Positions 1 to 64,000 of a DNA stretch of 64,000 nt are shown in pieces. How positions within the stretch are numbered: position 1 is the first letter of the stretch; each line of letters opens with the position of its first letter. The notes below the pieces were generated by a model that worked only from the letters and a program-made list of their open reading frames with translations, was not told the DNA's origin and searched no databases. Source of the stretch: Necropsobacter rosorum (GTDB taxonomy: Bacteria; Pseudomonadota; Gammaproteobacteria; Enterobacterales; Pasteurellaceae); assembly GCA_000751835.1 (NCBI GenBank), contig CCMQ01000005.1, forward strand, positions 62,001 to 126,000, written 5' to 3'. The translations under genes were made by a program, and so were the position numbers.

Positions 1-1
1 A

Positions 2-1708
2 GCGGAACTTGCCACCATGGAGAAAAAAGGCATGCCGACCGGCATTAACGCCATTCATCCGCTGACCGGTAAAGCAGTGCCGATTTGGGTGGCTAACTTC
101 GTGCTGATGCACTATGGTACCGGCGCGGTGATGGCGGTGCCGGCGCACGATCAGCGCGACTATGAATTTGCCGCTAAATACGGCTTACCGCTGATTCCGG
201 TGATTGCGCCGGCGGACGGCAGCGAATTGGATATTTCCGCCCAGGCTTATACGGAATACGGCGTAAACATCAATTCCGGCGAATTTGACGGGCTGGATTT
301 TCACGCCGCCTTTAACGGCATCGCCGATAAACTGGAAGCCATGGGCGTAGGTAAACGTCAGGTGAATTACCGTCTGCGCGACTGGGGCGTCTCCCGTCAG
401 CGCTACTGGGGCGCGCCGATTCCGATGCTGACGCTGGAAAACGGCGAAGTCGTGCCGGCGCCGTTGCAGGATTTGCCGATTGTGCTGCCGGAAGATGTGG
501 TGATGGACGGGGTGAAAAGCCCGATTAAAGCGGATCCGAACTGGGCGAAAACCACTTATAACGGTCAGCCTGCCCTGAAAGAAACCGATACCTTCGACAC
601 CTTTATGGAATCTTCCTGGTATTATGCGCGCTATACCTGCCCGGATTATCAGCAAGGCATGCTGGACAGCGAGGAAGCCAATTACTGGCTGCCGGTGGAT
701 CAGTACATCGGCGGCATCGAACATGCGACGATGCACCTGCTGTATTTCCGCTTCTTCCATAAATTGTTGCGCGATGCCGGCTTAGTGGCGTCCGACGAGC
801 CGACGAAAAAACTGCTGTGTCAGGGTATGGTGTTGGCGGATGCGTTTTATTATACCAGCCCGAGCAATGAACGGATTTGGGTGTCGCCGACTAAAGTCAC
901 CCTGGAACGTGATGAAAAAGGCCGGATTATCAAAGCGACGGACGACGAAGGTCACGAGCTGGTGCACAGCGGCATGACCAAAATGTCCAAATCGAAAAAC
1001 AACGGTATTGACCCGCAGGAAATGGTGGAAAAATACGGTGCCGATACGGTGCGCCTGTTTATGATGTTCGCCTCGCCGGCGGAAATGACGCTGGAATGGC
1101 AGGAATCGGGCGTGGAAGGCGCGAAGCGTTTTCTGACCCGCTTATGGAATTTAGCCTTTGAGTATTGCAAACATCCGGCGGAAACTGCGCTCAATCCGAC
1201 CGCACTTTCGGGCGCTCAGAAAGCGCTGCGCCGCGACGTACATAAAACCATCGCCAAAGTCAGCGATGATATCGGCCGCCGTCAGACTTTCAACACCGCG
1301 ATTGCGGCGATCATGGAGCTGATGAACAAATTAACCAAAGCCCCGTTACAGGATGCACAGGATCGCGCGGTTATGGCGGAAGCGTTAAACGCCGTCGTGC
1401 GCATGCTGTATCCGATCACGCCGCATATTTGCTTCCGCTTATGGCAGGATCTCGGCAATCAACAGACCATTGACTTCGCCCCTTGGGTGGTGGCCGATGA
1501 GGATGCCATGATTGACGAAGAAAAACTGGTGGTGGTGCAGGTGAACGGTAAAGTCCGCGCCAGAATCACGGTGCCGGCGGCGATGGCGGAAGAGGAAATT
1601 AAACAGCTGGCGCTGGCGGACAGCAATGTGGCAAAATTCCTTGACGGTTTAACCCTCAATAAAGTGATTTATGTGCCGGGTAAATTGTTAAGTTTTGTGG
1701 CTAAATAA
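2..1708 (+). CDS. leuS: Leucyl-tRNA synthetase, C-terminal part (5' end outside window)
   Basis: Cytoplasmic class I aminoacyl-tRNA synthetase that charges tRNA-Leu. The reading frame is open from the first bases of the window, so the N-terminal third of this roughly 860-residue family (Rossmann HIGH motif and start of the editing domain) lies upstream. About 568 residues are visible. They include the end of the editing domain ([15 protein letters not shown]), the region with [10 protein letters not shown], the second half of the catalytic domain with the KMSKS loop ([10 protein letters not shown], near base 980), the helical anticodon-binding domain, and the small C-terminal domain ending in LLSFVAK. 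An internal ATG at base 17 is not a start. It is followed by lptE and holA on the same strand, the usual gammaproteobacterial order leuS-lptE-holA. Confidence 0.97.
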
Positions 1709-1789
1709 TCTTGCGGGGCGGCGCATGTCCGCCTTTGTTGTTACAGCGGATATGCTTATTCGCGGTTTGCTCAAAGTCAGGAAAAAATT

Positions 1790-2293
1790 ATGTTCAAATC
1801 ATGCAAAACAATGTTAATGGCTGCCGCACTGACGGCATTAACCGCCTGCGGGTTTCATTTTCAAAACGGCGAGCTGATTCCGCCGGAATTAAAAACCCTC
1901 CGTCTGGAAAGCAGCGACCAATACGGGCCGATGACCATGGCGGTGCGCCGGCAATTGCAGGCCAATAATGTTCATCTGGCCGACGCCAAGGCGAATGTGC
2001 CGGTGCTGCGGATCAACAAAACCACCACCAGCGATAAAGTGGCGTCGATTTTTAAACGCGGGCGCGAAGCGGAAAAAATGCTGATCCTGGACGTACAGGC
2101 TACCGTGCAGCTGCCGAATAAAGCTGCCTACCCAATCTCTGCCAAAGTCAACCGCACTTTCTTTGACAACTCCCGTGCGGCGCTGGCTAAATCGGCGGAA
2201 AAAGAAGTGATCTGGAACGATATGCGCGAACAGGCGGCCCGCCAGCTGATTACCAAAATGGTGGCGCTGCAGTATCAGGTCAAAAACAAATAA
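1790..2293 (+). CDS. lptE: LPS assembly lipoprotein LptE (RlpB)
   Basis: Outer-membrane lipoprotein that forms the plug of the LptD translocon and helps place lipopolysaccharide on the cell surface. The 167-residue product begins with a short positively charged signal peptide and a lipobox LTAC, with the lipidated cysteine at residue 20. The start of the mature protein, [17 protein letters not shown], resembles the family's conserved GFHLRG-type opening. Length agrees with the family (about 165-195). It lies between leuS and holA, as in E. coli, and ends 3 bases before holA, so the two are probably co-translated. The start at 1790 has AGGAAAAAA upstream; an inner ATG at 1811 would also leave a usable signal peptide. 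Confidence 0.93.
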
Positions 2294-2296
2294 GCC

Positions 2297-3334
2297 ATGA
2301 ACCGTATTTTCCCGGAGCAACTGTCCGGGCTATTAGCGCATCACCTGTCCTCAGTCTATTATTTAGTGGGGCAGGATCCGTTATTGCTGGCGGAAAGCCG
2401 CGATTTGATTACTCATGCGGCCTTTAAGCAGGGATTCGATGAAAAAACGGAACTGGCCATTGACGCTTCTACCGACTGGAATGGGCTGTTTGAGCGCGTA
2501 CAATCAATGGGATTGTTTTTCAGCCGGCAGGTTATCAGCTTAAATTTAGCTGAAAATCTCACCGCACTTTTACAAAAAAATTTATTGCAATTCATTGAAT
2601 TATTGCATGCGGATGTGTTGTTGATCGTGCAGCTCGGTAAGCTGACCAAGCCGACGGAAAAGCAGGATTGGTTCGTGCGCGCCAACCAGTACGACGGGCA
2701 AAGCGTACTGGTAAATTGCCAGACGCCGACCATTGATCAATTGCCGCGCTGGATCGGTCATCGGGCGAAAAGTCTGCAATTGACGCCGGATCATGATGCG
2801 CTACAGCTGTTGTGTTACAGCTATGAGAATAATTTGCTGGCATTGAAGCAGGCGTTGCAATTGCTGGCGTTGCTGTATCCCGACGGTAAACTGAGCTTTG
2901 CCCGGGTAAAGAATGTGGTGGAGCAGTCTTCGGTGTTTTCACCGTTTCAGTGGATTGATGCGTTGCTGGAAGGCAAAATTCAGCGCGCCGGGCGGATTCT
3001 GGCGGGATTGCGCGCCGAAGAGGTACAGCCGATTATTTTGCTGCGCAGCTTACAGCGGGAATTGATGACGATTCTGACGCTGACCCGGCCGTCGCAACGG
3101 GTAAACAATCTTGATGAGCCGTTGCCGACCGCGCAGTTACGGGAACAGTTTGATCGTTTAAAGGTTTGGCAAAGCCGCCGTCCGCTGTTCGTGCAGGCGG
3201 TGCAGCGTCTGACTTATCGTAAATTGTATGCGCTGATTCAGCAGCTGGCGGAGCTGGAACGTGCCGCGAAGCAGGAGTTCAGCGATGATCTGTGGGATAA
3301 GCTGGCGCATCTGTCGGCACAAATGTGTCAGTGA
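2297..3334 (+). CDS. holA: DNA polymerase III subunit delta
   Basis: Delta subunit of the clamp loader, which opens the beta sliding clamp during loading. The 345-residue product matches the HolA family in length and shows its N-terminal features (MNRIFPEQL, then YYLVGQDPLLLAESRDLI). The central AAA+-like fold lacks a Walker motif, as expected because delta does not hydrolyse ATP. The C-terminal collar helices are rich in leucine and glutamine. It starts 3 bases after lptE and is convergent with mutT, whose stop lies 13 bases beyond. The position after leuS-lptE is conserved in gammaproteobacteria. Confidence 0.95.
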   Translation: MNRIFPEQLSGLLAHHLSSVYYLVGQDPLLLAESRDLITHAAFKQGFDEKTELAIDASTDWNGLFERVQSMGLFFSRQVISLNLAENLTALLQKNLLQFIELLHADVLLIVQLGKLTKPTEKQDWFVRANQYDGQSVLVNCQTPTIDQLPRWIGHRAKSLQLTPDHDALQLLCYSYENNLLALKQALQLLALLYPDGKLSFARVKNVVEQSSVFSPFQWIDALLEGKIQRAGRILAGLRAEEVQPIILLRSLQRELMTILTLTRPSQRVNNLDEPLPTAQLREQFDRLKVWQSRRPLFVQAVQRLTYRKLYALIQQLAELERAAKQEFSDDLWDKLAHLSAQMCQ

Positions 3335-3347
3335 TAAATGCGAGGCA

Positions 3348-3746
3348 TCAGCATTCCGCCAATAAACGTTGAATCAGTTTGGCGTTTGCCGGCGGGAATT
3401 TACCCGCATCCAGCTCCGATTGCGCGACCCACATGCCGCTCTGACCTTCCCGCCCGAAGGGTTCGCCGATCCATTGTTCGACCAGATAGAAATGAAAATG
3501 AATGATCTTGGTGGGATATTCAAATAAAAATCGCTCAAAAATGACCGCACTTAAGGTGATGATACCGATTTCCTCTTCCAGTTCGCGCGCCAGCGCCTGC
3601 TCTGCGCTTTCTCCCGCATCCACTTTACCACCGGGAAATTCCAGCGATTGACCGAAATCCTGCCCTTCCAGGCGCTGAGTGAGATAGATTTGCCCGAATT
3701 CATTGCGGATAATGCCGGCGGCAACGTGGATAAGTGGTTTTGTCAT
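3348..3746 (-). CDS. mutT: 8-oxo-dGTP diphosphatase MutT
   Basis: Nudix hydrolase that removes 8-oxo-dGTP from the nucleotide pool and prevents A:T to C:G transversions. The 132-residue product has a complete Nudix box at residues 40-62: G40, E46, the R54-E55 pair, E58 and E59, then G61, fitting GX5EX7REUXEEXGU. Length matches E. coli MutT (129). It lies directly downstream of secA on the same strand, the secM-secA-mutT order of E. coli. A hairpin at 3767-3795 sits between the two genes. The C-terminal half (FPPANAKLI) also agrees with MutT rather than other Nudix families. Confidence 0.95.
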
Positions 3747-3766
3747 GCTGTCGTCCCTCAGTAGGA

Positions 3767-3795
3767 AAGCGGTAAAACGGATAATTTTACCGCTT
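3767..3795 (-). terminator. Hairpin between secA and mutT
   Basis: An 11-bp perfect inverted repeat (AAGCGGTAAAA and TTTTACCGCTT, 7-base loop) lies just after the secA stop and before the mutT start. There is no run of T beyond the stem, so it may attenuate or process the secA-mutT transcript rather than stop it. Confidence 0.45.
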
Positions 3796-3807
3796 GTGCC
3801 GGATCAA

Positions 3808-6516
3808 TCAGTGTGTCGCCCGGCTGCCGTGGCAGTGCTTATATTTTTTGCCCGAGCCGCAAGGGCAAGGCTCGTTGCGCCCGATTTTACGTCCCGTTTC
3901 CGGTATGGTGTCGCTGTTTTCTTCCGGCTGGGCGTTCGGCGCATGATAATTCATGGCGGCCTGTTCCCGCTGCGCGGCTTCCTGACGCAGGCGTTCCGCT
4001 TCGGCAATTTCCTCCTGCGTGCGGATCTGCACCCGGCTTAAGGTGGTGATTACATTTAATTTCAACGCGTCAAGCATTTCGGTGAACATTTGGAACGATT
4101 CTTTCTTGTATTCCTGTTTCGGATCTTTCTGGGCGTAACCGCGCAAATGAATGCCGCGGCGCAGGTGATCCATAGCGGCCAGATGTTCTTTCCAAAGTTC
4201 GTCTAAGGTTTGCAGCATTACGCCTTTTTCAAAGTTGCGCATGGTTTCGGCGCCGACCAAATCCTCTTTGCGTTTATATTCCGCTTCGGCCGCCTCCACA
4301 ATGCGTTCGCGCAGCGTTTCTTCATGCAGCGCATTGTTTTCTTCCAGCCATTGCCCGACCGGCAGATCCAGGGCAAAATCCTGTTTCAGGCGTTGTTCCA
4401 GTGCCGGAATATCCCACATTTCTTCCAGCGATTGCGGCGGAATATATTGATCGATCACGCTGTTAAAGACGTCTTTGCGGATAACGTCAATGGTGTCGGA
4501 AATATCCTCGTTATCCAGCAGTACGTTACGCTGCTGGTAAATGGCATGGCGCTGATCGTTGGCTACGTCGTCAAATTCGAGCAGATTTTTACGTCCGTCA
4601 AAGTTGTGGGTTTCCACTTTCGCCTGCGCCGAGGCGATGACCTTGGCCAGCAGTTTGGATTCCATCCCTTCGCCCGGCGTGCTGAATGCTTTGCGCATCA
4701 TGTTCAGTTTGCCTTCGTTCAGATAAATGCGCATTAAGGCGTCTTCTAAGGAAAGGTAGAAACGGGAAGAACCCGGATCGCCCTGACGGCCCGAACGTCC
4801 GCGCAGCTGGTTGTCGATACGGCGCGATTCATGCCGTTCGGTACCGATAATATGCAGCCCGCCCGCCTGTTTGACGATATCGTGACGTTCCTGCCAGGCG
4901 GCTTTAATGGCGTCGATTTGCGCCTGGGTCGGATTATCCAGCTTCGCCACTTCCGCTTTCCAGTTACCGCCGAGTACGATATCCGTTCCGCGTCCCGCCA
5001 TGTTGGTGGCGATGGTGACTACGCCCGGATAACCGGCGTTGGCGACGATTTCCGCTTCCTGTGCATGGAATTTTGCGTTCAGCACATTATGTTTGATGCC
5101 GGCTTTGGTCAGCGCGGCGGACAGTAATTCCGATTTTTCGATGGAGATAGTCCCGACTAACACCGGTTGATTGCGCGCAACGCAGTCTTTGATGTCTTCA
5201 ATAATCGCATCGAATTTATATTGTTCGGTTTCGTACATCACATCGGTGCGGTCGTCGCGGATCATCGGACGGTTGGTCGGGATGACGATGGTTTCCAGCC
5301 CGTAAATTTGCTGGAACTCAAAGGCTTCCGTATCCGCGGTACCGGTCATCCCCGCCAGTTTTTCGTACAGGCGGAAATAATTCTGGTAAGTGATGGAGGC
5401 GACGGTTTGGTTTTCGTTTTGAATCGCAACTCCTTCTTTGGCTTCGATCGCCTGATGCAAACCGTCCGACCAGCGGCGTCCCGCCATGGTGCGGCCGGTG
5501 TGTTCGTCAACAATGACGATTTCGCCGTCTTTCACGATATAATCCACATCGCGTTCAAACAGCGTATGAGCGCGCAGGGCGGCATACACATGGTGCAGCA
5601 GCGTGATTTTCGACGGTGAATATAAGGAATCGCTTTCGGTCATCAGACCTTGTTTAATCAGCCATTGCTCGATTTTCTCCTGACCGCGCTCGGTCAGATA
5701 AGCCTGTTTGCTTTTCAGATCCAGCGTGTAGTCGCCGTCGCCCTGATATTCTTCGCTGTCTTCTTTGTCCTGTTTGATCAGAATCGGAATCAGTTTATCG
5801 ATAGCAATGTACAGTTCCGAACTGTCTTCGGCCGGGCCGGAAATAATCAGCGGGGTACGCGCTTCATCAATTAAAATGGAATCCACTTCGTCCACTAAGG
5901 CGTAATGCAGCTGTTTTTGAAAGCGATCCTGCGCCGAGTGAGCCAGATTATCGCGCAGATAATCAAAACCCAGTTCGCTGTTGGTGGCATAGGTGATATC
6001 GGCTGCGTAAGCGGCGCGTTTTTCTTCCGGCGCCAGACCCGGAACGTTGACGCCCACGGTCATGCCCAGAAATTCGAATAACGGGCGGTTAGTCTCCGCA
6101 TCGCGCCGGGCGAGGTAATCGTTTACTGTCACCACATGCACGCCTTTGCCGCTGAGCGCGTTCAAATAACAAGGCAATGTGGCAGTTAAGGTTTTCCCTT
6201 CACCGGTGCGCATTTCCGCAATACAGCGGTTATTCAGTACCATACCGCCGATAAGCTGCACATCGAACGGACGCATGCCCAAGACGCGTTTGCTGGCCTC
6301 GCGCACGGTGGCGAAAGCCTCCGGAATTAATTCTTCCAGTTTGCTGCCGTTTTGCAGCCGGCTGCGGAATTCCGCCGTTTTGGCTTTGAGCTGGTCGTCG
6401 CTTAAGGCTTCGAATTCCGGTTCCAGTTTATTGATTTTGGCGACCTGTTTGTTCAGACGGCGTAAAATACGCTCGTTACGGCTGCCGAAGATTTTGGTTG
6501 CAATAGTTCTTAACAT
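3808..6516 (-). CDS. secA: Preprotein translocase ATPase SecA
   Basis: Motor ATPase that pushes unfolded preproteins through SecYEG. The 902-residue product has Walker A in [11 protein letters not shown] with lysine 108, [19 protein letters not shown] as the DEAD-like segment, helicase motifs such as [14 protein letters not shown] and [17 protein letters not shown], and the scaffold and wing domains. The C-terminal SecB-binding zinc finger carries the [13 protein letters not shown] pattern after a Q/E-rich linker. Length equals E. coli SecA (901). It is translated from ATG with only a weak AAGAAA upstream, which fits a start controlled by the upstream secM arrest gene 84 bases away. mutT follows. 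Confidence 0.99.
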
Positions 6517-6550
6517 GATTTTTCTTGTCTAAATAATAAAATTAATCAAT

Positions 6551-6575
6551 GCAGCTTAACGGTGCGTTAAACTGC
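6551..6575 (-). promoter_or_regulatory. secM-secA intergenic hairpin
   Basis: Read on the minus strand, GCAGTTTAACG pairs with CGTTAAGCTGC around a 3-base loop: 11 pairs with one G-U. It begins 25 bases after the secM stop and ends 34 bases before the secA start. In E. coli a secM-secA mRNA structure hides the secA ribosome binding site until a ribosome stalls on secM. This hairpin sits in the right interval but does not itself contain the secA start region, so its exact role is inferred. Confidence 0.45.
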
Positions 6576-6600
6576 GAATTCAGTGAATGGTATCAATAAA

Positions 6601-6915
6601 TCAGGCGAGAAGCGGCCCGGCGCGAATCGGCGGGCGAGAATCGTAAAGGGCGGTGCAAAAGTGCGGTTCGTTTTGGTGCAGAATCTGCGCTTCGCGGCAA
6701 AAATGCGGCGATTGCAGCATATGCAGCGACTGAACTTGTCTGACCAGTGAAACGGTATGCTGAATCTGTTGCTGCGCCTGACGCTGTTCGTTCGGATAAC
6801 TGTCGGTGCCGAGTGGCGAATTTTCCAGTCCCTGTGCGGCGGGTAAGGCAAAAATCGCGATCATACTTAACAGTAATCGCGACCAGAAATGCGGTTTGCC
6901 CTTTGTTGAGATCAT
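6601..6915 (-). CDS. secM: SecM, secretion monitor with compact arrest peptide
   Basis: Secreted leader protein whose self-arrest in the ribosome tunnel raises secA translation when export is slow. The 104-residue product is shorter than E. coli SecM (170). It begins with a signal-like segment (basic start, then LLLSMIAIFALPAAQG) and ends in the arrest region F86-CTALYDSRPP-I97-R98-A99-G100-P101 followed by LLA and stop. The IRAGP core, including the arginine and final proline, is identical to E. coli. However, the distance from the conserved Phe is one residue shorter, and the Trp is replaced by Tyr. The gene is divergent from dciA and directly upstream of secA, the expected place. A PP pair precedes Ile, as in other Pasteurellaceae-type motifs. 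Confidence 0.9.
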   Translation of the reverse strand: MISTKGKPHFWSRLLLSMIAIFALPAAQGLENSPLGTDSYPNEQRQAQQQIQHTVSLVRQVQSLHMLQSPHFCREAQILHQNEPHFCTALYDSRPPIRAGPLLA

Positions 6916-6950
6916 CGGATATTCGTTTTGCCCATTAAAAAAACTGCCCT

Positions 6951-6979
6951 ATTGTAGCGGAAATTCGCTACAATGTCTC
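6951..6979 (-). promoter_or_regulatory. Probable secM-secA promoter with 9-bp inverted repeat
   Basis: On the minus strand GAGACA (6979-6974), 17 bases, then TACAAT (6956-6951) form a fair sigma-70 promoter ending 36 bases before the secM ATG. The -10 is part of an inverted repeat, ATTGTAGCG at 6951-6959 and CGCTACAAT at 6966-6974, so a second TACAAT faces dciA on the plus strand, though without a good -35. Confidence 0.5.
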
Positions 6980-7023
6980 ATAATCATTAGGCATATTGGG
7001 GCAAAAACGGGTAAAACAAGGCA

Positions 7024-7350
7024 ATGAAATCCACACGATACCATAAACCGGTGAATGTGCAGGAAGTGCTGACCCATTCCGGTCTGGCGCGCATTATGCA
7101 GCAAGGCTTGCGGGTGCATCATCTGAATGAACGGATACAGACTTTATTTCCCCGGCAATTTAAAGGCCTTTACCGTGCGGCGCAGATGGAAAACGACAAA
7201 CTGTTTATTGAGACGGCAAATGCCATGGTGCGGCAGGGGCTGTTGTTCAGAGAACAGGAATTGCTGGCGTTGATTAAACCGGACTATCCGCAGATTCGGC
7301 AGCTGATATTTAAAATCAACCCCGAGCTGGCGCGGCGCGGTGCTTTGTAA
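7024..7350 (+). CDS. dciA: DciA family protein (DUF721), helicase loader candidate
   Basis: DUF721/DciA proteins act as loaders or operators of the replicative helicase DnaB in most bacteria that lack the phage-derived DnaC. The 108-residue product begins with a polar stretch, then a compact KH-like fold (LARIMQQGLRVHHLNERIQTLFPRQ, and later LFIETANAMVRQGLLFREQELLALI). Placement divergent from secM-secA is the usual gammaproteobacterial location of this family. The start has AAGGCA a few bases upstream and no better alternative. The name rests on family resemblance and position; this copy's function is inferred. Confidence 0.75.
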   Translation: MKSTRYHKPVNVQEVLTHSGLARIMQQGLRVHHLNERIQTLFPRQFKGLYRAAQMENDKLFIETANAMVRQGLLFREQELLALIKPDYPQIRQLIFKINPELARRGAL

Positions 7351-7374
7351 TGTATTTTGGGTTAAGGATAAACA

Positions 7375-7989
7375 ATGCAGGATATTTATCATTCAATATC
7401 TCATTTCGGAAGGATTCTGGGATCGCTGTTTTATTACGCGCCGGAGGAAGAACAAAATCAATGGCTGATTACCTTTTTTCAGCGCGAAAACTGGCAGGCG
7501 GATGTGAATTTTCTGCCTTGCGAGGTGCTTGAGCGCATTCAAACCTTGTTTACCCGCAATCCGGCAGATATAGCGCAGCTGGCGGCGCAGTTTCAGGCGT
7601 TGTTTATCGGCCCGGATGCGCTGCCCGCCCCGCCGTGGGGATCGGTTTATCTGGATAAGGATGCGGTGATTTTCGGCGCGTCATTATCGGAGATGCGGGA
7701 TTTTCTGTTGAAAAACCGGATTGAATTGTCGCTGCCGGTCAATGAACCGGAAGATCATTTCGGGCTGATGTTAATGCTGCTGGCATTTCTGGCGGAAAAT
7801 CAACCGCACTTAGTGGCGGAATATCTGGAACAGCATTTACTGCCCTGGACGCCTCGTTTTCTGGCCTTGTTGGCAGAGCAGTCGGTTTCGGATTTTTATG
7901 CCGGATTAGGCTTATTAGCCGATGCCTTACTGGATTACTGGCAGCAGGCGATGGGGTTACAGGCAAAAGCCATGCCGCTTTATCGTTAA
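7375..7989 (+). CDS. dmsD: Tat proofreading chaperone DmsD (TorD family)
   Basis: Cytoplasmic chaperone of the TorD/DmsD/NarJ family that binds the twin-arginine signal of DMSO reductase DmsA and helps cofactor insertion before export. The 204-residue product is all-helical and matches DmsD in length. It has the conserved region PAPPWGSVYLDKDAVIFG and the family motif EPEDHFGLMLMLLAFL at about residues 123-138. It sits alone, 24 bases after dciA and away from any dmsABC genes in this window, so it must serve a partner encoded elsewhere. Start: ATG after AAGGATAAACA. Confidence 0.85.
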   Translation: MQDIYHSISHFGRILGSLFYYAPEEEQNQWLITFFQRENWQADVNFLPCEVLERIQTLFTRNPADIAQLAAQFQALFIGPDALPAPPWGSVYLDKDAVIFGASLSEMRDFLLKNRIELSLPVNEPEDHFGLMLMLLAFLAENQPHLVAEYLEQHLLPWTPRFLALLAEQSVSDFYAGLGLLADALLDYWQQAMGLQAKAMPLYR

Positions 7990-8381
7990 GCGATTTGCGA
8001 TTACCCCGCCGCCTCAATATAACCCCTGCATCGGGCGCAGCGTGCCGTTCGCCCGTTTTGCTTTAATTGCGGCACATGTTATTCATTTCCCGAACTTCAA
8101 TAGCTTTATTCCATTCGTTTTCGTCTTAAATTCCGTCGGTTTAGTGTCATCTTCCCGCTAATTTGACCGATATCATAATCAGTTCGTCAGAATACGGATA
8201 TGGTTACTCCCTCTTACTCGCACATTGTTATCGGTATAAGGAGGGCATTTATGGTATAAGCGAACGGTTTGCTTTTTCGCAACACATTGATCTTGATAGG
8301 TTTAGCCGCATGAGGCGCCGCTGTTTACGGCCGCCGCGTTGGGCGTAAGTTGTATGATGATATTGAATTTTAGAGGTGAAA
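7990..8381. other. 392-bp intergenic region upstream of rclC-like gene
   Basis: No convincing gene. A 61-codon frame at 8163-8348 has biased, low-complexity translation and no family resemblance. The region holds a duplicated GGTATAAG at 8233-8240 and 8253-8260, 20 bases apart. The second is preceded by TG, giving the extended -10 TGGTATAAG. AAGGAGG lies between them. Length and content fit a regulated promoter for the downstream rclC-like gene. Confidence 0.5.
8252..8260 (+). promoter_or_regulatory. Extended -10 element, candidate promoter of rclC-like gene
   Basis: TGGTATAAG fits TGnTATAAT in all but the last base. There is no clear -35 at 16-18 bases, so activation by a bound regulator, such as the neighbouring RclR-like protein, is plausible but unproven. 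A second GGTATAAG lies 20 bases upstream. Confidence 0.35.
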
Positions 8382-9008
8382 ATGACGACTTTTATTGAAT
8401 TTTTAGCAAAAATTGTTGCCCCGATGCAACGTCAGTTTATCAATTTTGTCCGGATCGCCATTTGTATCGTGATGGTGTGGATCGGCGGTTTAAAAGTATG
8501 CCAGTATGAGGCCGACGGCATTGCGCATTTTGTATCGAACAACCCGTTTCTGAGCTTTTTGTATAAAAACGGTGCCAATTTAGTGCCGAATGAAAACGGC
8601 GAAATGGTTAAGGAATATACCTTGTATAAAAATCCGGAAGGAAAAATGGTGGCGAAAAATATCGAATGGCATAAAGCAAACGGTACGTATACCGCCTCTT
8701 ATATCATCGGTGCGATGATTGTAACGATCGGGTTATTGACGTTGGCCGGCATTTGGTCGCCGACGCTCGGGATGTTCGGCGGGCTGCTCACCTTCGGGAT
8801 GTCAATCGTCACGTTGTCATTCCTGATCTTTACGCCGGAAACCTGGGTGCCGAATTTAGGCGGGGATATGCCGACGCCGCATTACGGCTTTCCGTATCTT
8901 TCCGCCGCCGGACGCTTGATTATCAAGGATATTATTATGATGGCGGGCGGTCTGGTTGCGGCGGCCGAATGTGCCAAACGGATTCTGGCGCAAGGAAAAA
9001 CCGCCTGA
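8382..9008 (+). CDS. rclC: DUF417 inner-membrane protein, RclC/YkgB-like
   Basis: Member of the YkgB/DUF417 family, whose E. coli member RclC contributes to survival of reactive chlorine (HOCl) stress; the molecular activity is unknown. The 208-residue product has four probable membrane segments: FVRIAICIVMVWIGGLKV, TASYIIGAMIVTIGLLTLAG, MFGGLLTFGMSIVTLSFL and IIMMAGGLVAAAECA. A polar loop of about 60 residues lies between the first and second. I chose ATG 8382 because AGAGG stands 5 bases upstream; a GTG at 8376 is in frame but overlaps that site. It converges with an AraC-type regulator like E. coli RclR, which supports the assignment. No rclA or rclB is in the window. Confidence 0.8.
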   Translation: MTTFIEFLAKIVAPMQRQFINFVRIAICIVMVWIGGLKVCQYEADGIAHFVSNNPFLSFLYKNGANLVPNENGEMVKEYTLYKNPEGKMVAKNIEWHKANGTYTASYIIGAMIVTIGLLTLAGIWSPTLGMFGGLLTFGMSIVTLSFLIFTPETWVPNLGGDMPTPHYGFPYLSAAGRLIIKDIIMMAGGLVAAAECAKRILAQGKTA

Positions 9009-9038
9009 TAGGTAAAGCGTGTTCTTTGCGATAATCTC

Positions 9039-9060
9039 GGAGCAGGCGCCGTTCTGCTCC
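9039..9060. terminator. Hairpin between convergent rclC-like and rclR-like genes
   Basis: GGAGCAG and CTGCTCC form a 7-bp stem with an 8-base loop in the 57-bp gap between the two converging genes. There is no T run on either side, so it is a weak candidate for a bidirectional terminator. Confidence 0.3.
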
Positions 9061-9065
9061 GTGCT

Positions 9066-9968
9066 TTACGCTTGTTGCGCCGCGTGCGAAGTGCGGTATT
9101 GACTCGGCGCGCTGCCGAAGTAGCGTTTAAAGATCTGACTGAAATGCGATTCCGATTGATAACCTACCTCGGCGGCGATGGCGAAAATAGATTTATTGGT
9201 ATGCCGTACCAGCATTTGCGCTTTTTGCATGCGCAGATCGGATAAGAGTTTTCCCGGCAGTGCGCCGGTTTTTTGTTTGAATAAACGGATAAAACTGGCG
9301 CGTGATAGGGCGCAGCGTTCGGCCAAGTTGTCCATCGTCCAGCGATAAGCGGGATTTTGCAGCATGGCGTTGGCGGCGTGAAACAGACGTTTGTCCTGCA
9401 ACGCCGCCAAAATACCATGGTTAACCGCATGGCTTTGTAAATAATCGCGCATCAGGTAGGTAAACAGTACGGTGCATAAGTCGTCAATTACGGATTTATT
9501 CGCCAGTCCGGGCGTGGTTTCCTGCTGCAAAAGCGTCAACAGAGACATAATCGAGCGGTTATTGGCGGATAAATGCAGTTGAGGTAAGTGCAGAAAAGCG
9601 AGCGGAGAGTCGCTTGCGTAACGGAAGTAACCGCAGAACATTTCAAAATCATGGGAAAGCTGATTATTGCGGCAAAAGGTTAATGCGCCCTGCTGTTGCT
9701 TCACGATGGGGGCGGCGGCGCCGGGCTGTGTTTCCGTGCTGCTGAGGGTATGCGGCGTACCGTAAGGTAAAAAAAACAGGTCGCCGGCGTGCAGATGATA
9801 GCACTGATCCGCCGTTTGCACGCGGCAGCTGCCTTGTGAGATCAGATGAAAAATACCGAGCGCGTCGGCTTGCGGGTGAGAAACGATCCAATCGCCCTGA
9901 AAACGGCACAGTATGTTGATTTCGCCTTCGATTTTTGTCAGCTGCAGCAAACGATCCAGATAGTCCAT
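9066..9968 (-). CDS. rclR: AraC-family regulator, RclR-like (reactive chlorine sensor candidate)
   Basis: Transcription activator with an N-terminal cupin sensor domain (AraC-binding-like: HLHAGDLFFLPYGTPHTLSS) and two C-terminal helix-turn-helix units (WTMDNLAERCALSRASFIRLFKQKTG and IFAIAAEVGYQSESHFSQIFKRYFGSAPSQYR). From the ATG at 9968, preceded by AAGGAAGG, the protein is 300 residues. Its opening MDYLDRLLQL aligns with E. coli RclR MDALSRLLML and places a cysteine at residue 21, the position of the redox-sensing cysteine of RclR. It converges with the rclC-like gene. It lies only 10 bases after dam on the same strand and may be read through from aroK-aroB-dam. Sensing HOCl is inferred by homology. 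Confidence 0.8.
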   Translation of the reverse strand: MDYLDRLLQLTKIEGEINILCRFQGDWIVSHPQADALGIFHLISQGSCRVQTADQCYHLHAGDLFFLPYGTPHTLSSTETQPGAAAPIVKQQQGALTFCRNNQLSHDFEMFCGYFRYASDSPLAFLHLPQLHLSANNRSIMSLLTLLQQETTPGLANKSVIDDLCTVLFTYLMRDYLQSHAVNHGILAALQDKRLFHAANAMLQNPAYRWTMDNLAERCALSRASFIRLFKQKTGALPGKLLSDLRMQKAQMLVRHTNKSIFAIAAEVGYQSESHFSQIFKRYFGSAPSQYRTSHAAQQA

Positions 9969-9978
9969 CGCCTTCCTT

Positions 9979-10830
9979 TTAGGTTTTAAACAGCGCAATA
10001 AGCTCGTTGACTTTCACCCGTTTCAGCGAAGACTGGCTGATCGAACGCTGCACTTTTATCCGTTTTAATTTTGCCCCGTGATAAATTTCACGGGTGAATT
10101 TGGTATCGTGATTGGAAATAATCACCGGAATTTTCCGCTCGCTTGCGGTTTGTTTTGCAAGCTCAGCCAGTGTTTGCTGATGTTGCAGTGAGAATTCATT
10201 GCCGGCGTAACCGGTAAAATTGCTGTTTTGCATAATCGGTGCGTAAGGCGGATCGCAATAAATTACCGAATGCTCGTCGGCAAATTTAAACGCTTCCTGA
10301 AAATCGGCGCAAATAAACACCGCACTTTGTGCTTTCTGAGCGAAATAACGCAGTTCGGCTTCGGGGAAATAATGTTTTTTGTAACTGCCGAACGGCACAT
10401 TAAATTCGTTTTTTGAGTTATAACGGCATAGCCCGTTAAACCCGAACCGGTTCAGATACAGAAATAACACCGATCGTTCAAAGCTGTTTTGTGAACGGTT
10501 GAATTGATTGCGCTGCTGATAATAGTAAGCCGCGCTGTTGGCGTCGGGGTGCTGAAACAGTATGCGACAGGCGTCGATATAGTGTTCGACATCCTGTTTG
10601 ACGATATTGAACAGATTGATTAAATCGGGGTTAATATCCGCCAGCACATAGCGCTCGAAGCGGCTGTTCAGAAATACCGAACCGGCGCCGACGAAAGGCT
10701 CGATCAGACACTGTTTTTTCTTCGGCAACAGTTTGTTGATTTCTTCGGTCAGACGGAATTTCCCGCCCGCCCATTTCAGAAAAGGGCGGTGCTTTAAGCG
10801 GGATTTTATCACGGAACGGGGCGGCTGCAT
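9979..10830 (-). CDS. dam: DNA adenine methylase (GATC)
   Basis: Methylates adenine in GATC; used in mismatch repair strand choice and replication timing. The 283-residue product has the AdoMet-binding FLKWAGGKFRL at its start, the catalytic CDPPYAP motif (DPPY) and the FVGAGSVF segment, all typical of class-alpha Dam enzymes. The reading frame is open further upstream into aroB. The ATG at 10830 gives a protein of normal length that starts 4 bases after the aroB stop; a GTG at 10812 is also possible. Order aroK-aroB-dam is conserved in gammaproteobacteria, although damX is missing between aroB and dam. Confidence 0.95.
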   Translation of the reverse strand: MQPPRSVIKSRLKHRPFLKWAGGKFRLTEEINKLLPKKKQCLIEPFVGAGSVFLNSRFERYVLADINPDLINLFNIVKQDVEHYIDACRILFQHPDANSAAYYYQQRNQFNRSQNSFERSVLFLYLNRFGFNGLCRYNSKNEFNVPFGSYKKHYFPEAELRYFAQKAQSAVFICADFQEAFKFADEHSVIYCDPPYAPIMQNSNFTGYAGNEFSLQHQQTLAELAKQTASERKIPVIISNHDTKFTREIYHGAKLKRIKVQRSISQSSLKRVKVNELIALFKT

Positions 10831-10834
10831 TCTG

Positions 10835-11923
10835 TCAGTCGGTTTGCGTGCAGCGACGGATAGCCGCCAGCACCGAGGCCTGATCGGTGTCTGTGGCGAC
10901 ATAAGCCTGACCTAATGATTTCAGTAATACCAGACGCAATTTACCCGCCAGGACTTTTTTATCGCGCAGCATATGCGGCAGGTAGTCTTCCGGTCGCATG
11001 CTGTCCGGTGATACGGTCGGTAGATTGGCGCGGGCCAGCAGTTTTTCCAGTCGGGCGGCTTCAGCGCATGACAGATCGCCTTGCATTTCAGATAATGCCG
11101 CCGCCATCATACAACCGACCGCCACGGCTTCACCGTGTAGCCAATTGCCGTAACCGAGATGGGTTTCGATCGCATGACCGAAAGTGTGACCCAGATTGAG
11201 CAAGGCGCGATCGCCTTGTTCCGTTTCATCGCGCGCAACCACGTCGGCTTTAAGCTGGCAGCAGCGAGCGATACATTGTTGCAGTGCCGCTTGATCTAAA
11301 GCGATCAGCGCATCCATTTGCCGCTCCAGCCAGACAAAAAAGTCATAATCCAAAATGGCGCCGTATTTGATGACCTCGGCCAGCCCGGCGTTTATTTCGC
11401 GTTTCGGCAGCGAATTCAATGTCAGCGTATCGATAATGACGGCACAAGGCTGGTAAAAGGCGCCGATCATATTTTTACCCAGCTCATGATTGACCGCCGT
11501 TTTGCCGCCGACGGAAGAATCCACCTGCGCCAGTAATGTGGTGGGAATCTGAATAAAACGTACGCCGCGCTGATAACTTGCCGCCGCATAACCCGCCACA
11601 TCGCCGATCACCCCACCGCCCAGCGCAATAATGGTGGTGTCTCTGCCGTGGTTGGCTTGCAGCAAGGCGGTGAAAATCAGATTCAGGGAATCCAGCGTTT
11701 TGTATTTTTCGCCGTCCGGCAGCTGCACCTGCGCTACGCGACAGCCGATGCTTTGCAATGTAGCGGTTACCGGTGTCAGATAATATTGTGCAACGGTCGG
11801 ATTGGTGACGATCATGACGTTATCCCCGCGTTTGAGCGGATATACGCTCGGATCCGACAACAATCCGGCGCCGATATGAATAGGATAACGGCGTTCTTTT
11901 AATTCCACGTTCACGCACAACAT
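10835..11923 (-). CDS. aroB: 3-dehydroquinate synthase
   Basis: Second step of the shikimate pathway: converts 3-deoxy-arabino-heptulosonate 7-phosphate to 3-dehydroquinate using NAD and a metal. The 362-residue product has the NAD-binding [19 protein letters not shown], then [24 protein letters not shown], and the metal-binding histidine region [12 protein letters not shown] with HGEAVAVG. Length is as in E. coli (362). It lies between aroK (23 bases upstream) and dam (4 bases downstream), and is probably one transcript with them. Confidence 0.98.
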
Positions 11924-11946
11924 ACTGACTTTCCTTCTGATAACGA

Positions 11947-12474
11947 TTAGCCGTTGAAATTCTCAATTAAATCGACGATCTGACCGGCCATCACTTTGGC
12001 GCTTTGCTCGTCGGTCGGCAGGGTAATATCCGCCACTTCGCGATACAGCGGATTGCGGATCTGTGCCAGTTCTTCCAGCACCTGTCGCGGGTCATCCACA
12101 TTTTGCAGCAACGGGCGTTTTTTATCCCGCTGCGTGCGCTGGAACTGTTTATCCACCGTAGTTTCCAGATAAATTACGATACCGCGGGCGGATAAATGAT
12201 TGCGGTTATCTTTCGACAGCACCGCGCCGCCGCCGGTAGAAAGGACGATCCCCTGTTTCTGGGTGAGTTCGTTGATAATCCGTTCTTCACGTTTTCTGAA
12301 CCCGTCTTCGCCTTCCACATCAAAAATCCAGCTGATATCGGCTCCGGCACGCTGTTCGATTTCCGTATCCGTATCAATAAAATCCATGCCGAGCAGCTGT
12401 GCCAATTGACGGCCGATAGTGCTTTTACCCGCGCCCATCGGCCCGACTAAGAAAATATTACGTTTTTCTGCCAT
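11947..12474 (-). CDS. aroK: Shikimate kinase I
   Basis: Phosphorylates shikimate at the 3-position with ATP in the aromatic amino-acid pathway. The 175-residue product has a Walker A loop GPMGAGKST with lysine 17, the shikimate-binding [11 protein letters not shown] and STGGGAVL segments, and the lid arginines in [11 protein letters not shown]. Length matches AroK (173). It follows comE by a 161-bp gap with no obvious terminator, as hofQ-aroK in E. coli. Confidence 0.97.
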
Positions 12475-12635
12475 TTCTTGTTTATTCTTCTTTAAATTAA
12501 TTAAAACAAATTGATCTTTTCACCAAATAAAAAACGCAACCACAAAATACAATAATGTGGCTGTCAAAAGATCACCCAAAAAATAAGTGAGATTATCGCA
12601 ATAAATGGTGACCTTTTTCAACCTTCCGGACAGAT

Positions 12636-14030
12636 TTATTTCCTGTGCGGGGCAAATTTCAAAGTGCGGTCTGTTTTGGCGGAGTTTTTTTCCGCGATAA
12701 AATTATCCGGCGGCTGACCCGGCTGCAGAATATGCGGCGTCACGAAAATCACCAGTTCCCGTTTCTGATGGCGTTCACTTTCTTTGCTGAACAAGCGTTT
12801 TACCAGCGGAATATCGCCCAGCAGCGGCACTTTGTCCGTCCCTTTGGTTACGGTGTCGTGAAACACCCCGCCCAGCACAATGGTTTCACCGTTGTGGGCG
12901 AAAACCTGCGTATTGATTTCCTGTTTATCAATGGAAACGACTTCGCTGTGGCCGTAAGTGATGCGGTTTCCCGGTGAGTTCTGGCTGACCACCAAATCCA
13001 GCAGGATGGTATTATCCCTTGAGATGTGCGGGGTCACTTCCAGCCCCAGCACGGCCTCGCGGAATTCTACCGATTGGATGTCGTTTTTCGTATTGCTGAC
13101 AAGATAGGGGATTTCCGTTCCCTGTTTGATACTGGCGCTCTTTTTGTTCGTCGTCAGTAGGCGCGGGCTGGCGATAATCTCCACATTATTTTCCCGTTCC
13201 AGCGCAGTGAGTTCCAGATCCAGTAAGCGGCCGTTGATTTTGGCGATTTGCAGGGCGACGGAGCCGGCCGGTGTGGTGGCGGTGCCGAAATTGACGTTGA
13301 GCTGATTGGTAATATCGTCGAACCCGTTGGCATTCAGGCTGCCGCTGACTTTGTGGCTGCTCTGTGAGGCGTTAAAAATGCCCCAGCGCACGCCCAGTTC
13401 TTTCAGACTTTCGTCGCTGATGGTGACAATGCGTGCCTCGATTGCGATTTGCTCAATGGGCTTGTCCATTTCGGCAATCAAGCGTTTTATTTGCTCAACG
13501 GTTTGTTTTTCGTCCTGCAATAATAGCAGATTGGCCCGTTCATCGAAGGCGATGCTGCCGTTCGGCGATAACAGCGAGCCACTGCCGCCGGTGAGGGATT
13601 TCATCACGTCGGCGGCTTTGGCATAATGCAGCTTGACAGAAGAGGTCGTCAGTTGCGGCGCCTCAAAGGCGGCAAGCAGACGGGAATCAGCGGGTATCGG
13701 CATGTCGGTTGCGGGATGCGAGTGATTTTCGGCCGCAACGCTGCCGAGATAATAAATATCGTTTTCCTGCCAGAATGCAAGCTGCTTGATTTTAGCCACC
13801 GCGCGCAACAGCTGCGCCATATCGGTATGGTTTAATTGCAGCGACAGCGTACCTTCGAGTTCATCGTCGATAATCAGGCTGATATTCTGTTGTAATGCCA
13901 ACTGCTGCAAGGTGGGTACCAGCGGTGCCTGTTTCAGCCGAATGGAAAAGCGGGTGTTTTCCGCCGCGGCGAAGGCGCAAAAACAGAGAAAAAACAGACC
14001 GCACTTGATACATAAAGAAAGAAATTTCAT
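12636..14030 (-). CDS. comE: Competence secretin ComE (PilQ/HofQ family)
   Basis: Outer-membrane secretin through which type IV pilus-like fibres and incoming DNA are thought to pass. The 464-residue product starts with a signal peptide (MKFLSLCIKCGLFFLCFCAFAAAE). Short N-domains follow (FSIRLKQAPLVPTLQQLALQ, VKLHYAKAADVMKSLTG), then the secretin core with VEIIASPRLLTTNKKSA, IKQGTEIPY and the typical GETIVLGGVF. The frame is open upstream through comD. I chose ATG 14030 because AGGAGG lies 5 bases before it and the signal peptide starts there. It is the last com gene of the operon; no comF follows, unlike H. influenzae. Confidence 0.95.
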   Translation of the reverse strand: MKFLSLCIKCGLFFLCFCAFAAAENTRFSIRLKQAPLVPTLQQLALQQNISLIIDDELEGTLSLQLNHTDMAQLLRAVAKIKQLAFWQENDIYYLGSVAAENHSHPATDMPIPADSRLLAAFEAPQLTTSSVKLHYAKAADVMKSLTGGSGSLLSPNGSIAFDERANLLLLQDEKQTVEQIKRLIAEMDKPIEQIAIEARIVTISDESLKELGVRWGIFNASQSSHKVSGSLNANGFDDITNQLNVNFGTATTPAGSVALQIAKINGRLLDLELTALERENNVEIIASPRLLTTNKKSASIKQGTEIPYLVSNTKNDIQSVEFREAVLGLEVTPHISRDNTILLDLVVSQNSPGNRITYGHSEVVSIDKQEINTQVFAHNGETIVLGGVFHDTVTKGTDKVPLLGDIPLVKRLFSKESERHQKRELVIFVTPHILQPGQPPDNFIAEKNSAKTDRTLKFAPHRK

Positions 14031-14038
14031 CCGGCCTC

Positions 14039-14440
14039 CTACAATTTCAGCGTGACCGTTGTCGGATGGCGGCAGTCGGCCTCCTGCTGCCAGCGCAGAA
14101 AACGGATCTGGTGTGGTTCGATATGATCGATTTTGAGTTTTTCGCGGCCGATAAAATCTCCCCGGCGGGCGCTGAACAGGGCATGATTTTGCGCCGTCAG
14201 CAACACTTCGCCGTGCTGCGAATAAATTATCACCCCGATAATATTTAGTTCTGCAAAGGCGGTGTCGTCGGCCAATACCGGTTGCCCGGCGTGACAATGA
14301 TTCTCCGGCGCAGGCGCTTGCACCGTGTGTCGGGCGCTGTCATCCGCATGGGGCGTGCGGCGGGTTTTATCAAATGGATCGGCCCATGTGAATTGAATAG
14401 CCATGATAAGCGTGAACATCAACAGTGTTTTGGGTAGCAT
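14039..14440 (-). CDS. comD: Competence protein ComD (PilP/HofP-like)
   Basis: Small exported protein in the position of PilP, which links the inner-membrane PilMNO-like platform to the secretin. The 133-residue product has an N-terminal signal segment (LLMFTLIMAIQFTWA), a low-complexity middle (about residues 20-55) and a C-terminal beta-rich domain (AFAELNIIGVIIYSQHGEVLL, KIDHIEPHQIRFLRW), the PilP-type HQ-domain pattern. It ends 8 bases before comE. Family resemblance is weak on sequence alone; order in the operon makes the call. Confidence 0.85.
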   Translation of the reverse strand: MLPKTLLMFTLIMAIQFTWADPFDKTRRTPHADDSARHTVQAPAPENHCHAGQPVLADDTAFAELNIIGVIIYSQHGEVLLTAQNHALFSARRGDFIGREKLKIDHIEPHQIRFLRWQQEADCRHPTTVTLKL

Positions 14441-14445
14441 AATTG

Positions 14446-14982
14446 TCAGTCCTGAGCAAAATGTAAGCGTAGTAACAGGTCAATCCGAATTGAAGCGGCG
14501 GGATTGGCTTGATCCGCACGGTGAATATGCAAAGAAACCGGATTCAGTTGACTGTCGGCGGTTAAAAGTGCGGTCATAAATCGATTAAAATCGCTAAAAT
14601 GCCCCGCCAATTGCAGATGCAGCAGGGGATTGGGGGCAAATTCCCAGTCGCTGCCGAGCAGTTGTAATTCTTCCGTTAAATAATGCTGAACCTGCCGGTT
14701 TATTGCCGGCAGTACGGTGGTTAAGCGATTGTCCGGCGCTTGCCGGGCGGATTTTTGTTGCAGTACGGCCAGTAAATTTTGCTGGTGCGTCAGGCTTTGG
14801 TTTTTGTCATGCAGTGCGCTTTCCAGTTGGCGTATGAGGCGGGATTGCTGCATATAACTGCTCAGCGGAAATGCGATGAGAAGTAAACCCAGCAGGCCTA
14901 ACAGCAGATTTTGCCGCAGTGGCGTCAGCGCAGCCAATTTGCCGCAAAGATTGTGCGGATTGTCGAGGATTTTGCATCTCAT
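14446..14982 (-). CDS. comC: Competence protein ComC (PilO/HofO-like)
   Basis: Inner-membrane component of the DNA uptake machinery, in the place of PilO. The 178-residue product has a short cytoplasmic start, one membrane segment (NLLLGLLGLLLIAFPLSSYM, residues about 25-44), a coiled-coil-like stretch (RLIRQLESALHDKNQSLTHQQNLL) and a periplasmic ferredoxin-like domain. Its ATG overlaps the comB stop by 4 bases (ATGA), so translation is coupled. Confidence 0.85.
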   Translation of the reverse strand: MRCKILDNPHNLCGKLAALTPLRQNLLLGLLGLLLIAFPLSSYMQQSRLIRQLESALHDKNQSLTHQQNLLAVLQQKSARQAPDNRLTTVLPAINRQVQHYLTEELQLLGSDWEFAPNPLLHLQLAGHFSDFNRFMTALLTADSQLNPVSLHIHRADQANPAASIRIDLLLRLHFAQD

Positions 14983-15503
14983 GGTTCATCCTTGGGCGTC
15001 AGACTGAATTCAAACCACAAGGCCGTTGGCTGCGGGGTAAAAGCAATCAGCCGGCTTTCCTTAAGCCACGGTTGTTCGCTCAGGAAATGCTGAATCTGGG
15101 CAAATTCTTGTTGCTGTTCAACCCATCCTTTAACCTTCAGTTGGGCGGCGGAAAACGCAGCTTCGGTTAATTCGCCCTGCTGTAACGGCAATTGTGCGAG
15201 CAACTCCAGAAAATGCAAGGCGCTGGAGGCCGGCAGCGACGGCTGTGGTTCTTTACCGGCATAATGGCGGCGCAGCTTATTGGTTTGTTCAATGTGCTGC
15301 GTCAGCTGCTGTGACAGCTGATGCAATTGACGGTGATATGCGCTGACAGTGAGGCTGTCTTGCCGGATCAGATAAAACAAATAAACACAGACGGCCGCAC
15401 TGCACAATAAGCAGCACAACCCTTTATACAACAACGCCCGCAGTTTTTGCCGGTGGCGAAGCACACGCCAAGGCAGCAGGTTAATCGCAACGGCTTTTGG
15501 CAT
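14979..15503 (-). CDS. comB: Competence protein ComB (PilN/HofN-like)
   Basis: Bitopic inner-membrane protein in the PilN position. The 174-residue product opens with the PilN signature INLLPWRVLRHRQK, the segment that in PilN docks into cytoplasmic PilM. One membrane helix (LCCLLCSAAVCVYLFYLI) and a periplasmic coiled coil and domain follow. It lies 16 bases after comA and overlaps comC by 4 bases. PilN-type INLLPWR is strong evidence for the call. Confidence 0.88.
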   Translation of the reverse strand: MPKAVAINLLPWRVLRHRQKLRALLYKGLCCLLCSAAVCVYLFYLIRQDSLTVSAYHRQLHQLSQQLTQHIEQTNKLRRHYAGKEPQPSLPASSALHFLELLAQLPLQQGELTEAAFSAAQLKVKGWVEQQQEFAQIQHFLSEQPWLKESRLIAFTPQPTALWFEFSLTPKDEP

Positions 15504-15519
15504 GATAAGCCGGCTCCGG

Positions 15520-16308
15520 TTAATGTGATGCCGCCGGCAGATCGCGTTGCCATAAGGCGTTGCCTAAGGCAATCAGCGGCAAGTCGGTCGTTACCGTCTG
15601 CCAATGGGCAGGAAAAGCGGGTGCCGGCATGTCCTGCGTATAAACATACACCGAACGCGGCTGCCGGCCGTAAGCGCGGCAGAACTGGTCGTAAAGTGCG
15701 GTCAGATCCCGGTCGATTTGTTGGGTAACGTTCGCTTGCTGCGCGGTTTCCTGTATGGCGATGTTCATTTGCGCATCCTGATACATAAACAGCGCATCAT
15801 CGGCGATCTCGCCGTCGAGCAGATAATGAAACGCACGAACTATCGCATTGATATGACTGTCTAATATGCTAATCGGCAGCGGTGCATACTGCTGTATGTG
15901 CTTTTCTGCAATATCCTGCCGGACGGCAAAAATATCCAGTCGAATTCCCTGCGTTAGCGGCGTGGCGGCATAATCGAACCAAATATTGTCCAATGGCGTC
16001 GGCAGCGCGTTTTGCAGTAAAAAACGGCATTGCTGTTCGGATTCCGCCGGGCTGAGGCTGTGCGGCAAAAGCAGGGACTGAGTCCAAACATATAGGCCCG
16101 GAATTGAGATCACAAAACTGATGGCATTACGCCGCTTATGACCGTAAGGCGCGATAAGCTCATGAATTTTATCCGCCGATAAAGGCGGTGTTAAGACGGC
16201 GGATTGTGGTTGGTGATGTGGATCAAACCACAGGCAATGGTAATGGTCTGCGGTTTTCTGTAATCCGATTTGTAGCGGAGAATGGGCGTTTTTACGGAGA
16301 TTGAACAT
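15520..16308 (-). CDS. comA: Competence protein ComA (PilM/HofM-like)
   Basis: First gene of the competence operon comABCDE. PilM-type proteins are cytoplasmic, actin-like, and bind the N-terminus of PilN. The 262-residue product is shorter than PilM (about 350) but matches H. influenzae ComA size; it has the family's LQIGLQKTADHYHCLWFD start and a C-terminal segment LPLIALGNALWQ like the PilM end. It is divergent from mrcA, with 164 bp between them. A competence regulatory element at 16466-16487 lies upstream, so CRP plus Sxy control is expected. Confidence 0.88.
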   Translation of the reverse strand: MFNLRKNAHSPLQIGLQKTADHYHCLWFDPHHQPQSAVLTPPLSADKIHELIAPYGHKRRNAISFVISIPGLYVWTQSLLLPHSLSPAESEQQCRFLLQNALPTPLDNIWFDYAATPLTQGIRLDIFAVRQDIAEKHIQQYAPLPISILDSHINAIVRAFHYLLDGEIADDALFMYQDAQMNIAIQETAQQANVTQQIDRDLTALYDQFCRAYGRQPRSVYVYTQDMPAPAFPAHWQTVTTDLPLIALGNALWQRDLPAASH

Positions 16309-16465
16309 TGGTACTTTACCTTATCTTTACACTTTAAATGTTACTTTTAGCTTTTGATTTATACCGGTTGTCTTTATACTTACGGACTAAATTGCCGTTA
16401 TTTACCGAGTAGATAGGGGTTAAGTGTTTCTGATTATTTCCTATATTGCATTAAACAAGAGAGAA

Positions 16466-16487
16466 TTTTACGATGCGGATCGCAAAA
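16466..16487 (-). promoter_or_regulatory. Competence regulatory element (CRP-S site) for comABCDE
   Basis: A 22-bp near-palindrome: left half TTTTACGATGC, right half GGATCGCAAAA. The complement of the right half is TTTTGCGATCC, so 9 of 11 positions are symmetric. It has the CRP-S core TGCGA rather than the usual CRP core TGTGA. In H. influenzae such sites need CRP together with Sxy and drive the competence regulon. It lies 158 bases upstream of comA and covers the mrcA start codon (16473). An almost identical site precedes rlmN-pilF2. Confidence 0.8.
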
Positions 16488-19046
16488 TTAATATTGAGTA
16501 CCCTGTTGACGATTATCGTGCTGGGGTGTGTTGTGGCCGGAATTTTATATATTCAGCTTAAAAGCGACCTGCCGAATGTGGAAACCCTGAAAAATGTGGA
16601 ATTGCAGCAGCCGATGCAGATTTATACCGCAGACGGTAAACTCATCGGCGAAGTGGGGGAGCAGCGCCGCATTCCGGTGAAACTCAATAATGTGCCGAAA
16701 AAGCTGATTGAAGCGGTACTGGCGACGGAAGACAGCCGTTTTTATGAACATCACGGGCTGGATCCGGTCGGCATCGTTCGTGCGCTGTCGGTGGCGATCA
16801 GCAAAGGCGGCGCGTCGCAAGGCGCAAGTACCATCACGCAGCAGCTGGCGCGCAATTTCTTTCTGACACCGGAAAAAAATCTGATCCGTAAAGCCAAAGA
16901 GGCGATTTTGGCGATCAACATTGAAAATACGCTGAACAAAGATGAAATTCTTGAGCTTTATCTGAATAAAATTTATCTGGGTTATCGCGCCTATGGCGTG
17001 GCGGCGGCGGCGAAGACTTATTTCGGTAAAGATCTCGATGCGCTTACGCTGTCGGAAATGGCGGTGATTGCCGGTTTACCGAAAGCGCCTTCCACCATGA
17101 ATCCGCTGTATTCGCTGAAACGCGCGGAAGAGCGCCGTAATGTGGTGCTGGGGCGAATGCTGGATATGAAGTTTATCAGTAAAGACGATTATCAACAGGC
17201 GCTGAACGAACCGATTGTCGCCAGTTATCACGGGGCGCAGCTGGATTTTCGGGCGGATTATGTGACGGAAATGGTGCGTCAGGAAATGGTGAAGCGGTTC
17301 GGGGAGGAAAACGCCTATACCAGCGGTTATAAGGTTTATACCACCGTGTTGTCGAAAGATCAGTCGGAAGCGCAAAAAGCGGTCAGAAACAATGCCATCG
17401 CCTATGACATGCGGCACGGTTACCGCGGCGGTGCGCCGTTATGGAAAAGCAACGAAACGGCTTGGGAACACGACCGGATTATCGGTTTTTTAAGAAAATT
17501 ACCCAATTCCGAGCCGTTTATTCCGGCCGCTGTGCTGAGCACCGATAAAAACGGAGCGGAAGTATTACTGGCCAACGGCTCGACGGTCACGCTGTCTAAC
17601 GCGGCGATGCGCTGGGCGGGCAGAAAAACGCCGAAAAGCGGGGAACAGATCTGGATCCGGCAAAACGGCGAGGGCGCTTGGACTTTAGGGCAGATTCCGG
17701 AAGTCAATTCCGCGCTGGTGTCGTTAAACAGTGATAACGGTGCGATTGAAGCTATTGTGGGCGGATTCAGTTTTAAGCAGAGCAAGTTTAACCGTGCCAC
17801 GCAGTCTTTGGTGCAGGTCGGTTCATCGATTAAGCCGTTTATTTATGCCGCTGCGCTGGAAAAAGGATTAACGCTGTCCAGCGTATTGCAGGATGCGCCG
17901 ATCAGTATTAAAAAACCGGGTCAGCAGGTGTGGACGCCGAAAAATTCACCGAATCGTTATGACGGCCCGATGCGTTTGCGCGTGGGGCTCGGACAGTCTA
18001 AAAATATGATTGCGGTGCGCGCCATGCAGATGGCGGGCATCGAATTTACCGCGGATTTTTTACAGCGCTTCGGGTTCAAGCGCGAGCAGTATTTTGCCAG
18101 TGAGGCGCTGGCGCTGGGGGCGGCATCATTTACGCCGCTGGAAATGGCGCGTGCTTATGCGGTGTTTGATAACGGCGGATTTTTAATCGAACCCTATCTG
18201 ATTGAGAAAATTCTGGATAACGCAGGTAAAGAAATCTTTTTAGCCAATCCGAAGATTGCCTGTATCGAATGTAATAACATTCCGGTAGTGTACGGCGAAA
18301 CGGAAAAGCTGGACGGATTTAAACATATTGACTTAACCGCAGCCGATCATCTGGAGCGCACCGACAGCGCCACGAACGGCGAAGAAGTGGATCAGGACGG
18401 ACAGGATACCGATGTGCCGGAACTGAACGCCGGCAGCGGAAAACTGGAAGACGGCGCGGTGGACTTTATGGCCGAGGCGCGGACTGCGGAATCTCAGGTG
18501 CAATATGCCCCGCGAGTGATCAGCGGCGAGCTGGCGTTTTTGATCCGTAGTGCGCTGAACAGTGCGATTTACGGTGAAAAAGGGCTGGGCTGGAAAGGTA
18601 CCAGCTGGCGCATGGCGAAGGAATTTTCCCGTCAGGATATCGGCGGTAAAACCGGTACCACCAACAATTCCAAAGTAGCGTGGTATGCGGGCTTCGGCGC
18701 GAATATCACCACCGCGGTTTATGTTGGGTTCGACGATAATAAACGCAGCCTCGGCCGCGGTGAGGCCGGGGCGCAAACGGCGATGCCGGCCTGGATTGCC
18801 TATATGAAAACCAGCCTGAGCGATATTCCGGAACGCCAATTGCCGCTGCCGGAAAACATCGTAGAGAAAAATATTGATACCCGCTCCGGTTTGTTGTCCA
18901 ACGGCGGCGGACGCAGCGAATATTTTATTAAGGGCACGGAACCGAAACGCGCCTATGTGGAAGAGCGCGGTTATTATGTGCCGCCGGAGTTACAGCAGCG
19001 CTTAAACGGCGGGTTCGGCCAGTCGGAACCGCAGGAATTATTCTAA
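16473..19046 (+). CDS. mrcA: Penicillin-binding protein 1A, bifunctional glycosyltransferase/transpeptidase
   Basis: Class A PBP that polymerises and cross-links peptidoglycan at the inner membrane (called ponA in H. influenzae). The 857-residue product has an N-terminal membrane anchor (LILSTLLTIIVLGCVVAGILYI). The GT51 domain follows with catalytic glutamate 86 (TEDSRFYEHHGLD) and GGASQGASTITQQLARNFFL, then an OB-like insert. The transpeptidase domain has SSIK (serine 451, lysine 454) and KTGTTN (lysine 726). Length is as in E. coli (850). It is divergent from comA, as mrcA is from hofM in E. coli. Its start codon lies inside the competence regulatory element, and no strong ribosome binding site beyond AAGAGAG is seen. 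Confidence 0.97.
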   Translation: MRIAKLILSTLLTIIVLGCVVAGILYIQLKSDLPNVETLKNVELQQPMQIYTADGKLIGEVGEQRRIPVKLNNVPKKLIEAVLATEDSRFYEHHGLDPVGIVRALSVAISKGGASQGASTITQQLARNFFLTPEKNLIRKAKEAILAINIENTLNKDEILELYLNKIYLGYRAYGVAAAAKTYFGKDLDALTLSEMAVIAGLPKAPSTMNPLYSLKRAEERRNVVLGRMLDMKFISKDDYQQALNEPIVASYHGAQLDFRADYVTEMVRQEMVKRFGEENAYTSGYKVYTTVLSKDQSEAQKAVRNNAIAYDMRHGYRGGAPLWKSNETAWEHDRIIGFLRKLPNSEPFIPAAVLSTDKNGAEVLLANGSTVTLSNAAMRWAGRKTPKSGEQIWIRQNGEGAWTLGQIPEVNSALVSLNSDNGAIEAIVGGFSFKQSKFNRATQSLVQVGSSIKPFIYAAALEKGLTLSSVLQDAPISIKKPGQQVWTPKNSPNRYDGPMRLRVGLGQSKNMIAVRAMQMAGIEFTADFLQRFGFKREQYFASEALALGAASFTPLEMARAYAVFDNGGFLIEPYLIEKILDNAGKEIFLANPKIACIECNNIPVVYGETEKLDGFKHIDLTAADHLERTDSATNGEEVDQDGQDTDVPELNAGSGKLEDGAVDFMAEARTAESQVQYAPRVISGELAFLIRSALNSAIYGEKGLGWKGTSWRMAKEFSRQDIGGKTGTTNNSKVAWYAGFGANITTAVYVGFDDNKRSLGRGEAGAQTAMPAWIAYMKTSLSDIPERQLPLPENIVEKNIDTRSGLLSNGGGRSEYFIKGTEPKRAYVEERGYYVPPELQQRLNGGFGQSEPQELF

Positions 19047-19061
19047 ACTGTTTGAAAAACC

Positions 19062-19094
19062 ACCGCACTTTTTAATAAGTGCGGTCTCTTTTTT
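19062..19094 (+). terminator. Terminator of mrcA built from two inverted uptake signals
   Basis: ACCGCACTT (19062-19070) and AAGTGCGGT (19077-19085) form a 9-bp stem with a 6-base loop, followed by CTC and six T. Paired uptake signals serving as terminators are well known in Pasteurellaceae. Confidence 0.85.
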
Positions 19095-19117
19095 ATTGAT
19101 TTTTAAAGGCGGATATT

Positions 19118-19963
19118 ATGCTGAGTTATCGTCACAGTTTTCATGCCGGCAATCATGCCGATGTACTGAAGCATTTGGTTTTGATGCTGATTATTGAAAG
19201 CCTGCAGCAAAAAGAAAAAGGATTTTATTATTTGGATACGCATGCCGGTGTGGGGCGTTATCGTTTGTTCGGCGAGGAGGCGGAAAAAACCGGCGAATTT
19301 GCCGAAGGCATTGGGCGGCTGTGGGAACGGCAGGATTTGCCGCAGGCCGTAGCGCGCTATGTGCAACAGGTCAAAAAAATCAATTACGGCGGAAAAGCGC
19401 TGCGTTATTACGCCGGTTCGCCGCTGATTGCTGCGAGTCTGCTGCGCCCGCAGGATCGCGCCCTGTTGACGGAGCTGCATCCGTCGGATTATCCTTTACT
19501 GCGTAATAATTTTAAGCAGTTTGACAATGTGACGACCAAACGGGATAACGGTTTTCAGCAGTTGAAAGCCACCTTGCCGCCTAAAGAGCGACGCGGGCTG
19601 GTGCTGATTGACCCGCCTTATGAACTGAAAGCGGATTACGATCTGGTGGTGCAGGCGGTGATCGAAGGATACAAGCGCTTTGCCACCGGCATTTATGCGC
19701 TTTGGTATCCGGTGGTGCTGCGCCAGCAGACCAAGCGGATGATTAAAAATCTGCAAGCAAGCGGTATCCGCAAGATTCTACAACTTGAACTGGCGGTACG
19801 CCCGGACTCCGACCAGCGCGGCATGACCGCAAGCGGCATGATTGTGGTGAATCCGCCGTGGACGCTGGAAGCGCAGATGAAAACCGTGCTGCCGTATCTG
19901 GCCCGTGTTTTGGTGCCGGAAGGTACGGGCAGCTGGTCGCTGCAATGGATTACGCCGGAATAA
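19118..19963 (+). CDS. rlmJ: 23S rRNA (adenine-2030 N6)-methyltransferase RlmJ
   Basis: AdoMet-dependent enzyme methylating A2030 of 23S rRNA. The 281-residue product begins with the family hallmark MLSYRHSFHAGNHADVLKH. The AdoMet loop DTHAGVGRY and the catalytic LIDPPYE (DPPY-type) motif follow. E. coli RlmJ is 280 residues. The E. coli gene, yhiR, was earlier linked to use of DNA as a nutrient under the name comJ; that role is separate from the rRNA activity and not shown here. It lies after the mrcA terminator with its own ribosome binding site AAAGGCGG. Confidence 0.95.
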   Translation: MLSYRHSFHAGNHADVLKHLVLMLIIESLQQKEKGFYYLDTHAGVGRYRLFGEEAEKTGEFAEGIGRLWERQDLPQAVARYVQQVKKINYGGKALRYYAGSPLIAASLLRPQDRALLTELHPSDYPLLRNNFKQFDNVTTKRDNGFQQLKATLPPKERRGLVLIDPPYELKADYDLVVQAVIEGYKRFATGIYALWYPVVLRQQTKRMIKNLQASGIRKILQLELAVRPDSDQRGMTASGMIVVNPPWTLEAQMKTVLPYLARVLVPEGTGSWSLQWITPE

Positions 19964-20059
19964 GAAAATACCAATCGGATTGATTCGCTCAGCCGGTTTG
20001 TATCGGGTGAGAATTTTAGGCAAAATAGCACGAATTTTTGATTAAATCGGGAGATTATG

Positions 20060-21415
20060 ATGAGCAGACATTATGATTATTTAGCTATCGGTGGCGGCAG
20101 CGGCGGAATTGCGTCGATTAACCGCGCGGCAAGTTACGGCAAAAAATGCGCCATTATCGAGGCCAACTATCTGGGCGGCACCTGTGTGAACGTGGGTTGC
20201 GTACCGAAAAAAGTGATGTGGTACGGCGCGCAGGTGGCGGAGGCGATCAAACTTTACGCGCCGGATTACGGTTTTGATGTCAGCCTGAATCGCTTTGATT
20301 TCGCCAAATTGGTGGAAAACCGTCAGGCCTATATCGGGCGTATTCACACTTCGTATGAAAACGGGCTGGCTAAAAATCATGTGGATGTGATTCGGGGATG
20401 GGCGAAATTTGTGGATGCCAACACGGTTGAAGTGAACGGCGAACGGATTAGCGCCGATCATATTCTGATTGCCACCGGCGGGCGGCCGAGCCGTCCGGCG
20501 ATTAACGGCGCGCAGTACGGTATCGATTCCGACGGCGTGTTCGCCCTGCAAGCGCTGCCGCAACGGGTGGCGGTGGTCGGTGCCGGTTATATTGCGGTGG
20601 AACTGGCCGGCGTGTTGAACAGCTTAGGCGCGCAAACCCATTTGTTTGTACGTCGTCATGCGCCGTTGCGTAACTTTGATCCGTTAATCGTCGATACCTT
20701 GCTGGAAGTCATGGCGCAGGACGGCATTCATCTGCACACCCATGCCATTCCGCAGGAAGTGGTGAAAAATCCGGACGGTTCTTTGACGCTGAAACTGGAA
20801 GACGGCCGCGAACAGACCGTGGATACCTTAATCTGGGCGATTGGCCGCGAACCGAACACCGATAAACTGAATCTGGCGGCGGCCGGTGTGGAAACCAATG
20901 AACGCGGCTTTATTAAAGTGGACAAATATCAGAACACCAATGTGAAAAATATTTACGCGGTGGGCGATATTATTGAAGGCGGCATTGAGCTGACGCCGGT
21001 GGCCGTGGCGGCGGGACGGCGTTTATCGGAACGGCTGTTTAACCATAAGCCGACCGAACATTTAGATTATCGTCTGGTGCCGACGGTCGTATTCAGCCAT
21101 CCGCCGATCGGTACCGTCGGTTTAACCGAACCGCAAGCCGTCGAGCAATACGGCGCGGAAAATGTGAAGGTGTATCAATCCTCGTTTACGCCGATGTACA
21201 GCGCCGTGACCGCGCATCGCCAGCCGTGCCGGATGAAACTGGTGTGCGCCGGTAAAGACGAACGCATTGTCGGTTTGCACGGCATCGGTTTCGGGGTGGA
21301 CGAAATGCTACAGGGCTTTGCGGTGGCGATCAAAATGGGCGCGACGAAAGCGGATTTCGACAATACGGTCGCCATTCATCCTACCGGTGCGGAAGAATTC
21401 GTCACCATGCGTTAA
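20060..21415 (+). CDS. gorA: Glutathione-disulfide reductase
   Basis: FAD enzyme that reduces glutathione disulfide with NADPH in the cytoplasm. The 451-residue product has the FAD-binding [17 protein letters not shown], the redox-active disulfide [16 protein letters not shown], the NAD(P)-binding [17 protein letters not shown] followed by arginines (VRRHAPLR) that select NADPH, and the interface ending [12 protein letters not shown] with the catalytic histidine. I prefer ATG 20060, with GGGAG 6 bases upstream, over ATG 20057, which leaves 3 bases. The intact GR-type ending excludes RclA or mercuric reductase. Confidence 0.96.
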
Positions 21416-21491
21416 GGTGATTTAGCGGATAAAGTGCGGTCGGATTTTAACGGGTTTTGCCGCTATTCGCCTCACTTTGCCGGGTTTATGG

Positions 21492-21524
21492 AAAATCCAA
21501 TCAGCGTTTATGATTGGATTTTTT
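21492..21524 (+). terminator. Terminator of gorA
   Basis: AAAATCCAATCA and TGATTGGATTTT pair over 12 bases with loop GCGTTTA, and the T run continues to 21524. Confidence 0.85.
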
Positions 21525-21648
21525 ATCCGTTTGGCATATTATCTCGCTATATCAGCGTAAAAATAAAAGACATATCTTAGAAAAAAGTACGGCCGTCGCC
21601 GCGCAAGGCGGCAAAATGAGGCTAAAAACGACCGCACTTTTGGCAAGC

Positions 21649-21676
21649 CTTGATCTTTATCAAACCGCCCCAATAT
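21649..21676 (+). promoter_or_regulatory. Candidate heat-shock (sigma-32) promoter of lon
   Basis: CTTGAT at 21649-21654, 13 bases, then CCCCAATAT at 21668-21676 resembles the sigma-32 pattern CTTGAA-N13-17-CCCCATNT. It ends 37 bases before the lon ATG. lon is a classical heat-shock gene in E. coli, which supports the reading. An uptake signal at 21631-21639 lies just upstream. Confidence 0.6.
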
Positions 21677-21713
21677 CAGAGCATAATCCCGATTTTGACA
21701 TAAGAGAGTATAT

Positions 21714-24131
21714 ATGAACGCAAAACGAACTAAACAAAAGATCATTCCGGTTCTGCCATTGCGTGACGTGGTAGTGTTTCCTTATATGGTGATGCCGCTG
21801 TTTGTCGGCAGAGCGAAATCTATCCGCAGCCTTGATGAAGCGATGGAAAGCGGAAAGCAATTGCTGCTGGTGTCGCAAAAACAGGCGGATCTGGAAGAGC
21901 CGACGGTGGAGGATGTGTATGATGTCGGCACGATCGCCAATATCATTCAGTTGCTGAAACTGCCGGACGGCACGGTAAAAGTGCTGGTGGAAGGACAGCA
22001 ACGGGCGAAAATCTGGCATTTGGAAGATAACGGCGAATTTTTCTCCGCCACCGTAGATCCGATCGAAACCCAGTTCGGCGATGAAAAAGAACTTGAAGTG
22101 GTGAAAAACGCGGTATTAAGTGAATTTGAGAAATACGCCAATCTGAATAAAAAACTACAGCCGGATGTGCTGGCGGCGTTGCAGCGTATCGGTGATGCCG
22201 AGCGCTTAAGCGATACCATGGCGGCGCATATGCCGGTTTCCGTGCGGCAGAAACAGGCGGTGCTGGAACTGGCTAACGTGGAGGCGCGGTTGGAATATCT
22301 GCTCGGTTTAATGGAAAGCGAGGCGGATTTACTGCAGGTGGAGAAACGCATTCGCGGCCGGGTGAAAAAACAAATGGAAAAAAGCCAGCGCGATTATTAT
22401 CTGAATGAACAAATGAAAGCGATTCAGAAAGAACTCGGCGAAGGTGAAAATGCCATTGACGAAGTGGAACAGCTGCGGCAGAAAATTGAAGAAGCGAAAA
22501 TGCCGCAGGAAGCGCGGGAAAAAACACTGGCCGAGCTGCAAAAGCTGAAAATGATGTCGCCGATGTCCGCCGAGGCCACCGTGGTGCGCAGCTATATCGA
22601 CTGGATGCTGCAGGTGCCTTGGTATAAGCGCAGCAAAGTGAAAAAAGATATTGCCAAGGCGCAGGCAATCCTGGATGCCGACCATTACGGGCTGGAACGG
22701 GTAAAAGAGCGCATTCTGGAATATCTGGCGGTACAAAGCCGATTAAATCAGCTCAAAGGCCCGATTCTGTGTCTGGTGGGGCCGCCGGGAGTGGGTAAAA
22801 CCTCGCTGGGGCAATCCATCGCCAATGCCACCGGGCGTAAGTATGTGCGCATGGCGTTGGGCGGTGTGCGGGATGAGGCGGAAATCCGCGGTCATCGTAA
22901 AACCTATATCGGCTCCCTGCCGGGCAAACTGATTCAGAAAATGGCCAAAGCCGGGGTGAAAAATCCGCTGTTCCTACTCGACGAGATCGATAAAATGACC
23001 TCCGATATGCGCGGTGATCCGGCCTCCGCTTTACTGGAAGTGCTTGATCCGGAACAAAATTCGCATTTTAACGATCATTATCTGGAAGTGGATTACGACC
23101 TGTCCGATGTAATGTTCGTGGCGACTTCCAATTCAATGCATATTCCGGGGCCGCTGTTGGATCGTATGGAAGTGATTCGCCTGTCCGGCTATACGGAAGA
23201 TGAAAAGCTGAATATCGCCACCCGGCATTTACTGGCGAAACAAATCGCCCGCAACGGCCTGAAAGCCGGCGAGCTGACCATTGAGGACAGCGCGATTATT
23301 GATATTATCCGTTACTACACCCGTGAAGCGGGGGTGCGTAATCTGGAACGTGAAATTTCAAAAATCTGTCGTAAAGCGGTGAAAAAACTGCTGTTGGATC
23401 CGGCGCTGAAATCCATTACCGTCAATGCGGATAATCTGCATGATTATCTTGGCGTGAAACGCTTCGAGTTCGGCCGTGCCGATACTCAGAACCGGGTCGG
23501 CGAAGTGACCGGTCTGGCATGGACGGAAGTGGGCGGTGATTTACTGACCATTGAAACCGCCTCCGTACCCGGTAAAGGCAAGCTGACTTTCACCGGCTCG
23601 CTCGGCGATGTGATGAAGGAATCCATTCAGGCGGCGATGACGGTGGTACGCGCCCGCGCGGAAAAACTGGGCATCGTTGCGGATTTTTATGAAAAACGCG
23701 ATATTCATATCCATGTGCCGGACGGCGCGACGCCGAAAGACGGCCCGAGTGCCGGGATTGCCATGTGTACGGCGCTGGTTTCCTGTCTGACCGGTAATCC
23801 GGTGAAATCGGAAGTGGCGATGACCGGGGAAATCAGTCTGCGCGGTAAAGTGCTGCCGATCGGCGGATTAAAGGAAAAACTGCTGGCGGCACACCGCGGC
23901 GGGATTAAAACCGTGATTATTCCGAAAGAAAACGTCAAAGATCTGGAAGAGATTCCGGACAATGCGAAAAATAATCTGACTATTCATGCGGTGGAAAATA
24001 TCGACGAAGTGTTAAGTATCGCACTGGAAAATCCGCCGGAAGGCGTTGAATTCGTTAAACTGACGCCGGTGAATAAAGTCAAAGCCACCCGCGGGCGCAA
24101 GACGGGGCCACGCTTAAGTGCGGTCAATTAA
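21714..24131 (+). CDS. lon: ATP-dependent protease Lon
   Basis: Cytoplasmic AAA+ serine protease that degrades misfolded and regulatory proteins. The 805-residue product has the N-terminal substrate domain ([24 protein letters not shown]), a coiled coil (residues about 190-260), Walker [10 protein letters not shown], Walker [10 protein letters not shown], and the protease domain with serine 679 in DGPSAGIAM and lysine 722 in GGLKEK. These are the same residue numbers as the E. coli catalytic dyad. A sigma-32-like promoter precedes it and a strong terminator follows. Unlike in E. coli, hupB is absent between lon and ppiD. Confidence 0.99.
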
Positions 24132-24164
24132 TTTAACGTTTTGCTTTTGCTCAACCTAGCGTTT

Positions 24165-24197
24165 AATAAGCCGGATGATTGGATCCGGCTTATTTTA
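24165..24197 (+). terminator. Terminator of lon
   Basis: AATAAGCCGGAT and ATCCGGCTTATT form a perfect 12-bp stem with a 6-base loop, followed by TTAT. Confidence 0.85.
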
Positions 24198-24271
24198 TCG
24201 TGCTAATAACCTGAGTTTCGATTATAATCTGTCAGATTTCTTTTAACGATAACATTTATAGGATCACGTCA

Positions 24272-26125
24272 ATGTTAATGGAAAAACTCAACGGTGCATC
24301 AAACAGCATCCTGTGGAAAATTGTTTTTAGTCTTATCGGGGTTTCGTTCGTGCTGAGCGGTGTTGCCGGTTATGTGTTTACTCAGGCGGATACTTCGGCG
24401 GCCAAAGTCAACGGGCAGGAGATTTCCCAGCAGACTTTTTTACAGCAATATAATGAAGAATATCAGAAAATGAGTCAGCAGCTGGGCGCGCAGTTCGCCG
24501 CGGTGGCGGACTCGCCGGAATTTACCAACGGCTTAAGACAAACGATTTTAAACCGCCTGATTGATCAGGAGCTGCTGCGTCAATATGCCTCAGAATTGAA
24601 GCTGGATGCGGCGGACAGCCAGATTACGCAGGCTATCGTCACCACCCCGGCATTTCAGAATGAAGGTAAATTCGACAACCGTCTATATCAGCAAATGCTG
24701 GCGGCAAACGGGCTGAACGGTGATATGTATGCCCAGTATGTGCGTGAAGGATTACGTTTCGACCAGCTGCAAAGCGGGTTAGCCGGTTCGGATTTCCTTG
24801 TTCCGTCACAGGAGGATAATCTGGCCAAACTCTTTTTTCAGCAGCGTGACGTTCGTTTCGCCGCTTTCCCTTTAGCGCAGGAAGTGGCGAAACAACAGGT
24901 CACCGCGCAGGAAATCAAATCTTATTATGATGCGAACCGCACGGCATTTGCGGTGCCGGAATTGGTTAAAGTGCAGTATATCGATTTAACCCGTGCGGTT
25001 GCGGAAAAAAACGTCAATCTCAGTGATGTGGAAGTGGCGCAATATTATCAGGACAATAAAGCGCAATACATGACTCAGCATTTGGCGCACATTCAGCTGC
25101 CGACACAGCAGGAAGCGGATACGGTGTACGACAGCCTGCAAAAAGGTGAAGATTTCGCCGCGCTGGCGAAACTGTATTCCGCCGATAAAATTTCCGGCGA
25201 ACACGGCGGCGATCTGGATTGGGTAGTTGCCGGCATGATGCCGCCGGAATTTGAAGCCGCGGCGGCGAAACTGGACGTCGGTCAGTACAGCCGGCCGGTG
25301 AAAGTGGATAATGCTTACCATATTATCAAACTGGAAGATCAAAAAGTACGTCCGCTGGCGGAGGTGAAAGATGAAATTGCGGCGAAAATCCGCAATGATT
25401 TAGCGGTTAACGAATTTTATGCGCTGGAAAAACGGGTCAATGAGAAAGCGTTTGAAAATCCGGAAAACCTGAATGCGGCGGCACAGGCGGCGAATGTGAA
25501 AGTACAGGAAACCGGTTATTTCTCGCGCAAGGATATTCCGGCGGCGCTGAATTATTCCAATCTGGTCTCGACCGTGTTTGATTCCGATATCGCTCAGGGC
25601 GGTTCGAATTCCGAAGCGATTAATGTGGGCGATCAGCATTCGATCGTGGTGCGGGTTGTGGAACACAAACCGGAAGGGGTGAAAACGCTGGAAGAAGCAC
25701 AGGCTGACATTGCCGCCTACCTGAAACAGGAAAAAGCGGAGAAAATCGTACTGGCCGAGGCGGAAAAAACCGTACAGGCGTTATCTGCCGACAGTTCGGC
25801 GGCATTGCCGGAACAGGTCAGCTTCGGCGAAGCGGAAAAATGGGTCTATGCGGAAAATAAAGATCCCGCTTTAAACAATGTGATTTTCTCCATGCGCAAA
25901 CCGACGGATAAACCGGTGTATGCGGCGGCGAAAACGGCGGATAATAATGTGGTGGTGATTGAATTAAACAAAGTGCAGGACGGCAAACTGGCTCCTGAGC
26001 AGTTGCAGCAATTCCATCATCAGCTGGAACAGGTACGCCAGACCGAATTACAGGCGGCATTGTTGACTGCGCTGCGCACGAAAGCCAAAATTGAAATTAA
26101 CGAAGAGTTTATCCAACAGGAATAA
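24272..26125 (+). CDS. ppiD: Periplasmic chaperone PpiD (SurA-like, parvulin domain)
   Basis: Inner-membrane-anchored periplasmic folding factor associated with the SecYEG exit. The 617-residue product has a short cytoplasmic start, one membrane helix (ILWKIVFSLIGVSFVLSGVAGYVF), a SurA_N-type chaperone domain and a parvulin domain around residues 265-355 (HLAHIQLPTQQEADTVYDSL, then GDLDWV and AYHIIKLED). A second degenerate repeat and a C-terminal domain follow. E. coli PpiD is 623 residues. Start ATG has AGGATC upstream. It is followed by a strong terminator. Confidence 0.93.
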   Translation: MLMEKLNGASNSILWKIVFSLIGVSFVLSGVAGYVFTQADTSAAKVNGQEISQQTFLQQYNEEYQKMSQQLGAQFAAVADSPEFTNGLRQTILNRLIDQELLRQYASELKLDAADSQITQAIVTTPAFQNEGKFDNRLYQQMLAANGLNGDMYAQYVREGLRFDQLQSGLAGSDFLVPSQEDNLAKLFFQQRDVRFAAFPLAQEVAKQQVTAQEIKSYYDANRTAFAVPELVKVQYIDLTRAVAEKNVNLSDVEVAQYYQDNKAQYMTQHLAHIQLPTQQEADTVYDSLQKGEDFAALAKLYSADKISGEHGGDLDWVVAGMMPPEFEAAAAKLDVGQYSRPVKVDNAYHIIKLEDQKVRPLAEVKDEIAAKIRNDLAVNEFYALEKRVNEKAFENPENLNAAAQAANVKVQETGYFSRKDIPAALNYSNLVSTVFDSDIAQGGSNSEAINVGDQHSIVVRVVEHKPEGVKTLEEAQADIAAYLKQEKAEKIVLAEAEKTVQALSADSSAALPEQVSFGEAEKWVYAENKDPALNNVIFSMRKPTDKPVYAAAKTADNNVVVIELNKVQDGKLAPEQLQQFHHQLEQVRQTELQAALLTALRTKAKIEINEEFIQQE

Positions 26126-26153
26126 TCTGCCGTCGGTTTCATGATTGTCAATC

Positions 26154-26184
26154 CACTCCCGTTTTTATGCGGGAGTGTTTTTTT
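26154..26184 (+). terminator. Terminator of ppiD
   Basis: CACTCCCG and CGGGAGTG form an 8-bp stem with an 8-base loop, followed by seven T. Confidence 0.88.
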
Positions 26185-26260
26185 GCGCGAAAAGCGTTGG
26201 TAGGCGAAGGCGATAATTTTGTGTTTTGAGCAAAATTCGCTAGTTTTTAACCGCACTTTA

Positions 26261-26269
26261 TGGTATAAA
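26261..26269 (+). promoter_or_regulatory. Extended -10 promoter of rpsB-tsf
   Basis: TGGTATAAA fits the extended -10 TGnTATAAT. An uptake signal (26250-26258) fills the spacer and no good -35 is seen. The inferred transcript start near 26276 leaves a leader of about 140 bases. Confidence 0.55.
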
Positions 26270-26344
26270 GCACGCCGTTGTTTTGAATTTCTCAAAATAA
26301 TCGTTAAAGACACTTTTTATTTTAAATCACACACATATCGTTCG

Positions 26345-26400
26345 GGTAAATCGGGGTGCCAAACGGTCGATTTGCTTGGTATGTGGAGGCTAAACCCCAA
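26345..26400 (+). ncRNA. rpsB leader RNA (S2-responsive, t44-like)
   Basis: In gammaproteobacteria the 5' leader of rpsB is a structured element through which ribosomal protein S2 represses rpsB-tsf. Here GGGGT (26353-26357) can pair with AACCCC (26393-26398), enclosing a hairpin of TGCCAA (26357-26362) with TTGGTA (26376-26381). The structure ends 16 bases before the rpsB ATG. Assignment rests on position and this nested pairing; a covariance-model search (Rfam t44) would settle it. Confidence 0.6.
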
Positions 26401-26416
26401 ACAAAAGGAAAATATC

Positions 26417-27154
26417 ATGGCACAAGTTTCAATGCGCGATATGCTGCAGGCAGGCGTTCACTTCGGTCACCAAACCCGTTACTGGAATCCAAAAATGAAA
26501 CCGTTCATTTTCGGGCCGCGCAACGGCGTTCATATCATCAATCTGGAAAAAACCGTTCCGATGTTTAACGAGGCATTAGCGGAATTAACCCGTATTGCGA
26601 GCAACAACGGTAAAATCCTGTTCGTCGGTACCAAACGTGCGGCGACCGAAGCGGTTCAGGCAGCGGCATTAGACTGTCAGCAGTATTATGTCAACCACCG
26701 CTGGTTAGGCGGTATGCTGACTAACTGGAAAACAGTCCGTCAGTCCATCAAACGCTTGAAAGATTTGGAAACTCAGTCTCAGGACGGTACGTTTGAAAAA
26801 CTTACTAAGAAAGAAGCGTTAATGCGCAGCCGTGAGATGGAAAAACTTGAATTAAGTCTGGGCGGTATCAAAGATATGGCCGGTCTGCCGGATGCGGTTT
26901 TCGTTATCGGTGCGGATCATGAACATATTGCGGTCAAAGAAGCGAACAATCTGGGTATTCCGGTATTTGCGATCGTTGATACTAACTCCGATCCGGACGG
27001 CGTGGATTTCGTTATCCCGGGTAACGACGATGCGGCGCGTGCGATCCAGTTATACCTTTCTGCGGCAGCGGCGGCAGTGAAAGAAGGTCGCGGTCAGGAT
27101 GCGGTAACGGAAGACAATTTCGTTGCGGCCGAAACCACCGAAGCGGCGGAATAA
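26417..27154 (+). CDS. rpsB: 30S ribosomal protein S2
   Basis: Structural protein of the small ribosomal subunit. The 245-residue product starts [25 protein letters not shown]. The frame is open far upstream, but ATG 26417 is fixed by AAAGGAAAA upstream and by the family start. Conserved signatures [11 protein letters not shown] and the P-loop-like [12 protein letters not shown] are present. It is transcribed with tsf, separated by an attenuator-like hairpin. Confidence 0.99.
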
Positions 27155-27205
27155 TTCAGGTGAGTAAGGCGCAAGCCCTTATTAATCACAACGATTAATT
27201 GGTTG

Positions 27206-27233
27206 GCAGGGGGCTTTCGGTTCCCTGCTTTTT
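27206..27233 (+). terminator. Attenuator-like hairpin between rpsB and tsf
   Basis: GCAGGG (27206-27211) pairs with CCCTGC (27223-27228), with further pairing possible inside, followed by five T. In E. coli an attenuator between rpsB and tsf lowers tsf transcription, and this is likely its counterpart. Confidence 0.7.
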
Positions 27234-27289
27234 GCATATAAAAGTGCGGTAAAAAATCGTACTGAATCATGTGAACAGAGGATTTTAAC

Positions 27290-28138
27290 ATGGCTGAAAT
27301 TACAGCATCATTAGTAAAAGAACTTCGTGATCGTACCGGCGCAGGTATGATGGAATGTAAAAAAGCGTTAGTTGAAGCGAACGGCGATATTGAATTGGCA
27401 ATCGACAACATGCGTAAATCGGGTCAGGCCAAAGCGGCGAAAAAAGCAGGCCGCGTCGCTGCCGAAGGCGTTATCATCGCCCGCGTTGAAAACGGCCGCG
27501 GTGTGTTGGTGGAAATGAACTGTGAAACCGATTTTGTGGCCAAAGATGCCGGTTTCCAGGCACTGGCCAATGAAATTGCGGATTATGCATTGGCGCATCC
27601 GGGCATTAAAATCGAAGAATTACAGGCGCAGTTTGAAGAAAAACGTGCGGCTTTAGTGGCAAAAATCGGTGAAAACATGACTATCCGTCGTGTGGCTGAA
27701 ATTTCCGGCGATGTTATCGGTTCCTACCTGCACGGCGCTAAAATCGGTGTGTTGGTTGCCGCAGCCAACGCGGATGACGAACTGGTGAAACATGTGGCGA
27801 TGCACGTTGCCGCCAGCCGTCCTGATTATGTTAATCCGAGCGATGTGCCTGCCGATGTGGTCGAACATGAACGCAATATTCAGGTGGATATCGCCATGCA
27901 ATCCGGTAAACCGCGTGAAATCGCAGAAAAAATGGTGGAAGGCCGCATGAAGAAATTCACCGGCGAAGTGTCCCTGACCGGTCAACCGTTCGTGATGGAT
28001 CCGTCTAAATCGGTCGGCGATTTGTTAAAAGAAAAAGGTGCGCAGGTCAACGGCTTCTTACGCTTTGAAGTGGGCGAAGGTATCGAAAAAGTCGAAAGCG
28101 ATTTCGCCGCTGAAGTTGCCGCGATGTCAAAAGCGTAA
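27290..28138 (+). CDS. tsf: Translation elongation factor Ts
   Basis: Nucleotide exchange factor that recycles EF-Tu-GDP to EF-Tu-GTP. The 282-residue product has the N-terminal signatures [16 protein letters not shown] and, further on, [12 protein letters not shown], both invariant in EF-Ts. It follows rpsB by 135 bases. ATG has AGAGGATTTT upstream. E. coli EF-Ts is 283 residues. Confidence 0.99.
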
Positions 28139-28160
28139 TCTTTCGCGATTATAGATTGAA

Positions 28161-28186
28161 AAGCAAGTCGTCAGACTTGCTTTTTT
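28161..28186 (+). terminator. Terminator of tsf, facing the convergent transferase gene
   Basis: AAGCAAGTC and GACTTGCTT form a 9-bp stem with loop GTCA and a further T run. It lies in the 55-bp gap before the stop of the minus-strand transferase gene and may serve both directions. Confidence 0.85.
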
Positions 28187-28193
28187 GTTATCC

Positions 28194-29777
28194 TTATCCT
28201 TTATGCAGCGGTATCGCAACGGCGGGATCATCCGGCGCATCGATTGCGTCGATGATACGCTGTAATCCGTAGTCGTCCGCATCAGCCTGATCATCGAATA
28301 AATTGGCCGCTTTGTTCAGCAGCGGATTATCGATGCCGATCCAGTTTGCAATATCATCGGTAAAATTTAAACCGGATTTAAATACTCGACTGACCTTGCG
28401 TTGCGTGTCGTCGCTGGAAATGTTGAACAACGGAATATCGTAATGGCGTTTGCTTTTGCCGCTGCTGTTGTGAATAACGATGTTATCGTCACTGATATGC
28501 TGCGCCAGACCATGATCGGAAAAATACAGCATGGAAAAAGTGCGGTGGTTTTTTTGCTCGTTTTCGCGCAGGCTGGTATAAACCCGCCGCAGCAGTTCGT
28601 CGGTTTTTTTAATGGAAGAAATATAACAGTTCAGGTTGAAATATTTTTGGCTGATCTGACGGTCGTCAATGAGTTTAGGATAGTCATTCAGACGATCACA
28701 GCTGATCGGGTGCGAACCGTACAGATGCAGCACGATGAAACGCTTGCCCTGATAAGGCCGACGAATGGACTGCTCGAATTTCGGCAGCAGCTCGAAATCA
28801 CTGGTATTGGTGTTCAGCGAATCGCCGGTTTTCAGAAAAAACCGTTCGTCCGCTTTTTTGGCGATGGCCGAAATCGGCGTGTCGAATTGGCCGAGATAAC
28901 CCTGATTGGACAGCCAATAGGTTCTGATACCGGCGGATTTGATCAAATCAATCAGATTTAACGCATAATTACCTTCCCAGTTGCGGGTATCGGGTTTGGT
29001 CAGCATCAGTTTCAGCGAGGCGATCGTATTGGTGCCGCCGGCGGTGAAGCCGTCCAGCAGAATCCCGTTAGCCGTGGACATAAACGGCGTATTTTCTATC
29101 GGATAACCGTAAGCGTGATGATAATCTTTACGCGCGCTTTCGCCGATAATCAACACATAATCGTCATAACGGGACGCCGCGCTCAGCTGCGAGCTGCCCC
29201 ATTGGCTGTCGATACTGAGGTTGTTCAGCATATCCAGTTCGCGCGCGACTTTCAAACCGGCGTAGTAAATATCCTGCAGCGGTTTAAAAGGAATGCTGTC
29301 GAACAGCGCAAAAATAATGACGGCGGCAAGAAAGAGCTTATTTTTGTGTAAATAAAGGCGGAATTTCTGGCTGCAGTAACGAAACAGCAAAACCAGACCG
29401 ATAATCATAAACGGCAGCAGATAGTTGAACAGCGGCAGCTGGGCGAGAAATTCCCGTCCTTCCATCAGATCGGTGGCAAATACCGAGGCGATGTACTGGT
29501 AGGAGGGCGCGCCGAAGGTTAAACCGACGGGAGAATACAGCGCATAAACGGATAATAACGGCAACAGAACGAAATAAAATAAGGTTTTCGACGCGTTGAG
29601 AATAATAATCAGCGAGGAGAATAATAAAATATCCCGCAATGAGGGTTCGGGGAAATATCCGGAGCCGATTAAGGCCAGCCGGACGGCCGCATAAAGCGAG
29701 GTCAGCGCGATAAGCGCCATAATTAACGAGATTGAATTCGGTATCCGGCGGTGCGGCTTGGTCGGGGTGGACGACAC
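28194..29777 (-). CDS. Phosphoethanolamine transferase (sulfatase superfamily, EptA/CptA-like)
   Basis: Inner-membrane enzyme expected to move phosphoethanolamine from phosphatidylethanolamine to lipid A or LPS core. The 527-residue product has about five N-terminal membrane helices (up to residue about 165) and a periplasmic alkaline-phosphatase-fold domain. That domain shows YVLIIGESARKDYHHAYGYP, the nucleophile region GGTNTIASL (threonine), VLHLYGSHPISCD and YFSDHGLAQ, which hold the zinc-binding residues of the family. I cannot tell from sequence which sugar or lipid position it modifies. It lies inverted between tsf and pyrH, which are adjacent in many relatives. H. influenzae has a similar gene beside ppiD (from memory, HI1005). 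Confidence 0.85.
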   Translation of the reverse strand: MSSTPTKPHRRIPNSISLIMALIALTSLYAAVRLALIGSGYFPEPSLRDILLFSSLIIILNASKTLFYFVLLPLLSVYALYSPVGLTFGAPSYQYIASVFATDLMEGREFLAQLPLFNYLLPFMIIGLVLLFRYCSQKFRLYLHKNKLFLAAVIIFALFDSIPFKPLQDIYYAGLKVARELDMLNNLSIDSQWGSSQLSAASRYDDYVLIIGESARKDYHHAYGYPIENTPFMSTANGILLDGFTAGGTNTIASLKLMLTKPDTRNWEGNYALNLIDLIKSAGIRTYWLSNQGYLGQFDTPISAIAKKADERFFLKTGDSLNTNTSDFELLPKFEQSIRRPYQGKRFIVLHLYGSHPISCDRLNDYPKLIDDRQISQKYFNLNCYISSIKKTDELLRRVYTSLRENEQKNHRTFSMLYFSDHGLAQHISDDNIVIHNSSGKSKRHYDIPLFNISSDDTQRKVSRVFKSGLNFTDDIANWIGIDNPLLNKAANLFDDQADADDYGLQRIIDAIDAPDDPAVAIPLHKG

Positions 29778-29864
29778 GATAGGTTCCTTGGCTGAGTGTC
29801 TGCTTTTTTGCTTATTTTACTGAATTTTATCAAGCGCTTCCATGGCTATTTTTAGCCGCAGCTA

Positions 29865-29893
29865 TTTTCAGTGAGCGGATGTTGCTCTATAAT
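29865..29893 (+). promoter_or_regulatory. Sigma-70 promoter of pyrH-frr
   Basis: TTTTCA (29865-29870), 17 bases, TATAAT (29888-29893). The -10 is perfect and the -35 matches 4 of 6. It ends 36 bases before the pyrH ATG. Confidence 0.7.
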
Positions 29894-29929
29894 AGGCAGA
29901 ATTTTATGTCCAAGTTCTGTGAGGAAGCA

Positions 29930-30646
29930 ATGAGCAAACCTGTTTATAAACGTATTTTACTCAAACTAAGCGGAGAAGCCCTGCAAGGTGCCGAAGGTTT
30001 CGGCATCGACCCGTCGATTTTAGATAGAATGGCGATTGAAATTAAAGAATTGCTGGCGATGGGGGTGGAAGTCGGCGTGGTACTCGGCGGCGGTAATCTG
30101 TTCCGCGGGGCAAAACTGGCGAAAGCCGGCATGAACCGCGTGGTCGGCGACCATATGGGGATGCTGGCGACGGTAATGAACGGGCTGGCAATGCGTGATG
30201 CGCTGCATCGCGCGGACGTCAATGCCAAACTGATGTCGGCGTTTCAGCTTAACGGAATTTGCGATACTTATAACTGGTCCGAAGCCATCAAAATGCTACG
30301 TGAAAAACGGGTGGTGATTTTTTCCGGCGGTACCGGCAGCCCGTTTTTTACCACCGATTCCGCAGCCTGTCTGCGCGGGATTGAAATTGAAGCGGATGTG
30401 GTGCTGAAAGCCACTAAAGTGGCGGGCGTGTATGATTGCGATCCGACCAAAAATCCGGCGGCGGTGTTGTTTGACAAGTTGACTTACGCCCAAGTCATTG
30501 AAAAAGAATTGCAGGTAATGGATTTGGCGGCGTTTACGCTGGCGCGCGATCACGGCATGCCGATCCGCGTGTTTAACATGGGCAAACCGGGCGCCTTGCG
30601 CAATGTGATTCTGGGCGAAAAAGAAGGCACTTTAATCTGCGATTAA
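29930..30646 (+). CDS. pyrH: UMP kinase
   Basis: Phosphorylates UMP to UDP, an essential step to all pyrimidine nucleotides; hexameric and allosterically activated by GTP. The 238-residue product starts [20 protein letters not shown] and has the amino-acid-kinase fold motifs [11 protein letters not shown] and [14 protein letters not shown]. The frame opens 17 codons upstream, but ATG 29930 is preceded by GAGGAAGC and fits the family start. It heads the envelope cluster and is followed by frr 53 bases later. Confidence 0.98.
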
Positions 30647-30699
30647 ACCGCATATTAAGCCATGTCGATTGATTATTCTTATTTATTAAAGGAATTGCT

Positions 30700-31257
30700 G
30701 TGATTAACGAAATTAAAAAAGATACGCAAGCGCGTATGGAAAAAAGTCTTGAAACCTTCAAAGGACATATCGCAAAAGTCAGAACCGGCCGCGCGCAGCC
30801 AAGCCTGCTGGACGGTATTCAGGTGGAATATTACGGTGCGGCGACTCCGTTGCGCCAGTTGGCCAATGTGGTGGCCGAAGATGCGCGTACGCTGGCGGTT
30901 ACAGTGTTTGATCGCAGTCTGATCAGCGCGGTGGAAAAAGCGATTCTGACCTCGGATCTCGGGCTGAACCCCGCCTCGGCCGGGACGACAATCCGTGTGC
31001 CGTTGCCGCCGTTAACGGAAGAACGCCGCCGTGATCTGATTAAAATCGTCAGAGGCGAAGCGGAACAGGGGAAAATTGCGGTACGAAACGTGCGCCGCGA
31101 TGCCAATGATCAAATCAAAGCGCTGTTGAAAGACAAAGAAATCAGCGAAGATGAAGAACGCAAAGCGCAGGATGAAATCCAGAAAATCACCGATATTTTC
31201 GTGAAGAAAGTGGATGAAGCGCTGGCGGAAAAAGAAAAAGAGCTGATGGACTTCTGA
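30700..31257 (+). CDS. frr: Ribosome recycling factor
   Basis: With EF-G, splits post-termination ribosomes. The 185-residue product has the three-helix bundle with the [20 protein letters not shown] signature and the C-terminal [24 protein letters not shown] helix. The start is GTG, preceded by AAAGGAATT. Length equals E. coli RRF. A strong terminator follows. Confidence 0.98.
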
Positions 31258-31274
31258 TTTTCCTCGCTTTCGGC

Positions 31275-31299
31275 AAAGGACGCACTCAGCGTCCTTTTT
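31275..31299 (+). terminator. Terminator of frr
   Basis: AAAGGACGC and GCGTCCTTT pair over 9 bases with loop ACTCA, followed by further T. Confidence 0.85.
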
Positions 31300-31377
31300 A
31301 CGCTTTTTATTGACTGGTTGACGGATTCCGGCGGACGGAATGCCAACCGGCAATGTCTGTAACAGTGCGGTCAAAAT

Positions 31378-32580
31378 ATGATGCAAAATAAACAAAATCT
31401 TGTCATTCTCGGCTCAACCGGCTCAATCGGCACCAGCACGCTGTCTGTGATCGAACATAATCCCGCACAATACCGCGCTTTTGCGCTGGCAGGCGGAAGC
31501 AACGTGGATTTAATGCTGCAACAATGCGTGAAATTCCGACCGCACTTTGCCGCGCTGAATGATGAACGGGCGGCGCAGGATTTGCGCATAAAACTGACCG
31601 CACTTGGTGTGCCGACGCAAGTGCTGGCCGGCACGCAGGCGATTTGTGAGCTGGCGGCGCACCCTGAGGCCGATCAGGTGATGGCGGCGATTGTCGGTGC
31701 GGCGGGATTGTTGCCTACGCTTGCGGCGGTGAAAGCCGGTAAACGGGTACTGCTGGCAAACAAAGAAACGCTGGTTACCTGCGGTCGGCTGTTTATCCAT
31801 GAAGTGAAAAAAAGCGGGGCGCAATTATTGCCGGTGGACAGCGAACACAATGCGATTTTTCAGTCTTTACCGCCGCAGGCCCAGCAACAGATCGGGTTTT
31901 GCCCGCTGCATGAATTAGGCATTGATAAAATTGTGCTGACCGGTTCGGGCGGCCCGTTCCGTTATACCGATTTAAGCCAATTCGACAGCATTACGCCGGC
32001 ACAGGCGGTGGCGCATCCGAACTGGTCCATGGGGCGGAAAATCTCGGTGGATTCCGCCACGATGATGAATAAAGGACTGGAATATATCGAAGCGCGCTGG
32101 CTGTTTAATGCCTCGGCGGACGAGATGGAAGTGATTATTCACCCGCAATCCATCATTCACTCTATGGTGCGCTATCGCGACGGTTCGGTGATTGCGCAAA
32201 TGGGCAAACCGGATATGCGCACGCCGATTGCGCAAACCATGGCGTATCCGAACCGCACTTTTGCCGGTGTCGGCGCATTGGATTTCTATCAGCTGAGCGG
32301 GCTGACTTTTCTGCCGCCGGATTACCGCCGCTATCCTTGTTTGAAACTGGCGATCGAGGCGTTCGCCGCCGGACAATATGCGACCACGGCGCTCAATGCG
32401 GCGAATGAAATTGCCGTGGCAGCGTTTTTAGACGGTCGGCTCCGGTTTACCGAAATTGCCGCGGTGAATGCCGCCGTGCTGGAGAAAATCGCACCGCAAC
32501 CGATTGACAGTATTGAGGATGTGCTGCAATTGGATCAAAATGCGCGACTTTTGGCAAAACAAGTGATTTTGGCTTTTTAA
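31378..32580 (+). CDS. dxr: 1-deoxy-D-xylulose 5-phosphate reductoisomerase
   Basis: Second step of the MEP isoprenoid pathway: forms 2-C-methyl-D-erythritol 4-phosphate with NADPH. The 400-residue product has the NADPH loop [11 protein letters not shown], the substrate and metal motif [11 protein letters not shown], the flexible-loop region [23 protein letters not shown] and the C-terminal helical domain. There are two in-frame ATG codons (31378, 31381) and no good Shine-Dalgarno; a near-uptake-signal CAGTGCGGT lies just upstream. ispG of the same pathway is also in this window. Confidence 0.98.
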
Positions 32581-32594
32581 CCTTGTCATCCCTG

Positions 32595-32603
32595 TGGTAT
32601 AGT
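32595..32603 (+). promoter_or_regulatory. Extended -10 promoter upstream of uppS
   Basis: TGGTATAGT, 42 bases before the uppS ATG, fits TGnTATAAT except at one position. The -35 region is poor. It may give the uppS-cdsA-rseP-bamA set its own promoter after dxr. Confidence 0.5.
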
Positions 32604-32644
32604 GGCGGGCAAAATGACGCTGGATAATCCACAACGAAATTAAC

Positions 32645-33364
32645 ATGATAGAACTTGATCCGAATAATATTCCGCAACATGTCGCCATTATTATGGACGG
32701 TAACGGCCGGTGGGCGAAACAGAAAGGGAAAATGCGTATTTTCGGGCATAAAAACGGTGTTTCCGCGGTGCGCGAAGCGGTGACGTATGCCCGTAAAATC
32801 GGGGTAAAAGTCTTAACGTTGTATGCGTTCAGCAGCGAAAACTGGAACCGGCCGGCGCAGGAAGTCAACGCGCTGATGACATTATTTATGCAGGCGCTGG
32901 AGAGAGAAGTGAAAAAACTGCATAAAAATGATATTCGCCTGAAAATTATCGGCGATACGTCGCGTTTCAGCGCCGGGCTGCGGGAAAAAATCACCGATGC
33001 GGAAAATTTAACGGAAAAAAACACCGCACTTACGCTCAATATCGCCGCCAATTACGGCGGTTGCTGGGATATTGTGCAGGCGGCGCAGAAAATCGCCGCG
33101 CAGGTTCAGGCACGGCAGCTGGCGATCACAGAGATTACGGAGACGCTTTTTCAGCGTTATTTGGTGACCGAAGCGCAGCCCATGGTGGATTTATTGATCC
33201 GCACCAGCGGCGAGCAGCGGATCAGCAATTTTTTATTATGGCAGATAGCCTATGCGGAATTGTATTTTTCCGATGTGCTGTGGCCGGATTTTAACCAACA
33301 GGAATTTAATCGGGCTGTTGTGGCTTATCAGCAGCGCAACCGTCGTTTCGGCGGAACCGAATAA
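32645..33364 (+). CDS. uppS: Undecaprenyl diphosphate synthase
   Basis: cis-Prenyltransferase that makes the C55 lipid carrier of peptidoglycan and O-antigen synthesis (also called ispU). The 239-residue product has [11 protein letters not shown] with catalytic aspartate 18, then [23 protein letters not shown] and the pyrophosphate-binding [20 protein letters not shown]. coli UppS is 253. It is followed by cdsA 12 bases later. Confidence 0.98.
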
Positions 33365-33376
33365 GGGGAACATACT

Positions 33377-34237
33377 GTGCTTAAACAACGCGTGTTATCG
33401 GCGATTGTGTTAATCGCCGCCGTATTTGCCGCTTTATTTTTATTTTCACCGTTTTATTTTGCGCTGGCGGTCGGCGCGGTCGTCACTTTAGGAATCTGGG
33501 AATGGACACAGTTTGCCCGGGTTAAGACGGGGTTCTGGCGCTTATTGATTACCGGGCTTGCCGGTGCGTTTTTATTTCTCTGGCTTTTCGGCGAGGCGGA
33601 TTATCTGAATGTCGGGCGGGTATTCAGCGGCTATGCACAGCCGCTCTTGCTGGTTGCCGTGATTTGGTGGCTGGTGGCGCTGGGGTTTGTGCTGAGTTAT
33701 CCGGCCAGTGCGAAAATCTGGGGTAAGTCTGCGCTGTTGCAGTTTGTGTTTGCCCTGTTAACCTTAATTCCTTTTTTAGTCGGCGTACTGCGTCTGCGGC
33801 TGGATGCCTATATTACTCACCCTTATCACGGCGTGATGCTGCTATTGTATGTTTTTATTCTGGTGTGGGCGGCGGATTCCGGCGCATATTTTGCCGGTCG
33901 CCGGTTCGGCAAGCATAAACTGGCGCCGAAAGTGTCGCCGAATAAAAGCTGGCAAGGGGTGATCGGCGGGCTGATTACCGCCGCCGTGCTGGCGGCGCTG
34001 TTTATCGCACTGGTGCCCGATGAGCTGTTTTCTTCCGCCACTGCGCCGTTTATTGTGCTGTCGGTGTGCACGGTTGCGGTGTCGATTCTGGGCGATCTGA
34101 CCGAAAGCATGTTTAAACGCGAAAGCGGGATCAAAGACAGCAGTCATCTGATCCCCGGACACGGCGGTATTTTGGATCGTATTGACAGTCTGACCGCGGC
34201 GGTACCGTTTTTTACCTATTTTTATTTTTACCTGTAG
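33377..34237 (+). CDS. cdsA: Phosphatidate cytidylyltransferase
   Basis: Makes CDP-diacylglycerol from phosphatidate and CTP, the precursor of all phospholipids. The 286-residue integral membrane protein has about eight helices and ends with the CDS signature region, here VSILGDLTESMFKRESGIKD then HGGILDRIDS. The start is GTG with AAGGGGAA upstream. It lies 12 bases before rseP, in the conserved uppS-cdsA-rseP-bamA order. Confidence 0.97.
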   Translation: MLKQRVLSAIVLIAAVFAALFLFSPFYFALAVGAVVTLGIWEWTQFARVKTGFWRLLITGLAGAFLFLWLFGEADYLNVGRVFSGYAQPLLLVAVIWWLVALGFVLSYPASAKIWGKSALLQFVFALLTLIPFLVGVLRLRLDAYITHPYHGVMLLLYVFILVWAADSGAYFAGRRFGKHKLAPKVSPNKSWQGVIGGLITAAVLAALFIALVPDELFSSATAPFIVLSVCTVAVSILGDLTESMFKRESGIKDSSHLIPGHGGILDRIDSLTAAVPFFTYFYFYL

Positions 34238-34249
34238 GAACGGTTTTTC

Positions 34250-35581
34250 ATGTCATTTCTGTGGTCGTTAGTTTCTTTTATTATTGTTATCGGCGTATTG
34301 ATTGCCGTGCACGAATACGGTCATTTCTGGGCGGCCAGAAAGTGCGGTATAAAAGTGCATCGTTTTTCTCTCGGGTTCGGTAAAGTGCTGTGGTCGCGCG
34401 TCGATAAGCAGGGTACCGAATTTGCGCTGTCGGCAATTCCCCTCGGCGGCTATGTCAAAATGCTGGATGAACGCAACGAAGCGGTACCGGCGCACCTGAA
34501 ATCCCAATCCTTTAACAGCAAAAGCGTAGCGCAGCGGGCGTTTGTGGTGGCGGCAGGGCCGGTGGCGAATTTTATTTTCGCCGTACTGGCTTACTGGCTG
34601 GTGTATGCCGTCGGTATTCCGAGCGTAAAACCGGTGATCGCGGAAATCCGGCCGGATTCCATTGCCGCGCAGGCGAATATGCAGCCGGATAGCCAGATTC
34701 TTGCGGTGGACGGCACCGTTTCGCCTGACTGGGAAACCATTAATATGCTGCTGGCAACCAAAACCGGCAGTGCCAGCGTGGATATCACCGTATCGCCTTT
34801 CGGTTCGAACATTGAACAGCATAAGGTATTAAATTTAACCGATTGGCGTTTCGACCCGGAAAAAGAAAGCGCTTTCGGTGCGTTGGGCATTGTGCCGGTG
34901 CGAACTAAAGTCGAGATGACCTTGTCTAAGGTTGCGGAAAATTCGCCGGCCGCCAAAGCCGGGCTGTTAACCGGTGATAAGCTTTATAACGAACAGGGTT
35001 TGCCGATTGACTGGCAGCCTTTTGTCGAACTTGTGGCCAAAGGGGAGCCTTTTGCGCTGAACGTCGAGCGCAACGGCGAGTGGCTGGCTAAAACGCTGAT
35101 ACCGGAGCGAGACGGGAAGGGCAAGTGGTATGTCGGCGTGTCACCGACGCTGCATCCCGTTGCCGAGGCATATCGCAGTGAACTAAAATATGGTATTTTT
35201 GAGGCATTGCAAAAAGGCGTGGAAAAAACCGTGCAGCTGTCTTGGCTGACGGTTAAGGTTATCGGTAAATTATTCAGCGGCGATCTTTCTCTGAACAATT
35301 TAAGTGGTCCGATCTCTATTGCGAAGGGCGCCGGAATGTCTTCCGAAATCGGTTTGGTTTATTACTTAAGTTTTATGGCGCTGATCAGTGTCAATTTAGG
35401 TATCATGAATTTGTTTCCGTTGCCCGTATTAGACGGCGGGCATTTGTTGTTTTTGGCGGCGGAGGCCGTTAAAGGGAAGCCGCTGTCGGAACGGGTTCAG
35501 AATTTTGCGTATAGAATCGGTGCGGTTTTACTGTTAATGCTGACGGCGTTTGCGCTGTTTAACGATATTTTACGTTTATAA
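34250..35581 (+). CDS. rseP: Site-2 protease RseP
   Basis: Intramembrane zinc metalloprotease that cuts anti-sigma factor RseA after DegS, and clears leftover signal peptides. The 443-residue product has HEYGH (histidine 21, glutamate 22, histidine 25) in the first membrane helix and the third zinc ligand aspartate 395 in PVLDGGHLL. Two PDZ domains lie between them (about residues 115-290). Four membrane segments are expected. It ends 33 bases before bamA. Confidence 0.97.
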   Translation: MSFLWSLVSFIIVIGVLIAVHEYGHFWAARKCGIKVHRFSLGFGKVLWSRVDKQGTEFALSAIPLGGYVKMLDERNEAVPAHLKSQSFNSKSVAQRAFVVAAGPVANFIFAVLAYWLVYAVGIPSVKPVIAEIRPDSIAAQANMQPDSQILAVDGTVSPDWETINMLLATKTGSASVDITVSPFGSNIEQHKVLNLTDWRFDPEKESAFGALGIVPVRTKVEMTLSKVAENSPAAKAGLLTGDKLYNEQGLPIDWQPFVELVAKGEPFALNVERNGEWLAKTLIPERDGKGKWYVGVSPTLHPVAEAYRSELKYGIFEALQKGVEKTVQLSWLTVKVIGKLFSGDLSLNNLSGPISIAKGAGMSSEIGLVYYLSFMALISVNLGIMNLFPLPVLDGGHLLFLAAEAVKGKPLSERVQNFAYRIGAVLLLMLTAFALFNDILRL

Positions 35582-35614
35582 TAATTTATTTCTTTTTACA
35601 GGATAAAAGTCACA

Positions 35615-37993
35615 ATGAAAAAACTTTTAATTGCAAGTTTACTTTTCGGATCAACAACGGTTGTTGCCGCGCCTTTTGTTGTGCAGGATATTCGGGTTGA
35701 CGGCGTACAGGCCGGGGCGGAGGCCAATGTGCTGGCGGGCTTGCCTGTACGTGTCGGACAACGGGCGACGGACGGCGATATTGCCAATGTGGTGAGAACG
35801 CTGTTTTTGCGCGGTTATGAAGATGTACGAGCCGCACGGGAAGGCAATACGCTGGTGATTTCGGTACAGCAGAAGCCGATTATTGCCGATGTGGTGTTAG
35901 ACGGTAACGAATCCATTCCCGATGAAGCGCTGAAAGAAAACCTGAACGCCAATGGGTTTGCCGCCGGCGATGTGCTGAACCGGGAAAAACTGGAGGCGTT
36001 TCGTCAGAGCCTGCTGGAGCATTATAAAAGTGTCGGCCGCTATAACGCCAAAGTAGAAACCGTAGTCAATACGCTGCCGAATAACCGGGCGGAAGTTAAA
36101 ATTCAGATCAAAGAAAATGACGTGGCGCTATTAAAGGGAGTGACTTTCGAGGGCAATAATGCGTTCAGCAGCAGTAAACTGCAGGAACAGATGGAATTGC
36201 AACCGGATGCCTGGTGGAAGTTTTTCGGTAATAAATTCGACGGCACCCAGTTCGGTAAGGATCTGGAAACCCTGCGTTCGTATTATCTGGATAACGGTTA
36301 TGCCAAATTCCGGATTGACGATGCAGATGTGCAACTCAACGATGAGCAGACCGAAGCGCGGGTGCTGATTAAAGTCAATGAAGGCGAGAAATATACGGTA
36401 AAAAGCGCCCGTATTATCGGTAACGTCGGCGGGATGTCGGAACGTCTGTCACCGCTTCTGCAACAAATTCGAATTGAAGATACCTTCCGCCGCAGCGATG
36501 TCACGGCGGTCGAAGAGGGGATTAAATCGGTGCTGGGCGAACAGGGCTATGCCAATGCGCAGGTTAACGTCAGCCCGGAATTCGATGATGAAAATCACAG
36601 CGTGGCATTAACCTTTATCGTGGATGCCGGACGCCGTTATTCGGTACGCCAAATCCGTTTCGAGGGTAACACCATCAGTGCCGACAGTACCTTGCGTCAG
36701 GAAATGCGCCAGCAGGAAGGCACTTGGCTGTCTTCCAAACTGGTGGAACTGGGTAAAGTGCGGTTGGAACGCACCGGATTTTTTGAAACCGTGGATTCCC
36801 GCAACGAAAATGTCGCCGGTACGGATGACGAACTGGATGTGATTTACAAAGTCAAAGAACGCAATACCGGCAGCATCAACTTCGGTATCGGTTACGGTAC
36901 CGAAAGCGGTTTGAGCTATCAGGCGAGCATCAAACAGGATAACTTCCTCGGCATGGGATCCACCGTAAGCCTGGGCGGCTCCCGTAACGATTACGGTACC
37001 AGCGTGAATTTAGGCTATACCGAACCGTATTTCACCAAAGACGGCGTCAGTCTGGGCGGGAATATTTTCTTTGAAGATTATGATAACTCGAAAAGCAGTA
37101 CCTCCGCCTCATACAGCCGTACCACTTACGGCATTAACGGCACGCTCGGCTTCCCGGTCAATGAAAATAACTCGTATTATGTGGGCTTAGGCTACGTTTA
37201 TAATAAATTAAAGGATGTCGCCCCTGAGTTTACCCGTAATTTATACCGTCAGTCGATGAATTATGACAGCTGGAAATTTAAAGCCCATGATTTTGAATTG
37301 TCTTTCGGCTGGAATTATAACAGCTTAAACCGCGGTTATTTCCCGACTTCCGGGGTGAAAGCCTCGCTCGGCGGTAAAGTGACGATTCCGGGTTCCGACA
37401 ATAAATATTATAAAGTCAGCGCCGATGTGCAGGGCTTTTATCCGTTGGATCGCGATCAGACCTGGGTGATGTCCGCCCGTGCCGGCGCGGCTTATGCCAA
37501 CGGTTTCGGCGGTAAACGGCTGCCGTTTTATCAGAACTATACCGCCGGCGGAATCGGCAGTTTACGCGGCTTTGCCTACGGTGCGGTCGGCCCGCAGGCG
37601 ATTTATTGGAAAGAAGGCAGTTGTCAGGGCGGCACCAATGGTTATTGCTATGTCAATAACGATATTACCGGCGGGAACGCAATGCTGACCGCCAGCGCGG
37701 AATTAATCGTACCGACGCCGTTCGTGGCGGATAAAAATCAGCGTTCGGTCAGAACCTCGGTGTTTGTGGATGCGGCCAGCGTGTGGAATACGAAATGGAA
37801 ATCCGACGGTAAATCGCTGTATCCGAATCTGCCGGATTACGGTGATCCTTCGCGGGTAAGAGCCGCTGCCGGCGTGGCGTTCCAGTGGCAATCACCGATC
37901 GGGCCGTTGGTGTTCTCCTATGCGAAACCGATTAAAAAATATGACGGCGACGAAATCGAACAGTTCCAGTTCAGTATCGGCGGTACCTTCTAA
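35615..37993 (+). CDS. bamA: Outer membrane protein assembly factor BamA
   Basis: Core of the BAM complex that inserts beta-barrel proteins into the outer membrane. The 792-residue product has a signal peptide ([19 protein letters not shown]), five POTRA domains to about residue 420 and a 16-strand barrel. The barrel carries the conserved loop-6 region [16 protein letters not shown] and a final beta-signal ending [12 protein letters not shown] with C-terminal phenylalanine. Close relatives in H. influenzae were called D15. skp and lpxD follow, as in E. coli. Confidence 0.98.
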
Positions 37994-38030
37994 GCGGAAC
38001 TTATTCGCGGTCATACAGTCTAAGTGAAAG

Positions 38031-38055
38031 TCTGTACTGCCGCGCGCAGTACAGA
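38031..38055 (+). terminator. Hairpin between bamA and skp
   Basis: TCTGTACTGC and GCAGTACAGA form a perfect 10-bp stem with loop CGCGC, 37 bases before the skp ATG. There is no T run, so it more likely stabilises or processes mRNA, or acts as a weak attenuator. Confidence 0.5.
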
Positions 38056-38091
38056 ATTAATTAACCCTATTTTATTTTAAGGAAAATAAAA

Positions 38092-38673
38092 ATGAAAAAA
38101 GCAGTAAAATTAACCGCACTTTCTTTAGCGTTAGCGTTCAGCACAGCGGCGATGGCCGAAGATAATATCGCATTTATCAATGTGGATTATTTATTTGCCA
38201 ACCACCCGGCGCGTAAAATCGAATTACAGAAATTAGATGATGAATTTAAAGCACCGGCGGAAAAACTGCAGGCGGTCGAAAAATCGTTACAGGAAAAGAA
38301 AGCCACCTTTGAGAAAGAAATCGACGGTAAAGTGAAGGCGTTGGAAAAAGACGCGCCTAAACTGCGTCAGGCGGATATCAAAAAACGTCAGGATGAAATT
38401 TCCAAATTAGCGGCGAAACGTGACGGCGAATTTAAAGCCTTAGTGGATGAACATCAGAAAAATGTCGCGAAATTCCGCGAAGACGGCCAGAAAAAAGAAA
38501 TGGCGATTCAGCAAAAATTGCTGAGCGACATTCAGACCGCAGCGACCGAAGTGGCGAAAGCGAAAAACTATACCGCCGTGCTTGATGAAAAAGCCGCGAT
38601 TTATACCGCCGACGGCAAAAATATCACCGAAGAGGTGTTAAAAGCCATTCCGGCACCGGCACAGGCTAAATAA
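38092..38673 (+). CDS. skp: Periplasmic chaperone Skp (OmpH)
   Basis: Trimeric periplasmic holdase that carries unfolded outer-membrane proteins to BamA. The 193-residue product has a signal peptide ending AMA before [13 protein letters not shown]. Long charged helices rich in K, E, A and Q follow, which form the tentacles, and then a short C-terminal beta part. An uptake signal at 38113-38121 lies inside the signal-peptide codons. It ends 2 bases before lpxD. Confidence 0.95.
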
Positions 38674-38675
38674 TA

Positions 38676-39698
38676 ATGCGCGCATATTCTCTTAAGGAAT
38701 TGGCGGAACAAATCGGCGCTACCGTTCGCGGTAACGCCGATGTCGTTGTGGAAAGTATTGCGCCGCTGGATAAAGCGGGCGAAAGACAGCTGACGTTTAT
38801 TTCCAATGTGAAATTCCGCGAACTGTTATCTCAATCTCAGGCCGGCATTCTGATTGTCAGCGAAAGTGACGTCGAATTTTGTGCCGCGCACAGCAATCTG
38901 TTGATTGTCAAAGATCCTTATGTGGCATATGCCGTTTTAGCTCAATATATGGACACGACGCCGAAAGCGGCGACCGACATTGCGCCGAGCGCGGTGATTT
39001 CTTCCGCCGCCAGTTTAGGCAAAAATGTTTGCGTGGGCGCCAACAGCGTGATTGAAGCGGGCGTCGTGCTGGAAGACGATGTGATCATCGGGGCGGGGTG
39101 TTTTGTCGGTAAAAATGCCCGCATCGGCGGCGGCACACAGCTTTGGGCCAATGTCAGCGTTTATCATGAGGTGCAAATCGGACGGCATTGTCTGATTCAG
39201 TCCGGTGCGGTGATCGGCGCTGACGGTTTCGGTTATGCCAATGATCGCGGACGCTGGATTAAAATTCCGCAGACCGGCACGGTGATTATCGGCAATCATG
39301 TGGAGATCGGCGCCTGTACCTGTATCGATCGTGGCGCGCTGGACGCGACGGTGATCGAAGATAATGTGATCATCGACAATCTGTGTCAAATCGCGCATAA
39401 CGTGCATATCGGCACCGGTACGGCCGTTGCCGGCGGAGTGATTATGGCGGGCAGCCTGAAGGTCGGCCGCTATTGTCTGATTGGCGGCGCCAGCGTGCTC
39501 AACGGACATATGGAAATCTGCGACAAAGTCACCGTTACCGGCATGGGGATGGTGATGCGTCCGATTACCGAACCGGGGGTGTATTCTTCCGGCATTCCGT
39601 TGCAGCCGAATAAAGCGTGGCGTAAAACCGCGGCCTTAACGCTGGACATTGATAAAATGAATAAACGTCTGAAAGCGGTTGAGAAAAAACTGGGCTGA
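38676..39698 (+). CDS. lpxD: UDP-3-O-(3-hydroxyacyl)glucosamine N-acyltransferase
   Basis: Third step of lipid A synthesis: adds an amide-linked hydroxyacyl chain. The 340-residue product has the N-terminal uridine-binding domain ([19 protein letters not shown]) and a left-handed beta-helix of hexapeptide repeats. The helix holds the catalytic-histidine region [15 protein letters not shown]-terminal helix ends [11 protein letters not shown] strong terminator follows before fabZ. Confidence 0.98.
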
Positions 39699-39700
39699 CT

Positions 39701-39734
39701 AAAAAACCTTCTTGTAACAGCAAGAAGGTTTTTT
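39701..39734 (+). terminator. Terminator of lpxD
   Basis: AAAAAACCTTCTTG and CAAGAAGGTTTTTT form a perfect 14-bp stem with a 6-base loop. The symmetric A and T ends could work in both directions. Confidence 0.88.
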
Positions 39735-39751
39735 GTTGTCGCGGCGATATT

Positions 39752-39780
39752 TTGTATTAATTTGTTAATTATCGTATAAT
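39752..39780 (+). promoter_or_regulatory. Sigma-70 promoter of fabZ-lpxA
   Basis: TTGTAT (39752-39757), 17 bases, TATAAT (39775-39780), just after the lpxD terminator and 49 bases before the fabZ start. Confidence 0.7.
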
Positions 39781-39829
39781 TCACCCGATTTACTCTCTCA
39801 TTATTTTTCTATTTAAGAAAGGTGTTATT

Positions 39830-40282
39830 GTGACAACTGAACATACTGCAGGCAGAATTATTGAAGCAAAAGAGATTATGACTTTGCTTCCGCATCGTTA
39901 TCCGTTCTTACTGGTTGACCGTGTTATGGATTTTGAAGAAGGGAAATGGCTTAAGGCAGTAAAAAATATAAGTGTGAACGAACCCTGTTTTACCGGCCAT
40001 TTTCCGGCCGAACCGATTTTACCCGGTGTGTTGATCCTTGAAGCGCTGGCGCAGGCAATGGGGATTCTGGCGTTCAAAACGCACGAGCTGAAAGGCGGAG
40101 AATTATTCTATTTTGCAGGTATTGATGAAGCGCGCTTTAAACGCCCGGTACTGCCGGGAGACCAAATGGAGTTGAATGTGACGGTGATTAAAGAACGTCG
40201 CGGGGTAACGGCATTTACCGGCGTGGCGACGGTAAACGGCGAGATCGCCTGTGAAGCAAAATTAATGTGTGCCCGCAGATAA
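39830..40282 (+). CDS. fabZ: (3R)-hydroxyacyl-ACP dehydratase FabZ
   Basis: Dehydrates hydroxyacyl-ACP in fatty-acid elongation; its substrate is shared with LpxA and LpxD. The 150-residue hot-dog-fold product has [14 protein letters not shown], the catalytic histidine in [15 protein letters not shown] and the glutamate in [10 protein letters not shown]. The start is GTG, with AGAAAGG upstream; no ATG fits. It starts a new transcript after the lpxD terminator and is 9 bases from lpxA. Confidence 0.97.
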
Positions 40283-40291
40283 GGAGCGAAA

Positions 40292-41080
40292 ATGATCCAC
40301 CCAAGTGCGAAAATTCATCCCACTTCAATTGTCGAGGACGGGGCTAAAATCGGTGAAAACGTGGTTATCGGACCTTTTTGTATTATCGGTTCGGAAGTTG
40401 AAATCGGTAAGGGAACCGTATTGCATTCACATGTCGTGGTAAAAGGCGTCACCCGAATCGGTGAAGACAATCAGATTTTTCAGTTTGCCAGCATCGGCGA
40501 AGTTAATCAGGATTTGAAATATCAGGGCGAACCGACCAAAACTTTGATCGGCAACCGTAACCGTATCCGTGAAAGTGTCACCATTCATCGCGGTACCGTA
40601 CAGGGCGGCGGCGTGACCCGGGTGGGAGATGACAACCTGTTTATGATCAACGCCCACATCGCCCATGACTGCCAAATCAAAAACCGCTGTATTCTGGCCA
40701 ATAACGCGACGCTGGCCGGCCATGTGGAACTGGATGATTTTGTTGTGGTCGGCGGCATGTCGGCGATTCACCAGTTTGTGATCATCGGCGCTCACGTTAT
40801 GCTGGGCGGCGGCTCTATGGTCAGTCAGGATGTGCCGCCTTATGTGATGGCGCAGGGCAACCATGCGCAGCCTTTCGGCGTGAATATCGAAGGATTGAAA
40901 CGCCGCGGTTTTGATAAACCGGCGCTGCATGCGATCCGCAACGTGTATAAACTGATTTACCGCAGCGGCAAAACCTTAGAAGAAGCGATGCCGCAAATCG
41001 AACAATATGCTCAGACTGAGGCATCGATCAGTTTCTTTCTGGATTTCTTCAAACGCTCGACGCGCGGTATTATCCGTTAA
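40292..41080 (+). CDS. lpxA: UDP-N-acetylglucosamine acyltransferase
   Basis: First, reversible step of lipid A synthesis; adds a hydroxyacyl chain to UDP-GlcNAc. The 262-residue product is made of hexapeptide repeats with the catalytic-histidine region [11 protein letters not shown], and ends in a helical part ([15 protein letters not shown]). E. coli LpxA is also 262. ATG follows AAGGAGCG. Confidence 0.98.
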
Positions 41081-41104
41081 GGATCACAAAACGTTTAATT
41101 TTTT

Positions 41105-41142
41105 AACCGCACTTTGGGAACATAAAGTGCGGTTATTTTTTA
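41105..41142 (+). terminator. Terminator of lpxA from paired uptake signals
   Basis: AACCGCACTTT (41105-41115) and AAAGTGCGGTT (41124-41134) pair over 11 bases with an 8-base loop, followed by a T run. Both arms contain a full uptake signal. lpxB starts 21 bases after the stem. Confidence 0.8.
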
Positions 41143-41154
41143 TGGAATTTACCC

Positions 41155-42321
41155 ATGCAAGCAATCACTAAGCAACCGCTTATCGCACTGGTCGCCGGCG
41201 AGGTATCCGGCGATATTCTCGGCGCCGGTTTGATCCGCAGTCTGAAAATCCGTTATCCGAACGCGCGTTTTATCGGGATCGCCGGTAAACACATGCAGGA
41301 AGAAGGCGCCGAAACGTTGGTGGATATGGACGAGATCGCGGTAATGGGGCTGGCGGAAGTGGTGAAACATTTGCCCCGTTTGCTGCAAATCCGCCGGCAG
41401 GTAATCGATACCATGCTGGCGCAGAAACCGGATATTTTTATCGGTATTGATGCGCCGGATTTTAATCTGGGTATCGAGTTAAAACTCAAAGCCGCCGGCA
41501 TCCGCACCGTGCATTATGTCAGCCCGTCGGTATGGGCATGGCGCCAGAAACGCATTCATAAAATTGCCAAAGCCACGGATCTGGTGCTGGCGTTTTTGCC
41601 CTTTGAAAAAGCCTTTTATGACCGTTTTAACGTGCCTTGCCGTTTTATCGGACATACCATGGCGGATGCGATTGCGCTGAAGCCGAATCGTGCCGAGGCC
41701 TGTCGGGTATTGGGTTTGGATCCGCAGCGGCGTTATGTTGCGCTGCTGCCCGGCAGCCGTCGCGCCGAAGTGGAATTTTTAAGCGAACCTTTTTTGCGTG
41801 CCGCACAATTGCTGCAGCAAAGTTATCCGGATGTCCATTTTTTAGTACCGCTGATTAATGATAAACGCCGTCAGCAGTTTGAGCAGATTAAAGCCCGCGT
41901 GGCGCCGGAGCTGGCGGTTATGCTGCTGGACGGCAACGCCCGTCAGGCGATGATAGCCGCCGAGGCGACCTTATTGGCGTCCGGCACGGCGGCGCTGGAA
42001 TGTATGCTGTGTAAATCACCGATGGTGGTGGGCTATCGCATGAAGCCGCTGACCTATTTTCTGGCAAAACGGCTGGTAAAAAGCCGGTATATTTCATTGC
42101 CGAATCTGCTGGCCGACGAAATGCTGGTGCCGGAGCTGATTCAGCAGGATTGCCGCGCGGAAAAACTGGCGGCGGCGCTGTCGCCTTATCTGGCGACAAC
42201 GGAAAGTGCGGTGCAAAACCGGCATCATTTAATTCAGCGTTTTACCGCGTTGCATCAATTAATTCAGTGCGATGCGGACAAACAGGCCGCACAGGCCGTC
42301 ATTGATTTGTTGGAGGCATAG
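41155..42321 (+). CDS. lpxB: Lipid-A-disaccharide synthase
   Basis: Glycosyltransferase that joins lipid X to UDP-diacylglucosamine to form the lipid A disaccharide. The 388-residue product has [17 protein letters not shown] at its start, then [20 protein letters not shown] and [10 protein letters not shown], all typical of family GT19. It ends 3 bases before rnhB; its last codons carry the GGAGG used by rnhB. The uptake-signal hairpin upstream may limit readthrough from lpxA. Confidence 0.98.
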
Positions 42322-42324
42322 CCG

Positions 42325-42918
42325 ATGAGCGCATTTATTTATCCTGATTATGAACTCATCGCCGGTGTGGATGAAGTGGGGCGCGGGCCGTTGGTCGGCG
42401 CTGTGGTGACCGCGGCGGTCATTTTAGATCCGCATAATCCGATTGAGGGCTTGGCCGACAGTAAAGCCTTATCGGAGAAAAAGCGTTTGCTGCTGGAGGC
42501 GGAAATCAAACAAAAAGCGCGGGCTTGGGCGCTGGGGCGTGCCGAGGCGGAAGAAATTGATCGCCTCAATATTCTGCATGCCACCATGCTTGCGATGCAA
42601 CGCGCGGTAAAACAGCTGAAAATTCAACCGCACTTTGTGCTGGTGGACGGCAACCGCACGCCGCAATTGGACATGCCGGCGCGGGCGGTGGTGAAAGGCG
42701 ACCGACTGGTGGCGGAAATCAGCGCCGCCTCAATTCTGGCCAAAGTGGCAAGAGATCGGGAAATGCAGGCGCTGGATCGCTTGTATCCGCAATATGCCTT
42801 TGCGCAGCATAAAGGTTATCCGACCAAACTGCATTTGCAAAAACTGGCGCAATTCGGCCCTTTGGCGCAGCACCGGCGCAGTTTTTCTCCTGTCAGAAAA
42901 CTGTTAGAACAAGTATAA
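42325..42918 (+). CDS. rnhB: Ribonuclease HII
   Basis: Removes ribonucleotides and RNA from RNA-DNA hybrids. The 197-residue product has the first acidic residues aspartate 16 and glutamate 17 in [13 protein letters not shown], a further aspartate in LVDGN, and [21 protein letters not shown]. Length agrees with E. coli RNase HII (198). It is the last gene of the lpxD-to-rnhB cluster. Confidence 0.97.
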
Positions 42919-42959
42919 TCAAACACCGGATATAAGATTAAAGCAAAAAGGAGGTTAGG

Positions 42960-44828
42960 GTGGCGGAACTGTTTGCACATTGGCGGGAAACGATATTTTC
43001 AGATCCTCTGTTTTGGGTGGTTTCATTTCTTGTCGTTGCGATAGTTTTATTTGTACGCAATAAAATCCGCATGGATGTGATCGCCTTGCTGGTGATGCTG
43101 GCATTCAGTCTGAGCGGAATTCTCACCACGCAGGAAGTATTGGCGGGGTTCAGTGATCCGAATATTATTCTGATTGCGTTATTGTTTATTGTCGGTGAAG
43201 GGCTGGTGCGCACCGGGATTGCCTATCAGGTGAGCGAATGGCTGCTGAGAATGTCGAAAAACAGCGAAACCCGCGTGCTGATTTTATTGATGCTGGCGGT
43301 GGCCGGCCTCGGCGCCTTTATGAGTTCTACCGGTGTGGTGGCGATTTTTATTCCGGTGGTGCTGGTGATTTGCCAGAAAATGAATATTTCGGCGCGGCGT
43401 TTGATGATGCCGCTCAGTTTTGCCGGGCTTATCAGCGGCATGATGACGTTGATCGCCACGCCGCCCAATCTGGTGGTGAACGCCGAGTTAATCCGGGCTA
43501 CGGGCGAGCGTCTGAGTTTCTTTTCGTTTACGCCTATCGGTCTGGTGGTATTGATCATGGGCATCGTATATATGCTGATCGCGCGCAACTGGCTGGGTGG
43601 TGCGGAGGATGAACGCAATCAATCCGCCGGCCGGCGTTCCATTCGTGAACTGATTGATGAATATAATTTGCAGGCGCGGACGAAGCGCTTTGTGGTGCGC
43701 GCCGGTTCGGATTTTATCGGTCAGCCGCTGGAAGAATTGCATTTGCGTTCCAATTACGGGCTCAATGTGCTGGCGATTGAACGCTGGAAACGTTTCCGCC
43801 CGGTGTTTCTGCTGTCTTCCCTCGGTAAAGAAGAAGTCAAAGAAAAAGATATTTTATTAATCGACATCAGTAATCCGGAGCTGGATTTGGATGAATTCTG
43901 TCGTCAGCATAATTTGGAACCGGCGGAAATCCGCGGTTATGATTTCAGCCAGCAATCGAAATCCATGGGCATGGTTGAAGTTACGCCGATTCCCGACAGC
44001 GATTATTTAACCCGCAGCGTCGCGGAAGTGCGTTTTCGTTCCCGCTATGGCTTAAATGTGGTGGGCATTAAGCGCAATAACGAAATTTTAACCGGTAATT
44101 TAGTGGAAGAACCGCTGAAAGCCGGGGATTTGTTGCTGGTGATCGGCGCCTGGAAACTGATCCGCGATATGCGCAATAAGACGAAAAGTTTCTTTGTGCT
44201 GGATTACCCGGCGGAAATCGAGCGCGCGGTGCCGGCGCAAAGTCAGGCGCCGCACGCATTATTCTCGATTTTTGTGATGGTGGTGCTGATGGTCAGCGGC
44301 GTGGTGCCGAATGTGGTCGCCGCACTGATCGCCTGCCTGCTGCTGGCTAAATTCCGCTGTGTGGATGCCAAAAGCGCCTACGGTTCGATTCATTGGTCAA
44401 GTCTGATTCTGATTGTCGGGATGATGCCGTTTTCTATTGCCTTGCAGAAAACCGGCGGCATAGACTTGATTGTGGATTTTATGATCAATACCGTCGGCGA
44501 AATGGGTAAGCACTGGATTTTAATCAGCCTGTTTATTTTATCCGCCGTGATCGGATTGTTTATTTCGAATACCGCGACGGCGATTTTAATGGCGCCGATT
44601 GCCATCACCATGGCGCAGCATTTGAATCTGTCGCCGGTGCCTTTTGCGATGACCGTTGCGGTTGCCGCCTCCGCCGCCTTTATGACGCCGATTTCCTCAC
44701 CGGTCAATACCATGGTGTTGGGGCCGGCAAATTATAAATTCAGTGATTTTGTTAAGGTTGGCGTGCCGTTTACGATTTTAGTGATGCTGGTGACCATCTT
44801 CCTGGTGCCGGTGTTATTCCCGTTCTGA
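42960..44828 (+). CDS. SLC13-family transporter with two RCK_C (TrkA-C) domains
   Basis: Inner-membrane permease of the divalent-anion:Na+ symporter superfamily, similar in architecture to E. coli YfbS. The 622-residue product has six or so N-terminal helices (to about residue 215), two soluble TrkA-C/RCK_C domains (about residues 225-305 and 325-405), then five or six more helices. Hairpin motifs typical of the family are SSTGVVAIFIPVVLVI, LIATPPNLVVNAEL near the N half and FISNTATAILMAPIA, FMTPISSPVNTMVLGP near the C half. The start is GTG with a strong AAGGAGG. Substrate cannot be read from the sequence; sulfate and dicarboxylates are options. Confidence 0.85.
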   Translation: MAELFAHWRETIFSDPLFWVVSFLVVAIVLFVRNKIRMDVIALLVMLAFSLSGILTTQEVLAGFSDPNIILIALLFIVGEGLVRTGIAYQVSEWLLRMSKNSETRVLILLMLAVAGLGAFMSSTGVVAIFIPVVLVICQKMNISARRLMMPLSFAGLISGMMTLIATPPNLVVNAELIRATGERLSFFSFTPIGLVVLIMGIVYMLIARNWLGGAEDERNQSAGRRSIRELIDEYNLQARTKRFVVRAGSDFIGQPLEELHLRSNYGLNVLAIERWKRFRPVFLLSSLGKEEVKEKDILLIDISNPELDLDEFCRQHNLEPAEIRGYDFSQQSKSMGMVEVTPIPDSDYLTRSVAEVRFRSRYGLNVVGIKRNNEILTGNLVEEPLKAGDLLLVIGAWKLIRDMRNKTKSFFVLDYPAEIERAVPAQSQAPHALFSIFVMVVLMVSGVVPNVVAALIACLLLAKFRCVDAKSAYGSIHWSSLILIVGMMPFSIALQKTGGIDLIVDFMINTVGEMGKHWILISLFILSAVIGLFISNTATAILMAPIAITMAQHLNLSPVPFAMTVAVAASAAFMTPISSPVNTMVLGPANYKFSDFVKVGVPFTILVMLVTIFLVPVLFPF

Positions 44829-44904
44829 GAACGCGGCGTTTACGCAGAAAGATGGCAAATGAAAGGCTGAAAATCATGTTTAACGTTAAGAAATAAGGAA
44901 AAAA

Positions 44905-45483
44905 ATGACCGCACTTTTAAAAATCGGCTTGGTGTCCGTCTCTGATCGCGCCTCGCAAGGTGTTTATCAGGATCAAGGACTCCCGGCTCTGCAAACTTGG
45001 CTGGAACGGGCGCTGAGTGCGTCTTTTACGCTGGAAACCCGTTTGATCCCGGATGAACAGGAGATAATTGAACGGACGTTATGCGAGTTAGTGGATGTTC
45101 ATCACTGCCATCTGGTGCTGACGACCGGCGGCACAGGGCCTGCCAAACGGGATGTGACGCCGGATGCGACCTTAGCGGTGGCGGATCGGGAAATGCCGGG
45201 CTTTGGCGAACAGATGCGGCAGGTGAGTTTGCATTTTGTGCCGACCGCGATTTTATCCCGTCAGGTGGGCGTTATCCGTAAAAACAGCCTGATTCTGAAT
45301 CTGCCGGGACAACCGAAAGCGATTCAGGAAACGCTGGAAGGGGTGAAAGATGAGCAGGGCAACGTGCTGGTGCGCGGGATCTTCGCCGCGGTACCCTATT
45401 GCTTACAATTGATCGACGGCATTTATATTGACACCAACGCCGCGGTGATCGAAAGTTTCAGACCCAAATCCGCCCGACGTTAG
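44905..45483 (+). CDS. mog: Molybdopterin adenylyltransferase
   Basis: Activates molybdopterin by adenylation before molybdenum insertion. The 192-residue product shows IGLVSVSDRASQGVYQDQG, LTTGGTGPAKRDVTPDAT and LPGQPKAIQETLEG, the MogA signatures. Length matches E. coli MogA (195). Codons 2-4 overlap an uptake signal (44908-44916), so the signal helps encode the N-terminus. The cofactor is needed by enzymes such as DMSO reductase, the likely partner of the DmsD chaperone in this window. Confidence 0.95.
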   Translation: MTALLKIGLVSVSDRASQGVYQDQGLPALQTWLERALSASFTLETRLIPDEQEIIERTLCELVDVHHCHLVLTTGGTGPAKRDVTPDATLAVADREMPGFGEQMRQVSLHFVPTAILSRQVGVIRKNSLILNLPGQPKAIQETLEGVKDEQGNVLVRGIFAAVPYCLQLIDGIYIDTNAAVIESFRPKSARR

Positions 45484-45885
<402 letters not shown>

Positions 45886-45888
45886 ACG

Positions 45889-46956
45889 ATGGATAAGACG
45901 CATTCGACATTACTGAGGCTGCTGGTAGGGATTGCCGCGCTGGTGATTATTTTAGCCGGCGTAAAATCCGCCAGTGAAATTGCGGTTCCGTTTCTGCTGT
46001 CACTGTTTATCGCCATTATCTGTTCGCCGATTATCAATTTTATGACCGCGCGCAAGGTGCCGCACTGGCTGGCAATCGGCGCGTTATTTGTGATGATTCT
46101 GATCATCTTTTTCTTTCTGATCGGCTTAATTAACAGTACCGCGCAGGAATTTACCCGTTCCATACCGCAGTATAAGGATCTGTTATCGCAGCGTCTGGCG
46201 GATATCACCGCGCTGGCCGGGCGTTTTCATCTGTCTTTCGGCATTTCGCGCGAACAGGTGATGGAGCATTTTGATCCGAGCGTGCTGATGAATTTCGTCA
46301 GTAACTTTTTATTGAGTTTTTCCGGCGTAGTCACCAATGTTTTTGTGTTGTTTCTGGTGGTGGTGTTTATGCTGCTGGAAGCGCCGATGGCAAAACGCAA
46401 ACTGGCGTTAGTGTTCAGTGCAGAAAATCAGGATAATCAGCACAGTGTGTATATTGATCGGATTTTACAGGGCGTGATCACCTATTTGGGGGTGAAAACG
46501 CTGGTCAGTCTGGCCACCGGGCTGCTGGTTTTCGTGCTGCTGAAAATCACCGGCGTGCAATATGCCGTGCTGTGGGCGACGTTAAGTTTTTTACTCAACT
46601 ATATTCCGAATATCGGCTCGATTATCGCCGCGGTACCGATTATCCTGCAGGCCTTTCTGCTGAACGGTTTTGTCACGGGCTTTAGCGTAACCGCCGGGGT
46701 GATCGCCATCAATATGGTCATGGGCAACATGCTGGAGCCGAAAATGATGGGGCGTACACTGGGGTTGTCCACGCTGGTGGTGTTTTTGTCCCTGTTATTC
46801 TGGGGCTGGCTGCTCGGCACGGTCGGCATGTTTTTGTCCGTACCGCTAACCATGGTGCTGAAAATTGCGCTGGAAGCCAGTCCGGCAACGATCAAATATG
46901 CCTTATTGCTGGGCGATGTAAAACAGTTCTGCGCACAGGAAACGCCGGATAAATAA
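45889..46956 (+). CDS. AI-2E family transporter (TqsA/PerM-like, UPF0118)
   Basis: Inner-membrane protein of the AI-2 exporter family; members have been linked to AI-2 release, Na+/H+ exchange or other export, so the substrate is open. The 355-residue product has seven to eight hydrophobic segments, a central soluble part (about residues 90-140) and the conserved C-terminal [22 protein letters not shown] and [16 protein letters not shown]. It follows glnB by 3 bases and is probably co-transcribed. It ends at a long hairpin carrying two uptake signals. Confidence 0.85.
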
Positions 46957-46975
46957 GAAAAACGGACAAAAAAAT

Positions 46976-47032
46976 CACCGCACTTTTTGTGATTATTACG
47001 ATCGGGATCGCAAAAAAGTGCGGTGGTTTTTT
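46976..47032 (+). terminator. Long terminator hairpin with two uptake signals, overlapping a competence element
   Basis: Left arm 46976-46993 (CACCGCAC then TTTTTGTGAT) pairs with right arm 47007-47025 (ATCGCAAAAAA then GTGCGGTG) over about 18 pairs with one bulged A and one G-U. A loop of 13 bases and then GTTTTTT follow. Each arm holds one uptake signal (46977-46985, 47016-47024). It stops transcription from the AI-2E gene before rlmN. Confidence 0.8.
46994..47015 (+). promoter_or_regulatory. Competence regulatory element (CRP-S site) for rlmN-pilF2
   Basis: Left half TATTACGATCG, right half GGATCGCAAAA. The complement of the right half, TTTTGCGATCC, matches 8 of 11 left-half positions. 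It is 19/22 identical to the element upstream of comA (16466-16487). In H. influenzae the pair equivalent to rlmN-pilF2 (HI0365-HI0366) belongs to the Sxy/CRP competence regulon (from memory). A possible -10, TAGATT at 47063-47068, puts the site about 70 bases upstream of transcription start. Confidence 0.75.
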
Positions 47033-47138
47033 CTTTTGTTTTGTATCGCGGCGTAAAACTGCTAGATTAATTGGGGTGAAATCAGTACAATCGCTGCCTG
47101 TTTTTAGATTGCCGCAAGGTGTAATAACGAGGCACAGT

Positions 47139-48257
47139 ATGTCAGAAAAAATCAATTTAATGAATTTAACCCGCCGGCAAATGCGCGAGTTTTTTAAAGC
47201 GCTGGGCGAAAAACCATTCCGCGCCGATCAACTGGTGAAGTGGATTTACCATTTTGGTGAAGATAACTTCGATAATATGACTAATATCAACAAACCTCTG
47301 CGCGAGAAGCTGAAAGCGGTGGCGGAAATTCGCGCGCCGCAGGTGGCGGTGGAACAACGCTCGGCCGACGGCACGATTAAATGGGCGATGCAGGTAGGCG
47401 ATCAACAGGTGGAAACGGTGTATATTCCGGAGGCGGATCGCGCCACACTGTGTGTGTCCTCGCAGGTCGGCTGCGCGCTGGCCTGTACTTTCTGCTCTAC
47501 CGCACAACAGGGATTTAACCGCAACCTGACGGTCTCGGAAATTATCGGGCAGGTGTGGCGGGCATCGAAAATTATCGGTAATTTCGGCCTCACCGGTGTG
47601 CGTCCGATTACCAATGTGGTGATGATGGGCATGGGCGAACCGTTGCTGAATGTGGCGAATGTGGTGCCGGCGATGGAAATTATGCTGGACGATTTCGCTT
47701 ACGGGCTGTCGAAACGCCGCGTAACCTTATCCACCTCCGGTGTGGTGCCGGCACTGGATAAACTGCATGAGGCGATTGATGTGGCGCTGGCGATTTCGCT
47801 GCACGCGCCGAACGATGAACTGCGTAACGAGATCGTGCCGATTAATAAAAAATACAATATTAAAATGCTGATGGAATCGGTTAATCGTTATTTAAGCGTA
47901 TCCAATGCCAACCACGGCAAAGTCACTATCGAATATGTGATGCTGGATCATGTTAATGACGGTATCGAACATGCTCACCAACTGGCGTCGGTGCTGAAAA
48001 ATACGCCTTGTAAAATCAATCTGATTCCGTGGAATCCGTTCCCGCAGGCGCCTTATGCGAAAAGCTCCAATACGCGTATCGACCGTTTCCAGAAAACCCT
48101 GATGGAATATGGCTTTACCGTTATCGTGCGTAAAACCCGCGGGGATGATATTGACGCGGCGTGTGGCCAGTTGGCGGGAGAGGTGATTGACCGCACCAAA
48201 CGCACGGCACAGAAAAAACGTTTCGGTGCGTCGATTGACGCCGTTCAGGTGCAATAG
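47139..48257 (+). CDS. rlmN: Dual-specificity 23S rRNA/tRNA C2-adenine methyltransferase RlmN
   Basis: Radical-SAM enzyme that methylates C2 of A2503 in 23S rRNA and A37 in some tRNAs. The 372-residue product has the CxxxCxxC iron-sulfur motif in [27 protein letters not shown], and the conserved C-terminal cysteine in DIDAACGQL. The frame is open 50 codons upstream through the terminator region. ATG 47139, with CGAGG upstream, fits the family start. It heads the transcript with pilF2 and has a competence element upstream. Confidence 0.97.
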
Positions 48258-48281
48258 CGTTGACGGCAAAAGGAGAGGAAC

Positions 48282-48845
48282 ATGCTACCGACATTCAACC
48301 GTTTATTTCTCTTGGTTTTCTCTCTGATTTTAGCGGCGTGCAGCGTGCAATCGCCCGCGCCGGCGGATTTCGACAAACAGCAGGCGGCCAAAGCGCGGGT
48401 TGAATTGGGGCTGGGCTATCTGAACCGGCAAAATCCGACGCAGGCCAAGCTGAATTTCGATAAAGCCTTGTCTTATGCGCCGGATTATTATCTGGTGCAT
48501 GCCGCACTGGCGTATTATTATCAGCGGCAGGGCGATGTGGCGCAAGCCGAACGCGCCTACTTATCCGCCATTAAGGCGGATAAAAAGCAGGGTGATGTGT
48601 ATAACAATTATGGTACGTTTTTATGCTCGCAAGGCAAATTCGAACAGGCTTATATCCAGTTTCAGCACGCCCTGAACACGCCGGATTACTATCATCAGGC
48701 CGATACCTACGAAAATATCGCGCTGTGCGCATTATCGGAAAATAACACCGCACTTTATCGGCAATATCAGGCTTTATTGGGGAAACTTTCTCCCGCCCGG
48801 GCGGAGGCGTTGCAGGCGCTTTCGGGACCAACGCCGCCGCGTTAA
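48282..48845 (+). CDS. pilF2: Type IV pilus pilotin lipoprotein PilF2 (PilW/PilF-like, TPR)
   Basis: Outer-membrane lipoprotein expected to guide and assemble the secretin (here ComE) for type IV pilus function and DNA uptake. The 187-residue product has a signal peptide with lipobox LAAC (cysteine 20). At least three TPR units follow: ARVELGLGYLNRQNPTQAKL, VHAALAYYYQRQGDVAQAER and VYNNYGTFLCSQGKFEQAYI. The order rlmN-pilF2-rodZ-ispG matches E. coli and H. influenzae. The competence element before rlmN supports this role. NlpI is the main alternative TPR lipoprotein, but it is found elsewhere in the genome. Confidence 0.9.
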   Translation: MLPTFNRLFLLVFSLILAACSVQSPAPADFDKQQAAKARVELGLGYLNRQNPTQAKLNFDKALSYAPDYYLVHAALAYYYQRQGDVAQAERAYLSAIKADKKQGDVYNNYGTFLCSQGKFEQAYIQFQHALNTPDYYHQADTYENIALCALSENNTALYRQYQALLGKLSPARAEALQALSGPTPPR

Positions 48846-48978
48846 ATTGCGCTGCCTTGCCGGTCGCAATAACAGGTTTTTGCCGGATCACGACAATAAC
48901 GGTTGCAAATTATGCCCTGCGACTTTAAACTTTAGCATTTGAATTTTAACTCAAATCAGACACTAAAGAAGAACCCAT

Positions 48979-49974
48979 ATGACCGCGCCAACCCACCGTC
49001 AGGAACATTCGGAACTCAGCCTCGGCGAACGTTTTCGCCAAGCCAGAGAGGCTCTTAACCTTTCTTTGGAAGAGGTGTCCGAAAAAATTAATTTACGTCC
49101 TTCAATTTTACAATGTCTTGAAAATAATGAATTTACGCATAAGTCGATCCCGTCCACTTTTATGAAAGGCTATGTGAAAAACTATGCGAAATTTCTGCGT
49201 TTACCGGAACAGGACTGGCTGGGCACCGTGACTTCGCTCAGCGAAACCACGCATAACGATTTGGGTAAAAACGCGCGGGCGACCCGTGCGGTGAATCAGT
49301 ATTCTTCGCACAATCACTGGGTCGGCTATATTACGGTGATTGTGATCCTGATTTTGACCGGCATGACCGCCATGTGGTGGTGGGAAAATTATCAGAAATC
49401 CAATGCGGAGCGCGATCATCTGGTGCAGCATTATGTTGAAAATTCGGCTTCTCCGGCGCTCAGTGAAACGCCGACTCCTGATGCAAAACAAGCACCGGAG
49501 ACAACTGCCGCGACAGTCAGCGCGCCGGTGACGGCCGAGCCGATTGCACCGCCTGCCGTTAACGCGGCGACCGATGGGAACATGAACAGCGTTTCGCCGC
49601 AGGAGCCGCAAAGCACGGCGGGGACATCGGCGCAAACCCTGCAATCGGAAATGAATAAAATCAACGCAACCGGCACCAGTGAAATGCCGGGTAACGAGGC
49701 GCAAAGTGCGGTGGAAAATTCCGCTGTTTCGGCAACGGCAAACGCCGAGCTGCAAATTGAAATCACCGGGCCGAATTGCTGGATCAGCGTTAAAGACGGC
49801 AACCGCAAAGTATTGGCGCAAAAAGAATATAAACAGGGTGAAGTGCTCCGCTTTAATGAAGGCGCGCCTTATGCCCTGATTATCGGTGCGCCGGGCAATG
49901 TGAAAATCACCTATAAAGGCGAGCTTTATCCGTTAACCGTTGACGGTCGCGTCGCGAAATTTAAATTGCAATAG
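48979..49974 (+). CDS. rodZ: Cytoskeleton protein RodZ
   Basis: Bitopic protein linking MreB to the cell-wall elongation machinery. The 331-residue product has an N-terminal helix-turn-helix of the Cro/XRE type (LGERFRQAREALNLSLEEVSEKINLRPSILQCLE) that binds MreB rather than DNA. One membrane helix (WVGYITVIVILILTGMTAMWWW, about residues 113-134) and a P/A/T-rich periplasmic linker follow. The C-terminal DUF4115 beta domain (LQIEITGPNCWISVKDGNRKVL) closes the protein. It lies upstream of ispG by 14 bases. Confidence 0.95.
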   Translation: MTAPTHRQEHSELSLGERFRQAREALNLSLEEVSEKINLRPSILQCLENNEFTHKSIPSTFMKGYVKNYAKFLRLPEQDWLGTVTSLSETTHNDLGKNARATRAVNQYSSHNHWVGYITVIVILILTGMTAMWWWENYQKSNAERDHLVQHYVENSASPALSETPTPDAKQAPETTAATVSAPVTAEPIAPPAVNAATDGNMNSVSPQEPQSTAGTSAQTLQSEMNKINATGTSEMPGNEAQSAVENSAVSATANAELQIEITGPNCWISVKDGNRKVLAQKEYKQGEVLRFNEGAPYALIIGAPGNVKITYKGELYPLTVDGRVAKFKLQ

Positions 49975-49988
49975 GCAGAGAGTAAAAG

Positions 49989-51092
49989 ATGTTAGCAAAA
50001 CCGACGATTAAGCGCCGTGAATCAAGCAAAATTTATGTCGGCAATGTGCCGATCGGCGGCGATGCGCCGATTGCGGTGCAATCCATGACCAACACCCGCA
50101 CCACCGATGTGGCGGCGACGGTGGCGCAGATTAAATCGCTGGAACGTGTGGGCGCGGACATCGTGCGGGTTTCCGTGCCGACGATGGACGCCGCCGAGGC
50201 GTTTAAAGCCATTAAGCAGCAGGTGCAGGTTCCGCTGGTGGCGGATATTCATTTTGATTACCGCATCGCACTGAAAGTGGCGGAATACGGCGTAGATTGC
50301 CTGCGCATTAATCCCGGTAATATCGGTCGTGAAGATCGGATCCGCGCAGTGGTGGATTGCGCCAAAGATAACAATATCCCGATTCGTATCGGGGTAAATG
50401 CCGGCTCGCTGGAAAAAGATCTACAGGAAAAATACGGCGAACCGACTCCGGAAGCGCTATTGGAAAGTGCGCTGCGTCATGTGGAGATTCTGGATCGCCT
50501 CAATTTTGATCAGTTTAAAGTCAGCGTTAAGGCTTCCGATGTGTTTTTGGCGGTGGAAAGTTATCGCTTATTAGCCAAAGCCATTAAACAGCCGCTGCAT
50601 CTGGGGATCACCGAGGCGGGCGGTGCGCGTGCCGGTGCGGTGAAATCCGCCATCGGTTTGGGTATGCTACTGGCGGAAGGTATCGGCGATACCCTGCGGG
50701 TTTCGCTGGCGGCGGATCCGGTGGAGGAAATCAAAGTCGGTTTCGATATTCTTAAATCCCTGCGCATCCGTTCGCGCGGCATTAATTTTATCGCCTGTCC
50801 GACCTGTTCCCGTCAGGAATTTGATGTAATCGGCACGGTCAACGCGCTGGAACAGCGTCTGGAAGATATTATTACGCCGATGGACGTGTCCATTATCGGT
50901 TGCGTGGTAAACGGCCCGGGCGAAGCGCTGGTTTCCGATTTAGGCGTGACCGGCGGCAATAAAAAAAGCGGCTATTATCTTAACGGCGAGCGGCAGAAAG
51001 AGCGGTTCGACAATGACGCGCTGATTGATCAGTTAGAGGCGAAAATCCGTGCCAGAGTGGCGCAACAGGATTCGAAAAACCGAATTATTTAA
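49989..51092 (+). CDS. ispG: 4-hydroxy-3-methylbut-2-enyl diphosphate synthase (flavodoxin)
   Basis: Iron-sulfur enzyme of the MEP isoprenoid pathway. The 367-residue product has a TIM-barrel part ([24 protein letters not shown]) and a C-terminal part with the [4Fe-4S] ligands in CPTCSRQ and [13 protein letters not shown]. Length is close to E. coli IspG (372). It is followed by hisS 10 bases on, as in E. coli. Confidence 0.98.
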
Positions 51093-51102
51093 GGAAGATA
51101 TT

Positions 51103-52377
51103 GTGGCAAAAACCATTCAAGCAATTCGGGGAATGAACGATTGTTCCCCGACAGAAAGTCCGTTATGGCAATGGGTTGAAGAGAAAGTACGCACCGTGCT
51201 TGCCGGTTACGGTTATTCCGAAGTGCGGATGCCGATTGTGGAAGCGACGCCGTTATTCGCCCGCGCGATCGGCGAAGTGACGGATGTGGTGTCCAAAGAA
51301 ATGTACACCTTTTGGGATAATGACGAGCAATTAACCCTGCGTCCGGAAGGCACGGCGGGCTGCGTGCGTGCGGCGATCGAACACGGTTGGATTTACAACA
51401 ATGAACAGCGGCTGTGGTATCTCGGCCCGATGTTTCGCCACGAACGGCCGCAAAAAGGGCGTTATCGCCAGTTCCATCAGGCCGGCGTGGAAATTTTCGG
51501 TATCCCGAATCCGGAAATCGATGCGGAATTAATCCTGTTGACCGCCCGTCTCTGGCAAGCGCTCGGCATTGATCAGCATGTATCTTTGCAGCTGAATTCT
51601 ATCGGCTCGCCGCAGGCGCGGGCGAATTATCGTTCCGCCTTGGTGGAATTTTTGACAAAACACACCGCACTGATGAGCGAGGAAGAAAAAGAACGTCTGG
51701 TGAAAAATCCGTTGCGGATTCTGGATACTAAAAATCAGGCGTTGCAGGCGGTGCTGAATGATGCGCCGAAATTGCTGGATTATCTGGATGATGAAAGCCG
51801 TACCCATTTCCAACAGTTGTGCGAATTACTGGACGGCATGGGAATCGGTTATGAGATTAACCCGAAACTGGTGCGCGGGCTGGATTATTACAATAAAACC
51901 GTATTCGAGTGGGTCACCGATGCTTTGGGCGCACAGGGGACGGTCTGCGGCGGCGGACGTTACGACGGGCTGGTGGAACAACTGGGCGGTCATGCCACAC
52001 AGGGCGTCGGTTTCGCCATGGGATTGGAGCGTCTGGTGCTGCTGGTGCAGGAAGTCAATAAAAACATTGTATTACCTAATGCCGTGGATATTTATTTGGT
52101 GTATGCTGGCGAAGGGACGACGCTTGCCGCTTTCCGTCTGGCGGAAAAACTGCGCACCGCGCTACCGCACTTGCGAATTATGACCCATTGCAGCGGCGGA
52201 AACTTTAAAAAACAATTTAAACGTGCGGATAAACTTGCCGCAAAATTTGCGCTGGTACTGGGCGAAAGCGAGGTGGCCGCGCAAAATGTGGTGTTAAAGG
52301 ATTTACGCGGTGGCGGCGAGCAGCAAACTGTGGCACAATCTGCGCTGATTGAGTATTTAAGTGAGAAATTTTACTAA
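51103..52377 (+). CDS. hisS: Histidyl-tRNA synthetase
   Basis: Class II synthetase charging tRNA-His. The 424-residue product has motif 1 around the [11 protein letters not shown] region, motif 2 [17 protein letters not shown], the histidine-binding [14 protein letters not shown] and CGGGRYDGL, motif 3 [14 protein letters not shown], and a C-terminal anticodon domain. The frame is open into ispG; GTG 51103 (read [13 protein letters not shown]) has AAGGAAG upstream and fits the family start. Confidence 0.98.
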
Positions 52378-52389
52378 GAGGACAGAAAA

Positions 52390-53004
52390 ATGGCGTACAC
52401 CGTCGAAGAAGAACAGGAACTCAACGAACTGAAAAACTGGTGGAAAGAAAATTATAAATCCATCATTGTGATCGTGGTGCTTACCTTTGCCGGCGTGTTC
52501 GGCTGGCGCTACTGGCAGGATCATCAGGTGAGTAAAATGCAGCGGATTTCGGCCCAATATGATCAATTGATTTACGGCGCGCAGCAAGATGCCGCTGCGC
52601 AGAATGCCAAGCTTGAGCAATTCGTGAAAGATAATGATAAAACCAGCTATGCGGTGTTCGCATTACTGGATGCCGCCAAATCAGCGGTGAACAAACAAGA
52701 TTTTGCACAAGCGGAAAATTTGTTGAAACAAGCGGTAAGCGCATCCGCCGATGATATTCTGACCTCAGTCAGTCTGTTGCGTTTAGCGGCGGTTCAGCTC
52801 CAGCAGCAACAGCTGGATGCGGCGCTGGACAGTTTGCAGCAGGTGAAAGGCGAAAGCTGGGAAAGCCGTAAACAGTTAATGCGCGGTGATATTTTATTGG
52901 CCAAAGGCGATAAAGCCGGCGCCAAAACCAGTTTTGAAAACGCGCTGCACAACGCCAGCCCGCTGGAAGCCCAACTGATTCAAGTGCGGTTAAATAATTT
53001 ATAG
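52390..53004 (+). CDS. yfgM: Ancillary SecYEG translocon subunit YfgM
   Basis: Inner-membrane protein that in E. coli pairs with PpiD at the SecYEG exit. The 204-residue product has a short cytoplasmic start (AYTVEEEQELNELKNWWKEN), one membrane helix (SIIVIVVLTFAGVFGWRYW) and a periplasmic TPR-like domain. It follows hisS by 12 bases, the conserved order, but bamB, usually next, is missing. A terminator follows. PpiD is also in this window. Confidence 0.93.
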   Translation: MAYTVEEEQELNELKNWWKENYKSIIVIVVLTFAGVFGWRYWQDHQVSKMQRISAQYDQLIYGAQQDAAAQNAKLEQFVKDNDKTSYAVFALLDAAKSAVNKQDFAQAENLLKQAVSASADDILTSVSLLRLAAVQLQQQQLDAALDSLQQVKGESWESRKQLMRGDILLAKGDKAGAKTSFENALHNASPLEAQLIQVRLNNL

Positions 53005-53014
53005 TTTTTATCAT

Positions 53015-53044
53015 AAGGTCTGAGTATTTCCTCAGGCCTTTTTT
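53015..53044 (+). terminator. Terminator of yfgM
   Basis: AAGGTCTGAG and CTCAGGCCTT pair over 10 bases (one G-U) with a 6-base loop, followed by T to 53044. It ends the rlmN-to-yfgM cluster. Confidence 0.85.
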
Positions 53045-53097
53045 GTTGGTATGGTGATACTCATTTAAGCATTGCAATTCAAAAATAGGTCATTGCC

Positions 53098-53538
53098 ATG
53101 AAACGAATACGCATTCCGCCACCGCTGCTGTTTATCGCCTGCGCCGCATTGATGGGGTGTTTGCCGCCCGTTTATGTTTTTTCCGTACCTGTTTGGTGGG
53201 TTTTTATCATATTACTGCTTGCCGCAGGCATTGCCGTAGCAGGTTTAGGCCAGTTTTACCGTAGCGGCACCACGATCAGCCCGATAAGCCTTGAAAAATC
53301 GTCCGTTTTAGTGACAAACGGGGTATATGCTTTCAGCCGCAATCCGATGTATCTGAGTCTGCTCCTCATTTTAATTGCCTGGTTTCTCTGGTTGGGCGCG
53401 TTAAGTGCGGTAATCGGTCTGCCGTTATTTGTGCTGCTGATGAATTATCTGCAGATCAAACCGGAAGAGAACATGCTGAATAATCTGTTCGGTGAGGCAT
53501 ACCGAGCCTATTGCCGCAAAGTGCGGCGTTGGTTGTAA
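53098..53538 (+). CDS. Isoprenylcysteine methyltransferase-like membrane protein (ICMT/PEMT fold)
   Basis: Small integral membrane protein of the ICMT/phospholipid methyltransferase-like family, whose bacterial members mostly have unknown substrates. The 146-residue product has four hydrophobic segments, the family motif TNGVYAFSRNPMYLSLLL and the C-terminal EENMLNNLFGEAYRAYCRKVRRWL with the conserved E and RR, likely AdoMet binding. It takes the place where bamB would be after yfgM. It converges with the DMT transporter gene, whose stop is 5 bases away. Confidence 0.8.
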   Translation: MKRIRIPPPLLFIACAALMGCLPPVYVFSVPVWWVFIILLLAAGIAVAGLGQFYRSGTTISPISLEKSSVLVTNGVYAFSRNPMYLSLLLILIAWFLWLGALSAVIGLPLFVLLMNYLQIKPEENMLNNLFGEAYRAYCRKVRRWL

Positions 53539-53543
53539 AGCCG

Positions 53544-54422
53544 CTAGCGGTCTGTTTTGGTGCGCAGCCAGGGTAGACGATAAATGATTAATGCCAGTAA
53601 AATCAAGGCGCAGCCGGCAAGTTTATAAACGCTCAACGTCTCGTGCAGAATGAGCACGCTCAGCATTAATGTCCACACCGGTTCTAAAATCATAATAATT
53701 GCGCCGTTGGTCACATCACAATATTTTTGTCCCATCGTTTGTAACAGCATACGCAAATTGGTTGCGATCAGCACACTGGCGGCAAACCACAGCCACGCCT
53801 GAGCGGAAATCGGCTGCGACCAGCTTTCAAAACACAGCGAATACAGCGAACAGCAAAGGCCGACCACGCCGATTTGAATGGTGGTTAATGACAGAATCGG
53901 AATATTGCGGGCGAATTTATTGTTCAGAATAAAATAAATTGCGGCAGACAGAGATGAGGAAAGAAAAATCAGACTGCCGAGGGATAAGCTCAATCCGCCC
54001 GGTTTATAAGACAGTAAATACAAGCCCAAGGCGGCAGCGGGCAAGGATAAGCGAAACAGTTTATGCGGCGCTTGTTTGAAAAACAACCAGGATAACAGCG
54101 GCGCAATCAGCATAGATAAACTGACCAAAAAAGCCCCTTCGCCGAAGTGGCGACTGTTTAGCAGGCCTAACAGCCATAATGTCAGATAAAAGGTGTAACA
54201 CAGGCCGACCGCGGTGGCCCGTATTATCTGCTGTTTGGAGAGCTGTTTCAATTGCGGGTAAGCAAAGGGCAGAAATAATAGCGCGGCAACAGAAAAGCGC
54301 AGCCCGATAAAGCCCAACGGCGGAAATTCCGCAATGGAATATTTGGAGAAGAACCAGCCTGAAGCGGCGATCAGGGTCACGATAAATAATATCGCTTCAC
54401 CGCGATATGTTTTGATATTCAT
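53544..54422 (-). CDS. DMT-superfamily (EamA) transporter
   Basis: Inner-membrane permease of the drug/metabolite family; substrates in this family are very diverse and cannot be read here. The 292-residue product shows ten hydrophobic segments in two EamA repeats: first FIVTLIAASGWFFSKYS to LYLLSYKPGG, second SLIFLSSSLSAAIYFILN to LILLALIIYRLPW. The second repeat has the usual ILEPVWTLMLSVLILHE. It sits alone between two convergent borders. Confidence 0.8.
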   Translation of the reverse strand: MNIKTYRGEAILFIVTLIAASGWFFSKYSIAEFPPLGFIGLRFSVAALLFLPFAYPQLKQLSKQQIIRATAVGLCYTFYLTLWLLGLLNSRHFGEGAFLVSLSMLIAPLLSWLFFKQAPHKLFRLSLPAAALGLYLLSYKPGGLSLSLGSLIFLSSSLSAAIYFILNNKFARNIPILSLTTIQIGVVGLCCSLYSLCFESWSQPISAQAWLWFAASVLIATNLRMLLQTMGQKYCDVTNGAIIMILEPVWTLMLSVLILHETLSVYKLAGCALILLALIIYRLPWLRTKTDR

Positions 54423-54448
54423 AGCCTGTGCTTAGATCATCGCAGCAA

Positions 54449-54475
54449 GACAGGCTTTATAAGTGAAAGCCTGTC
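54449..54475 (-). terminator. Hairpin after uxuA
   Basis: GACAGGCTTT and AAAGCCTGTC pair over 10 bases with a 7-base loop, 18 bases after the uxuA stop and 26 bases before the transporter start. There is no strong T run, so termination is uncertain. Confidence 0.45.
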
Positions 54476-54492
54476 CTGTGCAGTCAGTGGAA

Positions 54493-55677
54493 TTACTTGT
54501 CAAAAAAGACTCTTTTCAGCGCCAGCTCCAACCCGCGGAATTCCGCCAGCCCTTTTAAACGGCCGATAGCGGAATAGCCCGGATTGGTTTTTTTATGTAG
54601 ATCATCCAGCATTTGATGACCATGATCCGGACGCATCGGAATCAGGCGCGAATCACCGTTTGCCTTGCGGCGATATTCTTCCGTTAATAAGGCTTTCGTG
54701 ACCCGGAACATATCCACATCGCCCTCTAAATGAGCGGCTTCATGGAAACTTAGCGGATTGTCTTCACGGCAGGTGGAACGTAAATGGGCAAAATAAATGC
54801 GATCGGCGAATTTCTCCGTCATGCTGACCAGATCATTATCGGAACGAACGCCATAAGATCCGGTACACATGGTAAAGCCGTTGGCCGGCAACGGCTCGGT
54901 TTCAACAAACCATTGCATATCCTCAATGGTGGAAACCACCCGCGGTAAACCTAAAATCGGGCGTGGCGGATCATCGGGATGAATCGCCATGCGGATGCCG
55001 ACTTCCTGTGCCACCGGGATAATTTCTTTCAGGAAGTAAGCCAAATGGGTACGGAATTTTTCCGCCGAAATCTCTTTATAACGGTCAAGCTGCCCCTGAA
55101 ATTCGGCCAGCGTATAACCTTCTTCCGCGCCCGGCAGACCGGCAATGATGTTTTGAGTGAGCTGCTCAATGTCATGCGCTGTCATTTGCTCAAAATAGGT
55201 TTTCGCCGCGGCTTGTTCTTCCGGCGTATAAGACTGCGCAGCGTTCGGACGTTGTAAAATATGCAGTTCAAAAGCGGCAAATGCGATCTGATCGAAACGT
55301 AAGGCTTTGGAACCGTCCGGCATTTGGTATGCCAAATCCGTTCTTGTCCAGTCTAAAACCGGCATAAAATTGTAACAAACCGTATCGATACTGCATTGCG
55401 CCAGATGACGTAACGTCTGTTTATAGTTGTCAATCCAGGTTTGGTAGCGGCCGGTCTGCGTTTTTATTTCTTCATGCACCGGCACGCTTTCCACCACCGA
55501 CCAACTCAGCCCCGCCTGTTCGATTAACGCTTTGCGTTTTTGAATTTCTTCGATACTCCAGACCTGCCCGTTCGGAATATGATGAAGTGCGGTCACAATA
55601 CCGGTCGCCCCCGCTTGTCTGATATCTGATAATGAGACGGGATCTTTCGGCCCGTACCAACGCCAGGTTTGTTCCAT
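54493..55677 (-). CDS. uxuA: Mannonate dehydratase
   Basis: Dehydrates D-mannonate to 2-keto-3-deoxy-D-gluconate (Mn/Fe enzyme). The 394-residue product starts [37 protein letters not shown] and carries [19 protein letters not shown] and [10 protein letters not shown], which contain the metal-binding His, Cys and Asp of the family. E. coli UxuA is also 394. It lies downstream of uxuR on the same strand (28-base gap) and divergent from the rest of the pathway. A UxuR-like palindrome sits inside its coding sequence at 55322-55337. Confidence 0.97.
55322..55337. promoter_or_regulatory. UxuR-like palindrome inside uxuA
   Basis: ATTTGGTATGCCAAAT differs by one base from the perfect operator at 56518-56533. 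It lies about 340 bases into uxuA. It may be a downstream operator or chance, since the codons also encode part of the enzyme. Confidence 0.4.
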
Positions 55678-55705
55678 AGAAAACTCCTTGTTGTGTAAGT
55701 AAGTA

Positions 55706-56455
55706 TTAGATACCTACGACAACAGGATTTTTATTGAATAGGTATCCGTCAAATAAAGGGTCTTCAACATCGGATAGTTCAAAAAGTTTTACCTTAACAT
55801 TTTCCAGATGTTGCCACATGGCTTTTCGCGCCAATGCAGGGTTCTTTTTTTGTATTGCTTTTAAAATAGATTCATGATCTTGAACCCATAAATAGTGATA
55901 ATCGTTTTGTAAGATGCGAGCATGTAATTGTGCCCACATGGCACTATTAAAACGGTATTTCCATAATTGTTCTTGTAATTGGATCAAGACATCATTACCA
56001 GTAATTTCTGTTAGAGCCAGATGGAAATCTTTATCTGCACTATAATCATCTAAATTCTGAGTCAGTAATTCTTTCTCTCTATCTAGGATCTTTTTTAGTT
56101 GTAAAATATCTTGTTTCGTTGCTTGCTGAGCCGCAAATTCGGCAATACTACTTTCTAAAAGTTGTCTTGCTTGCAATAGTTCAAACGGACCTACATCTTT
56201 AAATTCAGTGGTAGTTTCGTTCTCAATTAATTCCGGAGTTCTTATGATATACACTCCGGAACCTTTTTTTACTTCTACTAGCTTTTCTACTTCCAGCATA
56301 ACCATCGCTTCTCGAACAATAGTTCTGCTTACCCCTAATCTTTCTGAGATATCTCTTTCAGGTGGTAGTTTGTCGCCGATTTTGTATTTGCCTTGTGAAA
56401 TTTCTTCTTTTAGCAATTTACCTATACGGATATATGTTCTGCCGTTATTTTCCAT
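55706..56455 (-). CDS. uxuR: GntR-family (FadR subfamily) regulator UxuR
   Basis: Repressor of hexuronate/hexonate catabolism, expected to respond to fructuronate or a related sugar acid. The 249-residue product has the N-terminal winged helix ([49 protein letters not shown]) and an all-helical FCD ligand domain with the metal and ligand histidines. The ATG at 56455 has GAGGAAA just upstream and is preferred to an upstream TTG. The gene is AT-rich: a 60-base sample at 56101 has 37% G+C. Two matching palindromes lie in the divergent promoter region. Confidence 0.88.
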
Positions 56456-56466
56456 AAATTTCCTCA

Positions 56467-56484
56467 ATATTGGAATACCAAAAT
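56467..56484. promoter_or_regulatory. UxuR-like operator 1
   Basis: TTGGAATACCAA (56470-56481) within an A/T-rich palindrome, 11 bases upstream of the uxuR ATG. It is similar to the TTGGTATACCAA type known for UxuR/ExuR. Probably autoregulates uxuR-uxuA. Confidence 0.6.
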
Positions 56485-56492
56485 TTTATTTT

Positions 56493-56508
56493 TATGAACA
56501 AGATCACA
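56493..56508 (+). promoter_or_regulatory. CRP-like site of the sugar-acid operon
   Basis: TATGA, 6 bases, TCACA: 9 of 10 core positions of TGTGA-N6-TCACA. Its centre (56500.5) is about 61 bases upstream of the start predicted from TATAAT at 56549-56554, the classical class I position. Confidence 0.6.
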
Positions 56509-56517
56509 GATTTTAAA

Positions 56518-56533
56518 ATTTGGCATGCCAAAT
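56518..56533. promoter_or_regulatory. UxuR-like operator 2
   Basis: ATTTGGCATGCCAAAT is a perfect 16-bp palindrome. It overlaps where a -35 should be for the TATAAT at 56549-56554, so binding would block RNA polymerase. Confidence 0.65.
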
Positions 56534-56548
56534 AAGCTTTTTTCGATC

Positions 56549-56554
56549 TATAAT
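56549..56554 (+). promoter_or_regulatory. -10 element of the dehydrogenase-TRAP operon
   Basis: Perfect TATAAT, 66 bases before the dehydrogenase ATG. No -35 matches at 16-18 bases, in keeping with activation by CRP from the site at 56493-56508. Confidence 0.6.
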
Positions 56555-56620
56555 CTGCAACATAAAATATCACTAGATCACTAATATGTCGATTTATTTC
56601 ATACTAAGGAGAAATAATCT

Positions 56621-57646
56621 ATGCAGGTAAATTTTAAGGCAATTTATCTTGATGAGCCGGGAAAATTTGGTGTTAAATTTGTTCCTTACCCAGTAAAAGG
56701 GGATAAAGACGTTTTAGTTAAAATTGAGAGTGTAGGAATTTGTGGTTCTGATATTGGTGCGTATAGAGGTATTAACCCATTAGTTACATATCCTCGGATT
56801 TTAGGTCATGAAGCTATAGGTATCGTATTAGAAACAGGGATTGGTATGCCTGATAATATTAAAGTTGGAGATAGAGTTATTATTGATCCATATATATATT
56901 GTGGTAAATGTTATCCCTGCTCTATTGGAAGAACCAATTGTTGTGAAACGTTAAAAGTAATAGGAGTACATGTTGATGGAGCCATGCAGGAGGTTATTAA
57001 ACACCCGGCACACTTAATAGTAAAGGTACCCGATATGCCAATTGAAGAGTTGGCGTTAGCTGAACCATTGACTATTTCATTACACGCAATCCACCGGACT
57101 CAAGTAAAAGCCGGAGAGCACGTTGTCATTATCGGAGCCGGAGCGATTGGTTTAATGGCAGCTTTAGCCGTTCAGGTATATGGTGCAGTACCAATTCTTA
57201 TTGATGTTTTGGATAAGCGCCTTGAATATGCACGTTCTTTAGGTATAAGACACACCATCAATCCTCAGCAAGGAAATGATATTGAGATTATTAAAAACAT
57301 TACTAATGGAAGAATGGCAGAGGTCGTAATAGAAGCATCAGGTGCAAATATATCTATTCAGAATTCACTGAAATATGCCTCTTTCGCAGGTCGGATTGGA
57401 TTAACTGGTTGGCCTAAAACTGAAACTGCATTAGCCACGAATTTGATAACATTTAAGGAGTTGAATATTTATGGTTCAAGGACAAGTAAGGGAGAATTTG
57501 AAGAGGCGCTGGAATTATTATCTAGTGGAAGAATTAAACCTAGCAACATTATCAGTAAAGTTATTAAATTTGACGAAATCCCTGAGTATATAAAAGAGCT
57601 TTCAGATAATCCATCTGATTATTTAAAAATTAACGCAATATTTTAG
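56621..57646 (+). CDS. Zinc-dependent sugar-acid dehydrogenase, probable L-gulonate 5-dehydrogenase
   Basis: Medium-chain dehydrogenase of the RspB/LgoD group. The 341-residue product has the catalytic zinc ligands cysteine 41 (GICGSD) and GHE at 62-64, a structural zinc site CGKCYPCSIGRTNCC, and a Rossmann loop IIGAGAIGLMAAL. The stretch SIGRTNCCETLKVIGVHVDGA is close to both E. coli LgoD and RspB. The equivalent H. influenzae gene in the same cluster has been described as an L-gulonate 5-dehydrogenase giving D-fructuronate (from memory). Fructuronate would feed directly into UxuB and UxuA here. The alternative is L-galactonate oxidation to tagaturonate, but no UxaB/UxaA follows. The gene is AT-rich. 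Confidence 0.75.
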   Translation: MQVNFKAIYLDEPGKFGVKFVPYPVKGDKDVLVKIESVGICGSDIGAYRGINPLVTYPRILGHEAIGIVLETGIGMPDNIKVGDRVIIDPYIYCGKCYPCSIGRTNCCETLKVIGVHVDGAMQEVIKHPAHLIVKVPDMPIEELALAEPLTISLHAIHRTQVKAGEHVVIIGAGAIGLMAALAVQVYGAVPILIDVLDKRLEYARSLGIRHTINPQQGNDIEIIKNITNGRMAEVVIEASGANISIQNSLKYASFAGRIGLTGWPKTETALATNLITFKELNIYGSRTSKGEFEEALELLSSGRIKPSNIISKVIKFDEIPEYIKELSDNPSDYLKINAIF

Positions 57647-57682
57647 TTTCTAATATCAAACTAATTAAATGAGGATATCTAT

Positions 57683-58666
57683 ATGAAATTTAATACATTT
57701 GTAAAAACAATTTTAGTCTCCAGTTTATTTTTTTCTGGCACAGTCTTGGCTAAGACGATAATAAAATTAGGGCATTATAATTCTGATGCCCACCCATCAA
57801 ATATTGCACTACAAGAATACTTCAAAAAAACAATTGAAGAGAAAACGAATAATCGTTATGAAATCAGAATCTATCCAAATAATCAGTTAGGTGGAGAGGA
57901 TCAAATTGTTAATGGTTTACGTAATGGTACGATTGAGGCTGGTATTACGGGTTTGCTGCTACAAAATGTTGATCCTATTTTTGGAGTATGGGAATGGCCT
58001 TATTTATTTAAAGATAATGAAGAGGCGAAAAGGGTTTTAGAATCACCTATTGCACAAGAAATCGGCAATAAAATGGAAAATTATGGCATTAAGTTATTGG
58101 CTTACGGCATGAATGGGTTCAGAGTTATTTCATCGAATAAAAAAGTTGAAAAGTTTGATGATTTTAAAGGATTACGATTAAGAGTTCCACTAAATTCATT
58201 ATTTGTTGATTGGGCTAATGCAATGAATATTAACCCACAGAGTATGCCATTAAGTGAAGTATTCACAGCATTGGAACAAAAAGTTATTGATGGTCAGGAA
58301 AACCCATATATGTTAATTAAGGATTCTGGATTATATGAGGTGCAAAAATATATTATTCAGACTAACCATATTTTTTCTCCTGGTTTATTACAAATTAGTT
58401 TAAAAACCTGGAATAAAATGACAAAAGAAGATCAAGATATCTTCATAGAAGCAGCTAAGCTTTACCAAGAAAAAGAATGGGAGTTGGCAATAAAAATGGA
58501 ACAGGAAGTTAAGGATTTCTTTAATCAAAATGGTAAAGAGATAATTGTTCCTAATGAAGAATTTAAGGCTGACATGCTGAAAGCTTCTGAAAGAGTATAT
58601 GAAAATTTTTATCAAAAATATGACTGGAGTAAAGATACTATACAGCAAATTAATGCAGCTAAGTGA
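57683..58666 (+). CDS. TRAP transporter solute-binding protein, DctP family
   Basis: Periplasmic receptor that captures a sugar acid and hands it to the TRAP permease. The 327-residue product has a signal peptide ending near TVLAK, then the DctP fold with GGEDQIVNGLRNGTIEAGITG and the conserved arginine in GLRLRVP that binds the ligand carboxylate, followed by MPLSEVFTALEQKVIDGQENP. A hexonate such as L-gulonate or D-mannonate is the likely ligand from its neighbours. AT-rich: 35% G+C in 60 bases at 58081. Confidence 0.88.
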   Translation: MKFNTFVKTILVSSLFFSGTVLAKTIIKLGHYNSDAHPSNIALQEYFKKTIEEKTNNRYEIRIYPNNQLGGEDQIVNGLRNGTIEAGITGLLLQNVDPIFGVWEWPYLFKDNEEAKRVLESPIAQEIGNKMENYGIKLLAYGMNGFRVISSNKKVEKFDDFKGLRLRVPLNSLFVDWANAMNINPQSMPLSEVFTALEQKVIDGQENPYMLIKDSGLYEVQKYIIQTNHIFSPGLLQISLKTWNKMTKEDQDIFIEAAKLYQEKEWELAIKMEQEVKDFFNQNGKEIIVPNEEFKADMLKASERVYENFYQKYDWSKDTIQQINAAK

Positions 58667-58685
58667 TTTATAGTATATAGGTTTG

Positions 58686-58711
58686 TAGAAGAGTAGTTTT
58701 TTGCTCTTCTA
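58686..58711 (+). terminator. Hairpin between binding-protein and permease genes
   Basis: TAGAAGAG and CTCTTCTA form an 8-bp stem with a 10-base loop in the 102-bp gap. There is no T run directly after it. Such hairpins often protect binding-protein mRNA and lower permease expression. Confidence 0.5.
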
Positions 58712-58768
58712 TAGTCTTGTTCTTTGTCATATGGATCTGGAACAGAATAGTTTAAAGGAGATATTCGA

Positions 58769-59245
58769 ATGAACGTTTCTAAAGCGTTGGATAATACTTT
58801 GAAAATGTTATCCATCCTTGCCTTAATTACTATGATTATCTTAGTGTTTTTTAATGCGGTACTGCGTTATTTCTTTGATTCCGGAATAGCATGGTCGGAG
58901 GAATTTGCGCGAATTTGTTTTGTGTATATGATTTTTTTAGGCATCATTTTAGTTGCAAAAGAAAGGGGGCATTTAACCGTAGATATTGTAATTGCAGTAT
59001 TACCTGCTCAATACCAAATGATTGCCTTATTTTTGGCCGATATTTTAGTCTTAGTTGCAACATCGTTTATTACTATCGGTGCTTATCAATTAATGTTATT
59101 GACTTATAACCAACAAATGCCTGCAACAGGAATATCTTCGGCGTTTCTGTACTTAGCAGCAGTGATTTCATCCATATCCTATTTTTTAGTTGTGTTTACA
59201 AACTTATGGCAACATATTAAATGGGCATTACAAGGAGGTAGATAA
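58769..59245 (+). CDS. TRAP transporter small permease, DctQ family
   Basis: Four-helix membrane subunit of the TRAP transporter. The 158-residue product has hydrophobic segments near residues 15-35, 48-68, 88-108 and 128-148, and the family motif FNAVLRYFFDSGIAWSEEFARICFVYMIFLG. AAAGGAG lies upstream. Its stop overlaps the start of the large permease (TAATG), so the two are translationally coupled. Confidence 0.92.
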   Translation: MNVSKALDNTLKMLSILALITMIILVFFNAVLRYFFDSGIAWSEEFARICFVYMIFLGIILVAKERGHLTVDIVIAVLPAQYQMIALFLADILVLVATSFITIGAYQLMLLTYNQQMPATGISSAFLYLAAVISSISYFLVVFTNLWQHIKWALQGGR

Positions 59246-60516
59246 TGTTATGGTTATTTTTAGGAAGTTTATTTTTACTTCTTTTTCTGGGGGTGCCTGT
59301 CGCATTATCTATGCTATTAAGCGCGAGTTTGATGTTAATTCAGATGGACATGTTTGACACTCAGTTGATCACGGAAAATTTTGTAATGGGAACAAATAAT
59401 TTCCCATTAATGGCAATTCCGTTTTTTATGTTAACTGGTGAAATAATGAAACATGGAGGAATATCCGAACGTATAATCAATTTTGCTATGAGTATGGTTG
59501 GACATATTAAAGGAGGATTAGGATATGTCGCAATTATTTCTGGATTAATTTTTGCCGGACTATCTGGATCTGCCGTGGCAGACACTGCTGCACTAGGGGC
59601 TATTTTGATACCAATGATGGTTGCGAAAAAATATGATACGGCACGTTCAACGGGATTAATTTGTGCAGCCGGAATTATTTCTGTTGTGATACCACCAAGT
59701 ATTCCGATGATTATTTATGGAATCACGGCAGGTGCATCAATCACTAAATTATTTATGGGAGGAACTGTACCCGGACTTTTAATGGTGGCTGGTTTATGGA
59801 TTATCTGGAAATTCTTATATCGTAAAGAAGAAAGTAATTTAGCGCCGAAACAAAGCGGTAAACAACGCTGGTTCGCATTTAAGCAGGCGTTTTGGCCATT
59901 ATTGCTTCCGGTCATTATTATTGTTGGACTCCGTGGCGGAATATTTACACCGACTGAGGCGGGGGTTGTTGCTGCGATTTATGCCGCAATTGTGAGCATT
60001 TTATACCGCACTTTATCATTTAGTAAGATACAGGAAGTATTTATTAATACGATCAAGACTACATCTATGGTGATGTTCGTTGCCGCCGCCGCAATGATTT
60101 CGGCATTTGCAATTACGGTAGCTCAGATTCCTAATGAACTGGTAGGCTTTATTAAAGGAATGACAGATAGTCCGACGGTTTTAATGCTAGTTATTATGGT
60201 TTTTTTACTACTTGTTGGCTGTGTGATGGATTTAATTCCGGCGGTTTTGATTTTCGTGCCGGTTCTTCTTCCGCTATTAAGAGCCTACAATATTGATATT
60301 GCTTATTTTGGAATAATGATGGTAATCAACTTATCAATTGGTTTGATCACACCACCTGTAGGTACCGTTCTTTATGTAGGATCTGGTATTGCTAAATTGG
60401 GAATAAGTAAAATTTCAAGAGGTATAGTGCCTTTTTTATTAGTCTATTTTGCCATATTACTGCTTATGGTTTTTTTTCCGAACATCGTAATTATGCCAAT
60501 GAATTGGTTATCCTAA
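59245..60516 (+). CDS. TRAP transporter large permease, DctM family
   Basis: Na+-coupled 12-helix membrane subunit that moves the substrate. The 423-residue product has the family patterns FLLLFLGVPVALSMLLSASL, PLMAIPFFMLTGEIMKHGGIS, GGLGYVAIISGLIFAGLSGSAVADTAALG and LITPPVGTVLYVGSGIAK. It is AT-rich except for a stretch of higher G+C at about 59830-60020, which also contains the only uptake signal (60005-60013) in 6 kb. Confidence 0.93.
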   Translation: MLWLFLGSLFLLLFLGVPVALSMLLSASLMLIQMDMFDTQLITENFVMGTNNFPLMAIPFFMLTGEIMKHGGISERIINFAMSMVGHIKGGLGYVAIISGLIFAGLSGSAVADTAALGAILIPMMVAKKYDTARSTGLICAAGIISVVIPPSIPMIIYGITAGASITKLFMGGTVPGLLMVAGLWIIWKFLYRKEESNLAPKQSGKQRWFAFKQAFWPLLLPVIIIVGLRGGIFTPTEAGVVAAIYAAIVSILYRTLSFSKIQEVFINTIKTTSMVMFVAAAAMISAFAITVAQIPNELVGFIKGMTDSPTVLMLVIMVFLLLVGCVMDLIPAVLIFVPVLLPLLRAYNIDIAYFGIMMVINLSIGLITPPVGTVLYVGSGIAKLGISKISRGIVPFLLVYFAILLLMVFFPNIVIMPMNWLS

Positions 60517-60552
60517 AATAAAGATATGAGAGTATTTAATACGGAGAATGTA

Positions 60553-61401
60553 ATGAATAGTATTGCCAAAAATCATGATTTTAAAGATAAATTAGTCATC
60601 ATTACCGGCGCCGGCGGCGTGTTATGTGCTTATTTTGCCAAAGAAATTGCTAAAACCGGAGCAAAAGTGGCGTTGCTGGATATTAATCTGGAGGCGGCAA
60701 GTAAATCGGCGGAGGAGATTGTTCAGCAGGGTTATATTGCCAAAGCCTATCAGACCAATGTATTGGAGCTGGAAAGTATTCAGGCGGCGCGAGATGCTAT
60801 TGCAAGAGATTTCGGTACTTGCGATATTCTGATTAACGGCGCCGGCGGTAATAATCCGAAAGCGACCACGGATAATGAATTCCATGAATTTGATCTGAGC
60901 GAAACGACCAAATCGTTTTTTGAGCTGGACAAAAGCGGGATCGAGTTTGTGTTTAACCTGAATTATTTGGGGACGTTATTACCGACGCAGGTTTTTGCTA
61001 AAGATATGATCGGCAAAAAAGGGGCGAACATTATTAATATTTCCAGCATGAACGCTTATACTCCGCTGACTAAAATTCCGGCTTATTCCGGTGCCAAAGC
61101 GGCGATCAGCAATTTCACCCAATGGCTGGCGGTTTATTTTTCTCATGTCGGAATTCGTTGTAATGCCATCGCGCCGGGTTTTTTAGTCGGCAATCAAAAC
61201 CGAGCGTTGTTATTTGATCAGAACGGCAATCCAACCCCGCGCGCGCATAAAATCCTGACCAATACCCCAATGGCAAGATTCGGCGAAGCAAATGAATTGA
61301 TCGGTGGGATTTTATTCCTAATGGATGAAAACTACGCCAGTTTCATTAACGGTGTGGTATTGCCGATCGACGGCGGTTTTTCCGCTTATAGCGGGGTATG
61401 A
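60553..61401 (+). CDS. uxuB: D-mannonate oxidoreductase (fructuronate reductase), SDR type
   Basis: Short-chain dehydrogenase expected to interconvert D-fructuronate and D-mannonate with NAD(H). The 282-residue product (ATG 60553, GGAG 6 bases upstream) has a nucleotide-binding loop ITGAGGVLCAYFAKEIAKTG, NGAGG, the catalytic serine in NISSMNAYT, and YSGAKAA with tyrosine and lysine. It is not related to the 486-residue E. coli UxuB of the mannitol dehydrogenase family; it resembles the SDR type found in Bacillus (YjmF). An in-frame ATG at 60526 is possible. Higher G+C starts at this gene. Confidence 0.85.
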   Translation: MNSIAKNHDFKDKLVIITGAGGVLCAYFAKEIAKTGAKVALLDINLEAASKSAEEIVQQGYIAKAYQTNVLELESIQAARDAIARDFGTCDILINGAGGNNPKATTDNEFHEFDLSETTKSFFELDKSGIEFVFNLNYLGTLLPTQVFAKDMIGKKGANIINISSMNAYTPLTKIPAYSGAKAAISNFTQWLAVYFSHVGIRCNAIAPGFLVGNQNRALLFDQNGNPTPRAHKILTNTPMARFGEANELIGGILFLMDENYASFINGVVLPIDGGFSAYSGV

Positions 61402-61438
61402 ACGAAATAGAAAATTATCATTAATGGAAATACATAAC

Positions 61439-62386
61439 ATGAAAAAAATAGCCCTGCTTGGTGAGTGTATGATTGAGCTGAATGGTGCGCCGTTCGGGGA
61501 GATGCGGCAGACTTACGGCGGCGATACGTTGAATACCGCCGTTTATCTGGCGCGTACGGCATTGCCGGAGCGGATTCAGGTGCATTATGTGTCGGTGTTG
61601 GGGGCGGATAAATTAAGTCAGGGGATGCGCCGGCGTTGGCGGGCGGAAGGCATTAACACCGATTGGGTGCTGTGTGATCCGGTTCGTCAGCCGGGGCTGT
61701 ATCTGATTCAGCTGGATAACGACGGGGAGCGGACGTTTTTGTACTGGCGTGCGCAGTCTGCCGCCCGCTATTTGTTGCAACATGCTGATTATCCTAAAGT
61801 TTTAGCGGAATTGGCCAAGGTTGATATTCTGTATTTAAGCGGTATCAGTCTGGCAATCTTGCCGCAAAACGACCGCACTTTGCTGATTGAGCAGCTGAAA
61901 TCGTTACGCGCGGCGGGCGTTGAGATTGTGTTCGACAGTAATTACCGTCCGTCTCTGTGGCAGGATCAGGCGGAGGCACAGCGGTATTATGCGGCATTAT
62001 TGCCGGAGGTTGATGTGGCGTTGGTCACCGTTGACGATGAACGTTTGCTGTGGGGCGATGCGGATGAGCAGGCATGTTTGCGGCGTTTAGCGGCCTACGG
62101 CATGAGTAAAATCGTGCTGAAACGGGGAAAGTGCGGTGCAATTTTGTGGCATAAGGGTGAACAAACCGTCGTGCCGACGACCGCGGTGGCGCAGGTGGTG
62201 GACACCACTTCTGCCGGCGATGCGTTTAATGCCGGTTTTTTAAACGGTTATCTGCTGCAAAAGGATTTGGTGCATTGTTGCCGGCAGGGAAATCAGCTGG
62301 CGGGCATTGTCATTCAGCACAAGGGCGCAATCATTCCGCCTTGTGCGACGCAGCATTTTATCAAACCATTTAATGAGGATAGCTAA
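61439..62386 (+). CDS. kdgK: 2-keto-3-deoxygluconate kinase
   Basis: PfkB-family sugar kinase that forms 2-keto-3-deoxy-6-phosphogluconate. The 315-residue product begins MKKIALLGECMIELNG, has TYGGDTLNTAVYLAR and the PfkB signature VVDTTSAGDAFNAGFLNGY with the catalytic aspartate. The frame is open 38 codons upstream; ATG 61439 has GGAAA upstream and fits KdgK. Its stop overlaps the eda ATG (TAATG). Confidence 0.95.
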   Translation: MKKIALLGECMIELNGAPFGEMRQTYGGDTLNTAVYLARTALPERIQVHYVSVLGADKLSQGMRRRWRAEGINTDWVLCDPVRQPGLYLIQLDNDGERTFLYWRAQSAARYLLQHADYPKVLAELAKVDILYLSGISLAILPQNDRTLLIEQLKSLRAAGVEIVFDSNYRPSLWQDQAEAQRYYAALLPEVDVALVTVDDERLLWGDADEQACLRRLAAYGMSKIVLKRGKCGAILWHKGEQTVVPTTAVAQVVDTTSAGDAFNAGFLNGYLLQKDLVHCCRQGNQLAGIVIQHKGAIIPPCATQHFIKPFNEDS

Positions 62387-63024
62387 TGACTTACACAACA
62401 GCACAAATTATCGAAAAACTCGGACAGATTAAAGTCGTGCCTGTGATTGCGCTGGATAAGGCGGAAGATATTCTGCCGCTGGCGCAAACCTTGGCGGAAA
62501 ACGGTTTGCCGGTGGTGGAAATTACCTTCCGTTCTGGCGCGGCGGCGGAGGCGATTCGTTTGCTGCGCCGTCAGCAGCCGGAGATACTGATTGCGGCAGG
62601 AACGGTATTGACCGCCGAGCAGGTAGTGCAGGCGAAAAATGCCGGCGCAGATTTTGTGGTGACGCCGGGATTTAACCGGAAAATCGTGCGGCTTTGTCAG
62701 GCGCTGGATTTGCCGATTACGCCGGGCGTCAATAATCCGATGGCGATTGAAGCGGCGTTGGAAATGGGCTTAAGTGCGGTGAAATTCTTCCCGGCGGAAG
62801 CCAGCGGCGGGGTGAAAATGATTAAAGCTCTGCTCGGCCCTTATGCGCAACTACAGATTATGCCTACCGGCGGTATTAATGTGCAGAATATTACCGATTA
62901 TCTGGCGATTGCCAATGTCGTCGCCTGCGGCGGTTCGTGGTTTGTGGAAAAATCCTTGATTGAAGCGAAAAACTGGGCGGAAATTGGGCGCTTAACCCGC
63001 GAAGTGGTGGCCAAAGTTCGCTAG
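62386..63024 (+). CDS. eda: 2-keto-3-deoxy-6-phosphogluconate aldolase
   Basis: Class I aldolase that cleaves KDPG to pyruvate and glyceraldehyde 3-phosphate (also called kdgA). The 212-residue product has VVEITFRSGAAAEAI with the catalytic glutamate, GTVLTAEQV, and the Schiff-base lysine in SAVKFFPAEASGG. E. coli Eda is 213 residues. It is the last step of the route encoded here and is translationally coupled to kdgK. It converges with rimI; an uptake signal (63045-63053) lies between them. Confidence 0.96.
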   Translation: MTYTTAQIIEKLGQIKVVPVIALDKAEDILPLAQTLAENGLPVVEITFRSGAAAEAIRLLRRQQPEILIAAGTVLTAEQVVQAKNAGADFVVTPGFNRKIVRLCQALDLPITPGVNNPMAIEAALEMGLSAVKFFPAEASGGVKMIKALLGPYAQLQIMPTGGINVQNITDYLAIANVVACGGSWFVEKSLIEAKNWAEIGRLTREVVAKVR

Positions 63025-63053
63025 CCGATTCTGCGCCGAAAAGCACCGCACTT

Positions 63054-63503
63054 TTATAAACATAACGCCATGACGATGGCGTTTTCCCGTCCGCCTTGCG
63101 GGGTCGGATAGTAATTTTTGCGCATATCCACCTGATTAAAGCCGCATTGTTGGTAAAGATGTTGGGCGCCGGTATTCGATTGGCGCACTTCCAGCCAGAG
63201 CGTTGCGATGCCTTTCTGACGCAATTGTGCGATCAGATGCTCCAGCAGCAACTTGCCTAAACCCTGCCCCTGAAACGGCGGATCGATGGCGATGTTGAAC
63301 AGCGTCGCTTCATCCAGCACGGTCTGGCAGATGGCAAACCCGAGAATTTCGCCATGATGATTGCGGATTTTCAAATTGAGGTAGCGTTCGCCCTGATTGT
63401 TTTTTAATGTACCGAACGACCACGGCACAAGGTGAGCGGCTTGTTCGATTGCGAACAGGCGCGGAAAATCCGCCTCTTCAAGATCAGCAACGTTAAATTT
63501 CAT
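63054..63503 (-). CDS. rimI: Ribosomal protein S18 alanine N-acetyltransferase RimI
   Basis: GNAT enzyme that acetylates the N-terminus of ribosomal protein S18. The 149-residue product has the acetyl-CoA loop FQGQGLGKLLLEHLI and the C-terminal GFNQVDMRKNYYPTPQGGRENAIVMAL typical of RimI. The ATG at 63503 overlaps the holD stop (TGATG), so it is translated together with holD. Confidence 0.95.
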   Translation of the reverse strand: MKFNVADLEEADFPRLFAIEQAAHLVPWSFGTLKNNQGERYLNLKIRNHHGEILGFAICQTVLDEATLFNIAIDPPFQGQGLGKLLLEHLIAQLRQKGIATLWLEVRQSNTGAQHLYQQCGFNQVDMRKNYYPTPQGGRENAIVMALCL

Positions 63504-63916
63504 CAATCGACCTGCCGTTGAATTTGTTGCCATAAACGGCGCTTGGCTTGCGGATCCTGTTGCAGCGTCGGCCAGTCGGGCGACTGCCACTGCGCCAACG
63601 CCTGTTTACAGTAAATCAAAGTGCGGTCGATTTTTTGCGCATTATCGCTCAGCAGCCAGTAATGAACCGAATGTTGCAGGTTAAGCAGCGGCGCAAAATC
63701 AAAATTGATGCAAAGGCAATCCTGCGCGGGCATTTCGATACTGCGCAAAATGTCGTTGAGCAGCGGATGTGTTTTGGCAATTTCCTGTTCGGCAATAATT
63801 ACCAACCGGATATTCTGGCCGACGGACATCGTCGCCGCACCTTTCAATGCTGCGGGACGGCTGAGCCGCCATTGGGTGATGCCCATTTCCTGTAAGAGAA
63901 GATCGCGTCTGTTCAT
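63503..63916 (-). CDS. holD: DNA polymerase III subunit psi
   Basis: Psi subunit that links the clamp loader to chi and SSB. The 137-residue product starts MNRRDLLLQEMGITQWRLSRP, the well-conserved psi N-terminus. An ATG 14 codons upstream lacks this fit. E. coli HolD is also 137. Pairing with rimI (holD-rimI) is conserved. It is divergent from rsmC. Confidence 0.93.
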   Translation of the reverse strand: MNRRDLLLQEMGITQWRLSRPAALKGAATMSVGQNIRLVIIAEQEIAKTHPLLNDILRSIEMPAQDCLCINFDFAPLLNLQHSVHYWLLSDNAQKIDRTLIYCKQALAQWQSPDWPTLQQDPQAKRRLWQQIQRQVD

Positions 63917-63978
63917 CGGTATGTGATTTCCTTTATAATAGGCGCCAATTTTAACCAATAATGTATAGGATTGATAGG

Positions 63979-64000
63979 GTGATTTCTCTCGAAAGTCAGG
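63979..64000 (+). CDS. rsmC: 16S rRNA (guanine-1207 N2)-methyltransferase RsmC, first codons only
   Basis: The window ends after seven codons of a frame starting GTG (read MISLESQ) with AGGA 8 bases upstream. MISLESQ is the start of RsmC in H. influenzae as I remember it, and rsmC lies divergent from holD-rimI there and in E. coli. Only the position and these seven residues support the call. Confidence 0.65.

Follow-up and report, generated by a model that had tools for sequence, protein, structure and literature searches.

Divergent or face-to-face promoters that overlap and interfere with each other's transcription form a recognised class. Class I CRP promoters of the lac type carry the activator site near -61.5. 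Class I-like activation at CRP-S sites is reported in PMC6728893. The CRP-S site of comABCDE is itself already published: Table 2 of PMC3739930 gives TTTTTCGATGAAGATCGCAAAA at -133 of comABCDE in A. suis, and the same sequence occurs in 18-19 loci of the Pasteurellaceae sample. The text of that paper leaves ponA, HI0440 and the mrcA start unmentioned. In E. coli the divergent pair hofM(yrfD)-mrcA shares gene order and TATACT before mrcA with the locus described below; it differs in that its mrcA start carries no recognisable CRP-S site (8 mismatches, as many as in the control). E. coli yrfD is Sxy-responsive without this arrangement, since PMC3330819 reports induction of yrfD (hofM) by Sxy.

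The locus lies in a 64-kb window, which is the whole stretch of Necropsobacter rosorum DNA analysed. In all likelihood one stretch of DNA serves comABCDE as its CRP-S site and mrcA as its start codon plus codons 2-5, and selection on the DNA fixed these codons family-wide. CRP and Sxy at this site would activate the minus-strand comABCDE promoter in a class I-like manner, about 60 bp before the predicted start; the same DNA would be read as coding sequence of mrcA, the adjoining A+T-rich tract as codons 6-9. New with respect to the comABCDE site of PMC3739930 are the mrcA overlap, the silent-site constraint and the promoter geometry; overlap, dual coding and geometry were not found in searches of an open-access library that does not cover the main CRP-S papers. 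With its start predicted some 60.5 bp away from the site centre, the comA promoter would resemble class I CRP promoters; it differs in its expected need for Sxy and in an activator site inside the coding sequence of the divergent gene. The likeness to face-to-face interfering promoters is that the comA and mrcA polymerase sites overlap and point at each other; here these sites are predicted, and the partners are a competence operon and a cell-wall synthase. The arrangement is a well-defined example, open to testing, of regulatory DNA that prescribes codons in an adjacent essential-type gene throughout a bacterial family. The features of the window are as follows.

12636..15503, minus strand: comB, comC, comD (PilP-like, below cut-off) and comE (secretin), named from profile matches and position.
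15520..16308, minus strand: comA (pilM/hofM-like), first gene of the comABCDE operon, with PilM matches below curated cut-offs.
16375..16380, plus strand: predicted mrcA -10 (TATACT in CTTTATACTTA), from alignment; start expected near 16387.
16423..16428, minus strand: predicted comA -10 (AACACT), from comparison; transcription start expected near 16416.
16446..16451, minus strand: predicted comA -35 (ATGCAA), from site-anchored composition.
16458..16464, plus strand: AAGAGAG, likely Shine-Dalgarno sequence of mrcA, 8 bases before the ATG, in columns conserved in the site-anchored comparison.
16466..16487, no strand assigned: CRP-S (CRE) site; positions 8-10 are the mrcA ATG, positions 11-22 are mrcA codons 2-5.
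16473..19046, plus strand: mrcA (ponA), penicillin-binding protein 1A; ORF that begins with the ATG inside the element.
16488..16499, no strand assigned: A+T-rich tract adjoining the site, upstream as seen from comA; mrcA codons 6-9.
46994..47015, plus strand: the other CRP-S site of the window, upstream of rlmN and a pilW/pilF2-like gene.

Genes mrcA (16473-19046, plus strand) and comA (15520-16308, minus strand) are divergent. The sequence-only reading had placed the mrcA ATG under the palindrome, with codons 1-5 inside the element; window sequence and ORF bear this out. In the window an mrcA start elsewhere is rejected: upstream of the ATG at 16473 the frame reaches a stop before any other start codon, the next start being codon 8, and position 1 of the MrcA model NF008643 aligns to residue 1 (score 1068, below the curated cut-off of 1263). 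Against the PBP1A family TIGR02074 the gene scores above the curated cut-off. Zero Pfam matches are found for comB and comC, and both names are assigned from position. The distance from site centre to comA ATG is 168.5 bp, long against the family median of 127.5.

The element has the sequence TTTTACGATGCGGATCGCAAAA, in which 9 of the 11 symmetric pairs of the 22-mer agree (by eye). Against the CRP-S consensus TTTTGCGATCNNGATCGCAAAA it has 2 mismatches over 20 scored bases. The right half-site core TCGCA is exact, the left core TACGA has one change, and C6 and G17 are present. At a threshold of at most 3 mismatches the window holds two CRP-S matches, 16466-16487 and 46994-47015, and 100 dinucleotide shuffles of the 64-kb window hold zero; at the same threshold the own genome (2.53 Mb, 48 contigs) has 11 CRP-S places versus 0 for the reversed pattern. 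Assignment of the element to comA as its CRP-S site, proposed from the letters alone, gains support from comparison with the own-genome regulon and from Table 2 of PMC3739930. The tract at 16488-16499 may function as Sxy or alpha-CTD contact. CRP-S promoters of H. influenzae reportedly require A+T-rich sequence upstream of the site.

All 140 Pasteurellaceae genomes carry mrcA, and the sample comprises 141 mrcA 5' regions. In 140/140 in-frame loci the CRP-S match that scores best between -450 and +80 of mrcA stands exactly at -7 from the start codon; the overlap with the mrcA start, which the sequence-only reading had left to an alignment across the family, is thus found in every one of them. 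The reversed-pattern control equals this match in 0/141 loci. Mismatches to CRP-S per locus (141) are 2 in 79, 3 in 41, 4 in 16, 5 in 4 and 6 in 1, with 5-10 for the reversed pattern, never as low within a locus as at the real site; the 21/141 loci with 4-6 mismatches bear against the dual-use explanation, as do the changed half-site cores, the loci that lack the comA -10 pair and the four genomes without a TfoX_N match, all described below. Of the 140 loci, 135 begin mrcA with ATG and 5 with GTG. Conversely, this start codon leaves its mark on the site: position 10 is G in 140/140 loci, where the symmetric consensus has C. In the 141st locus (L152, G001:C1:262020-263900) mrcA is broken, with stops and a split match, and the site is kept at 2 mismatches, one base shifted in the count; this is a single genome with 5% contamination, and the locus is left out of the codon counts. 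One genome (G086) carries two different mrcA copies (L047, L151), one resembling genus g29, probably by contamination.

The comA-proximal half-site core is changed (TTTTGGAAT...) in 14/140 loci of 7 genera (e.g. L023, L039, L061, L086, L094). In these 14 loci the half-site inside the mrcA codons is intact. The comA -10 pair is retained in 13/14 and a TfoX_N match is found in all 14 genomes, so loss of competence in the group cannot be asserted. Their genomes have 0-3 strict CRP-S sites elsewhere, among the matches listed. On a tree of 146 columns the group needs at least 5 changes and is compatible with a single origin. The 5/18 position is fully paired in 11/140 mrcA loci, all with changed core and related to one another, versus 8/27 other sites.

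Silent positions of mrcA are held across the site and beyond it. Codon 2 is CGG in 70, AAG in 60, AGG in 7, CGT in 2 and AAA in 1 locus, and ends in G in 137/140; in the background of mrcA codons 11-150, Arg is written CGG or AGG in 5.6% of cases and Lys is written AAG in 13%. Codon 3 is ATC in 140/140 (background 23%). Codon 4 is GCA, GTA, ACA or ATA, with third base A in 140/140 although the amino acid varies (A, V, T, I). Codon 5 is AAA in 140/140 (background 87%). Codon 7, past the palindrome, is the rare ATA in 121/140 (background 7%). By silent-site score codons 3, 4 and 5 rank 1-3 among 148 mrcA columns, and codons 2-9 are eight of the top nine. Counts were also made with one locus per genus group (n=44), since related genomes are not independent: ATC in 44/44, G at the end of codon 2 in 42, A at the end of codon 4 in 44 and ATA at codon 7 in 40. 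The comA 5' end, as control, has no silent-site rise, with only 2/9 of its first columns scorable (ranks 72 and 23 of 96). The suggestion that the element fixes the N-terminal codons of mrcA holds in the 140 loci, because silent positions are held and the constraint runs on through codons 6-9. At third codon positions selection on the DNA can be read separately from selection on the protein, so the approach offers a view of the bases that a CRP-Sxy promoter requires.

On the strand opposite mrcA, comA is matched in 139/141 loci, 90.5-260.5 bp from the site centre; one locus (L150) is truncated by the end of its contig. With the site as anchor, the loci have A at 61 (85%), T at 65 (88%) and a TTAATGA-like block at 34-40, which is as expected of a -10 and a -35 spaced 17 bp. 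The -10-like pair A61...T65 is found in 34/44 genus representatives versus a mean of 4.7 per position, and is absent in 32/140 loci. The hexamers at 60-65 of own-genome sites are TATATT (comM), CACACT (pilin), AACACT (comA), CAGAGT (radC), CATAGT (rec2), CATATT (L003) and CAGAGT (L007, comE1-like); no -10-like hexamer was found at 60-65 at the own-genome rlmN, comF and dprA sites. The comA -10 would thus lie about 50 bp from the site centre and the start about 60.5 bp from it, a class I-like position that agrees with PMC6728893. For comA a class II position, with the site at -41.5, was abandoned because the conserved -10-like pair stands farther from the site.

On the plus strand CTTTATACTTA is visible in alignments of the mrcA upstream regions. 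It is present at 0-2 mismatches in 104/138 loci, and the best match contains TATACT in 101/138; the other 34/138 have at least 3 mismatches, no better than shuffles (mean 3.26). These counts exclude L149, L150 and L152, which are without a comA match or have a broken gene. Among the 104 loci with at most 2 mismatches the estimated mrcA start lies 28-96 bases upstream of the ATG, with a median of 54; the estimated comA start lies 57 bases before the mrcA ATG and faces that of mrcA. Predicted transcripts overlap in 33/104 loci; in 68 they do not, the starts being separated by 2-8 bases. The estimated starts in the window are 16387 (mrcA) and 16416 (comA), with a transcript overlap of 30 nt. The polymerase sites predicted for comA and mrcA overlap. 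Both promoters are drawn from comparison, since a promoter-like consensus scan of 16000-17000 found neither and gave a single match, within chance. No -35 is established for mrcA. An mrcA -10 at 16442-16447, the first guess, is not conserved and was discarded. A literature search for start-site maps in Pasteurellaceae gave nothing useful.

Order-level outgroups were represented by 40 genomes, fetched out of 142 matching and chosen to spread over families. The -7 place has 8-17 mismatches in 40/41 of their loci and 6 in one, from a small genome (L183), against 6-9 for the reversed control. Named Enterobacterales loci have 8-17 in 30/30, a count limited to L275-L304 out of 80 loci found; in about 5 of these 30 the start codon is probably misplaced by the script. 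These values do not support the idea that the site is ancient and goes back to Enterobacterales or Vibrio. TATACT stands before mrcA at -61 in E. coli, in 6/6 f18 loci, 2/2 f10 and 1/1 f22, and is present in 10/10 named outgroup loci listed, of 30. It is not at a comparable place in 8 Vibrio-like loci (f21). Because the outgroup loci match at the -7 place no better than the control, the site probably arose in or just before Pasteurellaceae, beside an older mrcA promoter. The overlap would have arisen in the line leading to the family because a short gap already occupied by that older promoter took in the promoter of comA as well.

Near-start codons can be conserved for translation. The constant codons might serve mrcA alone, through the N-terminal protein or translation initiation, with a coincidental likeness to CRP-S: start regions are often conserved, the comA control is partly scorable, and Enterobacteriaceae and Vibrio-like loci keep a constant GTGAAGTTC start without the site. 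Third bases held while the codon 4 amino acid changes, rare codons favoured, and constant bases that are those of the CRP-S consensus common to other competence genes make this the least credible of the readings. The palindrome could instead act in mrcA mRNA, as a hairpin hiding the start codon; the 22-mer can pair with the ATG in a stem, and 16440-16510 folds so. The fold of the 22-mer alone is weak, however, at about -2.9 kcal/mol (median of 140); variation in the codon-4 amino acid and at pair 5/18 does not preserve the pairing, and folding of the longer leader, 16387-16540, leaves the ATG unpaired. The hairpin, rejected for its weak fold and this unpaired ATG, is highly improbable.

With dual use of the DNA as the preferred explanation, an effect on mrcA is plausible, in a tentative sense. 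The sequence-only reading had a CRP-Sxy complex standing on the 5' end of mrcA, where it could block transcription and so link competence to lower peptidoglycan synthesis by PBP1A; this is the weaker mechanism. Should mrcA be affected at all, interference between promoters is more likely to be the route, because the polymerase site predicted for comA overlaps the promoter predicted for mrcA. The chances are even that the overlap is pure economy, an old accident of a short intergenic gap that leaves mrcA unaffected, since an elongating or initiating polymerase would ignore a weakly bound complex. Such economy is favoured by the mrcA promoter element being older than the site, as judged from the outgroup -7 places, and by the searches of the open-access library, in which no paper was found naming mrcA/ponA as a CRP-S target; overlap of the predicted polymerase sites in nearly all loci measured speaks against it. 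Possible, at less than even chances, is a face-to-face switch in which competence reduces mrcA and transcription of mrcA holds comA down during growth. The frequency of TATACT in Pasteurellaceae and its place at -61 in E. coli and the f18, f10 and f22 loci, the facing starts at ATG-54 and ATG-57 and the 30-nt transcript overlap in the window agree with it. Both start sites are predictions, however, the shuffle-like quarter of loci, the failed scan and the lack of an mrcA -35 count against it, and the polymerase footprints in the window would overlap by only about 12 bp. Rather unlikely is the strongest form, a built-in growth/competence switch with opposed overlapping promoters and a CRP-Sxy complex on the first mrcA codons, which would complete an occupied stretch reaching from the mrcA start region into codons 2-9; in it, induced uptake obligatorily lowers PBP1A synthesis and steady mrcA transcription silences comA in growing cells. 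No report on mrcA/ponA expression under competence was found in searches of the same open-access library. Promoter antagonism, if true, would tie natural competence directly to cell-wall growth and would bear on the coordination of competence with growth arrest and on the beta-lactam response in Haemophilus and relatives.

Other CRP-S sites of the own genome adjoin genes for YifB/ComM, prepilin-dependent pilin, ComF/GntX, RadC, ComEC/Rec2, DprA, and RlmN with a PilW-like protein; several of these matches, the PilM match of comA included, are below curated cut-offs, and some ORF starts are mechanical. After the L007 site comes an ORF whose end carries a helix-hairpin-helix resembling that of ComE1 (by eye). 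The L011 site looks intragenic. The Sxy family TfoX_N is found in 136/140 genomes, the own genome included; it was not found in 4/140, and those four still have the site. Crp HTH has two matches in the own genome, with CRP and FNR not distinguished. A CRP-S-like site of the own genome (L003:1501-1522, G000:C4:150705-150726) lies about 250 bp from an HSDR_N/SWI2_SNF2 protein, with its -10-like CATATT facing away from the hsdR-like gene, toward a small ORF. In another genome a CRP-S-like site (L220:1501-1522) stands 21 bp before the ATG of a similar hsdR-like protein (by eye).
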